The notes under the pieces were generated by a model, which ran no database searches, had not been told where the DNA came from, and saw nothing but the letters and a program-made list of their open reading frames with translations. From Rhodobacter sp. (lineage in GTDB: Bacteria; Pseudomonadota; Alphaproteobacteria; Rhodobacterales; Rhodobacteraceae), in NCBI GenBank assembly GCA_020250445.1, contig JADCEF010000008.1, forward strand, positions 1 to 64,000: a DNA stretch of 64,000 nt. The letters are read 5' to 3'. The position numbers were made by a program, and so were the translations under genes. Positions 1 through 64,000 of the stretch are shown here, piece after piece (position 1 is the stretch's first letter; each line of letters opens with the position of its first letter).

Positions 1-1
1 C

Positions 2-103
2 AGCAAGGAAGCTGTGTGGAGAAAGATCGGCGACCTACTTGAACTGTTCACACCGCAGGAGTGCGAAAACTACCTCAGGAACTCAGGATATGGTTCAGTC
101 TAA
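2..103 (+). CDS. IS630-family transposase, C-terminal end (partial)
   Basis: The first 34 codons read in frame to a TAA and end ...ECENYLRNSGYGSV. That tail (W-[RK]-x-I-G-x-L-L, then P-x-E-C-x-N-Y, ending G-Y-x-S) is the usual C-terminus of IS630/Tc1-type DDE transposases. The rest of the gene lies left of the window, so intactness cannot be judged. The stop lies about 20 bp before a CTCTAGAG palindrome, and the element end probably falls within the next few tens of bases. It marks the left edge of the sugar locus and suggests that locus may be a mobile or accessory insertion. Confidence 0.7.
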   Translation, partial: SKEAVWRKIGDLLELFTPQECENYLRNSGYGSV

Positions 104-279
104 AGTCATCACGCTCTAGAGACAGGCCATAACAGCGACAGCGGGCCGCTTGTCGGCGCTGAAGATGACGGCCGCGTGCCTGTGCTGCCCCGGTCGGGGA
201 CAGGACAAGGGTGGCAGTGCAAGTGGCAGGGGCCCCGGTGCATGTCTGGCGGCCGGGGCCAGCAGGACAGGCAGTCCGG

Positions 280-1035
280 TCAGATGGAACCCGCTTCGAC
301 CATGTAGCTGTTCGCGGTGCACATGGCCGCATCGTCCGAGGCCAGGAACAGGACCATCCGCGCGACATAGACCGGGTCGATCAGGTCCGGCAGGCACTGC
401 CGGTTCCGGTGCGCCGCGATGGCCTCCGGTTTTGCCCACAGCGTCTTCTGCCGTTCGGTCATGATCCAGCCCGGAACCACCGCGTTGACGCGGATGCGGT
501 GTTTTCCAAGATCCCGCGCCATGGTGCGTGTCAGGCCGTGCACCGCAGCCTTGGCGGTGGCATAGGCCGGGAAACCTCCTCCGGCCTCGAACCAGCTGTT
601 CGATCCCATGTTGATAATCGAACCGCCGCCGCCTGCGATCATGTCGGGTGCCACCGCCTGAATGGCAAAGAACTGATGCCGGAGGTTGGTATCCATCCGT
701 TCGTCCCAGTATTCGGGCGTGACATCGGTCCAGGCATGCCGGTCGTCACGGGCGGCGTTGTTGACCAGCACATCCGCCGGACCGATCCGTGATCTCAGCG
801 CGGCGAACGCTGCGCGCAGGCTTCCGATGTCGCGCAGGTCGCAGATTTCATGCGTGACATCTGCATGGGCCGCGCAAAGGGCGGCACTGCTGTTGATGTC
901 CAGATCGACAAAACCCACCCGGGCACCCTGACGGGCGAAGGCCGTCACAATCGCGGCACCTATGCCCGAGGCACCGCCTGTGACGTAAACCGTCTTTCCG
1001 GCAAGGCTGGGGTATATGGCAAAGCGGTCGGACAT
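280..1035 (-). CDS. SDR sugar dehydrogenase (D-xylose 1-dehydrogenase-like)
   Basis: Short-chain NAD(P)-dependent dehydrogenase of about 251 residues. It has the nucleotide-binding motif TGGASGIGA near the N-terminus, a VLVNNA segment, and catalytic Ser-Tyr-Lys (MGSNSW..., YATAK). The segment DDRHAWTDVTPEYWDE and the ending FLASDDAAMCT closely resemble the Caulobacter XylB D-xylose dehydrogenase, which oxidises aldose to aldonolactone. The start at 1035 (MSDRFAIYPSL) matches that family; upstream ATGs at 1044 and 1101 only add unconserved residues. The gene diverges from the LacI gene across a palindromic operator and probably starts the sugar pathway by oxidation at C1. The substrate (xylose, arabinose or another aldose) is inference. 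Confidence 0.85.
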   Translation of the reverse strand: MSDRFAIYPSLAGKTVYVTGGASGIGAAIVTAFARQGARVGFVDLDINSSAALCAAHADVTHEICDLRDIGSLRAAFAALRSRIGPADVLVNNAARDDRHAWTDVTPEYWDERMDTNLRHQFFAIQAVAPDMIAGGGGSIINMGSNSWFEAGGGFPAYATAKAAVHGLTRTMARDLGKHRIRVNAVVPGWIMTERQKTLWAKPEAIAAHRNRQCLPDLIDPVYVARMVLFLASDDAAMCTANSYMVEAGSI

Positions 1036-1185
1036 GCGGGGCATCCATTCAGGCTGACGGGTCGCGGTGGCCAAGGTGGCGGCAGTGACAGGGAAGGTCA
1101 AGCATCGAAGGCGCTTGATCCTGAGCCGTCCCGCACAGCGTCCTGACCCGCGTTCGCTTTCCCGCCGACCAGCGGACCAAGGCTG

Positions 1186-1237
1186 TTGACTCGCGATGCT
1201 TCCACGTGCTGATCTTGTAAAACGGTTTAGTAAACCG
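1186..1237 (+). promoter_or_regulatory. LacI-type operator with possible promoter
   Basis: A perfect 15-bp palindrome CGGTTTAGTAAACCG (7-bp arms, one central base) sits at 1223-1237, 24 bp before the lacI-family ATG. Odd-centred AT-rich palindromes with CG-rich outer arms are typical LacI/GalR-family operators. A TTGACT hexamer at 1186-1191 could be a -35 element for the rightward operon; no good -10 is seen. The position suggests autoregulation of the regulator and control of both the operon and the divergent dehydrogenase. Confidence 0.65.
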
Positions 1238-1260
1238 ATTCACTCGGGCGGGATTGACCG

Positions 1261-2277
1261 ATGTCAGTGGCAAGCCTTCGGGATGTGGCACAGGCGGCAG
1301 GGGTGTCGGTGACGACCGTCTCACGCTTCCTGAACGGAACGCTCGACCTGCCGGAACGCACGCGCACAGCGGTCGAGGCCGCGATCCTTCGGTTCAACTA
1401 CCAGCCCAACCCGCACGCCCGCAGGCTGAGCCGGGGGCGGTCTGACACGATCGGGCTGGTCATTCCCGACATCGCGACCCCGTTCTTCGCCACCCTCGTT
1501 GCCGCGGTCGAGGCCGAGGCAGACCGGCGCGGGCTTGGGCTGGCGCTGCATGCCACCCTGAACCGGGGGGAGCGTGAGCTGTCCTACCTGCAGGCGGTAC
1601 GCCGCAATCAGGTGGACGGTCTGATCTTCGTCACCAACCACCCCGATGACGGCACCCTGGCTGCGGCCATCAATGCAAGCGGTCGGGTGGTTGTTCTGGA
1701 CGAAGATGTCGCGGGAACGTCCGCCCCAAAGCTTTTCTGCGACAATCATCAGGGCGGGTATCTGGCCGGGCGGCATCTGGCCGAGGCCGGGCACCGGCGG
1801 GTCCTGTTCATCGGGGGGGCGGACGCCATGCTCAGCGGCGCGCGCCGCTTTGACGGCTTCCGGCGTGCCATGACCGAAACCTGGGGGGCCGATGCCCGGA
1901 TCGAGCGGTATGAGGGCGAGTATTCAATAGAGTTCGGCCGGCAGGCGGCAAAGCGCATGCTGGCAGCACGGCTGGACGTCAGCGCCATTTTTGCGACATC
2001 GGACGAAATCACCACGGGGGCGCTGGAGGTGCTGAATGCTGCAGGCATCCGGGTGCCCCGGGACCTTTCGCTTGTCGGGTTTGACGATGTCGGCCCGCTG
2101 CATCTTTTCGCACCGGCTGTGACAGCGGTGCGCCAGCCGGTCCGGGATCTGGGTATCCGGGCCCTGTCCTTGCTGCTGGATACCGACTGGAGTGACCCGA
2201 CCACGCTCCCGCAAGAGGAGATCATGCCTGTCACCCTGATCACGCGGAATTCCGTTGCGCCGGTGATCAGGTCATGA
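1261..2277 (+). CDS. LacI-family transcriptional regulator
   Basis: 338 residues, the usual length for LacI/GalR proteins. The N-terminal helix-turn-helix and hinge read LRDVAQAAGVSVTTVSRFLNG followed by ...RFNYQPNPHARRLSRG. The remaining ~275 residues form a periplasmic-binding-protein-like sugar sensor (IGLVIPDIATPFFA, VDGLIFV, ATSDEITTGALEVL, VGFDDVGP). It is probably a repressor released by a sugar or sugar derivative taken up by the adjacent Rbs-type transporter. Its stop overlaps an in-frame ATG of the next gene, so regulator and transporter are co-transcribed. Confidence 0.93.
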   Translation: MSVASLRDVAQAAGVSVTTVSRFLNGTLDLPERTRTAVEAAILRFNYQPNPHARRLSRGRSDTIGLVIPDIATPFFATLVAAVEAEADRRGLGLALHATLNRGERELSYLQAVRRNQVDGLIFVTNHPDDGTLAAAINASGRVVVLDEDVAGTSAPKLFCDNHQGGYLAGRHLAEAGHRRVLFIGGADAMLSGARRFDGFRRAMTETWGADARIERYEGEYSIEFGRQAAKRMLAARLDVSAIFATSDEITTGALEVLNAAGIRVPRDLSLVGFDDVGPLHLFAPAVTAVRQPVRDLGIRALSLLLDTDWSDPTTLPQEEIMPVTLITRNSVAPVIRS

Positions 2278-2306
2278 ACCGCAACGTCCAACTGAGGGAA
2301 CTGACC

Positions 2307-3263
2307 ATGAACACGATGAAGATGACTGCCCTTTCGCGTCGGGGACTTGGGGTGCTGCTTGGCTCGGCTGTCATGCTGGCGGCGGTGCCGGGCATGGCGC
2401 AGGACAAGAAGAAGTTCGCCCTGGTGCAGATCAACCAACAGGCGCTGTTCTTCAACCAGATGAACGAAGGCGCGCAGAAGGCGGCGGATGCGGCCGGGGT
2501 GGAGTTGGTGATCTTCAACGCCAACAATGACCCGGCAGCGCAGAACAGCGCGATCGAGACCTATATCCAGGAAGGCGTGGATGGAATCGCCATCGTCGCC
2601 ATCGACGTGAACGGCATCATGCCGGCGGTCGATCAGGCGGCGGCAGCGGGTATTCCGGTTGTCGCCATCGACGCGATCCTGCCCGAGGACGGCAAGCAAT
2701 CGGCGGTGATCGGCGTCGACAACGGCAAGGCCGGGGCCGACCTTGGCGCCTATTTCGCAGAGTATGCCAAGGGTGCCGGCGGGGCCAAGCTGGGCATCGT
2801 CGGCGCGCTGAACTCGTTCATCCAGAACCTGCGGATGGATGGGTTCACCGGTGCCCTGGCCGGTGTCGAGGGTGTGACGATTGTCGGAACGGTCGATGGC
2901 CAGAACGTTCAGGATACCGCGCTGGCGGCGGCCGAAAACCTGATGACGGCCAATCCCGACATGACGGCGATCTATGCCACGGGCGAACCGGCCCTGCTGG
3001 GCGCGGTTGCGGCCGTGGAAAGCCAGGGGCGGCAGGCGAATGTCAAGGTGTTCGGCTGGGACCTGACGGCATCGGCCATTGCAGGCATCGACGCGGGCTA
3101 TGTCGAGGCTGTCATCCAGCAGGATCCCGCCGGCATGGGGGCCGCTGCGGTTGACGCGCTCAAGACGATCACCGAAGGCGGCACGGTCGAGCGTACCATC
3201 TCGGTCCCGGTCACGATCGTCACCAAGGCGAACGTGGACGACTTCCGGTCCATGTTCCAATGA
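2307..3263 (+). CDS. Sugar ABC transporter, periplasmic substrate-binding protein (RbsB-like)
   Basis: Type I periplasmic binding protein of the ribose/galactose class, 318 residues from the preferred start. ATG 2307 follows GAGGGA at 7-bp spacing; an ATG at 2274 overlapping the lacI stop would add 11 residues but has a poor ribosome site. An N-terminal signal peptide (RR followed by a hydrophobic stretch, cut near GMA|QD) sends it to the periplasm. Core motifs include FFNQMNEGAQKAA, VDGIAIVAIDVN, AGIPVVAIDA and VFGWDLTASAI. It delivers the unknown sugar to the adjacent permease/ATPase. Confidence 0.92.
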   Translation: MNTMKMTALSRRGLGVLLGSAVMLAAVPGMAQDKKKFALVQINQQALFFNQMNEGAQKAADAAGVELVIFNANNDPAAQNSAIETYIQEGVDGIAIVAIDVNGIMPAVDQAAAAGIPVVAIDAILPEDGKQSAVIGVDNGKAGADLGAYFAEYAKGAGGAKLGIVGALNSFIQNLRMDGFTGALAGVEGVTIVGTVDGQNVQDTALAAAENLMTANPDMTAIYATGEPALLGAVAAVESQGRQANVKVFGWDLTASAIAGIDAGYVEAVIQQDPAGMGAAAVDALKTITEGGTVERTISVPVTIVTKANVDDFRSMFQ

Positions 3264-4054
3264 CCGGACCGACGCTTCATCCCGAAGCGTCCGCTGCGGA
3301 AGGGGGTCGCCCCCTTCCGCACATCGTGCCGCTGGTTTCCTTGCGGGGCATTTCGCTGACGTTCGGGTCGCATCAGGCGCTCCGGGGCGTTGATCTGGAT
3401 GTGATGCCGGGCGAATGTCTGGGCCTGATCGGCGACAATGCGGCGGGAAAGTCGACCCTGTCGAAGGTGATGTCGGGCACCTATATCCCGGATGCGGGGA
3501 CGATCAGCGTCGAAGGCGAGCCTGTGCGCTTCCTCGGCCCGTCCGACGCACGGGCGCGGCATATCGAGATGGTGTTCCAGGACCTCAGCCTTTGTGACCA
3601 TGTCGATGTGGTGGGCAACCTCTTTCTGGGGCGCGAACTGACGCGCGGCCCGTTTCTGGATCAGAAGCAGATGCTGACCCGGGGGCGGCAGATGCTGGAC
3701 GCGCTGGAAATCCGCATTCCGCGCCTGACGGCCAAGGTCGAAAAGCTGTCGGGCGGCCAACGCCAGGCCATAGCCATCGCGCGGGCGGCAAGCTTTCAGC
3801 CCAAGGTGCTGATCATGGATGAGCCAACCTCGGCCCTTGCAGTGGCAGAGGTTGAGGCGGTGCTGGCGCTGATCAACCGCGTCAAGGCAAAGGGCGTGGG
3901 CGTGGTCCTGATCACCCACCGCCTGCAGGACCTGTTTCGCGTCTGCGACCGGATAGCCGTGATGTATGAAGGCACGAAAGTTGCCGAACGGATGATCGGC
4001 AAGACCAACCTGCAGGAACTGGTCGATCTGATCGTCGGAAAGGGGTCGCACTGA
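3260..4054 (+). CDS. Sugar ABC transporter, ATP-binding protein (single NBD)
   Basis: 264-residue nucleotide-binding protein. It shows Walker A GDNAAGKST, Q-loop MVFQD, signature LSGGQRQ, Walker B VLIMDEPTSAL and switch ITHR. Unlike RbsA or XylG (about 500 residues, two fused NBDs) it has one NBD, like FrcA-type ATPases, so it should work as a homodimer. The first ~25 residues before LVSLRGISL are variable. The start overlaps the binding-protein stop by 4 bp (ATGA) and the stop overlaps the permease start, showing translational coupling. Confidence 0.93.
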   Translation: MTGPTLHPEASAAEGGRPLPHIVPLVSLRGISLTFGSHQALRGVDLDVMPGECLGLIGDNAAGKSTLSKVMSGTYIPDAGTISVEGEPVRFLGPSDARARHIEMVFQDLSLCDHVDVVGNLFLGRELTRGPFLDQKQMLTRGRQMLDALEIRIPRLTAKVEKLSGGQRQAIAIARAASFQPKVLIMDEPTSALAVAEVEAVLALINRVKAKGVGVVLITHRLQDLFRVCDRIAVMYEGTKVAERMIGKTNLQELVDLIVGKGSH

Positions 4055-5055
4055 TGCCGGCGTATTCCGAACGCGCAAAGGGGTCGCCGCTGGCGGATTT
4101 CGTGGCCGAGAATGCGCAGGTGCTGTCGATTGCGGTGTTCTTCATGGCTTGCATGCTGCTGTTCAGCCTGCTGACGCCCACGTTCCTGACCGCCGGAAAC
4201 CTTCTGAACATCGTCCGTCAGGCCGCGCCGGTGCTGATCGTGGCGGTTGCCATGACGCTGGTGATCACAACGGCGGGAATCGACCTGTCGGTCGGCTCAA
4301 CCGTGGCACTGGTCAACGCTGTGGCTGCCATAGCGCTGGCGGCGGGCCTTGACTGGATCACCGTGGTTTTTCTGATGCTGGTCCTTGGCGGGGTGATCGG
4401 GGCCATCCAGGGCTGGTTCATCGCCTATCAGGGCATTCCCGCCTTCATTGTGACACTTGCGGGCCTGTCGATCCTGCGCGGCTATGCGCTGTATCTGACC
4501 GAGGGGTATTCGATCCCGATCAAGGATGTGCCCGGCTTTTTCTGGCTGGGACGCGGCACGCTGGCGGGGTTTCCGGTCCCGGCGCTGATCTCGATCCTGG
4601 TGGCGATCCTTGGCTTTGTCGTGATGCTGCGCACGCGCTATGGGCGGCAGGTTGTCGCCGTCGGCTCGAACATGGAGGCGGCGCGACGCGTCGGGATGCC
4701 GGCGCGGTGGACGGTGGCGTCAGTCTATGTGGTGTCGGGTGTGGCCTGTGCAATGGCGGGCCTGCTGATTGCGGCCCGGCTCGGGTCGGGGTCCTCGAAT
4801 GCGGCGGTCGGGTTCGAGTTGCAGGTGATCGCGGCCGTGGTTCTGGGCGGCACGTCGCTGATGGGGGGCAAGTCCAGCATGCTGGGCACTGTCCTTGGCA
4901 CCATGACCATCGCCGTCATCGGCAACGGGCTGATCCTGGTCCACATCTCGCCCTTCTTCACCCAGATCGTGACGGGGACGATCATCCTCGCCGCCATCTG
5001 GATGAACACGAAGCTTTTCAGCGGCGGCCTGCGGTTTGGAAGGAAACCGGGATGA
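4054..5055 (+). CDS. Sugar ABC transporter, permease (RbsC/FrcB-like)
   Basis: 333-residue inner-membrane permease of the ribose/xylose/fructose type (BPD_transp_2 family). About eight to ten hydrophobic helices are visible, beginning VLSIAVFFMACMLLFSLL. Family hallmarks are TAGIDLSVGSTVAL, GIPAFIVTLAGLSILRG and VVLGGTSLMGGKS with a conserved GGT/GG loop. Start and stop codons overlap both neighbours. It forms the translocation pore with the preceding ATPase; the sugar cannot be read from the sequence. Confidence 0.93.
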   Translation: MPAYSERAKGSPLADFVAENAQVLSIAVFFMACMLLFSLLTPTFLTAGNLLNIVRQAAPVLIVAVAMTLVITTAGIDLSVGSTVALVNAVAAIALAAGLDWITVVFLMLVLGGVIGAIQGWFIAYQGIPAFIVTLAGLSILRGYALYLTEGYSIPIKDVPGFFWLGRGTLAGFPVPALISILVAILGFVVMLRTRYGRQVVAVGSNMEAARRVGMPARWTVASVYVVSGVACAMAGLLIAARLGSGSSNAAVGFELQVIAAVVLGGTSLMGGKSSMLGTVLGTMTIAVIGNGLILVHISPFFTQIVTGTIILAAIWMNTKLFSGGLRFGRKPG

Positions 5056-6119
5056 CAGACGAACGGTCAAAGGCGCATGTCGGGTCAGGGCTGGTGATGA
5101 CCGTGAATGGCCCGATCAATAGCGGCGATCTGGGCGTCACGCTGATGCACGAGCATCTGCAGAATGACTGCTCCTGCTGGTGGAACCCGCCGAAGGACCC
5201 TGCCCGGCAGTACCTGGCGGAAGGCCCGGTACGGATCGAGATCCTGTCGGAACTGCGGCAGGACCCCTTCGTCAACAAGCACAACATCGCGCTGGACGAG
5301 ATGGACCTGTGCATCGAAGAGATCGGGGCCTTTGCCAGGGTCGGCGGGCGGTCGGTTGTGGACCCGACCTGCCGCGGGATCGGCCGCGATCCGGTCAAGC
5401 TGCGGCGGATCGCGGCAGAAAGCGGGCTGAACATCGTCATGGGGGCGGGGTACTATCTTGCCTCTTCGATGCCGGACGAGGTGGCACGGCTTTCCATCGA
5501 TGACATCGCCGACCAGATCGTGACCGAGGCCCTGCACGGCACCGACGGCACCGATGCAAAGATCGGCCTGATCGGCGAGATCGGCGTGTCGTCCGACTTT
5601 ACCGCAAGCGAAGAAAAATCCCTGCGCGGGGCTGCGCGGGCGCAGGTGCGCACCGGCCTGCCGCTTATGGTACATCTGCCGGGGTGGTTCCGCCTGGGCC
5701 ATCGCGTGCTGGACATCGCAGAGGCGGAGGGCGCCGACCTGTCCCACACGGTGCTGTGTCACATGAACCCGTCACATGATGACCGGGACTATCAGCGCAG
5801 CATCGCCGAACGCGGGGCTTTCGTGGAATTCGACATGATCGGCATGGACTACTTCTATGCCGACCAGCAGGTGCAATGCCCCGGTGACGACGAGGTGGCC
5901 CGCGCCATCCTGCGGCTGGCAGACGCCGGGCATCTGGACCGGGTGCTGCTGTCGCAGGATGTGTTCATCAAGATGATGCTGACGCGCTATGGCGGGAACG
6001 GCTATGCCTTTGTGCAACGGCATTTCCTGCCGCGACTTCAGCGCCACGGGATGGACGCGGCCTTGTGTGCGATGCTGATGACAACCAATCCGCGGCGCGT
6101 TTTCGACGCGTCGATCTGA
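5052..6119 (+). CDS. Phosphotriesterase-family metal hydrolase (putative lactonase)
   Basis: 355-residue amidohydrolase-superfamily protein of the PTE/PHP family. Expected binuclear metal ligands are present: H33 and H35 (MHEHLQND), E176 in GLIGEIGV (a glutamate replaces the carboxylated lysine of true phosphotriesterases, as in PHP proteins), H208, H237 and D303 (LLSQDVF). Family members characterised in sugar pathways are lactonases, so hydrolysis of a sugar lactone made by the nearby dehydrogenase is a reasonable inference. The start overlaps the permease stop by 4 bp (ATGA), so the reading frame that runs further upstream is not coding there. Confidence 0.88.
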   Translation: MTDERSKAHVGSGLVMTVNGPINSGDLGVTLMHEHLQNDCSCWWNPPKDPARQYLAEGPVRIEILSELRQDPFVNKHNIALDEMDLCIEEIGAFARVGGRSVVDPTCRGIGRDPVKLRRIAAESGLNIVMGAGYYLASSMPDEVARLSIDDIADQIVTEALHGTDGTDAKIGLIGEIGVSSDFTASEEKSLRGAARAQVRTGLPLMVHLPGWFRLGHRVLDIAEAEGADLSHTVLCHMNPSHDDRDYQRSIAERGAFVEFDMIGMDYFYADQQVQCPGDDEVARAILRLADAGHLDRVLLSQDVFIKMMLTRYGGNGYAFVQRHFLPRLQRHGMDAALCAMLMTTNPRRVFDASI

Positions 6120-6134
6120 AGAAATGAGGACTGC

Positions 6135-6902
6135 ATGACAACCAAGGTGCTTCTGGTCGGCGAAAGCTGGGTTTCGGCGGCCACCCATTACAAGGGCTTT
6201 GATCAATTCGGCAGCGTCACCTTCCATCTGGGGGCAGAGCCGCTTGTGGAGGCGCTCAAAGGCTCCGGATTCGAGCTGACCTATATGACGGCGCATGACG
6301 CGGTGGAAAAGTTCCCCTTCGACATGGACGGGTTGAATGCCTACGACGTCATCATCCTGTCGGACATCGGTGCCAACTCGTTTCTGCTGCCGCCCGCCGT
6401 CTGGCTCCGGTCACAGACCGTGCCGAACCGGCTGCGATTGATCAAGGCCTGGGTCGAAGGCGGTGGCGGGCTTTTGATGGTGGGTGGTTATCTCAGCTTT
6501 CAGGGGATCGACGGTAAGGCGCGCTGGCGCAAGACCCCGGTCGAGGATGTCTTGCCCGTCACCTGCCACCCCTGGGACGACCGGGTCGAGATGCCCGAAG
6601 GCGCGGTGGCCCAGGTGCTGCAACCCGACCATCCGGTCATGTCGGGGCTGGACGGGGCCTGGCCCTTTGTTCTTGGTGTCAACGAGGTCGAGGTCCGCCC
6701 GAACGCCCAGGTTCTGGCGCGCATTCCCGAAGAACAGGGTGGCCATCCTCTGCTGGTTCTGGGCGGTTTCGGCAAGGGGCGGACGGCGGCCTGGACATCG
6801 GATATCGGGCCACACTGGCTGTCACCGGCGTTCTGCGCCTGGCAGGGGTATGGCCGGTTGTGGAAAAACCTTCTGGGATGGCTTGCGCATGACCGGGGCT
6901 GA
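6135..6902 (+). CDS. GATase1-like (DUF1355) cytoplasmic protein
   Basis: 255 residues resembling the PF07090 class I glutamine-amidotransferase-like fold. The motifs are LLVGESWVS near the N-terminus, YDVIILSDIGANSFLLP, VEGGGGLLMVGGYLSFQG and a trailing GRTAAWTSDIGPHW. No clear nucleophilic Cys elbow is seen where a true amidotransferase would have one; the equivalent loop reads MVGGYLSF. An enzymatic amidotransferase role is therefore unlikely. It follows the phosphotriesterase by 15 bp and appears to be the last rightward gene of this operon. Its function in the pathway is unknown; the fold is also used by trehalose-utilisation ThuA-type proteins. Confidence 0.75.
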   Translation: MTTKVLLVGESWVSAATHYKGFDQFGSVTFHLGAEPLVEALKGSGFELTYMTAHDAVEKFPFDMDGLNAYDVIILSDIGANSFLLPPAVWLRSQTVPNRLRLIKAWVEGGGGLLMVGGYLSFQGIDGKARWRKTPVEDVLPVTCHPWDDRVEMPEGAVAQVLQPDHPVMSGLDGAWPFVLGVNEVEVRPNAQVLARIPEEQGGHPLLVLGGFGKGRTAAWTSDIGPHWLSPAFCAWQGYGRLWKNLLGWLAHDRG

Positions 6903-6908
6903 CCGCCG

Positions 6909-7790
6909 TCACGGCTGCAGCAGGATTTCTGCCAGTTCAGCCCGGGTCGGAAAGGCGGAACCGGTGCCGGGGCGCGACACGGTGATGGCCGCCGCCGCTG
7001 CCGCGTGGCGCAGGGCGCGGGGATCCAGCGGCGCATCGCGCAGACCAGCCGATGCCAGGGCGGTGGCCATGAAGCAATCGCCTGCCCCGGCGGTGTCCAC
7101 AACCTTGCACGGCTGCGCCGGGACAAGGAAATCCTGTTCCGTCGTGACAAGCCGCGCGCCCTTTGCGCCCAGGGTCAGCACGACTTGCGGCACCCCGGCG
7201 GCCAGCAGTGCCCTGGTGCCGCCCAGCGCGGCTGCCTCGGTTTCGTTCAGAAAGGCGATGTCCACCAAAGGCCAGATATCCCTGAAAAAGTGGCGCAGCG
7301 GCGATGGATTGAGCGCAGTCTGCATGCCCCTTGCCCGGGCTTGGCGAAGTGCTGCAACGGTGGTGTCCGCCGAAAGGTTGCCTTGCAGAACCAGCAGATC
7401 GCCGGGCACTGCACCGGCAAGCGCCGCAGAAGCGGCTTCGGGTGTCAGCCCCGACGCCGCCGCATTGGTGGTGATGATGGCATTGTCGCCCGACGGGGTC
7501 CGAAGGATGATCGAGAAATCGCTGGCCACTCCCGCCACGCGGATAAGGTCGGCCTCAAGGGGTTCGGCCGCCAGACGCGACCGGATGTCATCGGCGCGGC
7601 TGTCCTCTCCGACGGCGGCACAAAAGCGGCAGGGCAGCCCCGCCCGACCCAGGATGATCGCCTGGTTGGCACCCTTTCCGCCAAGATCGGTCTGGCCCGC
7701 CTGCCCGTGGACCGACGCGCCGATGGCGGGCAAGCCCCGGACCGTCACGGTCTCGTCCAGGGCCACGTTGCCGATCACGAAGGCGCGCAT
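6909..7790 (-). CDS. PfkB-family sugar kinase (ribokinase-like)
   Basis: 293-residue carbohydrate kinase. PfkB signature 1 is the glycine-rich GGKGANQA near residue 38; signature 2 is DTAGAGDCF near residue 240, whose Asp is the catalytic base. The N-terminus MRAFVIGNVALDETV is a normal family start. It is convergent with the GATase1-like gene (6-bp gap) and divergent from the BtpA-like gene (32-bp gap). It probably phosphorylates a sugar, sugar acid or lactone-derived intermediate of this locus; the substrate is not deducible. Confidence 0.9.
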   Translation of the reverse strand: MRAFVIGNVALDETVTVRGLPAIGASVHGQAGQTDLGGKGANQAIILGRAGLPCRFCAAVGEDSRADDIRSRLAAEPLEADLIRVAGVASDFSIILRTPSGDNAIITTNAAASGLTPEAASAALAGAVPGDLLVLQGNLSADTTVAALRQARARGMQTALNPSPLRHFFRDIWPLVDIAFLNETEAAALGGTRALLAAGVPQVVLTLGAKGARLVTTEQDFLVPAQPCKVVDTAGAGDCFMATALASAGLRDAPLDPRALRHAAAAAAITVSRPGTGSAFPTRAELAEILLQP

Positions 7791-7822
7791 GTCTTTGCCG
7801 TTTCCGATCTGAAGGTTGTCCG

Positions 7823-8659
7823 ATGCAGACCATATCCAACCGCAGCCCAGGCGCGATAGGCGAAATCTTCGGGCGCGAGAAAGCCCTGATCGGAATGATC
7901 CATTGCCCGCCCTTTCCGGGCGCGCCCCGCTATCGGGGGGCGACGATGGACAGCCTTTACGACCACTGCCTCCGCGATGCCGAGGCGTTGATTTCGGGCG
8001 GGATGCATGGGCTGATCGTGGAAAACCACGGCGACATCCCGTTTTCCAAGCCCGAGGATATCGGCCCCGAAACTCCGGCCTTCCTGTCGGTCGTCACCGA
8101 CCGGGTGCGGCGGGCCACCGGTGCGCCGGTGGGTATCAACGTGCTGGCCAACGCACCACTGGCGGCGATTGCCACGGCGGTCGCGGGTGGCGCCGACTTT
8201 GTCCGGGTCAACCAGTGGGCCAATGCCTATGTCGCCAACGAGGGCTTCATCGAAGGCCGGGCCGGCGAGGCGCTGCGGTACCGGTCGCTTCTGCGCGCGG
8301 AAAACGTGCGTATCTTTGCGGATGCCCATGTGAAACACGGCAGCCACGCCATTGTTGCGGACCGATCCGTCGCGGAACTGACCCGCGACCTGGCTTTCTT
8401 TGACGCAGACTGTGTCATCGCGACCGGCCAGCGTACGGGCCACGCGGCAAGCCCCGAGGAGATCGCCGAAATCGCAGGGGCGACGCATCTTCCGGTTCTG
8501 GTGGGATCGGGTGTCAGCGAAGACAATATCGCGGCCATCCTGTCGCGCACCAATGGCGTCATCGTCGCATCGTCCCTGAAGGTGGGCGGAGTGTGGTGGA
8601 ACCCGGTGGAACCGGAGCGTGTCAAACGATTCGTCGAACGTGCGGCGGCTGGCCTTTAG
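7823..8659 (+). CDS. BtpA/SgcQ-family TIM-barrel protein
   Basis: 278 residues with the BtpA family pattern. Visible motifs are LIGMIHCPPFPGAPRYRG at the N-terminus, GLIVENHGDIPF, GINVLANAPLAAIA, DFVRVNQWANAYVA, FADAHVKHGSHA, ATGQRTGHAA, PVLVGSGVSEDNIA and a final phosphate-binding-like GVIVASSLKVGG. The family includes E. coli SgcQ from an uncharacterised sugar operon and cyanobacterial BtpA, named for photosystem I biogenesis. The context here argues for a metabolic enzyme, perhaps an aldolase or isomerase acting on a phosphorylated sugar. Nothing intact follows for 2 kb. Confidence 0.87.
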   Translation: MQTISNRSPGAIGEIFGREKALIGMIHCPPFPGAPRYRGATMDSLYDHCLRDAEALISGGMHGLIVENHGDIPFSKPEDIGPETPAFLSVVTDRVRRATGAPVGINVLANAPLAAIATAVAGGADFVRVNQWANAYVANEGFIEGRAGEALRYRSLLRAENVRIFADAHVKHGSHAIVADRSVAELTRDLAFFDADCVIATGQRTGHAASPEEIAEIAGATHLPVLVGSGVSEDNIAAILSRTNGVIVASSLKVGGVWWNPVEPERVKRFVERAAAGL

Positions 8660-9301
8660 GCCGCCGCGCCCGGCCCGCCTGCCCAGCCCGAAACCGATCC
8701 CGGTCAACCCCACGGACTCTCGATTTGAATCCGGGACGACCGGGGTCGGGTCACTGATACAGACGGTCCGTTGATCTGCCTGCCAGGCAGTCCCGAGGAC
8801 GTACTTCTGCAAGTCGATATGCTTCCGTTATTTGGGGGCAGGAATGTCCGGGATCGGGATCGCGCGATGTGGCTTTGCGGCGTCGGACCCGGCGATGGCG
8901 GCGGGGCAGGGCCGCGACGCCGGGTCAGCCTGCCGCATGCCGGGTCTGGCACCTGTGCCGGGGGTTGACCGCGGGCGCGGCCCGGACCTGCGGGATGGGC
9001 CGGCAGACCCTTCGGTGAGGCGGATCAGGAAACCGTCCGGGGGACAGTTTCCCCGCCGAACGGGTTCACCGCGACACCGCGGAAGGTCCGGCGGGGCTGT
9101 CGGGCTGCTGCAAGGGGGTTCCGTGCCCGGTGCCGGCAAAGATGGCGGACGCCGCTGCCCGGATCATGGGCGGGCCGGACCCGGAGAAGGACGGGGTGGG
9201 GGGCTGGCAATGTCCTGATCAGCAGAGATCTGGGCCGCCAGTTCTGGCAACATCGGCGCATCCCCGACGTTACTGCCGGTGACCTCGGCCGCCCTGATTT
9301 C
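8660..9301. other. Intergenic decay zone without recognisable gene
   Basis: 642 bp after the BtpA-like stop. All open frames are short, differ in strand and have the arginine/proline/glycine-rich composition of random GC-rich translation. I recognise no family. The stretch leads into the IS110 remnant and may hold further eroded mobile DNA. Confidence 0.5.
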
Positions 9302-9790
9302 CGGCGTTTCCTCATCAATCCCGAGGTGGATCTTGCGCCGGTCGTTGCCGCCGTGCAGGCGATGCGCGGTGTCGGGTTCACCGTCGCGGGGACGGTGGGG
9401 GCCGGGGTCGGGGACTTCCGGCGGTTTGACACTCTGGGGCAACTGATGGCCTGGCTGGGGCTGACGCCGCCGGAGCATTCCGGCGGCGTAAGCGTGCGGC
9501 GGGGCGGGATCATCAGGGCGGAAAGCGGGCTTGCCCGGCGCGCGCTGACCGGCGGCGTCCGGCGCGACCGGATGCAGGCCCGCGTCAGCCCGAAGCTGTT
9601 TGCCAGGATCGAGGCGCTGCCGCAGGCGGTTCGTGACATCGCCTGAAAAGGGGCAGCTCAGGATGTGCCGGCGTTCCCGCCATCTTGTTGCAGCCGGGAA
9701 GGTAAAGGTGGTGGTCATAACGGCGATCACCCGTAAGATGGCCGACTTCATCCGGGCCATCGCCAGGGCAGCGACCGCCCCCCGGGCGAC
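9302..9790 (+). pseudogene. IS110/IS1111-family transposase remnant (frameshifted)
   Basis: The C-terminal transposase domain (Transposase_20 type) is recognisable. It reads LAPVVAAVQAMRGVGF, then DFRRFDTLGQLMAWLGLTP, then PEHSGG, GGI, ARRAL, and ends AVRDIA followed by TGA at 9644-9646, where the family has a Trp codon. Similarity resumes in another frame at about 9650 (QLRMCRRSRHLVAAGK, then VVVITAITRKMADFIRAIAR). There is thus a premature stop plus a frameshift, and no N-terminal RuvC-like domain is seen. It is a dead copy and cannot encode an active recombinase. Confidence 0.75.
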
Positions 9791-10453
9791 GAAAGGGTCC
9801 GCGACGACTGAGAAGACGGAACGCCCCCGGATCGGGCCGATGCGCCGGGTTGGGGGCGGAACACGGCGGGGAACCGCCGCAGCCTTTGATGGGCCGACAG
9901 TGTCGACGCCTGATCCTTGGAGCGAGGCAGCCCCGCGACGAAACCACGGTCATGCGCCACCCAACCCGCGCATAAGGGCTTGCTCAATCGTCGTCCCGGT
10001 TCCGTCTCCTGCCTTGCGCATCCCCATCATGCCCCGCCCGGCCCCGCCGGGTCAGTTGCCATCAAGCAAGGGCGCGACTGCGATCATGAGGGCAGGGTGC
10101 TGAAAAGTTCCGGTCGCCTGCGTGCCGGAAGAATCCTCCCGATCCGGGGAAAGGGACTGCCCCTTTGGGCGGGACGGTGCCCCGCAGACCGGCGGGTCCG
10201 GGAACACGGCAGGCCAGCGCCCGGCCCGGCGGGTGCGAAGCGCCCGCCAGGGGTGGGGCGGGCGCTGGTTGGGGGCTTTGGCCCCCGGCTGGCGTGGGTT
10301 CAGCCTTGGCACTGCGGCCGGGGCGATGGCCCCTGCCGGGATGCATAAGGCGCGCGCAGGCGGAAGAGTTTCCCGCTTTGCGGTCAGGCAGCCGATGCGG
10401 ACAGCACTTTTTCAGCACCCTGTTGGGGGATGACTTGCGGATAGGGGGCAGGA
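9791..10453. other. Intergenic decay zone containing repeat copy A
   Basis: 663 bp between two pseudogene remnants. The left half has no recognisable protein. The right half (about 10089-10290) carries the dispersed repeat described separately. No promoter or RNA gene is evident. Confidence 0.5.
10089..10290. repeat. Dispersed intergenic repeat, copy A
   Basis: The core GAAGAATCCTCCCGATCCGG (10129 on), then GAAAGGGACTGCCCC, recurs at 27620-27660 and, shorter, at about 47690. A second shared block, GGCCAGCGCCCGGCCCGGC with GCGAAGCGCCCGCC (10212 on), also matches 27686 on. The stretch between the two blocks differs. Opposite-strand translations of copies A and B share GQSL-PDREDS, but frame is not kept in copy C, so this is a DNA repeat rather than a gene. 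Confidence 0.6.
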
Positions 10454-10710
10454 ATGAGCGCGGAAGCCAGATTGAATGAACTGGGTATTGCCCTGCCTTT
10501 AGGGCCGGGGCCAATTGGCAGTTCTTGCGCGGCGTGTTGCACAACGGGCTGCTCCACATGTCCGGCGAAGGCCCGTTGATTGACCTGCAAACCTCTGCCA
10601 CCGGGGTGGCGGGACGGGATGTCATGGTCGCAGAGGGCCGCTTGTGCAAAACCGACGGAAGCTGCAGCGCTTTCATCGCACGCGCAGCAACCGTCATCCG
10701 TCTGAAATGA
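10454..10710 (+). pseudogene. RidA (YjgF/L-PSP)-family gene remnant
   Basis: ATG 10454 opens with MSAEARLNELGIALPLGPGP, a typical start of a RidA-like subfamily (ARL-x-x-LGI-x-LP-x-x-x-x-P-x-G). The frame then shifts near 10511-10516. The next frame continues FLRGVLHNGLLHMSGEGP, then TGVAGRDVMVAEG, matching the family core (G-x-L-L-x-x-SG-x-GP ... GxVGxDVxVEEG). Similarity stops near 10640 and the C-terminal half, including the conserved Arg/Glu active-site region, is absent. It is a truncated, frameshifted copy. RidA proteins deaminate reactive enamines; this one cannot. Confidence 0.6.
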
Positions 10711-10761
10711 ATGTCAACGGACCCCGGAAAACCCTATGCCATGACCTTTAGGTTCGGTTGG

Positions 10762-11928
10762 CTAGAACTTGAACCGCGCACCGATGAAGAAGGCTTGCGC
10801 GCTTTCGAACGACGTGTCGGTTTCCGAGTAGTCGTAGTCCCGCCAGGTCATCCAGAATTCCGTATTCCACTTCGGCACGTTCTGTACGACCGCCAGGGCC
10901 CAGCTTTCGCTGTCGGACCCTTCGGTCGCAATGTCGGACCCGCCGTAATAGTCAAACGACAGGGCGGTCTTGCCCCATGACACCAGATCACCCTGCCAGC
11001 CAAGTTTGGCATAGCCGTAGGAACCGGTCACATCCGAATTGTCCTGCGTTCCGGCCGCGACGGTGAAGTTCAGGCCGGTCGGCACATGCAGGACTGACCC
11101 CGACCCGTCGAAGATCGTGATATCGCTTCCCTTCCACGAAACGGCGGTCTGTGCGGCGACCTTGAGGTCGTTGAAGGTGCGCTCGTAGACCGCCGCAATG
11201 TCGTACAGGTCCTGCTTGCGCGTTGCCTCGCTGGTGGACAAGAGATCGCGCCCGTACGAGGTGCGCAGCCCGAACCCGGACCACGGGGGCGTGTCGTAGC
11301 GGACGCGGACCCGCCGCGACAGACCGTCATAATTGGTGAAGGCCTGCTTGATCTGGATGTTCGACAGCGTCCCGTCAGACCGGCGCAGCAGTTGCGCGCC
11401 CGCGCTGTCGGCGACGGAGGAATACGAGATCACCGTCGTGCCCGACAGATCGACCTCGGCGGTACTGTTCGACGCCATGTCACCCTGCCCAAGGTAGAAC
11501 GCGCCAAACCGGGGATTGGAAACCCTGTTGTCGATCTTGCGGATGTTTGCGTTGCTGAATTCATAGGCCGAAGCAGGCGGCGACTGCTGCAGGATGCTGG
11601 TGTTGCCGGTCGAGAATGGCGCGTACTGGATCTCCAGCGTGCCGAGATAGCTCCATTCATCGCCGAAACCCTGCGAGTAGGTCAATCCGAACCGGGTGTT
11701 CGAATTGTCGTTGTCAATCAGCCCATAGCTTTCGGACAGCAGCCCGTCATCATAGGTCAACACGCCCTTGTTGAGCTGACCATAGAAGCGCAGCGTGCCG
11801 CCGTTTGCGAACGTCGTTTCGACCTTTGGCAAATCCTGGGCTTTCGCCACCGTGCAGACTGTCGCGGCACCGATCAGCGCCAGAAGACCTGCCTGAACAA
11901 TCTGCCCTGTCCGATTTCCTGATGTCAT
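10762..11928 (-). CDS. Outer-membrane porin-like beta-barrel protein
   Basis: 388 residues with an N-terminal signal peptide (cut near AKA|QD, residue 30). The mature protein is rich in alternating aromatic beta strands (GTLRFYGQLNKGVLTYDD, NTRFGLTYSQGFG, NPRFGAFYLGQGD, RVRVRYDTPPW) and ends in Phe (FFIGARFKF), the BAM recognition signal. It resembles alphaproteobacterial general porins that admit small solutes. GGAGAG lies 8 bp before the ATG. It is divergent from the GltS-type carrier, so the two may share a control region. Confidence 0.82.
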   Translation of the reverse strand: MTSGNRTGQIVQAGLLALIGAATVCTVAKAQDLPKVETTFANGGTLRFYGQLNKGVLTYDDGLLSESYGLIDNDNSNTRFGLTYSQGFGDEWSYLGTLEIQYAPFSTGNTSILQQSPPASAYEFSNANIRKIDNRVSNPRFGAFYLGQGDMASNSTAEVDLSGTTVISYSSVADSAGAQLLRRSDGTLSNIQIKQAFTNYDGLSRRVRVRYDTPPWSGFGLRTSYGRDLLSTSEATRKQDLYDIAAVYERTFNDLKVAAQTAVSWKGSDITIFDGSGSVLHVPTGLNFTVAAGTQDNSDVTGSYGYAKLGWQGDLVSWGKTALSFDYYGGSDIATEGSDSESWALAVVQNVPKWNTEFWMTWRDYDYSETDTSFESAQAFFIGARFKF

Positions 11929-12141
11929 GACCGCTCTCCTGCTGCGTCACCCTGACCGGGTATCCGAAAGGCCGCCAGATCAGTCTTCACGTCCCGCGGC
12001 ATCGTTCAAAGGACCCGGGTGTTAAGCCGTGTAACGTACTTCTGCGCCTGCCTGCCCGTTCCGCATGTGGTTGCAGCGGCAGGCATTGCCGGGCACGAGC
12101 GCCTTCGGCGGTGCATGGCAGGTCTTCGGCAAGGAGGGATC

Positions 12142-13383
12142 ATGAACGACCTTGGAATGTGGCAGATCGAACTGGGCGAGCTTCAGACCATCATCATCGC
12201 GATCATCGCGCTGTTCATCGGACGATGGGTTCGCCGGTCCGTTCCGTTTCTGTCAAAGGTCGATATCCCGAACGCCGTGATCGGGGCCGCCATCGTTGCC
12301 GGACTCGTCCTGATCGGACAGGTGTATTTCAATACCGACGTGTCCTTCGGATCGAAGACCAAGGACGTTCTGCTGCTGGTGTTCTTTACCTCCATCGGGC
12401 TGTCGGCGAAACTCCATGCCCTTTTGTCCGGCGGCAAACCTTTGCTGATCCTCTGCCTGGTCACCGTCATCGTTCTGGTGGTGCAGAACCTTGGCGGGGT
12501 CGCGCTTTCGGTCGCCTGGGGCGCTCATCCTGCTTTCGGGGTGCTGGCCGGGTCACTCTCGTTCGTCGGGGGGCCGGGGACGGCCATGGCCTGGGCCAGC
12601 CAGCTTGAAGCCGAAGGACTTGCCAATGCGGCCATCGTCGGCGTCGGTGCATCCACTTTTGCCATTGTGTCAGGGGCGCTGGTGGCCGGGCCGGTGACGG
12701 GATGGATCATCCGCCGCCACAATCTGCACGGGCAGGATAAGCCGAACGATGTGACCTTCGCCGGGCCCCAGGCGTCGAAGACCCCCGATCCCGATGCGGG
12801 CAGCATCGAGCGTCTGCTGGCCGGCGTTCTGGTCATCGCGACATCGGTCTACCTGGGCGACATGATCAACGCATATGGGGCCTTCGCGGGCATCGTCCTG
12901 CCGGGTTTCCTTTCGGCCATGATTGCCGGGGTGATCGTGACCAATCTGGCCGACCTGTTCCGCTTCAGGCTGGATTTCCTGCCGATCGAAAAGGGCGGTG
13001 CGGTGGCGTTGCAGCTTTTCCTGGTGACGGCACTGATGGCGACACCGCTGATTTCGGTCGCCCAGATTATCGTGCCGCTGGCCCTGAATGTGGTGATCCA
13101 GATCGCCGTGACCGTCGGCGTCGCCTATTTCGTGCTGTTCCGGATGCTGGGCCGCGACTATGACGCCGCCGTCACGGTCGGCGGGTTTCTCGGGTTTGGC
13201 CTGGCCTCGATGCCCGTCGCGATGGGCACGATGGACGAGGTCGCCAAGCGCTACGGCCCTTCGCCCAAGGCGTTTCTGCTGATCACGCTGGCGGGGTCTT
13301 TCTTCGTCGATCTGGCGAACGCGTTCATTGCCAAGGGTTTCCTGTCGCTGCCCTTTTTCGCCATCACGCCGGTCGCGGGTTGA
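12142..13383 (+). CDS. gltS: GltS-type sodium/glutamate symporter
   Basis: 413 residues from ATG 12142, which follows AAGGAGG at good spacing; frame open further left is not conserved. The protein has the ESS-family two-repeat layout with about ten to twelve membrane helices. GltS hallmarks are LVFFTSIGLSA, the loop SFVGGPGTAMAWA (first GG-x-G motif) and a second-half GGFLGFGLASMPVAMGTM. It imports glutamate with sodium across the inner membrane. The CAX exchanger follows after 40 bp, and an amino-acid decarboxylase with an exchanger lies downstream. Confidence 0.87.
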   Translation: MNDLGMWQIELGELQTIIIAIIALFIGRWVRRSVPFLSKVDIPNAVIGAAIVAGLVLIGQVYFNTDVSFGSKTKDVLLLVFFTSIGLSAKLHALLSGGKPLLILCLVTVIVLVVQNLGGVALSVAWGAHPAFGVLAGSLSFVGGPGTAMAWASQLEAEGLANAAIVGVGASTFAIVSGALVAGPVTGWIIRRHNLHGQDKPNDVTFAGPQASKTPDPDAGSIERLLAGVLVIATSVYLGDMINAYGAFAGIVLPGFLSAMIAGVIVTNLADLFRFRLDFLPIEKGGAVALQLFLVTALMATPLISVAQIIVPLALNVVIQIAVTVGVAYFVLFRMLGRDYDAAVTVGGFLGFGLASMPVAMGTMDEVAKRYGPSPKAFLLITLAGSFFVDLANAFIAKGFLSLPFFAITPVAG

Positions 13384-13423
13384 CCGGGGCCGCCGAACAG
13401 TTAACCGGGGACCGGGCGCGACC

Positions 13424-14509
13424 ATGTCACATCTTTTCAGGATAATCCGTCAGAACAGGCTGCTTTGGCTGCTTGTGCTTGCCCCTTTGCCGCTTGTGGC
13501 CGACCAGATCGCCCCCGAAGAGCACACGCTTTTGTTCCTGCTGTCGGTCTTGGCGATCATCCCGCTTGCGGCATTGCTCAGCCTTGCGACAGAGACGGTC
13601 GCGGAAAAGACGGGCGATGCGGTTGGCGGGTTGCTGAACGCCACGCTGGGCAACCTGACCGAGTTGATCATCTGTCTGACGGCCCTTCGCGCGGGCGAGT
13701 ATGTGCTGGTCAAGGCCTCGCTTGCGGGGGCCATCGTGGCGAACACGCTGTTCATGATGGGGGCCTGTTTCCTGATCGGCGGGCTCAGGCACAAGACGCA
13801 GCAGTTCAACCTGGCCAATGCGCGCCTGCAGCTGGCGATGCTGTTCATCGCAGCCTTCGGCCTGATGGTGCCTTCGGCGATCTCGGCGGCAGACCAGGTG
13901 CAGGTGACCCAATCGCTCAGTCTTGGTGTGGCGATCCTGCTGATCGTGACCTATGGCTTTGGTCTTCTGTTCTCGCTTGGCACGCACCGCGAAGTCTTTT
14001 CGGCATCCTCGCATGTCGAAGAACATGGCGAAGCCCTGCCGGTCCCCGTCGCGCTGGCGACGCTGGCCGGGGTCACGGTGATCGTGGCGCTTGTCAGCGA
14101 GGTGTTCGTGGCCTCACTGACCGGTGCATCGCAGACCCTGGGCCTTTCCCCCGCCTTCACCGGTTTCGTCATCGTCGCCCTGGTCGGGGCCGCGGCAGAG
14201 ATGGCCACCGCCTTTTCGGCGGCAGCAAAGGACCGTCTGGACCTGAGCGTTGGAATCGCCTTCGGCAGTTCGGTCCAGATCGCCCTGTTCGTGACACCCC
14301 TGCTGGTGCTGATCAGTTACGTCATCGGGCCAACGCCCATGACCCTGCAATTCTGGCAAGGCGCTGTCGTGATGATCTTCATGGCGGTCCTTACGGCCTC
14401 GATCGTCACGGCCGGCGGGCGGTCGGCGTGGTTTCTGGGTGTGCTGATGCTCATGGTCTACAGCATCTTCGCGCTGACGCTTCTGCTGCTGCCGGCACCC
14501 GCAGGCTGA
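13424..14509 (+). CDS. CAX-family calcium (cation)/proton exchanger
   Basis: 361 residues with two homologous membrane halves. Each carries the CaCA alpha-repeat: GGLLNATLGNLTELIICLTAL in the first and ALVGAAAEMATAFSAAAKDRLDLSVGIAFGSSVQIALF in the second. The acidic E in G-N-x-x-E and G-A-x-x-E-M forms the cation site. It exports Ca2+ or similar cations in exchange for H+ at the inner membrane. ATG 13424 has only a weak GGGG upstream and probably depends on coupling with gltS. Confidence 0.88.
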   Translation: MSHLFRIIRQNRLLWLLVLAPLPLVADQIAPEEHTLLFLLSVLAIIPLAALLSLATETVAEKTGDAVGGLLNATLGNLTELIICLTALRAGEYVLVKASLAGAIVANTLFMMGACFLIGGLRHKTQQFNLANARLQLAMLFIAAFGLMVPSAISAADQVQVTQSLSLGVAILLIVTYGFGLLFSLGTHREVFSASSHVEEHGEALPVPVALATLAGVTVIVALVSEVFVASLTGASQTLGLSPAFTGFVIVALVGAAAEMATAFSAAAKDRLDLSVGIAFGSSVQIALFVTPLLVLISYVIGPTPMTLQFWQGAVVMIFMAVLTASIVTAGGRSAWFLGVLMLMVYSIFALTLLLLPAPAG

Positions 14510-14526
14510 CCGGCCATGCACGATAA

Positions 14527-14541
14527 CATGTTAGAAACATG
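14527..14541. promoter_or_regulatory. Inverted repeat upstream of decarboxylase operon
   Basis: CATGTT-AGA-AACATG, a perfect 6-bp inverted repeat with a 3-bp spacer, lies 121 bp before the decarboxylase start, in the only sizeable gap between it and the CAX gene. It could be an operator for an unlinked regulator. No T-run follows and the arms are short, so a terminator is unlikely. Confidence 0.35.
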
Positions 14542-14661
14542 GTCAAGCGTTCCTTCTGACCCCGGCCCGGTATGCTCTGTCTCGAATCGGCAGCCGCGCC
14601 CTGCGCTTTGGGCAGGCACCCGCCTCTCCGTCCCGATCACGACACAACCAAGGAGTCTGTC

Positions 14662-17364
14662 ATGACGAAACCTGACCGGATCGACAATTTCCTGGCAATG
14701 CATTCCACGCGGACGGACAGCTGGCGCAACGTGCATTCGGCGGCCAGAAGCTGGGCGGCCGGAAGCGGCAGCAAGGCCGCGACCGAGGCGGCGCTGGCAG
14801 AAATCGCGGTGATCGAGGAATTCCACGCCTTTCCGGGCATCCGGCTGATGAACCGGCTGCGCGACAGGCTGGCTGCGGGCGAGGCCGCCGTCGTGGCCGA
14901 TCTGGTGCGCCAGTACGCCGACGCGATCCTGACCGGCCGCTACACCCAGTTGACCGAGGCCGATGGCAGCGCCGAGGGAAGCGATGCCCTGCCCGAGGTT
15001 CTGCCCTCGGTCATTGCCGGGCGCGATACGCGCAGACCCTATTTCGAGGTGCTGCTGGTCAGCCCGCAACCCCCGGCGCGCTGGCCCGCGATCTGCGCCG
15101 AATTGCGCAGGCTGCGCCGCGTCGAAGACGCGTTCGTCTATGAACCGGTGATCGTGGGCAGCTTCGAGGATGCGATCTGTGCCGCCATCGTCAACCCCAA
15201 GATCCTTTCCGTCATCGCCGCCGAGGGTGCTCCGTTCCGGTCGCGGCATGACGCCCCGGTCCTGCGCCGGATCATCGAACAGACCCTGGGGACAGTGCCC
15301 CAGCACGAGTCAGCCCTGATGCTGGCCGGGGTGTTGAAGGGGATGCGGCCCGATCTGGACATCTACGTCACCTCGGACCGCGATGTGGAAACGCTCGCCT
15401 CAGACCCGAAAGCGGCCTGCGCGCGGCGTATCTTTTATGCGGTCGAGGAACTGCTGGAGCTGCATCTGGCCATTCTGGAGGGCATCCAGGAACGCTATGA
15501 GACGCCGTTCTTCAACAATCTGAAGAAATATGCGCAGCGCCCGATCGGGACGTTCCATGCCCTGCCCATCGCACGCGGCAAATCCGTCTTCCGGTCGGAC
15601 TGGATCCGCGACATGGGCGAATTCTACGGCATCAACCTGTTTCTGGCCGAAAGCAGCGCCACGACCGGCGGTCTTGACAGCCTGCTGGAGCCGACGGGCA
15701 ACATCAAGAAGGCGCAGAGCATGGCAGCCCGTGCCTTTGGCGCGGACCATGTCTTTTTCGTCACCAACGGCACCTCGACGTCAAACAAGATGGTCGTGCA
15801 GGCGCTTGTGGCACCGGGTGACATCGTGATCGTGGACCGCAACTGCCACAAGTCGCACCACTACGGCATGGTGCTGACTGGCGGCCAGCCGCTGTATGTC
15901 GAGGCTTTTCCGCTGACCGCCTATTCGATGTACGGCGCGGTGCCGCTGGCGGCGATCAAGAAGGCGCTGCTGGACCTGCGCGACGAGGGGCGGCTTGACC
16001 GCGTCAAACTGCTTGACCTGACGAACTGCACCTTTGACGGCCACATGTACAATACCCGGCGCGTGATGGAAGAATGCCTTGCCATCAAGCCCGACCTGAT
16101 CTTCTTGTGGGATGAGGCCTGGTCGGGTTTTGCCCGCTGGTCGCCGTTCCTGCGCCCGCGCACCGGCATGGGCGCGGCCGAGGCCATTGACGTCTGGCTG
16201 CACGATCCGGCGTCGGTTGCGGCCTATGAGGCGCAGCAAAAGGCGCTTGGCGACAAGCCTTCGCGCGAAACACTTATGTCCACCCGCCTGATCCCCGATC
16301 CGCGCAAGGTGCGCCTGCGGGTCTACCAGACCAATTCGACGCACAAGTCGATGTCGGCGATCCGGCAGGGGTCGATGGTGCTGGTGCGCGATGTGGACTA
16401 CGGCAAGGTCGAAAGCCAGTTCCACGAGGCCGTGTTCACCCATGCCTCGACCAGCCCGAACCAGCAGCTGATCGCCTCGCTCGACGTGGCACGGCGGCAG
16501 ATGGAGCTTGAGGGCTACGGGCTGGTGATGAACGCGATCTCGATCGCGCTGAAGATCCGCCAGATCGTCAACAACCACCCGCTGATCTCGAAATACTTCC
16601 GCATCCTGGGTGCGGACGAACTGATCCCGGCGGAATTCCGCAAATCCGGCTTCACCGACTATCTGACGCCCGGCACAAACTGGGCGGATGTGATCACCGC
16701 GATGCGCGAGGACGAGTTCTACCTTGACCCCACGCGCATGACGATGGTCTGCGGGACGGCCGGGTTCGACGGGACGCAGTTCAAGGGCATCCTTGCCGAC
16801 CGCTTCGACATCCAGGTCAACAAGACCTCGCGCAATTCGGTGCTGCTGCAATCCAACATCAACAACACCCGCAGCGACATCGCGCATCTTGTGCGGGTGC
16901 TGATGGAGATCAGCACCGAGATCGAGGGAAGACTTGCCGACAGCGGTGCTGTCGGCCAGGAGGCCTTTGCCCGGCGCACGAAAAGCCTGATGACCGACGT
17001 GCCGGACCTGCCGAACTTCAGCCGCTTTCATGACGCCTTCCGCAAGGATGCGGGCAAGCACACGCCCGAAGGCGACATGCGCAGCGCCTTCTTCGCCGCC
17101 TACAACGAGGCGGCCTGCGAATATGTCGCCCTCAACGGAGCCGAGATCGACGCGCGGCTGAAGAAGGGCCCCGACCTTGTCTCGGCCAACTTCGTCATCC
17201 CCTATCCGCCGGGCTTTCCGATCATGGTTCCGGGCCAGGTGCTGACGCAGGAAACCATTGATTTCATGCGCAAGCTCGATGTGAAGGAAATCCATGGCTA
17301 CGAGGCTGCAAAGGGGCTCAAGCTGATCCGGCCCGGGCACCTCAAGACAGCAGGCGGCAAGTAA
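14662..17364 (+). CDS. Large PLP-dependent Orn/Lys/Arg-family decarboxylase
   Basis: 900 residues; ATG 14662 follows AAGGAG. The first ~300 residues form an N-terminal region unlike the classical wing domain. The PLP fold-type-I core starts near residue 330 (LLEPTGNIKKAQ, AFGADHVFFVTNGTSTSNK), with the PLP-contacting Asp in FLWDEAWSG and Schiff-base Lys562 in STHKSMSAIRQGS. A C-terminal domain ends in FPIMVPGQVL, also typical of the family. The likely reaction is decarboxylation of an amino acid, consuming a cytoplasmic proton. The AspT-type exchanger follows after 64 bp. Substrate could be a basic or acidic amino acid; the nearby GltS and AspT-like carriers make an acidic substrate worth testing. 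Confidence 0.83.
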   Translation: MTKPDRIDNFLAMHSTRTDSWRNVHSAARSWAAGSGSKAATEAALAEIAVIEEFHAFPGIRLMNRLRDRLAAGEAAVVADLVRQYADAILTGRYTQLTEADGSAEGSDALPEVLPSVIAGRDTRRPYFEVLLVSPQPPARWPAICAELRRLRRVEDAFVYEPVIVGSFEDAICAAIVNPKILSVIAAEGAPFRSRHDAPVLRRIIEQTLGTVPQHESALMLAGVLKGMRPDLDIYVTSDRDVETLASDPKAACARRIFYAVEELLELHLAILEGIQERYETPFFNNLKKYAQRPIGTFHALPIARGKSVFRSDWIRDMGEFYGINLFLAESSATTGGLDSLLEPTGNIKKAQSMAARAFGADHVFFVTNGTSTSNKMVVQALVAPGDIVIVDRNCHKSHHYGMVLTGGQPLYVEAFPLTAYSMYGAVPLAAIKKALLDLRDEGRLDRVKLLDLTNCTFDGHMYNTRRVMEECLAIKPDLIFLWDEAWSGFARWSPFLRPRTGMGAAEAIDVWLHDPASVAAYEAQQKALGDKPSRETLMSTRLIPDPRKVRLRVYQTNSTHKSMSAIRQGSMVLVRDVDYGKVESQFHEAVFTHASTSPNQQLIASLDVARRQMELEGYGLVMNAISIALKIRQIVNNHPLISKYFRILGADELIPAEFRKSGFTDYLTPGTNWADVITAMREDEFYLDPTRMTMVCGTAGFDGTQFKGILADRFDIQVNKTSRNSVLLQSNINNTRSDIAHLVRVLMEISTEIEGRLADSGAVGQEAFARRTKSLMTDVPDLPNFSRFHDAFRKDAGKHTPEGDMRSAFFAAYNEAACEYVALNGAEIDARLKKGPDLVSANFVIPYPPGFPIMVPGQVLTQETIDFMRKLDVKEIHGYEAAKGLKLIRPGHLKTAGGK

Positions 17365-17428
17365 TGCGGACCCTCAGTCCCGCAGGGCGCTGGTCCTGCC
17401 GGGCGTTCTCCACACAAGAGAGGCAGAG

Positions 17429-19117
17429 ATGATCACCTATGTCGTTGAGACGCTGCGCGCCAATCCGCAGCTTGCGATCTTCCTGACACTGGCCATCGGC
17501 TACTATGTCGGCGCGATCCGATTTGGCAGCTTTACCCTGGGGGCGGTCACCGGCACCCTGCTGGCAGGCATCCTGATCGGACAGCTCGGCATCGAGGTTT
17601 CGGGGCAGGTCAAGTCGGTTTTCTTCATCATGTTCCTGTTCGCGGTCGGCTTCGGGGTTGGTCCGCAGTTTGTGCGCGGGATCGCGAACGACGGGGTGCC
17701 GCAGGCGCTTTTTGCAGTCGTCGTCTGTGCCCTCTGTCTGGGATCGGTCTATTTGGCTGCTATCGTTTCGGGCTATGGTCCGGGCCTTGCTGCCGGGTTG
17801 ATTGCGGGGTCGCAGACCATTTCGGCCTCGATCGGGCTTGCGACGGATGCCATCAACACCTCGGGGTTGACCCCGGAGCAGGCCAAGGCGGAACTGGATC
17901 TGATCCCGGTGGCCTATGCCATCACCTACCTGTTCGGGACCGTGGGCACCGGTTGGATCCTCGCCTTCCTTGGGCCAAAGATCCTGAACATCGATGTCGC
18001 GGCGGAATGTGCCAGGTACGAGCGTGAAATGTCGCGCGGCGCGTCGGCTTCGGCGTTCATCAGTGCGCGTCGGGCGCGCGAACTGCGTGCCTATCGCGTC
18101 CGCGAGGGCGGCAAGGCCGTTGGCCTGACCGTCGCCCAGGCCGAACGGCTGGCGGTCGGCGAACGCATGTTCATCGAAGGGTTGCGCAGCGGCGGCGGCA
18201 TCGTGCCGGTCTCGACCGAGACGGTGCTGAAGGCCGGTGACATTGTCGCCGTCTCGGGCAAGCGCGAGGTGCTGGTGAACCTGCTTGGTGACGCAGACGA
18301 GATCGACGACCGGGAACTGCTGGATGTCCCGGTCGAGTCCGTCGATGTGCTGCTGACATCCAAGCAACTGGACGGCATGACGCTGGCCGAGGCGGGCGAA
18401 CATCCCTGTGCGCGCGGCGTATTCCTGAATTCGATCCGCCGCGGATCGGCTGCGGTGAACATCCCCGTTCTGGCGCTGACCAAGCTGAACCGGGGCGATA
18501 TCCTGCGGGTGACGGGTATCAAGTCCAACATCCAGCGCTTTGTCGATGCGGCAGGATATGCCGACCGGCCCGTGACCGTGACCAACATGGTTCTGGTGGG
18601 TCTTGCCATCTTCGTGGGGGGCCTGTTCGGGGCCTATGTCCTGCCCATCGGCGGTGTGCCGATCACGCTGTCGACCTCTGGCGGCGCGCTGATCGCGGGT
18701 ATCTTCGTGGGTTGGCTGCGCACGGTGAAGCCGCAGATCGGCAATGTGCCGCAACCGACGCTCTGGTTCATGAACTCGGTCGGCCTCAACGTGTTCATCG
18801 CGATTGTCGGCATCTCGTCCGGACCGACCTTCATCGCCGGGCTGAAGGAGGCGGGCTTTGGCATCTTCTTCTGGGGCATCTTCGCAACCGGCATGCCGAT
18901 GATCCTTGCACCTTTGGTCGGCAAGTACATCTTCCGCTTCGATCCCGCGATCAACCTTGGCTGCTGCGGCGGTGCGCGCACCTCGACCGCTTCGGTCGCC
19001 ATGGTGGGCGAGGTGGCAAAATCCGATGTGCCGATGCTGGGCTACACGGTGCCCTATGCCGTCGGAAACACCCTGCTGACGCTCTGGGGCCTTGTGATCG
19101 TGCTGCTGATCCTGTAG
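17429..19117 (+). CDS. AspT-type aspartate:alanine exchanger family transporter
   Basis: 562 residues in the AAE family layout. Five or so helices at the N-terminus (through about residue 180) are followed by a cytosolic region with two TrkA-C/RCK-like segments (about 205-290 and 300-380), then a second helical bundle. Family motifs are SQTISASIGLATDAI in the first half and GGARTSTASVAMVGEVAKSDVP in the second. AspT-type proteins swap an amino acid for its decarboxylation product, generating proton-motive force with a partner decarboxylase. The RBS AGAGAGG precedes ATG 17429. Confidence 0.87.
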   Translation: MITYVVETLRANPQLAIFLTLAIGYYVGAIRFGSFTLGAVTGTLLAGILIGQLGIEVSGQVKSVFFIMFLFAVGFGVGPQFVRGIANDGVPQALFAVVVCALCLGSVYLAAIVSGYGPGLAAGLIAGSQTISASIGLATDAINTSGLTPEQAKAELDLIPVAYAITYLFGTVGTGWILAFLGPKILNIDVAAECARYEREMSRGASASAFISARRARELRAYRVREGGKAVGLTVAQAERLAVGERMFIEGLRSGGGIVPVSTETVLKAGDIVAVSGKREVLVNLLGDADEIDDRELLDVPVESVDVLLTSKQLDGMTLAEAGEHPCARGVFLNSIRRGSAAVNIPVLALTKLNRGDILRVTGIKSNIQRFVDAAGYADRPVTVTNMVLVGLAIFVGGLFGAYVLPIGGVPITLSTSGGALIAGIFVGWLRTVKPQIGNVPQPTLWFMNSVGLNVFIAIVGISSGPTFIAGLKEAGFGIFFWGIFATGMPMILAPLVGKYIFRFDPAINLGCCGGARTSTASVAMVGEVAKSDVPMLGYTVPYAVGNTLLTLWGLVIVLLIL

Positions 19118-19261
19118 CGGCACGTTGGGCCGGTCGGGCGTGCGGTACCCGCCACCATGTGCAACCGGGCCGATCTCCGACAACGGGGACCGGCCCCTGC
19201 GCCTGCAAGGCGGTGACGCATCCTGCTGGTCGCATGCGCGCTGCGTCATCGGACAGGCCCG

Positions 19262-19732
19262 ATGAGGTGGCCTGTTCCCTTGACGGCAGTCATTCTGGCG
19301 TTTCGCGCCGGTGTTGCCGGAACCCTTGCAACCTGGATCGCCATGGTCCTTTCGCTGCAATACCCGATCTATGCCTTCATCGCCGCCGTGATCGTGACCG
19401 ACCTGTCCCCCGCACAGTCCCGCCGCCTGGGGCTGCGCCGCATCCTTGCCACGGTCATCGGTGCGGTCTGCGGCGCTGCCCTGTCGCAGCTTCTGGGGCC
19501 GGGTCCCGTTGCCGTGGGCATCGCGGTGGTTTCGGCGATGCTGCTGGGTACGCTCCTGGGGGCCGGAGACGGGGCGCGCGTTGCCGGATACATCTGCGGG
19601 ATCGTCGTGCTCGACCATACCGCCGAGCCATGGCTGTACGCCACCCAGCGCTTTGTTGAAACTGCGCTTGGGGTGATCGTCGCCTGGGGCATCAGCTATG
19701 TGCCGAAGCTGATCGGACCTGACAGCACCTGA
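19262..19732 (+). CDS. Small FUSC/aromatic-acid-exporter-like membrane protein
   Basis: 156 residues with about four to five hydrophobic helices (ATWIAMVLSL, YAFIAAVIVTDLSPAQSRRLGL, RRILATVIGAVCGAALSQLLG, ALGVIVAWGISYVPKLIG). The pattern, especially the TDLSPAQSRR-LGL-RR loop, resembles the membrane half of FUSC/ArAE proteins, which in full-length exporters is paired with a second half and cytoplasmic domains. Here only one half exists. Start ATG 19262 has a weak GGACAGG upstream. Substrate unknown. Confidence 0.7.
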   Translation: MRWPVPLTAVILAFRAGVAGTLATWIAMVLSLQYPIYAFIAAVIVTDLSPAQSRRLGLRRILATVIGAVCGAALSQLLGPGPVAVGIAVVSAMLLGTLLGAGDGARVAGYICGIVVLDHTAEPWLYATQRFVETALGVIVAWGISYVPKLIGPDST

Positions 19733-19829
19733 CGGCAAAGCCACGCCATTGTAACTGTTACGCTGCCCTGCGACGCTTGAAATGTCCCAAGGGGAAGCGG
19801 ACACTGAAAGAAAGCCGGAGGAAGGAAGA

Positions 19830-21320
19830 ATGATCCAACTTCGAAACATCGGTCCTGTAGCGTCCTTGCTGCTGGCAACTGCCCTGACGGCACCCTGTCT
19901 GCCGGCATCCCGGCTCTGGGCTCAGGAGGCTGAGGCACCGGCCGCGCCTGCTGTGTCGCCGGCGCAGGTCGTGCCAGAGGATGGCGGCCTTCTGGATGCC
20001 GGTGCGCTTGACGAGCTGTTCGCGCCGGTCGCCCTTTATCCCGATGCCCTGCTGGCGCAGGTGCTGCTGGCGGCGACCTATCCCCTTGATGTCGTCAAGG
20101 CCGACCTTTTCCTGCAGAAGAACGCGGGGAAGTCCCCCGGCGAGATGTCCGATCTGATCGTGGCACAATCCTGGCCCGAACCGGTCAAGGGGCTTGCCGC
20201 AGGGTTCCCGGACCTGATCGGTCGCATGGTCGAACATCTCGACTGGACAGAAATGGCCGGCAACGCCCTGATCGGGCAGACCGACGACAGCCTGGCCGCA
20301 CTGCAGCGGCTGCGCGCACAGGCCAGGCTGAACGGCTATCTTGAGGACAATGCCGCGATCAATGTCGAGGAATCCGAAACCGGAACGATCACGATCTCAT
20401 CGGCAGAGCCCGAAGTTGTCTACGTTCCGCAATACACCGGAACGGTCTACACCACACCTGCCCCCGCAACGCCCTACTATGTGACGGACGATGACGAATG
20501 GGATGACATCCTGTCCACCGGCGTCATCGTGCTTGCTGGTGCCGTCATCCTTGACGAAATCTTCGATGATGACTGGGACGACAACTGGAACGGCTATTGG
20601 GATGGGAACGGGCCCGGCGGCGGAAACCAGATCGACTGGAGCGGTGACATCACCATCGACAACGGGATCAGCATCGGCAACGGCCAGATCGACATAGACC
20701 GCAAGGACAGGGGGGAAGGCGGCAGGCCGGGTGACGGAACCCGGGGCGACGGCACCCGTGGAGACGGCAGCCCCGGCTCTGGCAATCCTGGCGGTGCGAT
20801 TGCGGGTGGCGCGGCTGGCGGCATCGCAGGCAGGGCCGAGAACCGCCCCCCTGACCGCCCGGCCATCGACAGTGGCCGCCTTGGGGATGTCAGCGAGGAT
20901 CAGGTTCGGAACGCCAGGGACGGCAACTTCCGCCCGTCAGACGCAAGCCAGAACGCGGCGCGCGAAAAGATCGTACGTCAGACGGCTGCGGGCGGCAGCG
21001 TGGCAACCCTTCCGGCATCTACCGGAAAGGGGGACCGCGCCGGCAAGCCTTCGCCGCGCCCGGCTGCAGGCGCTGCGCCCACGCGCACCGACCCGGCGCC
21101 AAAGCCGCAAGGCAACCGGTCCGTTGCGGCAAAGCCGAATGTTTCCAAGCCCAAGACCACAACGCGCCCGTCGGCAGCCTCTGCCAGCCGGAATTCGAGC
21201 GCCAGCCACCCGCCGTCCTACAAGCCCTCCAGCGGGTCGCGCGCCAGGGCCTCGGCTTCGCGGGGCGGTGCCAGTCGCGCGGGCGGGGGTGACTTCAGCG
21301 GCGGCGGAAGGAGGCGCTGA
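19830..21320 (+). CDS. DUF3300 exported protein
   Basis: 496 residues. A signal peptide (cut near LWA|QE) is followed by the DUF3300 domain: DELFAPVALYPDALLAQVLLAATYPLDVVKA, then ALIGQTDDSLAALQRLRAQA and PEVVYVPQYTG. A short acidic-hydrophobic stretch (IVLAGAVILDEIFDDDWDDNW) precedes a long Gly/Arg/Ser/Pro/Ala-rich low-complexity tail that ends RAGGGDFSGGGRRR. ATG 19830 has AGGAAGGAA upstream. It is almost always found with DUF2950, as here (1-bp gap), so the two probably work together in the envelope. Molecular role unknown. Confidence 0.85.
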   Translation: MIQLRNIGPVASLLLATALTAPCLPASRLWAQEAEAPAAPAVSPAQVVPEDGGLLDAGALDELFAPVALYPDALLAQVLLAATYPLDVVKADLFLQKNAGKSPGEMSDLIVAQSWPEPVKGLAAGFPDLIGRMVEHLDWTEMAGNALIGQTDDSLAALQRLRAQARLNGYLEDNAAINVEESETGTITISSAEPEVVYVPQYTGTVYTTPAPATPYYVTDDDEWDDILSTGVIVLAGAVILDEIFDDDWDDNWNGYWDGNGPGGGNQIDWSGDITIDNGISIGNGQIDIDRKDRGEGGRPGDGTRGDGTRGDGSPGSGNPGGAIAGGAAGGIAGRAENRPPDRPAIDSGRLGDVSEDQVRNARDGNFRPSDASQNAAREKIVRQTAAGGSVATLPASTGKGDRAGKPSPRPAAGAAPTRTDPAPKPQGNRSVAAKPNVSKPKTTTRPSAASASRNSSASHPPSYKPSSGSRARASASRGGASRAGGGDFSGGGRRR

Positions 21321-21321
21321 C

Positions 21322-22242
21322 ATGAAAACACCGTTGCTTTTGAAATCTGCGGCCCTTGCAGGCTTGCTTGCCCCCTGCGCGGCACTGGCCGAGCCTGCGA
21401 CCTATCCCTCGCCCGAGCAGGCCGTCGACTCTTTCGTCGCGGCCCTGACAGCGCGCGACCGGGCGGCCCTGCTGACCGTCTTCGGGCCAGAGTCAGACGA
21501 TCTGATCTCGTCAGGCGACGACACGGGGGATGAACAGGCGCGCAAGGAATTCCTGTCCGCCTATGCTGCGCGCGCCGAGATTGTGGATGTTTCTGAAAAC
21601 CGCAGAGAGCTTCAGGTCGGGCCTACGCGCTGGCCCTTTCCGGTGACGCTGGTTTCTGTGGACGGCGGCTGGCAATTCGATCCCGCGGAAGCGCGTGATC
21701 AGATCCTCGACCGACGCATCGGCGAAAACGAACTGGACGTCATCGCGCTCATGCGCCGCGCGGTCGAGGTTCAGGCGGCCTTTCGGCGTGTCGATTATGA
21801 CGGTGACGGCGTGATGGAATTCGCCGATGCGATCCTGTCGGACCCGGGGCTTCGCAACGGCCTTTACTGGCCCGAGGACATGGGCGAACCCCTGAGCCCG
21901 GTGGCGGGCTTCGCCGCGCAAGCCTCGGCCGACGGCATCTCGATCGACGGGGTCGACCAGCCGCCGCAGCCCTACCTGGGCTATTACTATCGCATCCTGA
22001 CGCGCCAGGGGCCAGCCGCGCCCGGCGGGGCGATGGACTACAAGGTGAACGGCAACATGGTGGCGGGCCATGCGATCCTGGCCTTTCCGGCCGTTCCGGG
22101 CGAAACCGGCGTAATGTCGTTTCTCATCGGAGAGAATGGCACCCTCTTTGAGGCAGACCTTGGTGCGGACACACTCGCCATCGCGGGCGATATCCAGACG
22201 TTCAACCCGGGCGAGCCATGGCGACCTGTCGTGGCGGACTGA
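21322..22242 (+). CDS. DUF2950 exported protein
   Basis: 306 residues with a signal peptide (cut near ALA|EP). Family-typical segments are YPSPEQAVDSFVAAL, LLTVFGPESDDLISSGD, GWQFDPAEARDQILDRRIGENEL, QPPQPYLGYYYRILTRQGPAAPGG and a C-terminal GETGVMSFLIGENG. It starts 1 bp after the DUF3300 stop, with GGAGGCGC as ribosome site inside the upstream gene. Probably periplasmic and a functional partner of that protein; the activity is unknown. Confidence 0.87.
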   Translation: MKTPLLLKSAALAGLLAPCAALAEPATYPSPEQAVDSFVAALTARDRAALLTVFGPESDDLISSGDDTGDEQARKEFLSAYAARAEIVDVSENRRELQVGPTRWPFPVTLVSVDGGWQFDPAEARDQILDRRIGENELDVIALMRRAVEVQAAFRRVDYDGDGVMEFADAILSDPGLRNGLYWPEDMGEPLSPVAGFAAQASADGISIDGVDQPPQPYLGYYYRILTRQGPAAPGGAMDYKVNGNMVAGHAILAFPAVPGETGVMSFLIGENGTLFEADLGADTLAIAGDIQTFNPGEPWRPVVAD

Positions 22243-22921
22243 TCTTCGGCGGGTGGATCCGCAGTTGTGGCAGGCGGTTTGCCGGTTCCGCCGCCGACTG
22301 CACCTGCAGGACCGGCCCCGGCGCGCGGTGGATGCAGCAGCCGGTCCAGTTGGTGCCCGCCCTGGTCGCGCCAACCTGCGCCGCCTGCATGAAGACGACC
22401 GGCTGCAGCGGATTGTGCGACGAAAGGGCTTTGATGATCCCCTGCATCTTGGGCGTGCGGCTGATCCTGCAGGGCTCCACCCCGGCGGCCGGGCGCGATG
22501 GGAACACCCGGTGCCGGTCGGCCCATTGCGACACGGTCAGCGCCAGGCCAGAGGCCGCTGCCCCAGACGCGCAGGACCGGGGCCTTATCCGCCATCGGGG
22601 CACAACCCCTACCGAGAAGGCAAGTGCATCGTGAGAGGATGGCACATGACGGACATATCGCCAAGGACACCCTGCTCGAACCGGAGCGCCTTGCAGAGCG
22701 TGCCAGTGATCGGGACCAAAGCGACCGCGGACGTTCATCAGGGCGCGCAGCGATCCTGCAGCAAATCAGACGCCGCATACAGGGCCGCAGCCGAAATCAC
22801 GCCAGCATCACCCGAAAAACCCTTGCCCCGCAGGAGCCATCCATACATGCATTGCATCAATCGCCTGATGAAAAGTAGGCTTCGTCGGCCGCCGCCCCCA
22901 TATCTGGCATCTGTCGCCTGA
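22243..22921. other. Non-coding or decayed stretch with phage remnant
   Basis: 679 bp between the DUF2950 stop and the leuD stop. The left half contains a recognisable terminase fragment on the minus strand (separate entry). In the right half (about 22560-22920) all open frames lack family motifs; one + frame ending at 22878 encodes a charged segment with no ribosome site. Confidence 0.55.
22270..22560 (-). pseudogene. Phage terminase large subunit (GpA-type) fragment
   Basis: Reading the minus strand from about 22558, one frame gives LTVSQWADRHRV, then WRISRTP-like CRISRTPKMQGIIKAL, then PVVFMQAAQVGATRAGTNW and CIHRAPGPVLQVQ. This matches the N-terminal ATPase region of GpA-type phage terminases: S-x-WADxxR, G-x-W-RTSRTP-Y, then the Walker-like VVFMK-x-AQVG-x-T-x-AG-x-NW and HHAPGPML. 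Only about 95 codons survive and no downstream ATPase or nuclease parts are seen, so it is a dead prophage scrap. Confidence 0.6.
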
Positions 22922-23527
22922 TCAGACCCAAGGACGCAGGGCGGACGTCCTTTTTTCGTAGGCGTCGATCGAGGCCACCTTTTCAAGCGACAGACCGATG
23001 TCATCGAGGCCGTTCATCAGGCAATGTTTGCGGAACGGGTCGACTTCGAAGGAAAAGGACCGCCCGTCGGACGCCGTGACGGTTTGTGCGCCAAGGTCCA
23101 CCGTCATGCGGGCATTGGCACCTTTCCTGGCGTCTTCCATCAGGGCTTCGACCTGCTGGGCGGGCAGGACGATCGGCAGGATGCCGTTCTTGAAGCAGTT
23201 GTTGTAGAAGATGTCGGCAAAGCTGGTGGAAATCACCGCGCGGATGCCGAAATCCAAAAGCGCCCAGGGCGCATGTTCACGGCTGGACCCGCAGCCGAAA
23301 TTGTCGCCCGCAACCAGGATCTCCGCCTTGCGATAGGCTGGCTGGTTCAGCACGAAATCGGGTATCTCGGCCCCGTCGGGCGTATAGCGCATCTCGTCGA
23401 ACAGGTTCTTGCCAAGGCCGGACCGCTTGATCGTCTTCAGGAACTGCTTGGGGATGATCATGTCGGTGTCGATATTGACCAGCGGCATGGGGGCGGCGAT
23501 GCCGGTCAGGGTGGTGAATGGGGTCAT
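22922..23527 (-). CDS. leuD: 3-isopropylmalate dehydratase small subunit
   Basis: 201 residues, normal length. Motifs are [19 protein letters not shown] near the start, [20 protein letters not shown] (substrate loop) and [17 protein letters not shown]. With LeuC it isomerises 2-isopropylmalate to 3-isopropylmalate in leucine synthesis. In transcription order it is last of leuC-ATPase-DUF4276-leuD, starting 9 bp after the DUF4276 stop with GGAGGA upstream of the ATG. leuB is not in the window. Confidence 0.96.
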
Positions 23528-23536
23528 TTCGTCCTC

Positions 23537-24082
23537 CTACATCGCAATCAATTGTCTGATCGCAGATACTGTGTGGTGAAAACTGTCAGAGCGGTTCCGT
23601 TCCGGGTCAAGGTGCGGCGCAATGATGCTTGCCCCCGAGACTTTTCCATAGCCGGGGCACAGCCTCGAGAGTTCGCGTGAAGGCTGCACTATCTGATCCG
23701 GATCACGGGTACAAAGCCGGGCAGGTATCTTTCGGAACAGGTTTGAAGATTCCAGTGCCGTCTTGTCTCCGATAAACCATGCTTCCAGTTCCTGGCAGAC
23801 AATCCTGACCTTTGACTGCGCCCCCCGGCCGGACGCGTTGATCAGGTCAAAAAGTCTTTTCTTTCGGGCGTGGCAATCGCCATTGTCATTGTCCCTGAGT
23901 ACCAGGAACTTTGCGTTGGGATCCGTCCAACCTTTCAGCTTGCGCTGAAGCGAACGTTCCAGATGACTTACGCCCTGATGTTCGATGATCGTGACCTGAT
24001 CCAGAGACACGCCCATCTTTGGAAGAATAGCCTTCACGACTTCCTTCATCGAGGATTCTTCGGTCAGGATCACCAGCGTCAT
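23537..24082 (-). CDS. DUF4276 (TOPRIM-like) protein, putative defence effector
   Basis: 181 residues matching the DUF4276 pattern. An N-terminal acidic pair sits in LVILTEESS (E8, E9). The FLVLRDNDNGDC motif (D64, D66, D69) resembles the TOPRIM DxD, and RIVCQELEAWFIGD (E98, E100, D106) is the family signature. By analogy with OLD/PARIS-type systems the TOPRIM-like fold suggests a metal-dependent nuclease or effector gated by the ATPase; this is inference. Its ATG overlaps the ATPase stop by 4 bp, so the two proteins are translationally coupled. Composition is slightly more lysine-rich than neighbouring proteins, consistent with acquisition. Confidence 0.78.
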   Translation of the reverse strand: MTLVILTEESSMKEVVKAILPKMGVSLDQVTIIEHQGVSHLERSLQRKLKGWTDPNAKFLVLRDNDNGDCHARKKRLFDLINASGRGAQSKVRIVCQELEAWFIGDKTALESSNLFRKIPARLCTRDPDQIVQPSRELSRLCPGYGKVSGASIIAPHLDPERNRSDSFHHTVSAIRQLIAM

Positions 24083-25287
24083 CCGGGGTCAGCGCCCTTG
24101 AACAGGCCTTCGCGCCAAAGCCACCCCGGTTTGTCGCCCACGTCAATCAAGGCCTGCAATTGCGCGTCGTCTGCCGCGCGGTCAATCACCGAAAAGCCGT
24201 CCTTCTTGCTTATCCAATAGATCGATCCCAGCGGCACAGCGTTCAGGAAATCCGGCGAATGCGTGGTGACAAAGACCTGTGCGTTGTTCCGCCGCCTTGC
24301 GGCATAGGCGGCAAACTCTTCGGCAAGGATTGGCAGAAGCGACGGATACAACTGGTTTTCCGGTTCTTCGATGCACAGCAGCGGATGCGGGTCAGGATCG
24401 GCCAGAAGCGCCAGATAGGCGAACATCTTGATCGTTCCATCCGACACGGCCCGCGCGATGAAACCTTTGTCAAAGGCGGCATCTCGGAACCGCAGCAGAA
24501 CACGCCCGTCGCCGGTATCCTCGGGCGCGACCTCGGCAATTCCGGGAATACGTTCCGCCATCTTGCGAAGCAGATCGGCGAAGATTGCCGGATGGTTTTC
24601 GCTCAGGAACTGCGCATAAAGCGCAAGGTTGTCGCCAGTCTCGCTCAGATGCTCGGCAGGTGCGGCATCCGGTTCTATCCGGGCGTCACTGATATGAAAA
24701 TCGCTGACCGACCAGCCTTCGATCAATTCCCGCAGCTGGCTGGCCGCATCGAACCGCTTGAACTGACCAAGCCCTTTGAGGGCAAGGATATCCGGGGAGT
24801 CCAGCGCCTGATGCTCCCGCTTCAGGTCCTCTTCCCGAGTTTGCTCGGTAAACGCATCGAAGCCTTCCGGGATCGCTTCCCCGGCACCGTCCGTGAAGTC
24901 GATGAAGTTGAACGGGCGACCATAACTGCCGCGCTTCCAGCTTAACCGTTCTCTGCGGACAAGGATTTTTCTGTCCTGCTCGGCGATCTGAACCTCATAG
25001 GTCACGAGTCGCTTTTTCTTGGCGGCGAAGTCAAGTTCTACCTTCAGTTCGATCTCGATGCATTCACGCTCACGCCCGCGCGACACAAGCTGTGCAAAGC
25101 CTGCGCGCTTTTGCACTGCCGTGCGCACGTTGTGAATCAGGCTGTCGCGCAAGAAGCCGAATACATCAATGAAGGTGGTTTTTCCGGTTCCATTCGCGCC
25201 GATCAGAACTGCAAAGTTCGGAATCTCCCGCATGTGGACATCCCGCAAGGTCTTGAAGTTCCGCACCCTGACGGAATGGATGCGCAT
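24079..25287 (-). CDS. AAA (AAA_21/OLD-like) ATPase of a two-gene cassette
   Basis: 402 residues. The N-terminus MRIHSVRVRNFKTLRDVHM is typical of SMC/OLD-like AAA_21 ATPases. Walker A is GANGTGKT (residues 30-37), an ABC-like signature SDGTIKMFAYLALL precedes Walker B LLCIEEPENQLYP (about 300-312), and the switch His lies in VFVTTHSPDFLNAV (about 337-350). A central helical region replaces long coiled coils. There is no C-terminal nuclease domain; the partner DUF4276 supplies a TOPRIM-like one. The ATG follows the leuC stop with no intervening base. Likely the sensor/motor of an anti-phage or abortive-infection pair. Confidence 0.82.
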   Translation of the reverse strand: MRIHSVRVRNFKTLRDVHMREIPNFAVLIGANGTGKTTFIDVFGFLRDSLIHNVRTAVQKRAGFAQLVSRGRERECIEIELKVELDFAAKKKRLVTYEVQIAEQDRKILVRRERLSWKRGSYGRPFNFIDFTDGAGEAIPEGFDAFTEQTREEDLKREHQALDSPDILALKGLGQFKRFDAASQLRELIEGWSVSDFHISDARIEPDAAPAEHLSETGDNLALYAQFLSENHPAIFADLLRKMAERIPGIAEVAPEDTGDGRVLLRFRDAAFDKGFIARAVSDGTIKMFAYLALLADPDPHPLLCIEEPENQLYPSLLPILAEEFAAYAARRRNNAQVFVTTHSPDFLNAVPLGSIYWISKKDGFSVIDRAADDAQLQALIDVGDKPGWLWREGLFKGADPG

Positions 25288-26691
25288 TCACATCATCTCC
25301 CGCACATCCGTCAGCCGCCCCGTCACCGCCGCCGCCGCGGCCATCGCTGGCGACAAAAGGTGCGTGCGCCCGCCGCGGCCCTGACGCCCTTCGAAGTTGC
25401 GGTTGCTCGTGGCGGCGCAGCGTTCGCCGGGCGAAAGCTGATCGGGGTTCATCGCCAGGCACATCGAACAGCCCGCAAGGCGCCATTCAAAGCCCGCATC
25501 GATGAAAATCTGCGCCAGCCCTTCTTCCTCGGCCTGGGCGCGGACAAGACCCGATCCGGGCACGACCATGGCCCGCAGGCCATCCTTGATCTTCTTGCCC
25601 TTCAGGATTGCGGCCGCCGCGCGCAAATCCTCGATCCGCCCGTTGGTGCAGGACCCGATGAAGACCGTGTCGATGGCAATTTCCGCCAGCTTCTGCCCCG
25701 GCTTCAGCCCCATGTATTCCAGGCTGCGCCGCGCCGCTTCTACCTTGCCGCCGGTAAAGCTTTCGGGGTCCGGCACCACGCCGGTGATCGGCAGCACATC
25801 TTCGGGGCTGGTGCCCCAGGTCACGACGGGGGCAATATCCTCGCCCCGCAGCGTCACGACCTTGTCAAACTGCGCACCCTCGTCGGAATACAGCGTCTTC
25901 CACCAGGCAAGCGCGGCTTCCCATTGCGCCCCTTTCGGCGCATGGGGCCGACCCATGACATAGGCGAAGGTCTTTTCATCCGGCGCGATCAGACCGGCGC
26001 GGGCACCACCCTCGATCGCCATGTTGCACACCGTCATCCGCCCTTCCATCGACAGCTCGCGAATGGCCTGGCCGCAATATTCGATCACATGGCCGGTCCC
26101 GCCTGCCGTACCGGTGGCCCCGATCACCGACAGGGTGATGTCCTTGGCCGTGACACCGGGGCGCAGCGAGCCCGTGATCTCGACCTTCATGTTCTTTGAT
26201 TTCTGCTGGATCAGCGTCTGCGTCGCCAGCACATGTTCCACCTCGGATGTGCCGATGCCATGGGCCAGCGCGCCGAAGGCGCCATGCGTGGCCGTATGCG
26301 AATCGCCGCAGACCACGGTCATGCCCGGCAGGGTCCAGCCCTGTTCGGGGCCAACGATATGCACGATGCCCTGACGGATATCCGACACCGGATAGTAATT
26401 GATGCCAAAGTCGCGCGCGTTCCTGTCCAGCGCCTCAACCTGGATGCGGCTTTCCTCATTGTCGATATGGGTGTTGCGCCCGGCGGTTGTGGGCACGTTG
26501 TGGTCAGGCACGGCAATGGTCTTTTCCGGTGCCCGCACACTGCGCCCCGCCATCCGCAGCCCCTCGAAGGCCTGCGGGCTTGTCACCTCATGCACAAGGT
26601 GGCGGTCGATGTACAAAAGGCAGGTGCCGTCATCGGCCTGGTGGACGACATGGGCATCCCAGATTTTATCATAAAGCGTTTTCGGAGACAT
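25288..26691 (-). CDS. leuC: 3-isopropylmalate dehydratase large subunit
   Basis: 467 residues of the aconitase superfamily. It begins [13 protein letters not shown] and shows [52 protein letters not shown], and three 4Fe-4S cluster cysteines in [15 protein letters not shown] and [12 protein letters not shown]. It ends ...VREMM and is followed directly by the ATPase start codon. With LeuD it forms isopropylmalate isomerase. The two subunits are normally adjacent or separated by a small ORF; here 1.75 kb of foreign-looking genes intervene, so leuD expression depends on readthrough of the cassette or an internal promoter. Confidence 0.96.
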
Positions 26692-26923
26692 GGCTGCTTT
26701 CCCGAACAGAAGGTGAAGACAATGGCACGGCGCGGCGGGCGCAGCCGTCAGCCGCGCGCAAGAACCGAAACGGTCGCACCGAAAAAGCGCCAGGGCATGC
26801 GCGCGCGATCATCCATGTCGAATAAACCCATCATGGCGGCATGATTTACGCGCATCGCCCTTTCAAGGCAAGACAGGCCACACCACATCGCATTGCAGGG
26901 GGCGGGGATAAAGGGGGGCGTTC

Positions 26924-27541
26924 ATGCGCAGGGTGGTTGTCCTTTGCCTGGCGCTGTTGGCGATGACCCCGGCAGAGGCGCAGATGTACAAGGGCACGGA
27001 AACAGCGGCCTATACGGTAGAGCAAACCCTGGAGGGGGCCGAACTGCGCAGCTACGGCCCGCGGCTCGTTGCAGAGGTGACGGTCAGCGGCAGCCGGTCC
27101 GGGGCGGCAAACGCGGGCTTCCGGAGTCTTGCCGGATACATCTTCGGTGCAAATGCGGATGCCTCGAAGATTGCGATGACCACACCCGTTGCCCAGGTAC
27201 CGCATGCCGCCGAGGCCGCGGGCACGCCGGAATCCGGCGCGGACGGCGCGCAAAGCTGGACGGTGCGGTTCACCATGCCGGCGGACCGCAGCCTAGCGGC
27301 GCTGCCGGTGCCCGATGATCCGCGGATCCGGCTGATCGAAACCAGCCCCCAGCGCATGCTGGTGCTGCAGTTTCCGGGGCGCCCAACCGACGCGGCCCTT
27401 GCCAATGCAACGGCCTCTCTGCGCGCCATTGCGGACCGGGCCGGGCTGAAGGCGCGGGGTGAGCCGGAATTCCTGTTCTACGATTCACCCTTTACCCTGC
27501 CGTGGAACCGTCGGAACGAAGTGGCGCTTGTCTTGGACTGA
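26924..27541 (+). CDS. SOUL haem-binding-family exported protein
   Basis: 205 residues with a signal peptide (cut near AEA|QM). The SOUL/HBP fold is seen in YTVEQTLEGAELRSYGPRLVAEVTV, GFRSLAGYIFGANADASKIAMTTPVAQ and the C-terminal PEFLFYDSPFTLPWNRRNEVAL. Family members bind haem or other tetrapyrroles weakly. Likely periplasmic. It diverges from leuC over 232 bp and stands alone. Confidence 0.88.
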   Translation: MRRVVVLCLALLAMTPAEAQMYKGTETAAYTVEQTLEGAELRSYGPRLVAEVTVSGSRSGAANAGFRSLAGYIFGANADASKIAMTTPVAQVPHAAEAAGTPESGADGAQSWTVRFTMPADRSLAALPVPDDPRIRLIETSPQRMLVLQFPGRPTDAALANATASLRAIADRAGLKARGEPEFLFYDSPFTLPWNRRNEVALVLD

Positions 27542-27959
27542 CGCTGTCAGGGGGGTCCCGGCCCGCCCTGCACATCCGACCTTCAGGGTGTCGAAAAAGT
27601 GCACCGCACCTTTCCTGTAGGGCAGGAGAATCTTCCCGATCCGGGAAAAGGGATTGCCCCTTCGACCGACGCTGCCACCAGGAGAGGCCAGCGCCCGGCC
27701 CGGCCGGGGCGAAGCGCCCGCCGGGGGCGGGGCGGGCGGAAGCTTTGCCAAATCCCGCCCCATCCCGGCCAGCCGGGCCGACGGATGCTGTCACCTGTCG
27801 CAGCGCGGCGGCCAGCCATGGCTCAGGCCCAAGGGGCAGCCCCGAGCCCGATCGCGCAGCCAAAGTTCGCTGCCGTCCGTGATGACGGTATGGGTTGCGG
27901 CCCCACTTTCACTGCCGCCCCTTGCGGCGACGGCACGGCGGGCGCTGCACGTCCCCGCC
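27542..27959. repeat. Intergenic region with dispersed repeat, copy B
   Basis: 418 bp between two convergent genes. The repeat spans about 27586-27745. Its core GAGAATCTTCCCGATCCGGG (27625 on), then AAAAGGGATTGCCCC, matches copy A (10129 on) and copy C (47690 on). The second block GGCCAGCGCCCGGCCCGGCC, then GGGGCGAAGCGCCCGCC, matches copy A at 10212 on. The GC-rich second block can fold on itself. Open frames through it are shadows of the repeat. The remainder (27750-27959) shows nothing recognisable. Confidence 0.6.
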
Positions 27960-28349
27960 TTACTGGACGCGCGTCCAGGTACCGCCATCGCGGCAGATGC
28001 CAAGCACGCAGCCCGACACCGACAACTTGTCACCGTTCAGCTTCAACTTGCCGTTATAGGTTCTGTTGCGGTCCGGGTCCCAGATCTTGCCGCTGCCGTA
28101 GGCGCCATCACCTTCGGCCACCATGTCCCAGACAATCTGCCTGCCGATGTCGGGCGAGGCAGCCTCTTCCCCCGCCGGCGTGAAGGCGCGCACCAGCACA
28201 CCGCACAAAGCAGGCCCGCAGGGCTTGATCTCGACATGACCGTAACTGCCGTCATTGAGCGGCATCGTCTGCCACGTCCCTTCCACCGGATCGGCAAATG
28301 CCGCCACAGCCGTGCAACAAACCAAAGCTGAAGCAAGAATGATCCTCAT
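27960..28349 (-). CDS. DUF2147 exported protein
   Basis: 129 residues from ATG 28349, which has a strong GGAGGG at 5-bp spacing; open frame upstream is not conserved. A signal peptide is cut near AFA|DP, followed by the DUF2147 domain: VEGTWQTMPLNDGSYGHVEIKPCGPALCGVLV, GKIWDPDRNRTYNGKLKLNGDKLSVSGCVLGICRDGGTWTRV. A conserved pair of Cys in CVLGIC may form a disulfide. Periplasmic, function unknown; divergent from hisA. Confidence 0.88.
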   Translation of the reverse strand: MRIILASALVCCTAVAAFADPVEGTWQTMPLNDGSYGHVEIKPCGPALCGVLVRAFTPAGEEAASPDIGRQIVWDMVAEGDGAYGSGKIWDPDRNRTYNGKLKLNGDKLSVSGCVLGICRDGGTWTRVQ

Positions 28350-28491
28350 GCGTCCCTCCTGAACCGAACAGGGCCGGATAATGCAGCACCGGCACCCTTT
28401 GTGGCAAGCACCCTGCTTTCCCGCACAGGGGGACCTTGCGTCTTGGCAAGGCGGCAGCGCCGTGCCAAAGACCGGCACAAGGAGCGGCCAG

Positions 28492-29211
28492 ATGATCCTC
28501 TACCCTGCGATCGACCTCAAGGACGGCCAGTGCGTGCGCCTGCTGCGCGGCGATATGGCGGCGGTGACTGTGTTCGGCGACGACCCGGCAGCGCAGGCGG
28601 CAGCCTTTGTTGCGGCGGGCTGCGACTGGCTGCATCTGGTCGATCTGAACGGGGCCTTCGCCGGGCAGCCGGTGAACGGGGCTGCGGTCGCGGCGATCCT
28701 GGCGCGTGTGGCCGTGCCCTGCCAGCTGGGCGGCGGCATCCGCGATATGGCCACCATCGAAACCTGGCTGGACCGCGGGCTGGCCCGGGTGATCCTGGGC
28801 ACCGTGGCGGTGGAAAACCCCGCGCTGGTGCGCAAGGCGGCAGGCACCTTTCCGGGGCGCATCGCCGTGGGGATCGACGCGCGGGGTGGCCGGGTCGCCA
28901 CACGGGGCTGGGCCGAGACGACCGATGTCATCGCCACAGATCTGGCGCGCCGCTTTGAAGATGCGGGGGTTGCCGCGCTGATCTACACCGATATCGACCG
29001 CGACGGCGCGATGGGGGGGCCGAACATCGCCGCAACGGTGGCGCTGGCCCGCGCCGTTGGCATTCCCGTCATCGCCTCGGGCGGGGTCGCCGCGATGGCC
29101 GACCTTCTGGCGATGCGCGACACCGGGGTGATTGCGGGTGCCATTTCGGGCCGTGCGCTGTATGATGGCACCATTGATCTTGAAGCGGCACTTCGGGCTT
29201 TGCGCGAATAG
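28492..29211 (+). CDS. hisA: ProFAR isomerase (phosphoribosylformimino-AICAR-phosphate isomerase)
   Basis: 239-residue TIM barrel. The N-terminal catalytic Asp is in [15 protein letters not shown], and the second catalytic Asp is in [15 protein letters not shown]. Phosphate-binding loops are QLGGGIRD and [12 protein letters not shown]. It catalyses the Amadori rearrangement of ProFAR to PRFAR in histidine synthesis. Start ATG 28492 follows AAGGAGCGGCC. It leads hisA-hisF-hisE; hisB and hisH, which often precede it, are not in the window. Confidence 0.96.
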
Positions 29212-29215
29212 TCCA

Positions 29216-29290
29216 TTTTCTGTTCACAAATATCCTCGGGGGGAAGGCCGCGCAGCGGCCTCGGGGGGCGGAAAGCCCCCCTTTTCCCAG
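29216..29290 (+). repeat. AATATCC-type intergenic repeat with terminator-like hairpin
   Basis: The sequence CAAATATCCTCGGGGGG (29226 on) between hisA and hisF recalls GGAATATCCCCGGGGGGG at 53169 on. It is followed by a palindrome AGGCCGCGCAGCGGCCT and then GGGGGC-GGAAA-GCCCCC plus C-TTTT (29264-29285), a good intrinsic-terminator shape. It could attenuate transcription into hisF. Confidence 0.55.
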
Positions 29291-29326
29291 CCGTCGCAAC
29301 AGGGCAAAAGGATGGCGGAGGCGCAG

Positions 29327-30088
29327 ATGCTCAAGACCCGGATCATCCCCTGCCTGGACGTGGCCGATGGCCGCGTGGTCAAGGGCGTGAACTTTGTCGA
29401 TCTGATCGATGCGGGTGATCCCGTGGCGGCGGCGCGGGCCTATGATGCCGCCGGTGCGGACGAGCTGTGCTTTCTGGACATCCATGCCACGCATGAGAAT
29501 CGCGGCACGATGTTCGATCTGGTCACCCGCACCGCCGAGCAGTGCTTCATGCCCCTGACCGTGGGGGGCGGCGTGCGCACGCCGGGGGATGTGCGCGCGC
29601 TGCTGCTGGCCGGGGCGGACAAGGTCAGCTTCAATTCCGCCGCCGTGGCCAACCCCGATGTCGTGGCCGAAGCCGCCGACCGGTTCGGCGCGCAATGCAT
29701 TGTCGTCGCGATCGATGCCAAGACCGTGGCCCCCGGCCGGTGGGAGGTGTTCACCCATGGCGGCCGCCGCGCCACCGGCATCGACGCGGTTGGTTTTGCC
29801 CGCACCGTGGCGGCGCGGGGGGCGGGGGAAATCCTGCTGACAAGCATGGACCGCGATGGCACAAGGGCCGGGTTCAACCTGGCGCTGACGCGGGCGGTTG
29901 CCGATGCCGTCCCGGTGCCGGTGATTGCCAGCGGCGGGGTGGGCACGCTGGACCATCTGGTTGACGGCGTGATCATCGGCGGTGCCAGTGCGGTGCTGGC
30001 CGCCTCGATCTTCCACTTCGGCGATTTCACCATTGCCCAGGCCAAGGCCCATATGGCCGCCGCCGGCATACCGATGAGGCTGACATGA
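29327..30088 (+). CDS. hisF: Imidazole glycerol phosphate synthase, cyclase subunit
   Basis: 253-residue TIM barrel. [23 protein letters not shown] carries catalytic Asp11; the second Asp is in [15 protein letters not shown]. Phosphate loops are [13 protein letters not shown] and [12 protein letters not shown]. It converts PRFAR plus HisH-derived ammonia to IGP and AICAR. The chosen ATG has GGAGG 5 bp upstream; an ATG at 29312 is possible but would put that ribosome site inside the gene. It overlaps hisE by 4 bp (ATGA). Confidence 0.96.
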
Positions 30089-30396
30089 CTGCACTTGACC
30101 GCCTTGCCGCGACCGTGGCCGGCCGCAAGGGGGGTGATCCGGCCCAGAGCTGGACGGCAAAGCTTCTGGCCGCCGGACCCGAGGCCTGCGCGAAGAAGTT
30201 CGGCGAAGAGGCTGTGGAAGCGGTGATCGAGGCGGTGAAGGGCGACCGCGACCGTCTGACATCGGAAGCGGCGGATGTGCTCTATCACCTTCTGGTCATG
30301 CTGGCTGCGCGCGATGTGACGCTGGATGCGGTCATGGCGGAACTGGACCGGCGCGCGGGCACCTCCGGCATCGCGGAAAAGGCAGGCCGCGGGTAG
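30085..30396 (+). CDS. hisE: Phosphoribosyl-ATP pyrophosphatase
   Basis: 103 residues of the all-alpha MazG-like HisE type. It shows [56 protein letters not shown], with the E-E-x-x-E and E-x-x-D metal-binding clusters. It hydrolyses PR-ATP to PR-AMP in histidine synthesis. Translation is coupled to hisF by ATGA overlap. It is convergent with the CoA-binding gene across a 36-bp gap holding a hairpin. Confidence 0.95.
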
Positions 30397-30408
30397 CCCG
30401 GAACAGGT

Positions 30409-30429
30409 CGAATTTTCGCAGAAAATTCG
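30409..30429. terminator. Palindrome between convergent hisE and CoA-binding gene
   Basis: CGAATTTTC-GCA-GAAAATTCG, a perfect 9-bp inverted repeat with a 3-nt loop, fills the gap between the two convergent stops. It may act as a bidirectional transcription end. The AT-rich stem stands out from the surrounding GC-rich DNA. Confidence 0.5.
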
Positions 30430-30432
30430 GGG

Positions 30433-30855
30433 CTACAGTCCCAGGCGCGGGATTTCGATGGTAGGGCAGCGGTTCTGGACAACCGTCAGGCCGCGGGCTT
30501 CGGCAAGGGCGGCGGCTTCGGCGTTTTCGACGCCCAGTTGCATCCAGACCGTCTTCAGCCCCGGCAGGGCGGCCAGTGCCTGTTGCACCACGGGCAGAAC
30601 CGCGTCGCTGCGCCGGAAGATGTCAACCATGTCCACCGGTTCGGAAATGTCGGCCAGGCTGGCGCGGACCGTCCCGCCCAGCGCCACCTGCCCGGCCTGG
30701 CCCGGATTGACCGGAATGACGCGATAGCCGCGTGCCGCCAGAAAGCGCGCCACAGCGTGGCTGGGACGATCCGCGTTGGGCGACCAGCCGACAAGGGCAA
30801 TGGTCCGCGTTGTCCGCAGAATATGGGCAAGGTCGGCGTCATCGGGCTGTGTCAT
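30433..30855 (-). CDS. CoA-binding domain protein (YccU-like)
   Basis: 140 residues of the Rossmann-type CoA_binding_2 family. It has TRTIALVGWSPNADRPSHAVARFLAARGYRVIPVNPG near the N-terminus, VDIFRRSDAV mid-protein, and a C-terminal LGVENAEAAALAEARGLTVVQNRCPTIEIPRL. The characteristic Cys and T-I-E are present. The family is close to succinyl-CoA ligase alpha subunits but lacks the catalytic domain; role unknown, presumably CoA or acyl-CoA sensing. Stands alone. Confidence 0.88.
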   Translation of the reverse strand: MTQPDDADLAHILRTTRTIALVGWSPNADRPSHAVARFLAARGYRVIPVNPGQAGQVALGGTVRASLADISEPVDMVDIFRRSDAVLPVVQQALAALPGLKTVWMQLGVENAEAAALAEARGLTVVQNRCPTIEIPRLGL

Positions 30856-30869
30856 GCCGGCGGCCCCAC

Positions 30870-30899
30870 AAAAAAGCGCCCGGATAAGGAACCGGGCGC
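30870..30899 (-). terminator. Intrinsic terminator downstream of rlmB
   Basis: On the minus strand GCGCCCGG-TTCCTTAT-CCGGGCGC is followed at once by TTTTTT. The perfect 8-bp GC stem plus six-T run is a strong factor-independent terminator. It lies 86 bp past the rlmB stop and separates it from the CoA-binding gene. Confidence 0.85.
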
Positions 30900-30984
30900 A
30901 GTGCGGAACGAGGGACAGTGTAGACGAAACGGCGTGTTCCGGCGCGCCATTCCCACCCGAAAAGATAAGTTGCGCTCTGCCGCA

Positions 30985-31791
30985 TTAAAGAAGGGTCGCA
31001 AAGTCGTGATCCGCCGGGCGCTGCGTTGCCGCATAAAGCGCAATCGCCGCCGCATTCGAGACATTGAGCGACCCGAAGCTGCCGGCGCAGGGTATGCGCG
31101 CCAGCCGGTCGCAGCTGTCGCGCGTGCGGTCGCGCAGGCCGGGGCCTTCAGCACCCAGAACAATGCCCAGGGGCCGGGTACCCGCCGTTGCCACGGCATC
31201 GGCCAGGGTCACGGGGGCATCGCTGTCCAGGCCCAAGAGGATATAGCCCATCGATTTCAGCGCCCCCATGGCATCGGCCAGGTTCTGCACCCGCAGATAG
31301 GGCTGGCGTTCCAGCGCGCCGCTGGCGGTCTTGGCCAGTGCCCCGGTTTCGGGCGCGGAATGGCGGTGCGGGGCGATGACCGCGCGCGCGCCGAACACCT
31401 CGGCCGAGCGCAGCACGGCGCCCACGTTGTGGGGGTCCGTCACGCGGTCCAGCAGCACGACCAGAGGCGCGCCGGTGCCGCCGATGCAGACCTTTTCCAG
31501 ATCGCCCCAGTTCAGCGGGCGCGCTTCCAGCGCCGCCCCCTGATGCACCGAGTTGTCGTCGATGGGCACATCAAAGCGGCGCGGATCGACGATTTCCGGG
31601 GTCATGCCGCTGGCCGCTATGGCATCGCCCAGCTTGTCGGCGGCGTTCCTGGTCAGCACCAGACGCAGGCGGTCGCGCGCGGGGTTGCGCAGCGCATCGC
31701 GCACGGCATGCAGGCCGAACAGCCAGACGGTTTCGCGCGCCTGGCGGCTGCGGCTGCGTTCCTTTTCGATGACCCAGGCCGGTTTCTGCAT
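30985..31791 (-). CDS. rlmB: 23S rRNA 2'-O-ribose methyltransferase (TrmH/SpoU family)
   Basis: 268 residues. An N-terminal substrate-binding domain (WLFGLHAVRDALRNPARDRLRLVLT) precedes a SPOUT methyltransferase domain with motif 1 LLDRVTDPHNVGAVLRSAEVFGA, motif 2 LGIVLGAEGPGLRDRTRDSCD and motif 3 IPCAGSFGSLNVSNAAAIALY, which form the SAM-binding trefoil knot. It most likely methylates G2251 of 23S rRNA; other SpoU targets are possible. ATG 31791 is the conserved start; longer open frame upstream crosses the tRNA gene and is not coding. Confidence 0.9.
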   Translation of the reverse strand: MQKPAWVIEKERSRSRQARETVWLFGLHAVRDALRNPARDRLRLVLTRNAADKLGDAIAASGMTPEIVDPRRFDVPIDDNSVHQGAALEARPLNWGDLEKVCIGGTGAPLVVLLDRVTDPHNVGAVLRSAEVFGARAVIAPHRHSAPETGALAKTASGALERQPYLRVQNLADAMGALKSMGYILLGLDSDAPVTLADAVATAGTRPLGIVLGAEGPGLRDRTRDSCDRLARIPCAGSFGSLNVSNAAAIALYAATQRPADHDFATLL

Positions 31792-31882
31792 GAGGTGTTC
31801 CCTGTTGCGGGGCGCAGGATGCGGTGCCCGCCGGGCCTTCGCAAGCGGAAAGACCGGCGGGCTGTGGCAAAGACTTTCGCGC

Positions 31883-31910
31883 TTGACGCCCCATGGACCC
31901 TTCGCTATCC
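31883..31910 (+). promoter_or_regulatory. Probable tRNA-Tyr promoter
   Basis: TTGACG (31883-31888), a 16-bp spacer and CTATCC (31905-31910) lie 12 bp before the mature tRNA 5' end. This suits a sigma-70-type promoter for the tRNA gene. Confidence 0.55.
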
Positions 31911-31921
31911 ACCCCCACATC

Positions 31922-32005
31922 GGGCGACGAGCTGCAAGGTGCGGCAGCGGACTGTAACTCCGCCGGGGAGACCCATGCCTGGTTCGATTCCAGGGTCGCC
32001 CACCA
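31922..32005 (+). tRNA. tRNA-Tyr (anticodon GTA)
   Basis: 84-nt class II tRNA folded by eye. Acceptor stem GGGCGAC pairs fully with GTCGCCC (31995-32001). The D arm GCTG...CGGC, anticodon stem GCGGA/TCCGC with loop CTGTAAC (anticodon GTA at 31954-31956), a long variable arm with GGG-GAGA-CCC, and T arm CCTGG-TTCGATT-CCAGG are present. The discriminator A and encoded CCA end at 32005. It decodes tyrosine codons TAT/TAC. It lies head-to-head with rlmB. Confidence 0.93.
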
Positions 32006-32154
32006 GCCCGCAGCACGGGGCAGCGGCGCGTTCGCCGGACAGGCAAGACAGGGATGCCACCGCTGACCGCGGAAGAGACGTGGCGCGGTTTGCGCCCGCC
32101 CCTGACGCGGCGGAACCCCGCGCTATCCGTGCGAAGTCCTGTCCGGAGACCGCG

Positions 32155-32949
32155 ATGACCGACCGTTCCTTTCGCTTTACCCATGCGATCACGCGCCGTC
32201 CGGGGCACAGCATCACCGCCGGATTGCGCGCGATGGACACGGGCAGCCCCGATCTGGCGCAGATGCTGGTCGATCATGCCGAATACGTGGCCACCTTGCG
32301 CGCAACCGGCGCCACCGTGGTGGAGCTGGATCCGCTCGAGGCCTTTCCCGACAGCGTTTTTGTCGAAGATACGGCGCTTTGCCTGCCTGAAGGGGCAGTA
32401 GTGATGCGCCCCGGTGCGCCGTCGCGTCTGGGCGAGGCGGCCCGGATGGCCCCGCATCTGGCGGCGCTTTATGCCGAGGTGGTGCAGGTCAGCGGGCCGG
32501 GCTTTATCGAGGGCGGCGATATCCTTGTGACCGAACGTGAGATTCTTGTCGGACGCTCGGCCCGGACCGATGCCGACGGCATTGCGGAACTGACCCATCT
32601 GGTTGCGCCCTGGGGGCACAAAGTGCACGAGGTGATCACGCCGCCGGGTGTGCTGCATTTCAAGACCGACTGTTCGCTTCTGGATGCCGAAACGGTGCTT
32701 GCGACGGACCGGCTTGCCGCCTCGGGCTGCTTTGACGGCTACCGGGTGATCCCGGTCGCCACGGGCGAAGAGGCGGCGGCGAACACCATCCGCTTCAATG
32801 ATCTGGTGCTGATGCCTGCCGGTTTTCCGCGCACCGCCGACCGGCTGGCGGCGGCCGGATATGACCTGCGCCAGATCGGCAACAGCGAATGCGCCAAGCT
32901 GGATGGCGGCATGTCCTGCCTGTCGCTGCGCTTCACGCCCCGCGCCTGA
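32155..32949 (+). CDS. Dimethylarginine dimethylaminohydrolase-like amidinohydrolase
   Basis: 264-residue DDAH/arginine-deiminase-superfamily enzyme. It has FVEDTALCLPEGAVVMRPGAPSR (substrate-binding Asp), GFIEGGDILVTEREILVGRSARTD, catalytic His in PPGVLHFKTDCSLL and nucleophilic Cys255 in LDGGMSCLSLRF near the C-terminus. DDAHs hydrolyse methylated arginines to citrulline; other family members act on arginine or related guanidino compounds. ATG 32155 is the natural start; upstream frame runs through the tRNA. It lies next to a LysE-type exporter. Confidence 0.88.
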   Translation: MTDRSFRFTHAITRRPGHSITAGLRAMDTGSPDLAQMLVDHAEYVATLRATGATVVELDPLEAFPDSVFVEDTALCLPEGAVVMRPGAPSRLGEAARMAPHLAALYAEVVQVSGPGFIEGGDILVTEREILVGRSARTDADGIAELTHLVAPWGHKVHEVITPPGVLHFKTDCSLLDAETVLATDRLAASGCFDGYRVIPVATGEEAAANTIRFNDLVLMPAGFPRTADRLAAAGYDLRQIGNSECAKLDGGMSCLSLRFTPRA

Positions 32950-32965
32950 AAGCCGCCGCACCCCG

Positions 32966-33559
32966 TCAGTACCACAGCACCGGGGCAAGCGACAGCACCA
33001 GCAGCCCGGCCATCGTCCAGTTGAAGATGGTCAGGCGGCGCGGATTGGTCAGAACGCGGCGCAGTTGCTGTCCGGTCAGCGTCCAAAGACTGACCGACGG
33101 CAGGTTGATCGCGCCAAAGATCAGCGCCACAAGGGCTACGGCCCAAAGGCTGCGGTCGGGCATATAAAGGGTGACGGCGTTCGTCGCCATGGCCCAGGCC
33201 TTCGGGTTGACCCATTGGAAGGCTGCCGCCTGCAGAAAGGTCATCGGGGTGCCCCCCGCCTGACGGTCTTGGGGCGCTGCGGCATGGGCGATTTTCCAGG
33301 CAAGCCACAGCATGTAGAAAACGCTGACCACCTCCATCGCCGTCCGGGTCAGGGGATAGGTCTGGAACAGACCGGCCAGACCAACGCCCACCACAAAGGT
33401 CAACAGCACGAAGCCCAGGCTGACGCCCAGCATATGGGGCACCGTGCGGCGAAAGCCGAAGTTGGCCCCCGACGCCATCAGCATCAGGTTGTTGGGGCCG
33501 GGTGTCACCGAGGTGACAAGGGCAAAAAGCGCAAGCGCAGGCAGGGTATCCAGCATCAT
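32966..33559 (-). CDS. LysE/RhtB-family amino-acid exporter
   Basis: 197 residues with about six membrane helices. The RhtB signature is at the N-terminus (LFALVTSVTPGPNNLMLMASGANFGFRRTVPHMLG), then FQWVNPKAWAMATNAVTLY. It exports an amino acid across the inner membrane. It is divergent from an Lrp-type regulator (72-bp gap), the usual arrangement for exporters induced by their amino-acid substrate. Confidence 0.9.
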   Translation of the reverse strand: MMLDTLPALALFALVTSVTPGPNNLMLMASGANFGFRRTVPHMLGVSLGFVLLTFVVGVGLAGLFQTYPLTRTAMEVVSVFYMLWLAWKIAHAAAPQDRQAGGTPMTFLQAAAFQWVNPKAWAMATNAVTLYMPDRSLWAVALVALIFGAINLPSVSLWTLTGQQLRRVLTNPRRLTIFNWTMAGLLVLSLAPVLWY

Positions 33560-33562
33560 GGC

Positions 33563-33573
33563 GCAATAATTGC
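33563..33573. promoter_or_regulatory. Possible Lrp-type operator
   Basis: GCAAT-A-ATTGC, a perfect 5-bp inverted repeat, lies 4 bp upstream of the exporter start in the 72-bp gap to the divergent Lrp gene. The gap is AT-rich relative to flanks and also has the palindrome AATATATT (33588-33595). Both fit degenerate Lrp/AsnC binding. Confidence 0.4.
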
Positions 33574-33631
33574 TGCTTTCTTGCGGAAATATATTGCGAA
33601 ATGCGGCCTGAATTCAGTATGGCTGCAACAA

Positions 33632-34084
33632 ATGACGAAGATTGACGCCATCAACCACCGGATATTGCAAGAGCTGTCACGGGACGGTCGGATCAGCAAC
33701 CTTGTTCTGGCGGACCGGATCGGGCTTTCGCCCTCGGCCTGTCTGCGCCGGGTGCAGGAGCTGGAGCGTGCGGGCGTGATCACCGGCTACCGCGCGGTGC
33801 TGAACCCGGTGAAGATGGGCACGGGATTTCTGGCCTATGTCACCGTCGGGCTGTCGCAGCATACCAAGACGGCGCAGGAGGTGTTCGAACGCGCCATGGC
33901 CCATGCGCCCGAGGTGCGCGAATGCCACAATGTAACCGGGGCCATCGAGTATCTGCTGCGTGTGGAGACGGCCGATCTGGCCGCCTACAAGCATTTCCAC
34001 ACCGATGTTCTGGGAATGGTTCCGGGGGTGGGCACGATTTCCACCATGGTGGTGATGGGGTCTTCCAAGGATGCGCGGGCATGA
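33632..34084 (+). CDS. Lrp/AsnC-family transcriptional regulator
   Basis: 150 residues. An N-terminal winged helix-turn-helix (INHRILQELSRDGRISNLVLADRIGLSPSACLRRVQELERAGVITGY) is joined to a RAM ligand domain (GFLAYVTVGLSQHTK, VRECHNVTGAIEYLLRVETADLAAYKHFHTDVL, ISTMVVMG). It probably senses an amino acid and controls the divergent LysE exporter and itself. ATG 33632 is the family-typical start. Confidence 0.92.
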   Translation: MTKIDAINHRILQELSRDGRISNLVLADRIGLSPSACLRRVQELERAGVITGYRAVLNPVKMGTGFLAYVTVGLSQHTKTAQEVFERAMAHAPEVRECHNVTGAIEYLLRVETADLAAYKHFHTDVLGMVPGVGTISTMVVMGSSKDARA

Positions 34085-34223
34085 AAGCGGCAGGGTTTGC
34101 GACCGGGGAACGGAAGGGCATTCCAAGGCAGCCCTGATAACGCCTGCTTTGTTCTCTCTTCGCCCGCTTGTCTGGCCGAAGAACGCGCCCTAGTCTCCGC
34201 CCGACCATAAGGGAGACCCGACC

Positions 34224-35510
34224 ATGACCAGAACCTTGGCTTTCGACACGCTGCAAATTCATGCCGGGGCAAAGCCCGATCCGGCAACCGGCGCGCGGCA
34301 GGTGCCGATCTATCAGACCACGGCCTATGTATTCCGCGATGCGGACCATGCCGCCATGCTGTTCAACCTGCAGGAGGTTGGATATATCTATTCGCGCCTG
34401 ACGAACCCGACCGTGTCGGCCCTGGCCGAACGTGTGGCAGCACTGGAAGGCGGCGTCGGGGCGGTGTGCTGTTCTTCCGGCCATGCGGCGCAGATCATGG
34501 CGCTGTTCCCGCTGATGCAGCCGGGTTGCAACGTGGTGGCGGCGACAAAGCTTTACGGTGGCACGATCCAGCAGTTCGGCAACACGATCCGCAAATTCGG
34601 ATGGTCGGCGAAGTTCGTGGATTTCGACGATCTGGCGGCGGTCGAGGCGGCGGTGGATGAGAATACCCGCGCGATCTTCTGCGAATCCATCGCCAACCCC
34701 GGCGGCTACATCACCGATCTGGATGCCGTTTCGGCCCTGGCCGACAGGGTGGGGCTGCCGCTGATCGTCGACAACACCACGGCCACGCCCTATCTGTGCC
34801 GGCCGATCGAACATGGCGCGACGCTGGTCGTGCATTCGGCGACGAAGTACCTGACCGGCAACGGCACGGTGACGGGCGGCATCGTGGTGGATTCGGGCAA
34901 GTTCGACTGGTCGGCCTCGGGCAAGTTCCCCAGCCTTGCCGCACCCGAACCGGCCTATCACGGGCTGAATTTCCATGCGGCCCTGGGCGGCATGGCCTTT
35001 ACCTTCCATTCCATCGCGGTCGGGCTGCGCGATCTGGGGATGACGATGAACCCGCAGGGCGCGCACTATACGCTGTTGGGGATCGAGACCCTGTCGCTGC
35101 GGATGGAACGGCATGTGGCCAACGCGGGCAAGATCGCCGCCTGGCTGGAAAAGGACCCGCGCGTGGATCACGTGACCTATGCCGGGCTGCGGTCATCCCC
35201 CTACCATTCCCGTGTGGCCAGGATCTGCCCCAGGGGTGCCGGGGCGCTGTTCACCTTTGCGGTGAAGGGCGGTTATGACGCCTGCGTGAAGCTGGTCAAC
35301 GGACTTCAGCTGTTCAGCCATGTCGCAAACCTGGGCGACACGCGCAGCCTGGTGATCCATTCCGCCTCGACCACCCACCGCCAGTTGTCACCCGAACAGC
35401 AGGTGGCGGCCGGGGCCGCGCCCAATGTGGTGCGCCTGTCGATCGGGATCGAGGATGCGGATGACCTGATTGCGGACCTTGATCAGGCGCTGGCCAAGGC
35501 CACCGCCTGA
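34224..35510 (+). CDS. metY: O-acetylhomoserine sulfhydrylase (aminocarboxypropyltransferase)
   Basis: 428-residue Cys/Met-metabolism PLP enzyme. It opens TLAFDTLQIHAGAKPDPATGARQVPIYQTTAYVFRD, has SRLTNPTVSALAERVAALEGG, and carries PLP Lys208 in VVHSATKYLTGNGTVTGG. The length and the large insert after the Lys distinguish MetY from shorter MetB/MetZ. It makes homocysteine from O-acetylhomoserine and sulfide. GGGAGA precedes ATG 34224. The 139-bp leader shows no SAM riboswitch I can recognise. Confidence 0.93.
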   Translation: MTRTLAFDTLQIHAGAKPDPATGARQVPIYQTTAYVFRDADHAAMLFNLQEVGYIYSRLTNPTVSALAERVAALEGGVGAVCCSSGHAAQIMALFPLMQPGCNVVAATKLYGGTIQQFGNTIRKFGWSAKFVDFDDLAAVEAAVDENTRAIFCESIANPGGYITDLDAVSALADRVGLPLIVDNTTATPYLCRPIEHGATLVVHSATKYLTGNGTVTGGIVVDSGKFDWSASGKFPSLAAPEPAYHGLNFHAALGGMAFTFHSIAVGLRDLGMTMNPQGAHYTLLGIETLSLRMERHVANAGKIAAWLEKDPRVDHVTYAGLRSSPYHSRVARICPRGAGALFTFAVKGGYDACVKLVNGLQLFSHVANLGDTRSLVIHSASTTHRQLSPEQQVAAGAAPNVVRLSIGIEDADDLIADLDQALAKATA

Positions 35511-35516
35511 CACAGC

Positions 35517-35543
35517 GCCCGCCCCGGCCATGCCGGGGCGGGC
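35517..35543. terminator. Bidirectional hairpin between metY and SIMPL gene
   Basis: GCCCGCCCCGGC-CAT-GCCGGGGCGGGC is a perfect 12-bp stem with a 3-nt loop between two convergent stops. No T-run follows on either side, so it may act as a stabilising 3' hairpin or a Rho-assisted end. Confidence 0.7.
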
Positions 35544-35549
35544 AGCAGA

Positions 35550-36236
35550 TTATTGGGACAGTTCAAAGACCATTGTGACGCTGGCCGAGGTGGAGATTTC
35601 GCCGGCAGCGACCGGGACCGCACGAGAGAACTCGGCGTCCGCCGCGCGGAACATCGGCATCGGGATGCCCGCACCGCCCTCGGTGATCGCAACAACGGGG
35701 CCAAGCGCCAGCCCGGCCGCTTCTGTCAGCAGCTTTGCCCGGGCCATGGCATCGGCCACGGCCAGCTTGCGCGCCTCATTCAGCGCAGGAACCGGGTCTG
35801 CCAGACCGAAGGTCAGGCCGTTGAAGGTGTTGGCCCCGTCCTGAATGGTGCGGTCAAGCACGCCGCCCAGGGCCTTAAGATCGCGGACCCGCACAGTAAG
35901 CTGGTTCATCGCAAGATAGCCCACGATGCGCGGGGTCATCTCGCCTTGGGGCTGCTGCCAGTTCGGGCTTAGCGACAGGCCGGACGTCTGAAGATCGCGC
36001 TCCTCGATACCGGCGGCGCGCAGCTGCTCCAGAACGGCCCCAAGCTGAAGCGAATTGGCGGCCATCGCCTCGGCCGCCGTGGTGCCTTCGGTGGTGACGC
36101 CCAGGTTGATCGTGGCCATGTCAGGCTTTGCCTCGACCGTGCCTTCACCGGTGACGGTAATGCGGGCCGTCTCGGACGCCACAGCGGTTGAACAAAGGAC
36201 CGACCCCAGAAGCAGGGCGGTGAACAGGGAACGCAT
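35550..36236 (-). CDS. SIMPL (DUF541) domain exported protein
   Basis: 228 residues from ATG 36236, which has AAGGAGG at 7-bp spacing. A signal peptide (cut near AVA|SE) is followed by the SIMPL domain: RITVTGEGTVEAKPDMATINLGVTTEGTTAAEAMAAN, GIEERDLQTSGLSLSPNW, VGYLAMNQLTVRVRDL, ARKLAVADAMARAKLLTEAAGLALG. Such proteins are periplasmic or outer-membrane associated and of unclear function; E. coli YggE is linked to oxidative stress. Longer upstream frame is the antisense of the next gene. Confidence 0.9.
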   Translation of the reverse strand: MRSLFTALLLGSVLCSTAVASETARITVTGEGTVEAKPDMATINLGVTTEGTTAAEAMAANSLQLGAVLEQLRAAGIEERDLQTSGLSLSPNWQQPQGEMTPRIVGYLAMNQLTVRVRDLKALGGVLDRTIQDGANTFNGLTFGLADPVPALNEARKLAVADAMARAKLLTEAAGLALGPVVAITEGGAGIPMPMFRAADAEFSRAVPVAAGEISTSASVTMVFELSQ

Positions 36237-36398
36237 GGCAAGACCTCCTTGTAGGACTGTGGTATTGTCTACCTGTTCCCGCGCCGGGGCGCCAGCCGTC
36301 CGGTGCCCGTCGTTCCTGTGGCAAGAAGCTGCTTCAACCTGGACCCGCTGCAAGAGGCGGACTCGCCGAGCCAGGGTAATTCGTGCTAGACTGGCATT

Positions 36399-39281
36399 AT
36401 GAGACCAAATTTCGCCCTGAATTTCGCCGATGACGCCGTCACCCTTCTGCATCGCACTGTGCGGGGCTGGACGGAAGTGGGAAGTGTTGCGTTTGACGAC
36501 CCGGAGATGGAGGCGGGGCTGGCCTTTCTGCGCGCCTCGGCCCTGGGGCTTGAACCGCGCGGCATGACCACGAAACTGGTGATTCCGAATTCCCAGATCC
36601 GCTACATGACCCTGCCCGCAGCGGGGCCGGACGCCGCAAGCCGCCACGCCCAGGTCCGCCGCGAGCTCGAGGGCAAGACACCCTACGGGGTGGACGAGCT
36701 GGTGTTCGACTGGTGGGGCACGGGCCCCGGTCTGCAGGTGGCCGTGGTGGCCCGCGAAACCCTGGCCGAGGCGGAAGCTTTTGCCACGGCACACCGGCTG
36801 AACCCGCTGTCCTTCGTGGCGATTCCGGGGGCAGGGCAATTCGGGGCCGAACCGTGGTTCGGACCGACAGTGCTGTCCGAAAGCCTGCTTGCCCCGGGCG
36901 AGAAGGTGGACCGCGACCAGGATCCGGTCCAGATCGCCGGGCATCTGCCGCGCGCGCAAGTGCCTGAAGCAACAGCATCTGCCCGGCAGGCTGACGTTTC
37001 GGTCGCCGCGGTGGATGATCCGGGACCGCTGCCTGCCGACGGGATCGCTGCAGAGGAACCGGCCAAGACGATGACGCCGCCGGATGCCGCCTTAGAGGGG
37101 CTTGCGCTGTCAGAACCGCCCGATGCTGCGGATGAACCGGCAAAGGCGATGACGCCGCAGGATGCCGCCGCAGAGGCACCTGCGGCGGCAGAACCGCCCG
37201 AAACCGGGGCACAGGCAGAATCTGCACCGGCAGCAGGTGATGCCCCCCGGATGGATGCCGGGACGTTGGAATCAGGGGTTGTCCAAGGCCCTGCCCCCGG
37301 CACCGCCCCGGTGCAGACCATCGCTGCCGAGGTTACGGCCGACAGAATCCCGGATGAGGCCGAAAGCAGCCCGCCGGTGGAACGCGCCCCGCAGATCACC
37401 CCGGCACTACCTGCGGCAAAGACCGATGCCGTGCGCATGGCCACCGATCCCCGGCCTGGCAGGAAAGCGGTCCCGCTGCCGCGCCCCGGTGCCAGACCCC
37501 CCGCGCAAAAGGAACCGGACGCAGCCCGTATCAGCGGCGCCGGACCGGCGCGGCTGGTCTCCGTTTCGGCGGGCGGCACCTACAGCGCCAGGTCGGTTGC
37601 GGCGGGCAGGGACCGGCCGGTCGAAGCGCGCGATGGTCCGGCGCGGACAGGCGCGATGATCACCGCAGCCGGGACTGCGCCGCCGCGCGAACGCAAACTG
37701 GCGGTCGTAACAAAGCGGGAGCCTGACTCAGGCCCGGACAGCGCGCGTGCCCGGACAGCGGCAAATCCGTCAGTGGCGAAGTTCGGCACTCGGGCCGTGA
37801 GTCGCGGCAGGCCCCGGTTCCTTGGCCTGATCCTGACGGGCATCCTGCTGCTGCTGCTTGTCGCTGTTGCTGCTTGGTCGTCTTACCTCATCGCCTCGAC
37901 CCTTGGCGAAGACGAGCCCGCCGTTGCGGTTGCAGCGGTCGAAGCACCGGCACCGCGTTGGGCTGCACTGGCGGCACCCGCCCTGATACGCATTCCCGCC
38001 ACGACCCCCGAGGTGCTGGCATATCTGCGCGATCCGGCAGATGTCGCAAATGCCCGGGCTGCAAGGGAAGATACCGGACCGTTTGCCGCATCTTTGCCCG
38101 AATCCGTCGGCGCGACAGCGGAGGCCGTTGCGCTGCCTGTGATTGTGGCGGCAACCATGGTGCATCCGGCCACGACAGCCGTCTACCGGCGCAACCCGGG
38201 CGCGGAACCGCAGGACGAGATTCTGCTTGCAGGGATTGACCCTGTCATTCCGAAAGGCGATGTCGCGGCTCTTGCCGCGCCAGAGACCGCGACCGACCCC
38301 GCCCCCCCGACGCAACCCGCGCCGCCGCCGTTCGGGACGCGGGATCAGGTTGATGCGGGCAGCCGGATCATGCAAACCTCGGCGGTCAGCGTGACGCCGG
38401 GGGGTGTCCTGATCATGGCCGGTCCGCCGCCGCGCACCCCGCCGCCGCGCCCCGGGGCGACGGTGCAGCCCGTGACCGACGATGCCGGGGGTATAGCGCC
38501 ATTGCCTGCAGCCGCTGGCGCTGCGGGCGCTGTGCCGGCGGTCTATGCCGACCCCGCCCTGCAAGATGCAAGGCCCCGCCTGCGCCCGGCAGATCTGGTG
38601 CCGCCTGAAATCGCACTGCCGGATGGTGCAGCAGAGGTGACGGATGCTGCGGCAGGCCCTGTGAGCAGCCTCAGGCCACGCGCCCGCCCGCCCGGGCTTC
38701 TTGCCGCAGAGGCTGTGCCGCAGGCCGACAGCGCCGCCGCTCAGGCGGCCGGGGCATCGCTTGTGGCGATGGCCGGCGGGGGTGCCGCCAGTCCGCTGGC
38801 CATCGCCGTTTCCCGCAAGCCGGCCGCGCGTCCGGCGCAGCCCGATGCCGCCATCGAAGCCGCCGTTTCCGTGGCTGCCGCCGATGCCTCTCTTGTGCCC
38901 GATACGGGAATGCTTGCGCCGGCCGTGCCCGCGCCCGAGCCGCAGCCCGAGCAGGCCGCCAGGCCGGACGCAGATGACCCCGAAGCGGCAGAGATTGACG
39001 AACCCGAGATTGCGTCAGCCGCACCTTCGGTGCCGACGCGCGCGTCTGTCGCCAAACAGGCGACCTACAGGAATTCGATCAACCTGTCGAGGATCAATCT
39101 GATCGGTGTCTATGGCAGTTCGTCCAACCGCTATGCCATGGTCCGGCAGGCCAATGGCCGCTTCGTCAGGGTCGAGGTCGGTGATCGCGTTGACGGCGGC
39201 CGTGTGGCGGCGATTTCCGAGCGCGAATTACACTACGTCAAGAACGGCACCACGCACAAGCTGGCAATGCCCAAGGGTTGA
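36399..39281 (+). CDS. Large bitopic membrane protein, PilM-like N-terminus and PulC-like C-terminus
   Basis: 960 residues. The first ~170 residues (KLVIPNSQIRYMTLP, RRELEGKTPYGVDELVFDWW, VAVVARETLAEAEAFA) recall the actin-like PilM/GspL cytoplasmic fold. Then come a low-complexity Ala/Pro/Glu region with a 26-residue tandem repeat, one membrane helix (about 470-492, FLGLILTGILLLLLVAVAAW), and a long Pro/Ala-rich, presumably periplasmic region. The final ~80 residues (SINLSRINLIGVYGSSSNRYAMVRQANGRFVRVEVGDRVDGGRVAAI) resemble the PulC/GspC homology region. A secretion or pilus-like scaffold role is inference. No other secretion genes are nearby. Confidence 0.72.
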   Translation: MRPNFALNFADDAVTLLHRTVRGWTEVGSVAFDDPEMEAGLAFLRASALGLEPRGMTTKLVIPNSQIRYMTLPAAGPDAASRHAQVRRELEGKTPYGVDELVFDWWGTGPGLQVAVVARETLAEAEAFATAHRLNPLSFVAIPGAGQFGAEPWFGPTVLSESLLAPGEKVDRDQDPVQIAGHLPRAQVPEATASARQADVSVAAVDDPGPLPADGIAAEEPAKTMTPPDAALEGLALSEPPDAADEPAKAMTPQDAAAEAPAAAEPPETGAQAESAPAAGDAPRMDAGTLESGVVQGPAPGTAPVQTIAAEVTADRIPDEAESSPPVERAPQITPALPAAKTDAVRMATDPRPGRKAVPLPRPGARPPAQKEPDAARISGAGPARLVSVSAGGTYSARSVAAGRDRPVEARDGPARTGAMITAAGTAPPRERKLAVVTKREPDSGPDSARARTAANPSVAKFGTRAVSRGRPRFLGLILTGILLLLLVAVAAWSSYLIASTLGEDEPAVAVAAVEAPAPRWAALAAPALIRIPATTPEVLAYLRDPADVANARAAREDTGPFAASLPESVGATAEAVALPVIVAATMVHPATTAVYRRNPGAEPQDEILLAGIDPVIPKGDVAALAAPETATDPAPPTQPAPPPFGTRDQVDAGSRIMQTSAVSVTPGGVLIMAGPPPRTPPPRPGATVQPVTDDAGGIAPLPAAAGAAGAVPAVYADPALQDARPRLRPADLVPPEIALPDGAAEVTDAAAGPVSSLRPRARPPGLLAAEAVPQADSAAAQAAGASLVAMAGGGAASPLAIAVSRKPAARPAQPDAAIEAAVSVAAADASLVPDTGMLAPAVPAPEPQPEQAARPDADDPEAAEIDEPEIASAAPSVPTRASVAKQATYRNSINLSRINLIGVYGSSSNRYAMVRQANGRFVRVEVGDRVDGGRVAAISERELHYVKNGTTHKLAMPKG
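37056..37211 (+). repeat. 78-bp in-frame tandem repeat
   Basis: Two degenerate copies of 78 bp (26 codons) lie inside the large membrane protein gene. Each encodes EPAK-[TA]-MTP-[PQ]-DAA followed by -EPP at the end. GAACCGG begins at 37056 and 37134. This is a duplication in the low-complexity linker. Confidence 0.7.
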
Positions 39282-39299
39282 AGCCGGGCTGTGCCGCCC

Positions 39300-40310
39300 C
39301 TATCCGGCGGCCACGCCCGCTTCGGCAAAGGTGGCCATGCCGGAATGACAGGCGACGGCCGCCTGAACCACGCCGATCGCCAGCGCTGCGCCCGATCCTT
39401 CGCCCAGCCGCAGCCCAAGCGACAGCAGCGGAACCTTGCCCAGCGCCTGCAGCAGGCGTCCATGGGCGCTTTCTGCGCTTTGATGGCCCGCGATGCAGTG
39501 ATCCAGCGCGCCCGGCACCTCTGCCTCCAGCACGCCGGCGGCGGCGCAGCAGATGAACCCGTCCAGAATGACCGGAATGCGTTCGGTCCGGGCGCGGGCA
39601 ATCGCCCCCGTCATGGCGGCAATCTCGCGCCCGCCAAGGCGGCGCAGCGCCTCCAGCGGGGTGGACCCGGCGTGCAGGGCGATGCCATCGGCGACTGCTT
39701 GCGTCTTCAGCGCCAGACCGGCGTCATCGACACCGGTCCCGCGCCCGGTCCAGTCTGCGGCAGCGCCACCGAACAGGGCACAGGCAAGGGCGGCGGCAGA
39801 GGTGGTGTTGCCGATGCCCATCTCGCCCGTCACCAGAAGATCGGCGGCCGGATCGACCGCGTTCCAGCCTGCGGCGAGGGATGCAACGACTTCGGCCCCG
39901 GTCATCGCCGCCTCTGCGGTGAAATCGGCAACGGGCCGGTCAAGGTCCAGCGCATGCACTTCCATCCGCGCCCCGAAGGTGCGGGCAAGCTGGTTGATCG
40001 CCGCCCCGCCTGCGCGGAAGTTTGCCACCATCTGCCCTGTGACCTCTGCCGGAAATGCCGAAACCCTGCGCGCGGTGATGCCGTGATTGCCGGCAAAGAC
40101 CAGGACCAGGGGGTGATCAATGCGCGGTTGCGCCCGGCCTTGCCAGGCGGCGACCCACTGCGCCACCTCCTCCAGCCGGCCAAGAGAGCCGGCGGGCTTG
40201 GTCAGTACCGCGTCGCGTGCCAGCGCCTGCGCCCGCGCCGCCGCATCCGGTTGGGGAAGCGTTTGCAGAAGGCTGCGAAAGGCGTCAAGGCTGGCAAAGG
40301 GGGCAGGCAT
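39300..40310 (-). CDS. cobT: Nicotinate-nucleotide--dimethylbenzimidazole phosphoribosyltransferase
   Basis: 336 residues. Typical segments are [99 protein letters not shown] and [14 protein letters not shown]. The catalytic Glu is in the [18 protein letters not shown] loop. It makes alpha-ribazole phosphate for the lower loop of cobalamin. Divergent from cobS over 81 bp; no cobalamin riboswitch fits in that space. Confidence 0.95.
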
Positions 40311-40391
40311 GACGATATCCCTGATTGTGTTCCGGCGCGGGCCTGATTAGCGGTTGGCGGCGGCGGGGACCAGCACGGAAGGGGCATTCCT

Positions 40392-41165
40392 GTGACAAGG
40401 CGCGACAGTTGGCGGCCGCAGGTCTTTGATGTTCTTGCCGCGCTCGGGCTGCTGACCCGCCTGCCGCTGGATCTGGACGGCGCGCGGGCACAGGCGCGGG
40501 GCGCAGCGGCGGCCTGGGCCTGGCCGCTTGCCGGGGTGGCCGTGGGCCTGCTTGGTGCCGCATCGGGCGGGCTTGCGCTGTGGCTGGGTGTGGCACCGGG
40601 GGCGGCGGCGGCAATTGCGATTGCCGCCCAGATCTTTGTGACGGGTGCCCTGCATGAGGACGGCCTTGCCGACAGCGCCGACGGACTGTGGGGCGGATGG
40701 AACAAAGAGCGGCGGCTGGCAATCATGAAGGACAGCCGGATCGGAACCTTTGGGGTGCTGGCGCTTGTGCTGGTGACGCTGCTGCGCTGGGTGGCACTGG
40801 CCGGGCTGTTTGCCGCCGGCACGCCCTGGGGCGCGCTGGCAGCGGCGGGGGCGCTGTCGCGCGTGCCGATGGCGGTGCTGACGGCAGCCCTGCCCAATGC
40901 GCGCGGATCAGGCCTGGCACACAGCGTCGGTCGCCCCGAAGGGGCGGTTGTTGCCCTGTCCTGCGCCACGGGCCTGATGTGCGGGTTTCTTTCCCTGGGA
41001 CCCGCGGCGTTCGGCGCCGCCTTTTGGGTGGGGGGTGTATGCCTTGCCGTCGGCCTTGTGGCCCGGGCCAAAATTGGCGGTCAGACCGGCGACATTCTGG
41101 GCGCATCGCAGCAGATATCCGAGGCCGTCGTGCTGACCCTGATTGCGGCAAGCCTTCGGCCATGA
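40392..41165 (+). CDS. cobS: Adenosylcobinamide-GDP ribazoletransferase (cobalamin synthase)
   Basis: 257-residue integral membrane protein beginning at GTG 40392. It has LAALGLLTRLPLDLD, the conserved acidic loop FVTGALHEDGLADSADGLWGGWNKERRLAIMKDSRIGTFGVLALVLVTLLRWVAL (metal-binding E-D-G-L-A-D-x-x-D), SRVPMAVLTAALP and KIGGQTGDILGASQQISEAVVL. It joins adenosylcobinamide-GDP with alpha-ribazole to finish cobalamin. Functionally paired with the divergent cobT. Confidence 0.94.
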   Translation: MTRRDSWRPQVFDVLAALGLLTRLPLDLDGARAQARGAAAAWAWPLAGVAVGLLGAASGGLALWLGVAPGAAAAIAIAAQIFVTGALHEDGLADSADGLWGGWNKERRLAIMKDSRIGTFGVLALVLVTLLRWVALAGLFAAGTPWGALAAAGALSRVPMAVLTAALPNARGSGLAHSVGRPEGAVVALSCATGLMCGFLSLGPAAFGAAFWVGGVCLAVGLVARAKIGGQTGDILGASQQISEAVVLTLIAASLRP

Positions 41166-41196
41166 AAAAACCGCAGCGGCAAGGCTGCGGCTTTTC
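41164..41196. terminator. Bidirectional intrinsic terminator, cobS/carD
   Basis: CCGCAG-CGGCAAGG-CTGCGG is flanked by AAAAAA on the left and CTTTT on the right. It can therefore terminate cobS rightward (CTTTT) and carD leftward (TTTTTT). It overlaps the cobS stop region. Confidence 0.85.
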
Positions 41197-41214
41197 CCAC
41201 TTGCATCAGATCAA

Positions 41215-41724
41215 TCAGGCGGCGCGCGATACCAGGACATCGTCCACGGTCTTGGCGGCCCCGGCCTCGTCCACACCGCTGACGGCGGCCACCTCGCGGG
41301 TCAGGCGTTCCAGGGCGGCCTCGTAAAGCTGACGCTCGGAATAGCTTTGCTCGCGCTGGTCATCGGTGCGGTGCAGGTCACGGACCACTTCCGCGATCGA
41401 CAGCAGGTCGCCCGAATTGATCTTCTGTTCATATTCCTGCGCCCGGCGCGACCACATCGCACGCTTGACCTTGGCCCTGCCCTTGAGGGTATCCAGCGCC
41501 TTGGTCACGACATCGGGCGACGAAAGCTGACGCATGCCGATTTCGGTTGCCTTGTGGGTGGGCACCCGCAGGGTCATCTTGTCCTTTTCAAAAGAGATGA
41601 CGAAAAGTTCCAGGGTCAGTCCCGCGATCTCCTGTTCTTCGATCGAAATGATCCGGCCGACGCCATGCGCCGGGTAAACCACGAATTCGTTCGGGCGGAA
41701 TTCAGCTTTCTTGGACTTGGTCAT
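41215..41724 (-). CDS. carD: CarD-family transcriptional regulator
   Basis: 169 residues. The N-terminal RNA-polymerase-interacting Tudor-like domain reads FRPNEFVVYPAHGVGRIISIEEQEIAGLTLELFVISFEKDKMTLRVPTHKA. The C-terminal helical DNA-binding domain includes KVKRAMWSRRAQEYEQKINSGDLLSIAEVVRDLHR. CarD binds the RNA polymerase beta subunit and stabilises open complexes at many promoters, including rRNA promoters. A good promoter lies 160-190 bp upstream. Confidence 0.95.
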   Translation of the reverse strand: MTKSKKAEFRPNEFVVYPAHGVGRIISIEEQEIAGLTLELFVISFEKDKMTLRVPTHKATEIGMRQLSSPDVVTKALDTLKGRAKVKRAMWSRRAQEYEQKINSGDLLSIAEVVRDLHRTDDQREQSYSERQLYEAALERLTREVAAVSGVDEAGAAKTVDDVLVSRAA

Positions 41725-41884
41725 TCAGGTCGCTTCCTAAAGGGCACATCCATCATCCGACGACAATTTCCCTTGCCGGGGCTGCGCGCCCCGGTGAAAG
41801 AGAATATGGCAGTCGCAGGAAATCCTGCCCCCGGAGCCGCCGGTCCAAGGCCAGTGTCAGGCTTTCGTGCACGTTTATCTGGGA

Positions 41885-41913
41885 TATATAGCACGGATTC
41901 GCCCGGATTCCAA
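41885..41913 (-). promoter_or_regulatory. Probable carD promoter
   Basis: On the minus strand TTGGAA (41913-41908), a 17-bp spacer and TATATA (41890-41885) form a near-consensus sigma-70 promoter in the 293-bp gap between fdxA and carD, pointing at carD. This implies an untranslated leader of about 150 nt. Confidence 0.65.
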
Positions 41914-42017
41914 CGGTGCCAGACCGCCATAAACAGCGGAATCCCGCAGGAAAGTTCCACGGATTAAGGATTTCTTGCATCCGGGCCCGGTTGCCGCGCG
42001 AATCGCCTGCACAGACG

Positions 42018-42356
42018 TCAGCCGCCCAGCCCGGGTGCCTCGGAAAAGTGTGTCTCAAGCTTGCCGGGCTTGCCGTCCATCGCATCGGCGCCGGGCAGGG
42101 GGTCTTTGCGCGTCACGATGACAGGCCAAGCTTCGGAATACTTGCGGTTGAACGCAACCCATCTTTCCGTGTCCGGCTCCGTATCCGGCCGGATGGCGTC
42201 CGGCGGACATTCCGGTTCGCACACGCCACAGTCGATGCATTCATCCGGATGAATGACGAGCATGTTCTCGCCCTCGTAAAAGCAGTCGACCGGGCAAACC
42301 TCGACACAGTCGGTATACTTGCAGGCGATGCAGTTGTCCGTCACCACATAAGTCAT
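42018..42356 (-). CDS. fdxA: 7Fe ferredoxin (3Fe-4S/4Fe-4S), FdxA type
   Basis: 112 residues. [33 protein letters not shown] holds the C-x7-C-x3-CP pattern of the 3Fe-4S site, and [18 protein letters not shown] holds the 4Fe-4S site. The C-terminal extension ([18 protein letters not shown]) is typical of Azotobacter-type FdI. It carries electrons in the cytoplasm. The internal ATG 42356 is the family start; the open frame is 9 codons longer upstream. Confidence 0.95.
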
Positions 42357-42410
42357 CGCAGGCCCAGGCTCCCTCGCAGTCACCGCGCTTTGCTAGAGCA
42401 GGTTTCTGCA

Positions 42411-42713
42411 TCATTCAAGCGGTGACGATGCCGCAACGTGTGGCAGATCAAGGTCAAGGTACAACTTCTGCGCCTCGGGGGCGGAGCCGCGCCGGGGCGC
42501 GGTCTGCAGGATGCGGATCAGCCGGATTGCGGCCCCCTGCGGAAAGGTCAGCGTATCGCCCGCGCCAACGGCATGGGCGGGCTTTGCCGTGCGCGTTCCA
42601 TTCACGCGGACATGGCCTGCGGCAACCTCGGCGGTGGCAAGGCTGCGTGTCCTGAAAAAACGCGCGTGCCACAGCCATTTGTCCAGCCGGACGGTCACGC
42701 GCGGGCCGGTCAC
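42411..42713 (-). CDS. S4-domain RNA-binding protein (Hsp15-like)
   Basis: 100 residues dominated by one S4 domain: VRLDKWLWHARFFRTRSLATAEVAAGHVRVNGTRTAKPAHAVGAGDTLTF. It resembles E. coli HslR/Hsp15, which binds stalled 50S subunits carrying nascent chains. It follows the helicase gene by 15 bp on the same strand, and this pairing supports a joint RNA role. Confidence 0.88.
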   Translation of the reverse strand: MTGPRVTVRLDKWLWHARFFRTRSLATAEVAAGHVRVNGTRTAKPAHAVGAGDTLTFPQGAAIRLIRILQTAPRRGSAPEAQKLYLDLDLPHVAASSPLE

Positions 42714-42728
42714 GCCACCCGCCCCCGG

Positions 42729-45700
42729 TCAGATCCGGGTCCTGAGTGCCGCAAGAACGGCAAAGGGGCTGTCCGGATCAACCTTCTGCTCGCGCGGGGG
42801 GCGCGCCTCGAACACCTTGGGCTGGGCGTCGCGCGGGCGATCAGAACGTTCGGGGCGGTCGGGGCGGTCGTCCCGGTCAGCGGGCTTGCCGCCTTTTGGC
42901 CTGGGCTTGCCCTTGAAACCGTCGCCACGCCCGCGCGGGCCGTCCTTCTGCCGCTCGCCGCCCCCGGGACGGTCATTGCGGGGGCGGTCTGGGCGTGACG
43001 GGCGATCCCCCGCCGTGGCCGGTGCCGCCGCATCTTCCTGCGCCGTCGCCGGTGCCGGGGCGGCGGACTTCGGGCCATGTCCGCGCGCTTCCGGGCGCGC
43101 GCGCCGGGGGCCACGGCTTTCGCCGCCGCGCGCGCGCGGTGCCCAGACGAAGGTGTAGAAGCTTTCCATTTCCACCGCCGTTGCCGGGGCGGCATCTGCC
43201 TTACCGGGGGGCGGCGCAGCATCAGGCGCGGGAACATCTGCCCCGGCCCCATGCGGGGCCGTCGGCCCGGCGTCTGCCGCAGGCGGTGCGGCACCTGCAT
43301 CGGGACCCGCAGGATCGGGCGCAACCCCTGCGGCACCTTCGGCAGGCACATCCGCAGCAGCCGAGGGTGCGGGCACCGCAGCGGCCGCCTCGGGCCTGAC
43401 TTTCGGTCGTTCCGACCTGTCGCCGCGATAGCCAAGCCCCGCCATCAGATCGGCGAACTGATCCAGGGTCATGCCGGTGATCGACAGCATCTCGGGTGTC
43501 GCCTCAAACCCTGCGCGGCTGTCCTTTGCGCGCAGCAGGTCTGCCAGCCGTTCCAGCATGTCGATCCGGATCGCGCGGCTGCCCGCCGGGTGATAGCCCG
43601 CCAGCGTGTAGTGAGTCTTCGGAACCTCTGTCAGGTAAGGGATCGTCACCAGGCCGGGCGGCGGGCTTTCGGGAAACTCGTGCAGCCCCTTCGCCAGCGA
43701 CCACAGCACCAGGCGCAGCCGCGTCGGCGCGGGCTTGAGCAGCGGCGGCAGGAAAATCGTGAACTGGCCAAAGCGCACGCCATGCCGGCGCAGAACCGCG
43801 CGCATTTCCTGGTCAAGCGATTTCACATCACCCGCCACCTCATCGCGCGGCAAGATGCCCATGCCTTCGACAAGACGGAAGGCAAGACCACGGGCCAGAC
43901 CCTGGATGGAATCGTCCCGGCCCATCGCCAGAAGCGGTTCGAACTGTGTGGCCACCTTGCGGTCGATGAAATGCTGCAGGCGGCGACGAACCTTGTCGGC
44001 CACGTCGAACCCGGCCTCTTCATCGACAAAGGCTTCGACCTGCGGCTTCATCGCTTCGGCCCCGGCAATCAGCTTGCCCACGACCGAGGACCCCCACATC
44101 AGGCCGCCCTGTTCGGTGAAATCAAGCTCGGTATCCGGCGCGTTGTAAAAGCGGTCTGCGCGCAGATGGAATTCCGGTTTCAGCGCCTCGTAGGCCGCCT
44201 GACGCAGTGTGCGCGCCCCGTCGGGCGAGGCCGACGCATCCTGACGAAAACGGAACCCTTCCAGACGGCCCGCGAATTCGCCTTCCACCGCCACTTCGCC
44301 CTTGTCGTTCACCTCGGCCACAAGGCTCTCCTTCTGTTTCAACCGGCGCAAGAGCACACTGGTGCGCCGGTCTACAAATCTTTGGGTCAGGCGGGCGTGC
44401 AGCGCGTCCGACAAGCGGTCTTCTACCGCGCGGGTCCCGTCACGCCAATGGCTTTCATCAGCGACCCATCCCTTGCGCTGCGCGACATATGTCCAGGTGC
44501 GGATATAGGCCAGACGTTTCGAAAGGGCGTCGATATCGCCGTCGGTCTTGTCGATGCGGGCGATGTTTGCGGCAAACCAGTCGGTCGGCACCTGCCCCTT
44601 GTCGGCAAGAAAGCCGAAGATGCGCGCAAGCAGCCCCGCATGTTCGCCTTCGGAAATTGACCGGAAGTCGGGAATGCGGCAGACATCCCACAGCAGCCGT
44701 ACCGTCTGGGGGCCGCGCAGCCTGTCGCGGATCTCGGGCATCGCGGACAGGGCTTTCAGCGCCAGCACATCATCGCTGTCACGCGCCCGCGTCAGCCAGT
44801 CGTTCGAAGTGGGTGCCTCAAGGCTGCCGATCAGCCGCTCGGGCGTGCCGAAATCCGGGACATCGTTGCGCCAGTGCAGTTTCCTGACCGGTGCGAAGCG
44901 GTGGTTTTCGATGGCATCGATCAGCTCTTCGTCAAAGGGGCGCGCCTCGCCCGTGACACCGAAAGACCCGTTGTCGGTATGCCGCCCCGCCCGGCCGGCG
45001 ATCTGGCCGATCTCGTGGGGGAACAGCGGGCGCATGCGGCGGCCGTCAAACTTGGCCGTCGCGGCAAAGGCGACGTGCCGGATATCCAGATTAAGCCCCA
45101 TGCCGATGGCATCGGTGGCCACCAGATAGTCGACATCCCCGTTCTGATAAAGCGCCACCTGAGCATTGCGGGTGCGCGGCGAAAGCGCCCCCATGACCAC
45201 GGCGCAACCGCCCTTCTGGCGGCGGATCAGTTCGGCGATCGCATAGACATTCTCAACCGAAAAGCCGACGATCGCACTGCGCGGCGGCATGCGGCTTATC
45301 TTTTTTGAACCTGCCCAGCTGAGGTGCGACAAACGGTCCCGTTTGACGAAGGTCGCGTTCGGGACCAGCGCCGCAATCGCGCCGCGCATCGACTCGGACC
45401 CTAGAAACAGCGTCTCGTGCAGCCCGCGCGCCTTCAGCAGGCGGTTGGTAAAGACATGGCCCCGCTCGGGGTCTGCGCAAAGCTGTATCTCGTCGATGGC
45501 GACGAAATCCGCCCCGATTTCCAGCGGCATCGCCTCGACGGTGCAGACCCAGTACTGGGTGCGGTCGGGGACGATGCGTTCTTCGCCGGTGACCAGCGCC
45601 ACCACAGACGGCCCGCGCGCCACGACGATGCGGTCATAGACCTCACGCGCAAGCAGACGCAGCGGCAGGCCGATCACCCCGGTGCGGTGCGCCAGCATCC

Positions 45701-45773
45701 GTTCGATGGCATAATGAGTCTTGCCCGTATTCGTCGGGCCAAGGACCGCGACGACCCTCGCTGATGCGCGCAT
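42729..45773 (-). CDS. SUV3-like superfamily 2 RNA helicase
   Basis: 1014 residues. Helicase motifs are I GPTNTGKTH near residue 12, Ia LPLRLLAREVYDR, II DEIQ (AIDEIQLCADPERG), III LFLGSES, IV VVMGALSPRTRNAQVALYQ, V ATDAIGMGLNLDI and VI QIAGRAGRHTDNGSFG. The order and GPTNTGKT-DEIQ signature match the mitochondrial degradosome helicase SUV3. A C-terminal winged/helical extension follows. The last ~230 residues are Pro/Ala- then Arg/Asp/Gly/Lys-rich low complexity (RPDRPERSDRPRD), probably RNA-binding. Likely role is RNA turnover or ribosome biogenesis. Confidence 0.88.
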   Translation of the reverse strand: MRASARVVAVLGPTNTGKTHYAIERMLAHRTGVIGLPLRLLAREVYDRIVVARGPSVVALVTGEERIVPDRTQYWVCTVEAMPLEIGADFVAIDEIQLCADPERGHVFTNRLLKARGLHETLFLGSESMRGAIAALVPNATFVKRDRLSHLSWAGSKKISRMPPRSAIVGFSVENVYAIAELIRRQKGGCAVVMGALSPRTRNAQVALYQNGDVDYLVATDAIGMGLNLDIRHVAFAATAKFDGRRMRPLFPHEIGQIAGRAGRHTDNGSFGVTGEARPFDEELIDAIENHRFAPVRKLHWRNDVPDFGTPERLIGSLEAPTSNDWLTRARDSDDVLALKALSAMPEIRDRLRGPQTVRLLWDVCRIPDFRSISEGEHAGLLARIFGFLADKGQVPTDWFAANIARIDKTDGDIDALSKRLAYIRTWTYVAQRKGWVADESHWRDGTRAVEDRLSDALHARLTQRFVDRRTSVLLRRLKQKESLVAEVNDKGEVAVEGEFAGRLEGFRFRQDASASPDGARTLRQAAYEALKPEFHLRADRFYNAPDTELDFTEQGGLMWGSSVVGKLIAGAEAMKPQVEAFVDEEAGFDVADKVRRRLQHFIDRKVATQFEPLLAMGRDDSIQGLARGLAFRLVEGMGILPRDEVAGDVKSLDQEMRAVLRRHGVRFGQFTIFLPPLLKPAPTRLRLVLWSLAKGLHEFPESPPPGLVTIPYLTEVPKTHYTLAGYHPAGSRAIRIDMLERLADLLRAKDSRAGFEATPEMLSITGMTLDQFADLMAGLGYRGDRSERPKVRPEAAAAVPAPSAAADVPAEGAAGVAPDPAGPDAGAAPPAADAGPTAPHGAGADVPAPDAAPPPGKADAAPATAVEMESFYTFVWAPRARGGESRGPRRARPEARGHGPKSAAPAPATAQEDAAAPATAGDRPSRPDRPRNDRPGGGERQKDGPRGRGDGFKGKPRPKGGKPADRDDRPDRPERSDRPRDAQPKVFEARPPREQKVDPDSPFAVLAALRTRI

Positions 45774-45791
45774 GGGCCTGGTGCCTGTTCG

Positions 45792-46352
45792 TTAAAGTTC
45801 CTGCCCGGCCGCTTCGGCCTGAAGCCGTTCCACCGATGCTTTTACGCCCTGAAGCTGGGGATGTATAGCAAGAGCCGCCTTATAGGCGGCAAGGGCACCT
45901 TCGTTGTCGCCAAGCTCTTCAAGGATCATCCCAAGCCCCGACAAAGCCCCGAAGTGACGGGGATTGAGGGTCAGCGTCTTGCCGATATCCGTGATCGAGG
46001 GGCCGTATTCCCCCGCCTGGAAATAGGCGGTTGCCAGCGCGTTCCAGCCTTCCGCAAAGTCAGGCGCATGGTCTGTCAGGGCGGTCAGATGTTCGATGGC
46101 AGCCTGCGGATCGCCCTCGCGCAGGGCGGTGCGGCCGCGTTCCAGCAAAAGGTCCATTGCTGCAGAGCCGGATTTGGACCATTCCGCCACGATTTCCCGT
46201 TCGATCCGCTGTGCCGAGGCTTCATCAGCCGTCGACAGCGCGATGAACAGCTCGTCCAGCTTTGGTGTCTGCGCCACCGACGGGCCGCAAAGCGGCACGA
46301 TCAGCAAAAATGCCGCAACGATCCGATTGCAGAGCCATGTTCGCGCTTTCAT
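45792..46352 (-). CDS. TPR-repeat exported protein
   Basis: 186 residues. A signal peptide (cut near SVA|QT) is followed by three tetratricopeptide-type repeats: DLLLERGRTALREGDPQAAIEHLTALTDHAPDFAEGWNALATAYFQAGEYGPSITDIGKTLTLNPRHFGALSGLGMILEELGDNEGALAAYKAALAIHP. A periplasmic protein-protein scaffold is likely; partners are unknown. It is upstream of the helicase on the same strand (18 bp), so they may be co-transcribed. Confidence 0.87.
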   Translation of the reverse strand: MKARTWLCNRIVAAFLLIVPLCGPSVAQTPKLDELFIALSTADEASAQRIEREIVAEWSKSGSAAMDLLLERGRTALREGDPQAAIEHLTALTDHAPDFAEGWNALATAYFQAGEYGPSITDIGKTLTLNPRHFGALSGLGMILEELGDNEGALAAYKAALAIHPQLQGVKASVERLQAEAAGQEL

Positions 46353-46419
46353 AACGTCGCCACTCTAGCGCACGGCGGGAGAAGGTCCATATCCCGCACA
46401 ATCACAATCGGAGGATCGC

Positions 46420-46707
46420 ATGAGCAGTGTCATCAAGGCCGCCGTGGCCGCGTTGCAGGAAAAGGTGCCGAACGGGTTCGACGGTGTCGTCAAGTTCGTG
46501 GTGGCCGGAGAGGGCGCGATCATCATCGACCGGACCGGGGTGCGCGCCGCCGATGAAGAGGCGGGCGTGACGCTGACCGCCGACGCCGCCGTGTTCAAGG
46601 CCATTCTTGACGGGAACATGAACCCGATGACCGCCTTCATGAGCGGGAAGCTGGCTGTGGACGGATCGATGGCGCTGGCGATGAAACTCGGCTCGGTGCT
46701 GTCGTGA
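46420..46707 (+). CDS. SCP2 sterol-transfer-family protein
   Basis: 95 residues forming a minimal SCP2 fold: FDGVVKFVVAGEGAIIIDRTGVRAADEEAGVTLTADAAVFKAILDGNMNPMTAFMSGKLAVDGSMALAMKLG. The M-x-P-x-x-A-F-M-x-G-K-L-x-V-x-G-x-x-x-x-A signature is complete. Such proteins bind lipids or acyl-CoA. The next gene, a lipase-like hydrolase, starts 4 bp later, suggesting a shared lipid role. Confidence 0.92.
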   Translation: MSSVIKAAVAALQEKVPNGFDGVVKFVVAGEGAIIIDRTGVRAADEEAGVTLTADAAVFKAILDGNMNPMTAFMSGKLAVDGSMALAMKLGSVLS

Positions 46708-46711
46708 TGTC

Positions 46712-47647
46712 ATGATGCCCGCCGCCCCCTTCTTTGCCGATCTTGCCGATGGCCCGGACGGGGGGCATGCGCTTTGGCTGACGGCCGGGGACGGGGTGCG
46801 CCTGCGGGTCGCGGTCTGGCCGCAGGGCAGCAAGGGCACGGTGCTGATCCTGACCGGCCGCACGGAAAGCGTCGAAAAATACGGTCGTACCGCTGCCGAA
46901 CTGGCGCGGCGCGGTTACGCCAGCCTGGCGATTGACTGGCGTGGCCAGGGCCTTTCAGACCGGCTGACTGCAATGCCGATGGCGGGGCATGTCGCCCGGT
47001 TCAGCGACTATCAGCGCGATCTTGGCGCTGTCAGGGTGGCGCTGGATACCCTGCATCTGCCGCAGCCGCTGTTTCTGCTGGCCCATTCGATGGGTGGCAC
47101 GATTGCCCTGCGCGCCCTGATCGACGGCTTCCCGGTGCAGGCCGCCGCCTTTACCGGGCCGATGTGGGGCATCCACATCGCGCCCACGCTGCGCCCGCTG
47201 GCCTGGGCAATTGCCACTGGCGCACGCGCCGCCGGGCGCGGCCTGTCGCTTATGCCGGGGACCGGCCCGGACTGCCATCTGGTGGTGACACCCTTCGACG
47301 GCAATCTGCTGACGACGGACGCCGAAATGTACGGCTGGATGAAAAGCCATGTCCTGCGTCACCCGGAACTGGGTCTGGGCGGCCCCACCCTTCACTGGCT
47401 GCACGAGGCGCTGCTGGAGTGCCGCCGGTTGCGGGCGGCCCCGTCGCCTGCCGTGCCCGCCGTGGTGTTCCTGGGGTCAGAAGAAAGGATCGTCACCGTG
47501 AAAGAAATCTGCCGCCGCATGGGCCGCTGGCCCGGCGGCACGCTGGAGCTTGTGCCAAAGGCAGCGCATGAGGTGCTGATGGAGACGCCCGCGATCCGCG
47601 CCCGCGCCTTTGACCGGATTGCAGCCCTGTTTGACGCGCAGCGCTGA
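46712..47647 (+). CDS. Alpha/beta hydrolase, lysophospholipase-like (Hydrolase_4)
   Basis: 311 residues. After an oxyanion-type TVLILTGRTESVEKYGRTAAELARRGYASLAIDWRGQGLSDR segment, the nucleophile elbow is LAHSMGGTIAL (Ser). The acid is likely in VVFLGSEERIV and the His in KAAHEVLME. This resembles PldB and monoacylglycerol lipases, which cleave lysophospholipids or monoglycerides. It is tightly linked to the SCP2-like gene. Confidence 0.88.
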   Translation: MMPAAPFFADLADGPDGGHALWLTAGDGVRLRVAVWPQGSKGTVLILTGRTESVEKYGRTAAELARRGYASLAIDWRGQGLSDRLTAMPMAGHVARFSDYQRDLGAVRVALDTLHLPQPLFLLAHSMGGTIALRALIDGFPVQAAAFTGPMWGIHIAPTLRPLAWAIATGARAAGRGLSLMPGTGPDCHLVVTPFDGNLLTTDAEMYGWMKSHVLRHPELGLGGPTLHWLHEALLECRRLRAAPSPAVPAVVFLGSEERIVTVKEICRRMGRWPGGTLELVPKAAHEVLMETPAIRARAFDRIAALFDAQR

Positions 47648-47735
47648 CAGCGCGCCGAAAGCGCATGGCCCTTTCCCGCGGGACAGGAAGATCTTCCCGA
47701 TCCTTGAAAAATGGAGGGGTGCCGTTCCGGGCGGA
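47646..47735. repeat. Dispersed intergenic repeat, copy C
   Basis: GACAGGAAGATCTTCCCGAT (47682 on), then CC-TTGAAAAATGGAGGGGTGCC, matches the first block of copies A (10129) and B (27625), preceded by a related CCGAAAGCGC...CCTTTCCCGCGG. The second GGCCAGCGCCCGG block is missing, so this copy is truncated. Confidence 0.55.
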
Positions 47736-48021
47736 CCCCGAAACGCACTGCATTTCCCCGCCCGGTCAGGGACCCCGGCGTGTTCATCACCGTCGCGCCT
47801 GCGGCCCGCGCGGGCGGCAATCGGAATATCGGCCACCCCGGTTCCATGCCCGGAGATTGCCGTGAGACCGGCAAGCGCCTGTGGCGGGACCGCCCGCCTG
47901 CGCACCGGCCGCGCCTGTGCCGGGACAGGCGCGGCCCCCAGGCCTTCGATGGTGCGGCCTGCATCGCGCGGCAGGGCAAGCGCATTATCATGCACCGGCC
48001 CTGTCACGATCGCCTGCGGCA
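47736..48021. other. Remainder of gap between hydrolase and Anbu genes
   Basis: With copy C this completes a 374-bp gap between convergent genes. Short open frames occur on both strands but none has a ribosome site or recognisable motif. I see no gene here. Confidence 0.5.
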
Positions 48022-48747
48022 TCAGAGGGGAATCCGCGTGAACCCGTCGCGCAGGGCCGTTGACCAGGCCTCGCTCATCGCCTTGAACTGCGGATCGCCC
48101 GCTTCGATCCGGCAGCGCATGGCGACACGGCACTGATCCTTTTCCACCGTCAGCAGGTCCAGAGGCATGCCGACGGACAGGTTGGAGCGCAGCGTCGAAT
48201 CCATCGACAGAAGCACGGCCTTCTGCGCGTCCGCCAGACTGGTCGAAGGCTTGACGACGCGGTCGAGAATGGGCTTGCCGTACTTGTGTTCGCCGATCTG
48301 AAGGAAGGGGGTGTCTTCGGTGGCTTCGATGAAGTTGCCTTCGGGATAGATCAGGAACATGCGCATCGCCCCGTTGCGCCGCTGGCCGGCCACGATCATC
48401 GTGGCCAGGGCACCCTGGTTCATCGGTGCCAGCTTTTCTTCGATGTCGCGGCGCACCGCCGACAGGGTGTTGCCCACCGTTTCGGCCACCTTCAGCATCG
48501 TCGGGGCCTTCATGACAGAAGTGGCTTCGGTCGCATCCGGGTCTTCGATGGCCTCGCGCAGCCGTGCCAGGGTGGTCTGCGTCACCGAAAGGCTTCCTGC
48601 GGTCAGGATGACGATCACCCTTTCGCCCGGATCCTCAAAGACGAACATCTTGCGGTAGGTCGCGATATTGTCGAGCCCCGCATTCGTGCGCGTGTCCGAC
48701 AGCAGGACCATCCCCTGGTTCAGCAGCAGTCCGACGCAATAGGTCAC
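48022..48747 (-). CDS. Anbu (proteasome-like) protease
   Basis: 241 residues of the Ntn-hydrolase proteasome family, Anbu/BPH branch. It starts MTYCVGLLLNQGMVLLSDTRTNAG. After Met removal Thr1 is the nucleophile, Asp17 lies in LLSDTRT and Lys32 in TYRKMF takes the place of Lys33. VIVILTAGSLSVTQ supplies the active-site Gly/Ser loop. The usual alpha subunit partner is absent; Anbu forms its own open-ring assemblies. It is last in the four-gene operon, 29 bp after the transglutaminase gene. Confidence 0.92.
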   Translation of the reverse strand: MTYCVGLLLNQGMVLLSDTRTNAGLDNIATYRKMFVFEDPGERVIVILTAGSLSVTQTTLARLREAIEDPDATEATSVMKAPTMLKVAETVGNTLSAVRRDIEEKLAPMNQGALATMIVAGQRRNGAMRMFLIYPEGNFIEATEDTPFLQIGEHKYGKPILDRVVKPSTSLADAQKAVLLSMDSTLRSNLSVGMPLDLLTVEKDQCRVAMRCRIEAGDPQFKAMSEAWSTALRDGFTRIPL

Positions 48748-48776
48748 GGTTCCATCCCCTGGCTTTGGGGCAAACC

Positions 48777-49586
48777 CTATTGCTGCACGGCCTGGACCGC
48801 AACGGCAACGTCCAGAACTTCGGCGGCCGGACCGCGGGCGGTTCCCCGGATCGGCGCCGCGTCCTGTGCATCAAGGCCGGACCCCAGCCGGATATAGCGG
48901 TCATCCGGGCAGCAGGTATTGGCCGGATCAAACCCGATCCAGCCCAGCCCCTGCACCCAGATTTCGGCCCAGGCATGGGCTGCCTCGCCCAGGCTGCCGT
49001 CGCCGCCCGACATCAGGTAGCCCGACACATAGCGTGCGGGCAGGGCGGCGTGGCGCGCTACGGCGATCAGGGCATGGGCATGGTCCTGGCAGACGCCTTC
49101 GCCCAGCGCCAGCGCTTCGGCCGCCGTCGTATGGGCCCGGGTCGCCCCGGGTTTGTAGGCAATGGCCCCGGCCACGGCGGTCGAAAGGCGGTGTGCGGCA
49201 TCCAGCGGGTCTGACGCGCCGTCGGTGCTGCGGGCCAGTTCGGCCAGGGCCGCATCAACGCGGGTCGGCGCAGTATCGTTGAGATAGGCCTCACGCGGGA
49301 TGGCTTCCCTGTGGCCCCTGAGCAGGCCGGCCAGATCCTGCGTCCTGACCGTGCCGCGGACGGTGACGGTGATCCCGCTCACCGGCCCCGGCACCGACCA
49401 GCCTTGCACCCAGTCGCCCGCCCCGTCGCGAAAGCCGCCCCCCTTCAGCCCGTCACTGACACTGACCGACCAATCAAGCGCCGTCTGTCCGTCAAAGACC
49501 GACGGCGTCAGGCGGTGGCTTTGCACCACGCCCCGCACCGGCTGGGCATAGCGGTAGCTTGTCACATGATCGACCGTCAGGATCAT
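48777..49586 (-). CDS. Transglutaminase-like cysteine protein (Anbu operon)
   Basis: 269 residues. An N-terminal beta domain (VDHVTSYRYAQPVRGVVQSHRLTPS) precedes the transglutaminase-like core. The catalytic Cys is in ALALGEGVCQDHAHALIAVAR, His in EAAHAWAEIWVQGLGWIGFDP and Asp in the same block. This bacterial class probably cleaves or ligates peptides rather than cross-linking proteins. The start overlaps the alpha-E stop by 4 bp. Conserved companion of Anbu, alpha-E and ATP-grasp genes. Confidence 0.92.
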   Translation of the reverse strand: MILTVDHVTSYRYAQPVRGVVQSHRLTPSVFDGQTALDWSVSVSDGLKGGGFRDGAGDWVQGWSVPGPVSGITVTVRGTVRTQDLAGLLRGHREAIPREAYLNDTAPTRVDAALAELARSTDGASDPLDAAHRLSTAVAGAIAYKPGATRAHTTAAEALALGEGVCQDHAHALIAVARHAALPARYVSGYLMSGGDGSLGEAAHAWAEIWVQGLGWIGFDPANTCCPDDRYIRLGSGLDAQDAAPIRGTARGPAAEVLDVAVAVQAVQQ

Positions 49587-50536
49587 CGCACGTCCCCGCT
49601 GAGATAGCCGTCATGCACCAGGGCCGCGACTGCGGCGATTTCGCCGATGAACCGCGTCAGAAACTCGTGCATGCCTTCGTCAAAGACGCCGTCAACGGTG
49701 CCGTCCGTCAGTTCTGCCAGAACCGCACGGGCCTTGGTCTGCGCCCTTGTGCTGCGCCCATAGCCGCGTGCCAGCCGGTCAAGATGGGTGTTCAGCCCGT
49801 CAACACAGGCAATCAGCGACCGGGGGCATTGCGGATTGAGGATCAGGAAATGGGCGATCTTGCGCGCCGTCACCTCGCCGCCATAGGCCCAATGAAAGGC
49901 GCGGTGCGCCGACATGGCGCGCAACAGCGTTGTCCACTGGTAACTGTCCAGCCCCGATCCGACATAGTCGACGCCCGGCAGCAGGACATAGTATTTCACA
50001 TCCATCAGCCGCGCCGTGTTGTCGGCCCGTTCCAGGCAATAGCCCAGATTCAGGAAATCCCAGCCGTCGTTGCGCAGAAGCGTGGCGTCGATCGCCCCGC
50101 GCAGCATCGCGGTATGGCGCATGGTCCAGTCGGTCAGCTGCGTCAGCTCCAGCTCGCTGCGCGGGCGGCGTTCAAGGCTGCGCAATTCCTGAAAGGCGGT
50201 GTTGATGGCATCCCAGACCTGCGTTGTCAGGGCGGTGCGCACGATCCGCGCGTTTTCCCGGGCGCGCAACAGGCAGGAGGCGACCGAAGACGGGTTGTCG
50301 CGGTCGAAGAACAGGTAGCTTTCGATGTTGCGCTGCACCGGATCGCCGTATTTGCGCGCAAACCCGCTGGCGGTGCCGCTGGCCTGCAGCAGGGACTCCC
50401 ATTCGCTGCGGTATCCGGTGCCCGAAGACGGCAGCAGCGCGATGCGCGATCCCACTTCCAGCAGGCGCGCCATGGTTTCGGCGCGTTCGGCATAGCGGGC
50501 GATCCAGTACAGATTGTCGGCGGTCCTGCTCAGCAT
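49583..50536 (-). CDS. Alpha-E domain protein (DUF403)
   Basis: 317 residues, mostly alpha-helical. The family N-terminus MLSRTADNLYWIARYAERAETMARLLEV is followed by RENARIVRTALTTQVWDAINTAFQEL, GYCLERADNTARLMDVKYYVLLPG and a C-terminal HEFLTRFIGEIAAVAALV. Conserved Glu and Arg residues may be catalytic, but no activity is firmly established. It sits between the ATP-grasp (4-bp gap) and transglutaminase genes. Confidence 0.92.
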   Translation of the reverse strand: MLSRTADNLYWIARYAERAETMARLLEVGSRIALLPSSGTGYRSEWESLLQASGTASGFARKYGDPVQRNIESYLFFDRDNPSSVASCLLRARENARIVRTALTTQVWDAINTAFQELRSLERRPRSELELTQLTDWTMRHTAMLRGAIDATLLRNDGWDFLNLGYCLERADNTARLMDVKYYVLLPGVDYVGSGLDSYQWTTLLRAMSAHRAFHWAYGGEVTARKIAHFLILNPQCPRSLIACVDGLNTHLDRLARGYGRSTRAQTKARAVLAELTDGTVDGVFDEGMHEFLTRFIGEIAAVAALVHDGYLSGDVR

Positions 50537-50540
50537 GGCG

Positions 50541-51953
50541 TCACTCTGCCAGCACCCAGGTGTCCTTGACCCCGCCGCCCTGCGACGAGTTCACCACCAG
50601 GCTGCCATCCTTCAGTGCCACGCGCGTCAGCCCGCCCGGCACCAGTTCGATCCGTTCGCCCACCAGACAATAGGGGCGCAGGTCGACATGGCGCGGCGCC
50701 ACGCCGTCTTCGACAAAGGTCGGCACGGTGGACAGGGCCAGCGTGGGCTGGGCGATGTAGTTGCCGGGGTCGGCCCTGATGCGCGCGGCAAAGCCCGCAA
50801 TCTGTTCGGCGGTGGACCCGGGGCCAATGAGCATGCCGTAACCGCCCGAGCCATGCACCTCTTTCACCACCAGTTCACCCAGGTTTTCCAGCACATAGGC
50901 GCAGTCATCCGCCTTGCCGCATTGCCAGGTCGGCACATTCTGCAGGATCGGCTCTTCGCCCAGGTAGAAGCGGATCATGTCGGGGACATGGGTGTAAACC
51001 GCCTTGTCATCCGCCACGCCGGCCCCCGGTGCCGAACAGATGCTGACCCCGCCCGAACGGTAGACATCCATCAGCCCCGGAATGCCAAGCATGGAATCGG
51101 GGCGGAAACACAGCGGGTCGATGAAGGCATCGTCGATCCGCCGGTAGATCACATCGACCCTGCGCGGACCTTCGGTGGTGCGCATCCAGACGAATTCACC
51201 TTCGACAAACAGGTCCTGCCCTTCGACCAGTTCCACGCCCATAAGATCGGCCAGAAAGGAATGCTCGTAATAGGCGCTGTTGAAATGGCCCGGCGTCAGG
51301 ATGACGACCGTCGGCTCGGTGTCGCATTTCACCGGTGCCACGCTGGCCAGGGTGCGGCGCAGCAGCTGCGGATAGCTGTCCACCGGTTCGATCCGGTTTT
51401 CGCGGAACAGGCCGGGGAACATGCGCATCATGATTTCCCGGTTTTCCAGCATGTAGCTGACCCCGCTGGGCGTGCGGCAGTTGTCTTCCAGCACAAAGAA
51501 GTCATCCGGGCCGGTGCGCACCAGGTCCACGCCCACGATATGGCTGTAGACCCCCTTCGGCGGGACAAAGCCCGCCACGGCCTTTTCATAGGCTTCGTTC
51601 CGGTAGACAAGGTGCGCGGGAATGCGGCCTGCCCGCACAATCTCTCCGCGCCCGTAGACATCGACCAGAAAGGCGTTCAGCGCGCGGGCACGCTGCTTGA
51701 TCCCGCGTTCCAGCCGGGCCCATTCGGCCCCGGTGAAGACACGGGGGAACATGTCGAAGGGGATCAGCCGGTCCGGATCGCCGCCCTCGCCGTAAACGGC
51801 AAAGGTGATGCCGATGCGCCGGAACAGCGCTTCGGCCTCGGCCTGCTTCATCTGCCGCAATTCGGCCGGCATCGCCTTTGTCCAGTCTTCCAGCCGGGCA
51901 TAGGGGGGGCGCACGGTGCCGTTGTGATACATCTCGTTGAAACTGCTGATCAC
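50541..51953 (-). CDS. Circularly permuted ATP-grasp type 2 protein (Anbu operon)
   Basis: 470 residues from a GTG start at 51953 (MISSFNEMYHNGTVRPPY), preferred to ATG 51932 because FNEM is family-conserved and because 470 residues is normal. Motifs are FDMFPRVFTGAEWARLERGIKQRARALNAFL, VGVDLVRTGPDDFFVLEDNCRTPSGVSYMLENR, EPTVVILTPGHFNSAYYEHSFLADLMG, VKEVHGSGGYGMLIG and the final SSQGGGVKDTWVL. Predicted to ligate peptide-like molecules with ATP; it leads the operon, suggesting synthesis of a peptide tag or metabolite processed by the partners. Confidence 0.92.
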   Translation of the reverse strand: MISSFNEMYHNGTVRPPYARLEDWTKAMPAELRQMKQAEAEALFRRIGITFAVYGEGGDPDRLIPFDMFPRVFTGAEWARLERGIKQRARALNAFLVDVYGRGEIVRAGRIPAHLVYRNEAYEKAVAGFVPPKGVYSHIVGVDLVRTGPDDFFVLEDNCRTPSGVSYMLENREIMMRMFPGLFRENRIEPVDSYPQLLRRTLASVAPVKCDTEPTVVILTPGHFNSAYYEHSFLADLMGVELVEGQDLFVEGEFVWMRTTEGPRRVDVIYRRIDDAFIDPLCFRPDSMLGIPGLMDVYRSGGVSICSAPGAGVADDKAVYTHVPDMIRFYLGEEPILQNVPTWQCGKADDCAYVLENLGELVVKEVHGSGGYGMLIGPGSTAEQIAGFAARIRADPGNYIAQPTLALSTVPTFVEDGVAPRHVDLRPYCLVGERIELVPGGLTRVALKDGSLVVNSSQGGGVKDTWVLAE

Positions 51954-52115
51954 AACAAGGGGCTCCCCGTCACGCGGCCTGAGGGCACTTAAACAGCGGG
52001 CTTCACCCGGGGGAAGCCCTGCCGTCTGTTTCCGGGCAGGGACGATGGGCCTGTGCCCGATATTTGGGCGCATCGGTCCCGTGACCTTGGCCCGCCGGCG
52101 CGCTAGCTTGGCTGC

Positions 52116-53153
52116 ATGGCGCGTGCACCCGTCCTGACCTTTACCGACCGGGGCATCTTCTGCCCCGCCGGCGGTTTCCACATTGATCCCTGGCGCCCGG
52201 TGGACCGCGCCCTGATCACACACGGGCATTCCGACCATGCCCGCCCCGGACATGGCCGCTATCTGTGCACCCGCCAGGCCGCGCCGGTGATCCGCCACCG
52301 CCTTGGGCCGGTCCGGCTGGAGACGATCGCCTATGGCGAGACCCGCCGGATCGGCGGGGTCACCGTTTCGTTCCATCCGGCGGGGCATGTTCCGGGGTCG
52401 GCACAGATCCGGGTGGAACAGGACGGCGAGGTCTGGGTGGCCTCGGGGGATTACAAGGTCTGCGCCGACGGGCTTTGCGAACCCTTTGAGCCGGTGGCCT
52501 GCCACACGTTCATCAGCGAATGCACCTTTGGCCTGCCGGTATTCCGCTGGGAACCGCAGGAGGAGGTCCTGGCGCGGATCAACCGCTGGTGGGCCGCCAA
52601 CGCCGCCGAAGGGCGCATCTCGATCCTGGGTGCCTATGCCCTGGGCAAGGCGCAGCGCATCCTGTCGGGTCTGGACACCGGGATCGGCCCGATCCTGACC
52701 CATGGGGCAGTCGAAACCACGACCGAAATCCTGCGGAGCCAGGGCTACGTCTTGCCCGCAACCGTCGCCGTGACAGCCGGGGTCAGCGCAAAGTCACATC
52801 CGCGCGCCATCGTGATCGCCCCGCCTTCGGCACAGGCCACGCCCTGGGCGGCCCGGTTCGGCCCCACCGCCGCTGCCGCCTTCGCCTCGGGCTGGATGCG
52901 CCTGCGCGGGGTGCGCCGCAGGCGGGGGGCCGAAACCGGGTTCGTGCTGTCGGATCATGCCGACTGGCCCGGGCTGAACGCCGCGATCCGTGAAACAGGG
53001 GCCGAGCGGGTCTTTGTCACCCATGGCTACACTGCCGTCTTCCGCCGCTGGCTGGAAAGCCAGGGCTATGACGCGGGCATCGTGCAGACCGAATACCAAG
53101 GTGACGGCATTGACAGCGCACAGCCCGAAACCGAAGGGGATGCGCCCGAATGA
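52116..53153 (+). CDS. Ligase-associated DNA exonuclease (metallo-beta-lactamase fold)
   Basis: 345 residues. The metal site is H36-x-H38-x-D40-H41 in ALITHGHSDHARPGHGRY, with further ligands in FHPAGHVPGSAQIRV, SGDYK and FVLSDHADW, and a final VFVTHGYT. The beta-CASP-like insert is short. It belongs to the family found beside ATP-dependent DNA ligases and predicted to trim DNA ends for repair. The ligase follows after 140 bp. Confidence 0.92.
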   Translation: MARAPVLTFTDRGIFCPAGGFHIDPWRPVDRALITHGHSDHARPGHGRYLCTRQAAPVIRHRLGPVRLETIAYGETRRIGGVTVSFHPAGHVPGSAQIRVEQDGEVWVASGDYKVCADGLCEPFEPVACHTFISECTFGLPVFRWEPQEEVLARINRWWAANAAEGRISILGAYALGKAQRILSGLDTGIGPILTHGAVETTTEILRSQGYVLPATVAVTAGVSAKSHPRAIVIAPPSAQATPWAARFGPTAAAAFASGWMRLRGVRRRRGAETGFVLSDHADWPGLNAAIRETGAERVFVTHGYTAVFRRWLESQGYDAGIVQTEYQGDGIDSAQPETEGDAPE

Positions 53154-53159
53154 AACACC

Positions 53160-53290
53160 CTGACCATGACCTGTTCGGGAATATCCCCGGGGGGGACGAG
53201 CGGTCGGAATCCCCCACCTGGCGCGTCCGGGCGAAAAGCGCCCGGCCCGTGGCCGGGCCGGGGGGGCAGACAGAACCCCGCCGGGGCCGG
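53160..53290 (+). repeat. AATATCC-type intergenic repeat before the ligase gene
   Basis: GGAATATCCCCGGGGGGG (53179 on region) resembles the hisA-hisF gap sequence CAAATATCCTCGGGGGG. Next follows a GC hairpin GCGCCCGGCCC-GTG-GCCGGGC. It fills most of the gap between the exonuclease and ligase genes. Confidence 0.5.
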
Positions 53291-53292
53291 TC

Positions 53293-54918
53293 ATGAACCG
53301 CTTTGCCCGCCTCTTCGCGGCCCTCGACGGCACCACGAAGACCACGGCCAAGACCGCAGCCCTTGCCGCCTATTTTCGGGACGCCCCGGAAGAGGATCGT
53401 CTATGGACCATCGCCCTGCTGTCGGGCCGCCGGCCGAAACGCGCCGTTACCGCCACCGAACTGCGGGAATGGGCGGCAGGGGCGGCGGATTTGCCGCATT
53501 GGCTGTTTGAAGAGGCCTATTCGGTGACCGGCGATCTGGCTGAAACCATCGCGCTGGTCCTGCCGCCGCCGACGCGCGACAGCGCCGAGACGCTGGGCGG
53601 CCATATGCGCGCGCTGGTCGCGCTGGTCGGCCGCCCGGCCCCGCAGCGGCAGGCCGCGATCCTTGCGGCCTGGGACAGCCTGGGGCCGGACGAGCGGTTC
53701 CTGTTCAACAAGCTGATCACCGGCGGCTTCCGCATGGGGGTCAGCCAGGGGCTGATGACGCGGGCCCTGGCACAGGCCACGGGCCTGGAAGAGGCCACCC
53801 TGGCGCATCGCCTGATGGGCGACTGGACACCGGCAGGCACAAGTTACGCCACGCTGATCGGGTCGGACGATCCGGCGGCGGCGGGCAGGCGGCCGTATCC
53901 CTTTGCGCTGGCATCGCCTTTGGAAGACCCGCCCGAAGCGCTTGGCGACCCGGCAGACTGGCTGGCGGAATGGAAATGGGACGGAATCCGCGGCCAGCTC
54001 ATCCATCGCCCCGGTGCCTTTGCCCTGTGGTCGCGCGGCGAGGATCTGATCACGGACCGCTTTCCGGAATTTGCGCTGCTGGCAAATCTTCTGCCGCCCG
54101 GCACGGTGATCGACGGCGAGGTCGTGGCCTGGGGCGGCGACACCCCGCTGCCCTTTGCAGACCTGCAAAAGCGGATCGGACGCAAATCGGTCCCGAAAAG
54201 GCTGCTGGCCGAAGCCCCGGCGCGGCTTTTGGCCTATGATCTGCTGGAAGAAGGCGGGCAGGACCTGCGCAGCGCGCCGCTTGGCCTGCGCCGTGCCCGG
54301 CTGGAACAGCTTGTGGGTGCCTTGCCCGCCGGGGGGCTGCTGGGCCTGTCGCCAGCCCTGCCGGTCACCGGCTGGGCGGCGCTGGCAAGTCTGCGCGCCA
54401 TGGCGCGGGGGGCAGCGGCAGAGGGGCTGATGCTCAAGCGGCTGTCCTCGGCCTATCATGTCGGGCGCAAGCGGGGCGACTGGTGGAAATGGAAGCTCGA
54501 TCCCTTCACCGTCGATGCCGTGATGATCTATGCCCAGGCCGGACATGGCAGGCGCGCAACGCTTTATACCGATTTCACCTTCGCGGTGCGGGACGGCGAC
54601 GATCTGGTCCCCTTTGCCAAGGCCTATTCCGGCCTGACCGATGACGAATTCCGCAGGATCACCGACTGGGTGCGCAGGCACACGCTGGAACGGTTCGGCC
54701 CGGTGCGCCGGGTGGTGCCGGAACTGGTGTTCGAGATCGCCTTTGAAGGCATTCAGGCCAGTCCCCGGCACAGATCCGGCATTGCCTTGCGCTTTCCGCG
54801 CATGCTGCGCTGGCGCCAGGACAAGACAGTGGCCGAGATTGACACGATCCAGACGCTGCGCGTGCTGCTGGCCGGGCAGCGGGGGTTTTGCACCCCCGCC
54901 CCCCCGGAAGAAATCTGA
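53293..54918 (+). CDS. ATP-dependent DNA ligase (cisplatin-response type)
   Basis: 541 residues. An N-terminal helical DNA-binding domain (to about 200) precedes the nucleotidyltransferase core. Nucleophilic Lys228 is in AEWKWDGIRGQ (motif I), with DGEVVAW (motif III), AYDLLE and AEGLMLKRLSSAY (motif IV), and WWKWKLD (motif V). A C-terminal OB-fold domain ends the protein. It seals nicks in a repair setting with the upstream exonuclease; the usual Lhr helicase and PdeM genes are not seen here. Confidence 0.93.
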   Translation: MNRFARLFAALDGTTKTTAKTAALAAYFRDAPEEDRLWTIALLSGRRPKRAVTATELREWAAGAADLPHWLFEEAYSVTGDLAETIALVLPPPTRDSAETLGGHMRALVALVGRPAPQRQAAILAAWDSLGPDERFLFNKLITGGFRMGVSQGLMTRALAQATGLEEATLAHRLMGDWTPAGTSYATLIGSDDPAAAGRRPYPFALASPLEDPPEALGDPADWLAEWKWDGIRGQLIHRPGAFALWSRGEDLITDRFPEFALLANLLPPGTVIDGEVVAWGGDTPLPFADLQKRIGRKSVPKRLLAEAPARLLAYDLLEEGGQDLRSAPLGLRRARLEQLVGALPAGGLLGLSPALPVTGWAALASLRAMARGAAAEGLMLKRLSSAYHVGRKRGDWWKWKLDPFTVDAVMIYAQAGHGRRATLYTDFTFAVRDGDDLVPFAKAYSGLTDDEFRRITDWVRRHTLERFGPVRRVVPELVFEIAFEGIQASPRHRSGIALRFPRMLRWRQDKTVAEIDTIQTLRVLLAGQRGFCTPAPPEEI

Positions 54919-55003
54919 GAACAGGTCATGGAATGGGGCGGGATGGCTTGCGCTTGCCCCTGCCCGAGACCTACATCGGATGCACCACAGCAAGAGGTTT
55001 CCC

Positions 55004-56830
55004 ATGACGCTGCCCCTTTCCCGCCCTGTCTTTGATGCCAATGCCGCCTCGGGCGGTCTGGGCAACCTGCCGGACTGGGACCTTTCGGATCTGTACCCGG
55101 CACCCGACGCGCCCGAGGTTTCGCGCGACATGGCCTGGCTGGGCACGGCCTGCACCGGTTTTGCCGCCCGCTACGAAGGCAAGCTGGCAACGCTGGATGC
55201 CGCCGCGATGCTGGACTGCGTGAAGGCCTATGAGGCGATCGACATCGTCGCTGGCCGGCTGATGTCCTTTGCCGGGCTGCGCTATTACCAGAACACCACG
55301 GATAGCGACCGCGCCAAGTTCATGGCCGATACGCAGGACAAGGTGACAGACCACACCACCGCGCTGGTGTTCTTCAGCCTCGAGGTCAACCGCCTGGACG
55401 AAGACCGGCTTGCGCACCTGATGGCCGGGAATGCCGATCTGGCACGCTACAAGCCGGTGTTCGACCGGCTGCGGGCGATGCGGCCCTATCAGCTGTCGGA
55501 CGAGCTGGAGAAATTCCTGCACGATCAGTCAACGGTGGGTGCTGCGGCCTGGAACCGGCTGTTTGACGAAACGATGGCCGGACTGATGTTCGATGTCGCG
55601 GCCGAGGCGGAGCCGCTCAACCTGGAAGCCACGCTGAACCTGCTGACCGATGCCGATCGCAGCAGACGCGAGGCGGCGGCGCGGGCGCTGGCCGCCGTCT
55701 TTGACAGGAACATCAAGCTTTTCGCCCGGGTACACAACACTTTGGCCAAGGAAAAGGAGATTTCCGACCGCTGGCGCAAGATGCCGACCCCGCAGACGGG
55801 GCGGCACCTGTCGAACCATGTCGAGCCGGAGGTGGTCGAGGCCTTGCGCAATGCCGTGGTCGCCGCCTACCCCAGGCTGTCGCACCGCTACTACCGCTTG
55901 AAGGCAAAATGGTTGGGGCTGGACAGGCTGCAGGTGTGGGACCGCAATGCACCGCTGCCCATCGAGGTGCCAAGGACCGTGGACTGGGCCGAGGCGACCG
56001 ACACGGTGCTGGCGGCCTATGGTGCCTTCTCGCCCCGGATGGCCGAACTGGCGCAGCCCTTTTTCACCAGGGGCTGGATCGACGCGGGCGTCAAACCCGG
56101 CAAGGCCCCCGGTGCCTTCGCCCACCCGACGGTCACGACGGTGCATCCCTATGTGATGCTCAACTACCTGGGCAAGCCGCGCGATGTGATGACGCTGGCG
56201 CATGAGCTGGGTCACGGCGTGCATCAGGTGCTGGCGGCGGGCCAGGGCGAACTTCTGTCCTTCACCCCCCTGACGCTTGCGGAAACTGCCAGCGTCTTTG
56301 GGGAAATGCTGACCTTCCGCAAGCTGCTGGATGCTGCCGGGACCCCTGCCGAACGCAAGACCCTGCTGGCCGGCAAGGTCGAGGACATGATCAACACCGT
56401 GGTCCGGCAGATTGCGTTCTATGATTTCGAATGCAAGCTGCATGCCGCCCGCCGCGAGGGCGAGCTGACCCCCGATGACATCAACGCGCTGTGGATGAGC
56501 GTGCAGGCCGAAAGCCTGGGCGATGCCTTCGAATTCATGGACGGCTACGAAACCTTCTGGGCCTATATCCCGCATTTCGTGCATTCACCCTTCTACGTCT
56601 ATGCCTATGCCTTTGGCGACGGGCTGGTGAACGCACTTTATGCCGTCTATGCCGATGGCAAGCCCGGTTTTGAAGAGATGTATTTCGACATGCTGAAGGC
56701 CGGCGGATCAAAGCACCACAAGGACCTTCTGGCACCGTTCGGGCTGGACGCGAGCGACCCGGAATTCTGGGACAGGGGCCTGAGCATGATCGCCGGTTTC
56801 ATCGACGAACTTGAAGCGATGGAAGACTGA
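55004..56830 (+). CDS. pepF: M3-family oligoendopeptidase (PepF-like)
   Basis: 608 residues from ATG 55004 with AAGAGG upstream. The thermolysin-type zinc site is H400-E401-x-x-H404 in LAHELGHGVHQ, with the third ligand Glu in LAETASVFGE. Substrate-binding HSPFYVYAYAFGDGLVNALYA follows. It degrades short peptides in the cytoplasm. Longer upstream frame overlaps the ligase gene and is not coding. Confidence 0.94.
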   Translation: MTLPLSRPVFDANAASGGLGNLPDWDLSDLYPAPDAPEVSRDMAWLGTACTGFAARYEGKLATLDAAAMLDCVKAYEAIDIVAGRLMSFAGLRYYQNTTDSDRAKFMADTQDKVTDHTTALVFFSLEVNRLDEDRLAHLMAGNADLARYKPVFDRLRAMRPYQLSDELEKFLHDQSTVGAAAWNRLFDETMAGLMFDVAAEAEPLNLEATLNLLTDADRSRREAAARALAAVFDRNIKLFARVHNTLAKEKEISDRWRKMPTPQTGRHLSNHVEPEVVEALRNAVVAAYPRLSHRYYRLKAKWLGLDRLQVWDRNAPLPIEVPRTVDWAEATDTVLAAYGAFSPRMAELAQPFFTRGWIDAGVKPGKAPGAFAHPTVTTVHPYVMLNYLGKPRDVMTLAHELGHGVHQVLAAGQGELLSFTPLTLAETASVFGEMLTFRKLLDAAGTPAERKTLLAGKVEDMINTVVRQIAFYDFECKLHAARREGELTPDDINALWMSVQAESLGDAFEFMDGYETFWAYIPHFVHSPFYVYAYAFGDGLVNALYAVYADGKPGFEEMYFDMLKAGGSKHHKDLLAPFGLDASDPEFWDRGLSMIAGFIDELEAMED

Positions 56831-56840
56831 GCACGCCACA

Positions 56841-56870
56841 GCCGGGCCACCCCGCATGGGGTGGCCCGGC
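56841..56870. terminator. Bidirectional hairpin between pepF and B12-binding gene
   Basis: GCCGGGCCACCCC-GCAT-GGGGTGGCCCGGC is a perfect 13-bp stem lying between convergent stops (pepF +, B12-binding gene -). No T-run is present. Confidence 0.7.
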
Positions 56871-56875
56871 CCCGT

Positions 56876-57718
56876 TCAGTTCGTCATCCGCCCCGGGGCC
56901 CGGGCAGTCTCAAGATGGTTCACCATCTGGGACAGCGCCGCTTCTGCATCCCCTGCCACCCCGTCGGCATCGACCAGTGTCAGGATGTCCGGCACCAGGT
57001 CGATGATCTTGCCGCTGACCATGATCCATGCGGCGGGGCTGGTGATGCGAAGCGCCACGATCAGGCGCGCCAGCGGAAACACCATCCGTTCGCTGCCCGC
57101 AGAGACGCCGATGATCGGATAGGCAACCCCTTCGGCTGCAGAAAGCAGTTCGTGATGCGCAAGGCCCGTGCACAGATCGATCTGCCAGCCACGCCGCCGG
57201 AAGAAATCTGCAGCCATTGTCACGCCCAGCGTATGGGTTTCGCCCGGAGTGGCGGCGAACATCGCGCGCGCCGCGCCGGCGTTGGGGTATTGATCCGAGG
57301 CGAAGGCCTGCCGCAGGCCGCGCATGATGGCATAAATCCGGCCCGCTGCGACGGTCATCTGGGCCGATGTCGTGCGGTCTTCGTCCCAGCGTTCGCCCAG
57401 CCTGCGCGCCGACGCGGCCAGATAACCAAGATAGACCATGTCAATCGACATGCCGCCAAGGCGCGCGTCCAGCACCAGGTCTGCCGCCGCCTCTTCCCGG
57501 GGGGAAACAAGCGCATCACACAGCGCCTCAATGTCAGCATCGGGAGGCAGCCGTTCGACCGCCGCGCTGCCCCTGCGTTCCAGCCGGGTGATCACCTCTG
57601 CCGCCAGGGCGTGCACTGCCGTATCGGGCATGAAACCGGCGCGCTTCGTGAAAAGGCCACGCGCCTTGTCGAAAGCTTCCCTGTCTAGGCCGCCATCACC
57701 TTGGGGCTTGCGAGGCAT
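56876..57718 (-). CDS. Cobalamin (B12)-binding domain protein, PpaA/AerR-like
   Basis: 280 residues. An N-terminal helical domain (about 60-140; VLDARLGGMSIDMVYLGYLAASARRLGERWDEDRTTSAQMTVAAGRIYAIMRGL) precedes a Rossmann-type B12 domain. The cobalt-ligand His162 is in GETHTLGVTMAADFFRRRGWQIDL, a variant of D-x-H-x-x-G. The W-x-x-x-EH light-sensing motif of CarH is absent. In Rhodobacter the related PpaA/AerR proteins modulate the photosynthesis repressor PpsR/CrtJ; that role here is inference, helped by a PpsR-type site upstream. Confidence 0.82.
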   Translation of the reverse strand: MPRKPQGDGGLDREAFDKARGLFTKRAGFMPDTAVHALAAEVITRLERRGSAAVERLPPDADIEALCDALVSPREEAAADLVLDARLGGMSIDMVYLGYLAASARRLGERWDEDRTTSAQMTVAAGRIYAIMRGLRQAFASDQYPNAGAARAMFAATPGETHTLGVTMAADFFRRRGWQIDLCTGLAHHELLSAAEGVAYPIIGVSAGSERMVFPLARLIVALRITSPAAWIMVSGKIIDLVPDILTLVDADGVAGDAEAALSQMVNHLETARAPGRMTN

Positions 57719-57848
57719 GTCATCCTGCTTTCAGGGGGAGGCGTTGCGCAAAGGATTCCGCCCCAGGTGTGCTGCCTGCCTGCGAGCGAACGCCGTTTCC
57801 CGGTGGCTTCCTTTCGTGCTCCCCCCGATCACCTTAGCAAACAATCTC

Positions 57849-57866
57849 TGTCAATCAAGCCTGACA
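57849..57866. promoter_or_regulatory. PpsR/CrtJ-type palindrome
   Basis: TGTCA-N8-TGACA, i.e. TGT-N12-ACA, is the known consensus of the photosynthesis repressor PpsR/CrtJ. It lies 131 bp upstream of a PpaA/AerR-like B12-binding gene. The short motif could also arise by chance or serve another regulator. Confidence 0.45.
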
Positions 57867-57881
57867 GTTCCTGCGGGCGTT

Positions 57882-57896
57882 TTGCAAAATTTGCAA
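57882..57896. promoter_or_regulatory. Palindrome of unknown regulator
   Basis: TTGCAAA-A-TTTGCAA is a perfect 15-bp palindrome in the same control region, 16 bp right of the PpsR-type site. Such AT-rich odd-centred palindromes are typical dimeric repressor sites; I do not recognise the regulator. Confidence 0.45.
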
Positions 57897-58029
57897 GCGA
57901 TTGGGGATCGTTGCGCCGGAATGCATCGGGGTCATCCGTCTGACCGCGCAGGCTGGCCTCCGGCGCGGTCACGAATTTGAGAGAATCCCCCGGCGCATCC
58001 CGCGCAAGGATTCTTTCAAAAGGGCGCGA

Positions 58030-59022
58030 TCAGATCGGCTGCGCCACCGCAAAGACCCGGTCGATCATGGCCTGGCTGGCCCTGGCCTGTTCCAGCGGCC
58101 AGGCATAGGGGGCACCGGTCAGGGCGCTGCGGCAGAAGGCTTCGACCTGAAGCTTGTAGTGGCGGGCATCGGGGAACCTTTCCACCGTGACCGACAGACC
58201 GGGCCGGTGCAGTTCCACCCGCGCCTCGCCAAAGACATTGGCGTTATAGGGGGCGGTCAGGCGGATCAGACCGGTTTCGCCCTGAAACACAATCTCCTGC
58301 CGGGGGAACAGCCGCATCGAGGTGATCGAGGAATAGGTGAACGGCCCCGCAGGCCCGTCGAACCGGCCGGTGACCTGGGCATAGACATCCACCCCGTTTT
58401 CAAACCGGATGCGCGATTGCAGGCTGTCCAGCTCCGGCTCTGCCCCGGTGACGAAACGGGCCGAGCCAAAGGTATAGACCCCGATATCAGGCAGGCTGCC
58501 CCCGCCGGTTTCGGGGCGGTTGCGGATGTTGGTCGTGTCTTTGCGGTTGTCATAGGTGAAGGCGACATCGACATGTTCGATGCGCCCGATCGCGCCGTCC
58601 TGCACCAGTTGCCTGGCACGCAGGAACTGCGGATGATGCACGATCATGAAGGCTTCGGCGGCCATCAGGCCGGTCCGGTCACGCAACGCGATCAGATCAT
58701 CAATCTCTGCCGCCGCCATGGCGATGGGCTTTTCGGTCAGCACATGCTTGCCGGCCAGCAGGGCCTTTTTCGTCCATTCGACATGCAGGGTATTGGGCAG
58801 GGGAATGTAGACGGCATCAATGGCAGGGTCCGCCAGCAGCGCGTCATAGCTGGAATGAACGCGCAGCGACGGGCAGAACGCCTGGAACCGCAGCGCCTTT
58901 TCCGGGTGCGGGGTTGCAAGGGCGGCAAGCTCCGCCCCTTCCGCCGCATGAATGGCCGGGGCCATCTGTTCCCAGGCGAAATTCGATGCCCCCAGCACAC
59001 CCCAGCGCAGAACCTTGACCAT
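58030..59022 (-). CDS. Gfo/Idh/MocA-family oxidoreductase
   Basis: 330 residues. A Rossmann domain (VLRWGVLGASNFAWEQMAPAIHAAEGAELAALATP) includes DAVYIPLPNTLHVEWTKKALLAGKHVLTEKPIA with the catalytic Lys in EKP. The C-terminal substrate domain has ETGGGSLPDIGVYTFGSARFVTGAEP. It oxidises or reduces a sugar, polyol or related compound with NAD(P). No pathway partners lie beside it; it is downstream of rpoH on the same strand but separated by a terminator. Confidence 0.9.
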   Translation of the reverse strand: MVKVLRWGVLGASNFAWEQMAPAIHAAEGAELAALATPHPEKALRFQAFCPSLRVHSSYDALLADPAIDAVYIPLPNTLHVEWTKKALLAGKHVLTEKPIAMAAAEIDDLIALRDRTGLMAAEAFMIVHHPQFLRARQLVQDGAIGRIEHVDVAFTYDNRKDTTNIRNRPETGGGSLPDIGVYTFGSARFVTGAEPELDSLQSRIRFENGVDVYAQVTGRFDGPAGPFTYSSITSMRLFPRQEIVFQGETGLIRLTAPYNANVFGEARVELHRPGLSVTVERFPDARHYKLQVEAFCRSALTGAPYAWPLEQARASQAMIDRVFAVAQPI

Positions 59023-59109
59023 GATCCTGTCCTTCCCCGTTGTTCTGACGGGGCAAGGCTATCGCAGGGCCGGGGCAGGGGAAACGCAAAAAACAGGGCC
59101 GTGCGGGGC

Positions 59110-59138
59110 AAAAAAGAACCCCGCCGGGCGGGCGGGGT
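59110..59138 (-). terminator. Intrinsic terminator downstream of rpoH
   Basis: On the minus strand ACCCCGCC-CGCCC-GGCGGGGT is followed by TC and TTTTTT. It is an 8-bp GC stem with a six-T run 35 bp past the rpoH stop. Confidence 0.85.
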
Positions 59139-59172
59139 CCTGGCGACAGGCGGATTGCGGGATGCGCCGCTG

Positions 59173-60069
59173 TCAGGCGGGAATGAGCATCCCCTTGCCG
59201 CGCGCCAGTTCGCGCATGCGCGATTGCAGCTTTTCAAAGGCGCGCACCTCGATCTGGCGGATGCGTTCCCGGCTGACGCCGTAGCTTTCCGACAGTTCCT
59301 CCAGCGTTACCGGCTGATCTGACAGGCGGCGCTGCACCAGAATGTCCTTTTCGCGGTCATTCAGCGCTTCCATCGCGGTCATCAGCAACTCGCGCCGCGC
59401 GTCAAGCTCATCGCGCGCCTCGTAATCTGCGGCCTGGTCGGCTTCGGTGTCTTCCAGCCAGTCCTGCCACTGGGTCACCGAATCGCCGTCCGACCCCACC
59501 GTCGCGTTAAGCGAGGCATCGCCACCCGACAGGCGGCGGTTCATATCCACCACCTCATCCTCGGTCACGTTCAGGTCGCGGGCAATCTGGGCCACATTTT
59601 CGGGGCGCAGGTCGCCTTCTTCCAGTGCGCCCAGCTTTGCCTTGGCCTTGCGCAGGTTGAAGAACAGCTTTTTTTGCGCGCTGGTGGTGCCCAGCTTGAC
59701 CAGGCTCCAGGACCGCAGGATGTATTCCTGGATGCTGGCGCGGATCCACCACATCGCATAGGTCGCAAGGCGAAAGCCCTTTTCGGGGTCAAACCGCTTC
59801 ACCGCCTGCATCAGGCCCACGTTGGCTTCGGAAATCACCTCGGCCTGGGGCAGGCCGTAACCGCGATAGCCCATGGCGATCTTGGCCGCCAGACGCAGGT
59901 GCGAGGTGACCATCTTGTGCGCCGCCGCCGTATCCTGATGGTCGACCCAGCGCTTGGCCAGCATGTATTCCTCTTCCGGTTCCAGCAGAGGAAACTTGCG
60001 GATTTCCTGCATGTAGCGGTTCAACCCCTGCTCGGGGCTTGGTGCGGGAAGATTGGCATAGGTGCTCAT
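59173..60069 (-). CDS. rpoH: RNA polymerase sigma factor RpoH (sigma-32)
   Basis: 298 residues. Region 1.2/2.1 reads [26 protein letters not shown]; the core-binding and -10 region reads [51 protein letters not shown]. The RpoH box is [15 protein letters not shown], specific to sigma-32. Region 4.2 is [27 protein letters not shown]. It directs heat-shock transcription; alphaproteobacteria often have two RpoH paralogues. GGAGGGT lies upstream of the start. Confidence 0.96.
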
Positions 60070-60116
60070 GTAAGACCCTCCTGGCCCGCCACGGTCAGTG
60101 CCGCAGCGGAACCCGC

Positions 60117-60145
60117 AATTTATGTCCCTGCCGTCTGGCGTTCAA
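60117..60145 (-). promoter_or_regulatory. Probable rpoH promoter
   Basis: On the minus strand TTGAAC (60145-60140), a 17-bp spacer and TAAATT (60122-60117) precede rpoH by about 50 bp. The extended CTTGAA and CATAAAT also partly resemble a heat-shock promoter, so self-activation is possible. Confidence 0.55.
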
Positions 60146-60228
60146 GACCATTCTGAACTGAACGGTTCATTTATGCTACGCGCCGCCGCCGCCGGGCGAA
60201 AGCGGATGTCACCCGGCTCACGCGAATG

Positions 60229-61266
60229 TCACGGGATGCGAAGCTGCGCGATCAAATCCGCCATATCTGGCGGCAGGGCCGAGGTGAATTCCAGCATCTC
60301 GCCGGTCACCGGATGCCTGAACCCCAGTGTGGCGGCATGCAGGGCCTGGCGGGGAAAGGCGTTGGCGGCCCCGGCCCCGGTGGCCTTGCCCCCCAGCCGC
60401 CGCCGCCCGCCATAGGTCTGGTCCCCCAGCAGTGCATGGCCGACATGCGCCATATGGACCCGGATCTGATGGGTGCGGCCCGTCTCCAGCCAGCATTCCA
60501 CCAGCGCCGCCGCCGGGGGCGTGCCAAAGGCCTGCACCACCCGGACCCGCGTCACCGCATGCCGCCCGCCTTCGGCCCGCACAGCCTGCCGCTGGCGGTC
60601 GGTGCGGTGGCGCGCCAGCTGCGTGGCGATGCGCAGGATGCCCCCGGCCTCAAAGCTGACCCCGCCGATCCCCCGCAGGCGCGGGTCAGAGGCGTCGGGC
60701 ACGCCGTGGACGATGGCCAGGTAGCGGCGGTTGACGCTGTGCGCTTCGAACTGCGCGGCCAGCCCGTGATGGGCGCGGTCCGACTTGGCGACGACCAGAA
60801 GGCCCGAGGTATCCTTGTCGATCCGGTGGACGATGCCGGGGCGCTTTTCGCCGCCCACGCCCGATAGGTTGCCGCCGAAATGGTGCAGCAGCGCGTTGAC
60901 CAGCGTACCCGAATACGACCCCGGCGCAGGGTGGACCACCATGCCCACGGGCTTGTCCACCACGATCAGGTCGGCATCTTCCCACAGGACGGTCAGGGGG
61001 ATGTCTTCGGCGATGGTCGCGCTGTCTTCCGCACCGGCCACCAAAACATCCAGCACGTCGCCTGCCGCCACCCGCGCCTTGGGGTCCGTCACGACCGCCC
61101 CGTTCAGCGTCACCGCCCCGTCGGCGATCAGCCGCGCCAGCCGAGAGCGCGACAACGCCGCCTCCTCTGGCACGTCGCGGGCAAGCGCCTTATCAAGGCG
61201 TTCGGGGGGGGCCGTGCCGATGGTCACGGAAACGGTGCGGCCCGGCGGATTGGAAGGATGGCCCAT
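60229..61266 (-). CDS. RluA-family 23S rRNA pseudouridine synthase (RluD-like)
   Basis: 345 residues. An N-terminal S4 domain (RLDKALARDVPEEAALSRSRLARLIADGAVTLNG) precedes the RluA catalytic domain: VVDKPVGMVVHPAPGSYSGTLVNALLHH, catalytic Asp in RPGIVHRIDKDTSGLLVVAK, and ETGRTHQIRVHMAHVGHALLGDQTYGG. RluD modifies helix 69 of 23S rRNA. ATG 61266 shares two bases with the divergent gene's ATG; a GTG 13 codons in is an alternative start. Confidence 0.9.
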   Translation of the reverse strand: MGHPSNPPGRTVSVTIGTAPPERLDKALARDVPEEAALSRSRLARLIADGAVTLNGAVVTDPKARVAAGDVLDVLVAGAEDSATIAEDIPLTVLWEDADLIVVDKPVGMVVHPAPGSYSGTLVNALLHHFGGNLSGVGGEKRPGIVHRIDKDTSGLLVVAKSDRAHHGLAAQFEAHSVNRRYLAIVHGVPDASDPRLRGIGGVSFEAGGILRIATQLARHRTDRQRQAVRAEGGRHAVTRVRVVQAFGTPPAAALVECWLETGRTHQIRVHMAHVGHALLGDQTYGGRRRLGGKATGAGAANAFPRQALHAATLGFRHPVTGEMLEFTSALPPDMADLIAQLRIP

Positions 61267-61579
61267 GAACTCGGCTCCGGCACCGGAAGGGCTTCCGCCC
61301 GGCCTGCGGTTTCTGAAATTCCTCGTGATCGTCCTGACGCTGACGATGATTGTCGGGGTCATAACCATCGTCTGGGTGATTGTCACCCGGATGCCGCAGG
61401 CAATGCAGCGGCCGGCTGACCTGCCCGACAGCATCACCCTGCCGGACGGCACCCGCGCCACGGCCTTCACCCAGGGGTCTGACTGGTATGCGGTCGTGAC
61501 CGCCGACGATCGGATCCTGATCTTTGACCGGGCGACGGGCGCCTTGCGCCAGACGGTGACATTGCGGGGCGGGACCTGA
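61265..61579 (+). CDS. Small single-pass membrane protein (DUF6476-like)
   Basis: 104 residues. After a short N-terminus one helix (FLKFLVIVLTLTMIVGVITIVWVIV) leads to a ~65-residue soluble part (RPADLPDSITLPDGTRATAFTQGSDWYAVVTADDRILIFDRATGALRQTVTL). It looks like the conserved Rhodobacterales protein found divergent from rluD. GGAAGG precedes the ATG. Function unknown. Confidence 0.78.
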   Translation: MNSAPAPEGLPPGLRFLKFLVIVLTLTMIVGVITIVWVIVTRMPQAMQRPADLPDSITLPDGTRATAFTQGSDWYAVVTADDRILIFDRATGALRQTVTLRGGT

Positions 61580-61669
61580 CAGAAGGCCTGTTTCCGACCC
61601 GCAGGGGGCGGGAACGGTGGCGCGTGGGCACCCGGCCCGCCGCAGCATGGCAGCGCAAAGGCGGAGAGG

Positions 61670-63118
61670 ATGATGACCCAGGGATACGGCGCGGATGCCA
61701 CCGAAACGGCCCGGAACATTGCGCGCGGGGATGTGTCGCCCGAAGAACTGCTGGATGCGGCCCTGGCGGCGGTTGACCGGATCAACCCGGTCCTGAACGC
61801 CGTTGTGCTGGTCCAGGAAGGTGCGGCGCGCAAAGCCATTGCCGAAGGTCTGCCGCGCGGGCCGTTCCGGGGCGTGCCGTTCCTGATCAAGGATCTGGGT
61901 TGCGAGGCGGTCGATTTCCCGTCGCACAACGGCTCGCGCCTGTTGGCCAATACCCGGTACCGGCGCGATTCGGCGATTTTCCAGCGGATGCGGGCCACGG
62001 GCGTTGTCACCTTCGGACGCACCACATCGCCCGAAGGCGGCATCGGGCCTGCGACCGAAGCCGCCGTTTACGGCGGCCCCACCCGCAACCCGTGGAACCC
62101 GGACCATACCTCGGGCGGGTCGTCCGGCGGGGCCGGGGCGGCGGTGGCGGCCGGGATCGTGCCCTTTGCGCATGGCTCGGACGGCGGCGGGTCGGTGCGC
62201 ATTCCGGCCTCGTCCTGCGGTCTGTTCGGGTTCAAGCCCACCCGTGCCCGCCTGCCGGACGGCCCCTATGCGGGCGAAGGCTGGGCGGGAATGGCGATCG
62301 ACGGGTTCCTCACCCGGTCGGTGCGCGATACTGCCATCATGCTGGATGCCTGCGAAGGGGCCGATCCGGGGGCACCCTATTGCGCGCCGCCATTGCTGCG
62401 CGGCCATGCCGATGCCATCAGCCGCCCCCCGCGCCGCCTGCGCGTGGCCCTGTGCGATACGACGCTGACCGCGGAGCCCATTCACGCGGACTGCAGGGCG
62501 GCGGTCCATCAGGCCGCCCGGCTGCTGTCGGATCTGGGGCACCATGTGGAACCGGCCCGCCCGATGGCGGACGTCGCCCGCATGATGCGCGCCTGGACCG
62601 ACATCGTCGCCTGCGGCACGGCGCTGGGCATTCATTCGGCGCTGCGCGGGCGCGCCCTGGAGGCGGGGGAAGTCGAAGGCGTCGGGCGCGGGGCCATTGC
62701 CCATGCCGCCACGCTGCCGGGGGAACGCTATCTGCAGGCAGTGGGTGAAATCCACGCCTTCGGCCGGGAAATGGCAGCCTTCTTTGACCCCGAAACGGGG
62801 CCGCCCCGGGATATCCTGCTGACGGCGACCCTGGCCGAGCCGCCCGCGAAAGTGGGGCGGTTTTCCCATGTGACCGAAGATTACGTCGCCTTCCGCACCG
62901 GCCCGGACGGGGTGTTCGCCTATTCGCCCTTCTGCGCGGCCTTCAACGCCTCGGGCCAGCCGGCCGCGTCGCTGCCGCTGCACAGAACGGCAGAGGGGCT
63001 GCCTGTCGGGGTGCATCTGGCCACCCGGTTCGGGGCGGATGAAGAACTGATCGCGCTCTGCGCCGAGATCGAGGCCGCCCGCCCCTGGATCGGGCTGCGC
63101 CCCGCGATCCACGCCTGA
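61670..63118 (+). CDS. Amidase (amidase-signature family)
   Basis: 482 residues. The Ser-cisSer-Lys triad is visible: Lys in [13 protein letters not shown], cis-Ser and nucleophile Ser in [48 protein letters not shown]. It hydrolyses an amide; candidates include aliphatic, aryl or 6-aminohexanoate-type substrates, and the sequence does not decide. It has a complete C-terminal [28 protein letters not shown] lies before tandem ATGs (61670, 61673). Confidence 0.92.
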
Positions 63119-63190
63119 GCGCGTGACAGGGGCTTGCATTTGCCAAACGCTGCCCCTTACGATCCGGGCAGGGCAGCGGGGGGTTGGCTT

Positions 63191-64000
63191 GTGAGCAAAG
63201 ACGTCGCGGTGGAAGTCCGCAACGCTGTAAAGGCCTTTGGCCAGGGCGACAGCGCCGTGCGGGCGCTTGACGACGTGTCGGTGGACATCCGCAAAGGCGA
63301 ATTCTTTACCCTTCTGGGGCCTTCGGGCTGCGGCAAGACGACGTTGCTGCGTCTGATCGCCGGATTCGAGACGCCCTCCTCCGGGCAAATCCTGCTGGAT
63401 GGCAAGGACATTACCCGCGATCCGCCAAACCGCCGCCCCGTCAATACCGTGTTCCAAAGCTATGCCCTGTTCCCGCATCTGACGGTGGCGCAGAACATCG
63501 GTTTCGGGCTTGAGATGCAGGGTCGCCCCAAAGCCGAAATCGCGGCCGTTACCGCAAACATGCTGGCGCTGGTGCAGCTTGGACCGATGGCGCAGCGCAA
63601 GACCAGCCAGTTGTCGGGCGGCCAGCAACAGCGTGTCGCGCTGGCCCGCGCGCTGGCACCCCGGCCCAAGGTTCTGCTGCTGGACGAGCCGCTGTCGGCG
63701 CTGGACCTGAAGCTGCGCAAGGAAATGCAGATCGAACTCAAGCGGTTGCAGCTTGAGACCGGGATCACCTTCATCTTCGTGACCCATGATCAGGAAGAAG
63801 CCCTGACGATGAGCGACCGCATCGGAGTGATGAGCGCGGGCAGGATCCGGCAGATCGGGACGCCGCGTGACATCTATACAAGGCCCGTGAACCGGTTCGT
63901 CGCCTCGTTCATCGGAGAGTCGAACTTTCTGTCCGGCGCGGTCGAAACCGGCGGCGTGCGCCTGTCCTGCGGTGATCTGGTGGAAGCGGCGGGAACCGAA
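63191..64000 (+). CDS. Polyamine-type ABC transporter ATP-binding protein (partial, PotA-like)
   Basis: Begins at GTG 63191 and runs open off the right edge (270 codons seen). Walker [20 protein letters not shown]-loop [14 protein letters not shown], signature [16 protein letters not shown], Walker [13 protein letters not shown] and switch VTHDQEEAL are all present, followed by the start of the C-terminal TOBE/regulatory domain ([24 protein letters not shown]). This matches PotA/FbpC-type importers of spermidine/putrescine or iron. The rest of the operon should lie to the right. Confidence 0.9.

Follow-up and report, generated by a model that had tools for sequence, protein, structure and literature searches.

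A candidate decarboxylation/antiport cycle for acidic amino acids, formed by an Rv2531c-type decarboxylase and an AspT-family carrier in Alphaproteobacteria

Why does a decarboxylase of the Orn/Lys/Arg (OKR) family adjoin a carrier of acidic amino acids? The question is raised by the window analysed here, a 64,000-nucleotide stretch of DNA from a Rhodobacter sp. contig, for which the first-pass annotation had described a 900-residue decarboxylase (DC) paired with an AspT-type exchanger, with a GltS and a CAX transporter upstream. This layout is borne out by the open reading frames and by matches to PF01276, TIGR03802, PF03616 and TIGR00378. The genes concerned are the following:

10762..11928, - strand: porin-like protein of the outer membrane, left end of the block, without a Pfam match, related to annotated porins near other DC loci
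about 12142..13383, + strand: GltS-type Na+/glutamate symporter (PF03616, 288.5 bits; TIGR00210, 307.9 bits, slightly below the cut-off of 310.75)
about 13424..14509, + strand: CAX-type Ca2+/H+ exchanger (TIGR00378, 283 bits; cut-off 211)
14662..17364, + strand: DC, a 900-aa fold-type-I PLP decarboxylase of the Rv2531c-type subfamily (PF01276, phmmer, Foldseek and residue tables)
17429..19117, + strand: AspT-family antiporter of 562 aa, two Asp-Al_Ex repeats with TrkA_C domains in between (PF06826, PF02080, TIGR03802)
19262..19732, + strand: short membrane protein of the FUSC/ArAE type, right end of the block (PF06081, 52.7 bits; PF13515, 49 bits)
19782..21320, + strand: DUF3300 protein (PF11737, 140 bits)
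21319..22242, + strand: DUF2950 protein (PF11453, 286 bits)

The DC gene starts with the ATG at 14662, 5' of which lies an AAGGAG ribosome site, and stops at 17364. GltS, CAX, DC and AspT all lie on the + strand and are separated by gaps of about 40, 152 and 64 bp. Positions 10762-19741 of the window match a locus from a MAG recorded as Rhodobacter sp. (L033) at 95.6% DNA identity, and because this match spans exactly these positions and stops on both sides, the genes from the porin through GltS, CAX, DC and AspT to FUSC behave as a unit, a block of about 9 kb. GltS and CAX are thus likely to belong to the same module as DC and AspT. The DUF3300 and DUF2950 genes lie beyond the shared block, yet are present near other DC loci, around which the DUF3300, DUF2950 and DUF3302/HlyD protein families recur. 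A scan for promoters gave no match, and terminators were matched at close to the chance level. Just left of the block start, an IS110-type transposase fragment (Transposase_20) occupies 9326-9646. On the - strand at 23537-25287, an AAA_21 ATPase and a DUF4276 protein with strong PADLOC HEC-01 matches (542 and 158 bits) lie between an apparent leuD (22922-23527) and an apparent leuC (25288-26691), and may be a phage-defence pair that was inserted among the leu genes.

The first step towards an answer concerns the enzyme itself. DC scores 233 bits with the OKR family model PF01276 (cut-off 27), and its PLP-lysine motif STHK (S559-T-H-K562) aligns K562 with CadA K367. None of the NCBIfam models for lysine, arginine and ornithine decarboxylases was passed, with scores of 86-174 bits and cut-offs of 794-1310 (950 for the hypothetical model). 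The closest solved relative in a phmmer search is Rv2531c of M. tuberculosis (PDB 9n0n/9n0o; 734 bits, E 2e-219, alignment over residues 44-889), and the next solved enzyme reaches 185 bits only. With an AlphaFold2 model of DC (mean pLDDT 77.5, active-site loops of low confidence), the best ten PDB matches in Foldseek are all Rv2531c chains (9n0o/9n0p/9n0n), followed by AdiA and LdcI. Judged by these sequence and model comparisons, DC is a member of the Rv2531c-type orphan subfamily and not an ordinary Orn/Lys/Arg decarboxylase, so that the initial family assignment stands as regards PF01276 and the OKR fold, but not in the sense of a typical member. For Rv2531c, a 2026 review states that its activity was not clarified by its structure study (PMC12910592), and Michael and co-workers consider many OKR-type homologues unlikely to be arginine, ornithine or lysine decarboxylases (PMC8503589).

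A comparison of 16 Rv2531c-type members with nine OKR enzymes of other branches (four E. coli enzymes with known substrates and five annotated or unannotated homologues) separates residues for catalysis from those for the side chain. Kept in DC are K562, H396, D484, S559, H561 and W487, that is, all PLP-chemistry residues that are invariant in the E. coli enzymes. At the position of CadA E526, 8/9 controls carry Glu and all 16 subfamily members carry Asn (N720); the ninth control, AdiA, has Thr there and an Asp (D575) four residues further, where 15 of the 16 subfamily members carry Arg (R724) and Rv2531c carries Ile. The Glu of the PGE motif in the C-terminal domain (CadA E663) is found in 9/9 controls and is replaced by Gln (Q859) in 16/16 subfamily members, and a position after the PLP lysine changes from Ser (9/9) to Arg (R568, 16/16). 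DC therefore lacks an acidic residue at the CadA E526/SpeF E532 or AdiA D575 position, having N720 and R724 instead, and with Q859 it also lacks the PGE Glu expected of basic-amino-acid decarboxylases. In SpeF/ODC, E532 is presumably the residue that recognises the substrate amino group. For LdcI and AdiA, negative residues that form a patch within the active-site channel have been described as a potential substrate site (PMC4832331). A charge change from D506 to K708 was discarded, as the alignment differs between two methods.

The loss of carboxylates together with the gain of arginines would argue against a basic substrate and would be compatible with an acidic one. An acidic substrate of DC is likely because residues for basic substrates were lost and basic residues were gained, and the puzzle of an Orn/Lys/Arg-family enzyme with an AspT partner, which is real, is largely resolved by these changes. 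The opposing view, that DC is a lysine, ornithine or arginine decarboxylase of the CadA/AdiA kind whose AspT-family carrier was recruited or is an unrelated neighbour, draws on the OKR fold and Pfam family, on the rank of AdiA and LdcI next after Rv2531c in Foldseek, and on one relative from the sister group of the AspT-linked enzymes (group B) that lies near arginine genes. We consider it quite improbable, since the side-chain glutamates are gone and arginines are gained, the NCBIfam scores for lysine, arginine and ornithine decarboxylases stay far below even the lowest cut-off, and no APC-type antiporter (AdiC, CadB, PotE) occurs among the recurrent neighbour families identified.

Whether enzyme and carrier belong together can be judged from 80 related loci taken from named genomes. 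An AspT-family gene lies directly downstream of DC on the same strand in 74 of them, at a median gap of 80 bp; AspT occurs anywhere on the fetched stretch in 78/80 (the two without are L040 and L089), and 54/80 loci have two AspT genes. The DC-AspT pairing is far more frequent than chance would give and is no peculiarity of the window. In a tree of 55 sequences, all 28 AspT-linked DCs fall on one side of a branch with an SH-aLRT of 100, a count that includes L040 and L089, which were labelled by clade though no AspT was seen there. The AspT-linked clade has one species outside Alphaproteobacteria (L174), in which DC is followed by two AspT genes. Rv2531c shares the fold and the N720/Q859/R568 signature with DC, but differs in its Ile at the R724 position and in its placement outside the AspT-linked clade. 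Among 399 Pseudomonadota genomes, AspT is present in 8/8 with an AspT-clade DC, which represent four independent genera as five of the eight are of one genus, versus 47/399 overall; the 10 genomes with a group-B DC are all without AspT. The linkage across many genera and the single AspT-linked clade lend good support to the logic of a decarboxylation/antiport cycle, as first proposed for this locus.

Group B, the sister group, is about 45-50% identical and lacks AspT. Its enzymes have the same residue signature, but their neighbours are a CN-hydrolase, an ATP-grasp protein and a C45 hydrolase, and the signature alone therefore does not imply an AspT cycle. In Rhodobacterales and others (L123, L126, L155-L185, others), the group-B neighbourhood comprises the CN-hydrolase, the ATP-grasp protein (NF005096), the C45 hydrolase and a TAXI-TRAP transporter, and in R. 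leguminosarum (L126) the group-B DC lies beside nifHDKEN.

The carrier of the window reaches 596.8 bits with the aspartate-alanine antiporter model TIGR03802, above its cut-off of 546.95, and 236 bits with PF06826; PF02080 is also matched, and the solved AspT 8xw5 is found with 185 bits. In the carrier tree, its branch is sister to AspT genes adjoining AsdA. Directly downstream of DC, carriers of type I occur 12 times, of type II 22 times and of type III 40 times, and this variation agrees poorly with one exchange reaction, unless that reaction is common to several types. That the carrier type varies while DC is constant, and that many unrelated stress genes occur in the island, would fit an arrangement in which both proteins are mere neighbours in a stress island without a common substrate, the carrier exporting organic acids, as YbjL-type carriers may. 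The short same-strand spacing, which is kept in 74/80 loci despite differing surroundings, and the fact that no decarboxylase partner other than DC was found for the single AspT of the window make such an arrangement unlikely in our view.

This last point follows from the genome itself, which is 97% complete and holds one AspT. The best TIGR03801 match to AsdA in it has 27.9 bits against a cut-off of 435.1, and the best TIGR01788 match to GadB 63.4 bits against 380.4; with neither AsdA nor GadB above cut-off, DC is the sole candidate partner found for the carrier. Elsewhere, the expectation that AspT partners are usually aspartate decarboxylases agrees with most loci, AsdA accounting for most of the recognised AspT-family neighbours in the phylum sample, but it does not hold for one AspT branch, which adjoins a true glutamate decarboxylase, GadB (TIGR01788, 651 bits; cut-off 380.4). 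This pairing occurs in 17/17 loci fetched from one Pseudomonadota family, f53 (L222, L226-L242), including one in which GadB is only 42% identical (L241), and suggests AspT-type Glu/GABA exchangers. The known partners of AspT-family carriers are hence decarboxylases of acidic amino acids, one of them an alpha-decarboxylase.

The proposed cycle would run as follows. The carrier would import an acidic amino acid of net charge -1, from which DC would remove the alpha-carboxyl group, using one cytosolic proton and releasing CO2, and the neutral product would leave through the carrier in exchange for the next substrate; GltS may supply glutamate. The net inward movement of negative charge and the consumption of protons would build a proton-motive force and raise the internal pH. 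For the AspT of Tetragenococcus, electrogenic Asp(-1)/Ala(0) exchange has been described, which makes proton-motive force in a cycle with AsdA (PMC9508256). In this general form, DC and the AspT-family carrier probably constitute a cycle of decarboxylation and antiport that acts on an acidic amino acid, is electrogenic and consumes protons, with substrate, product, exchange and charge movement deduced from the evidence above. With slightly more belief than doubt, we go further and suggest that acidic amino acids took the place of basic ones as substrates in the OKR subfamily containing Rv2531c, and that one clade of this subfamily forms an undescribed AspT cycle, Glu/GABA or Asp/beta-alanine, in many Alphaproteobacteria.

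As to the substrate, we favour the conversion of glutamate to GABA over that of aspartate to beta-alanine, though not decisively, because GltS is recurrent, the GadB pairing offers a precedent, and aspartate is often already dealt with in the same island by AsdA and a carrier of its own. GltS was found near related pairs in 9/80 loci, which is in keeping with the idea of a glutamate feed, and AsdA is present in 29 of about 89 loci. If DC were instead an aspartate alpha-decarboxylase and the carrier swapped Asp(-1) for beta-alanine(0), the cycle would otherwise be the same. Aspartate is favoured by the carrier, both by its score above the TIGR03802 cut-off and by the sister position of its branch to AsdA-linked carriers; beta-alanine is an isomer of alanine, and the genome is without PanD. 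A second aspartate enzyme would, however, be redundant in the many Rhizobiales islands that hold AsdA with its own AspT beside DC, and the recurrent feeder is GltS, so that we regard the aspartate version as a possibility to be kept in mind rather than the probable one. Three further indications were set aside. The absence of PanD was not taken as a sign of beta-alanine supply, as PanD is missing in 150/150 genomes of the order, most of them without this DC. The carrier type was not used to choose between glutamate and aspartate, since both branches are long, although the GadB-linked carrier joins type III (SH-aLRT 96). GABA shunt genes beside the pair were a weak indication, found among AspT-linked loci in Phyllobacterium L120 only.

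The same charge logic would hold for other acidic amino acids, such as cysteate, cysteine sulfinate or 2-aminoadipate, with taurine, hypotaurine or a similar neutral product exported, and SulP-family anion transporters do occur in 34 loci. As genes for taurine or sulfonates were not noticed in the vicinity, and the one SulP tested scores as a general SulP, its matches to DauA and BicA being weaker, we rate such substrates as very improbable.

The surroundings suggest that the glutamate or aspartate cycle sits in an acid or ion-stress gene module, a role read from neighbouring genes and the weakest part of our proposal. The neighbours behind it are AsdA, SulP, PPK2, CAX (in 10/80 related loci) and porins; on one Rhizobium plasmid (L122), a carbonic anhydrase and an HdeA-family chaperone lie beside the pair. 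This HdeA/HdeB-family gene (L122:16873-17166) shares its island with DC, AspT and an aspartate 4-decarboxylase. HdeA was not found in the genome of the window, and it was dropped as a general companion, as it occurs at one locus only. At L033:2-1690 and in about 25 related loci, the DC islands are adjoined by a TPR protein whose N-terminal part is conserved, possibly a regulator.

The system of the window would work like the AsdA/AspT, GadB/GadC and CadA/CadB cycles, yet it is a member of none, because neither AsdA nor GadB is recognisable in the genome and the residues for basic substrates are missing. With the AsdA/AspT cycle of Tetragenococcus and many Pseudomonadota it shares an AspT-family carrier adjoining a PLP decarboxylase and the same predicted charge and proton logic, but its enzyme belongs to the OKR family and its genome is without AsdA. 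The GadB pair of family f53 likewise places an alpha-decarboxylase beside an AspT-family carrier, whereas GadB belongs to another PLP decarboxylase branch and its carrier is about 30% identical to that of the window. The inducible CadA/CadB, AdiA/AdiC and SpeF/PotE systems of E. coli resemble it in combining an OKR-fold decarboxylase with a substrate/product antiporter, but they act on basic amino acids with APC antiporters, while the window has other side-chain residues and an AspT-family carrier.

If our reading is true, a third kind of enzyme would be added to the decarboxylase/AspT cycles, and the adjacency of an Orn/Lys/Arg-family enzyme and a carrier of acidic amino acids would be explained. 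It would also provide an acidic-amino-acid substrate hypothesis for all of the orphan subfamily, Rv2531c with its solved structure included, and would point to a pH or energy system among bacteria of soils and plants that is at present annotated merely as 'decarboxylase'.
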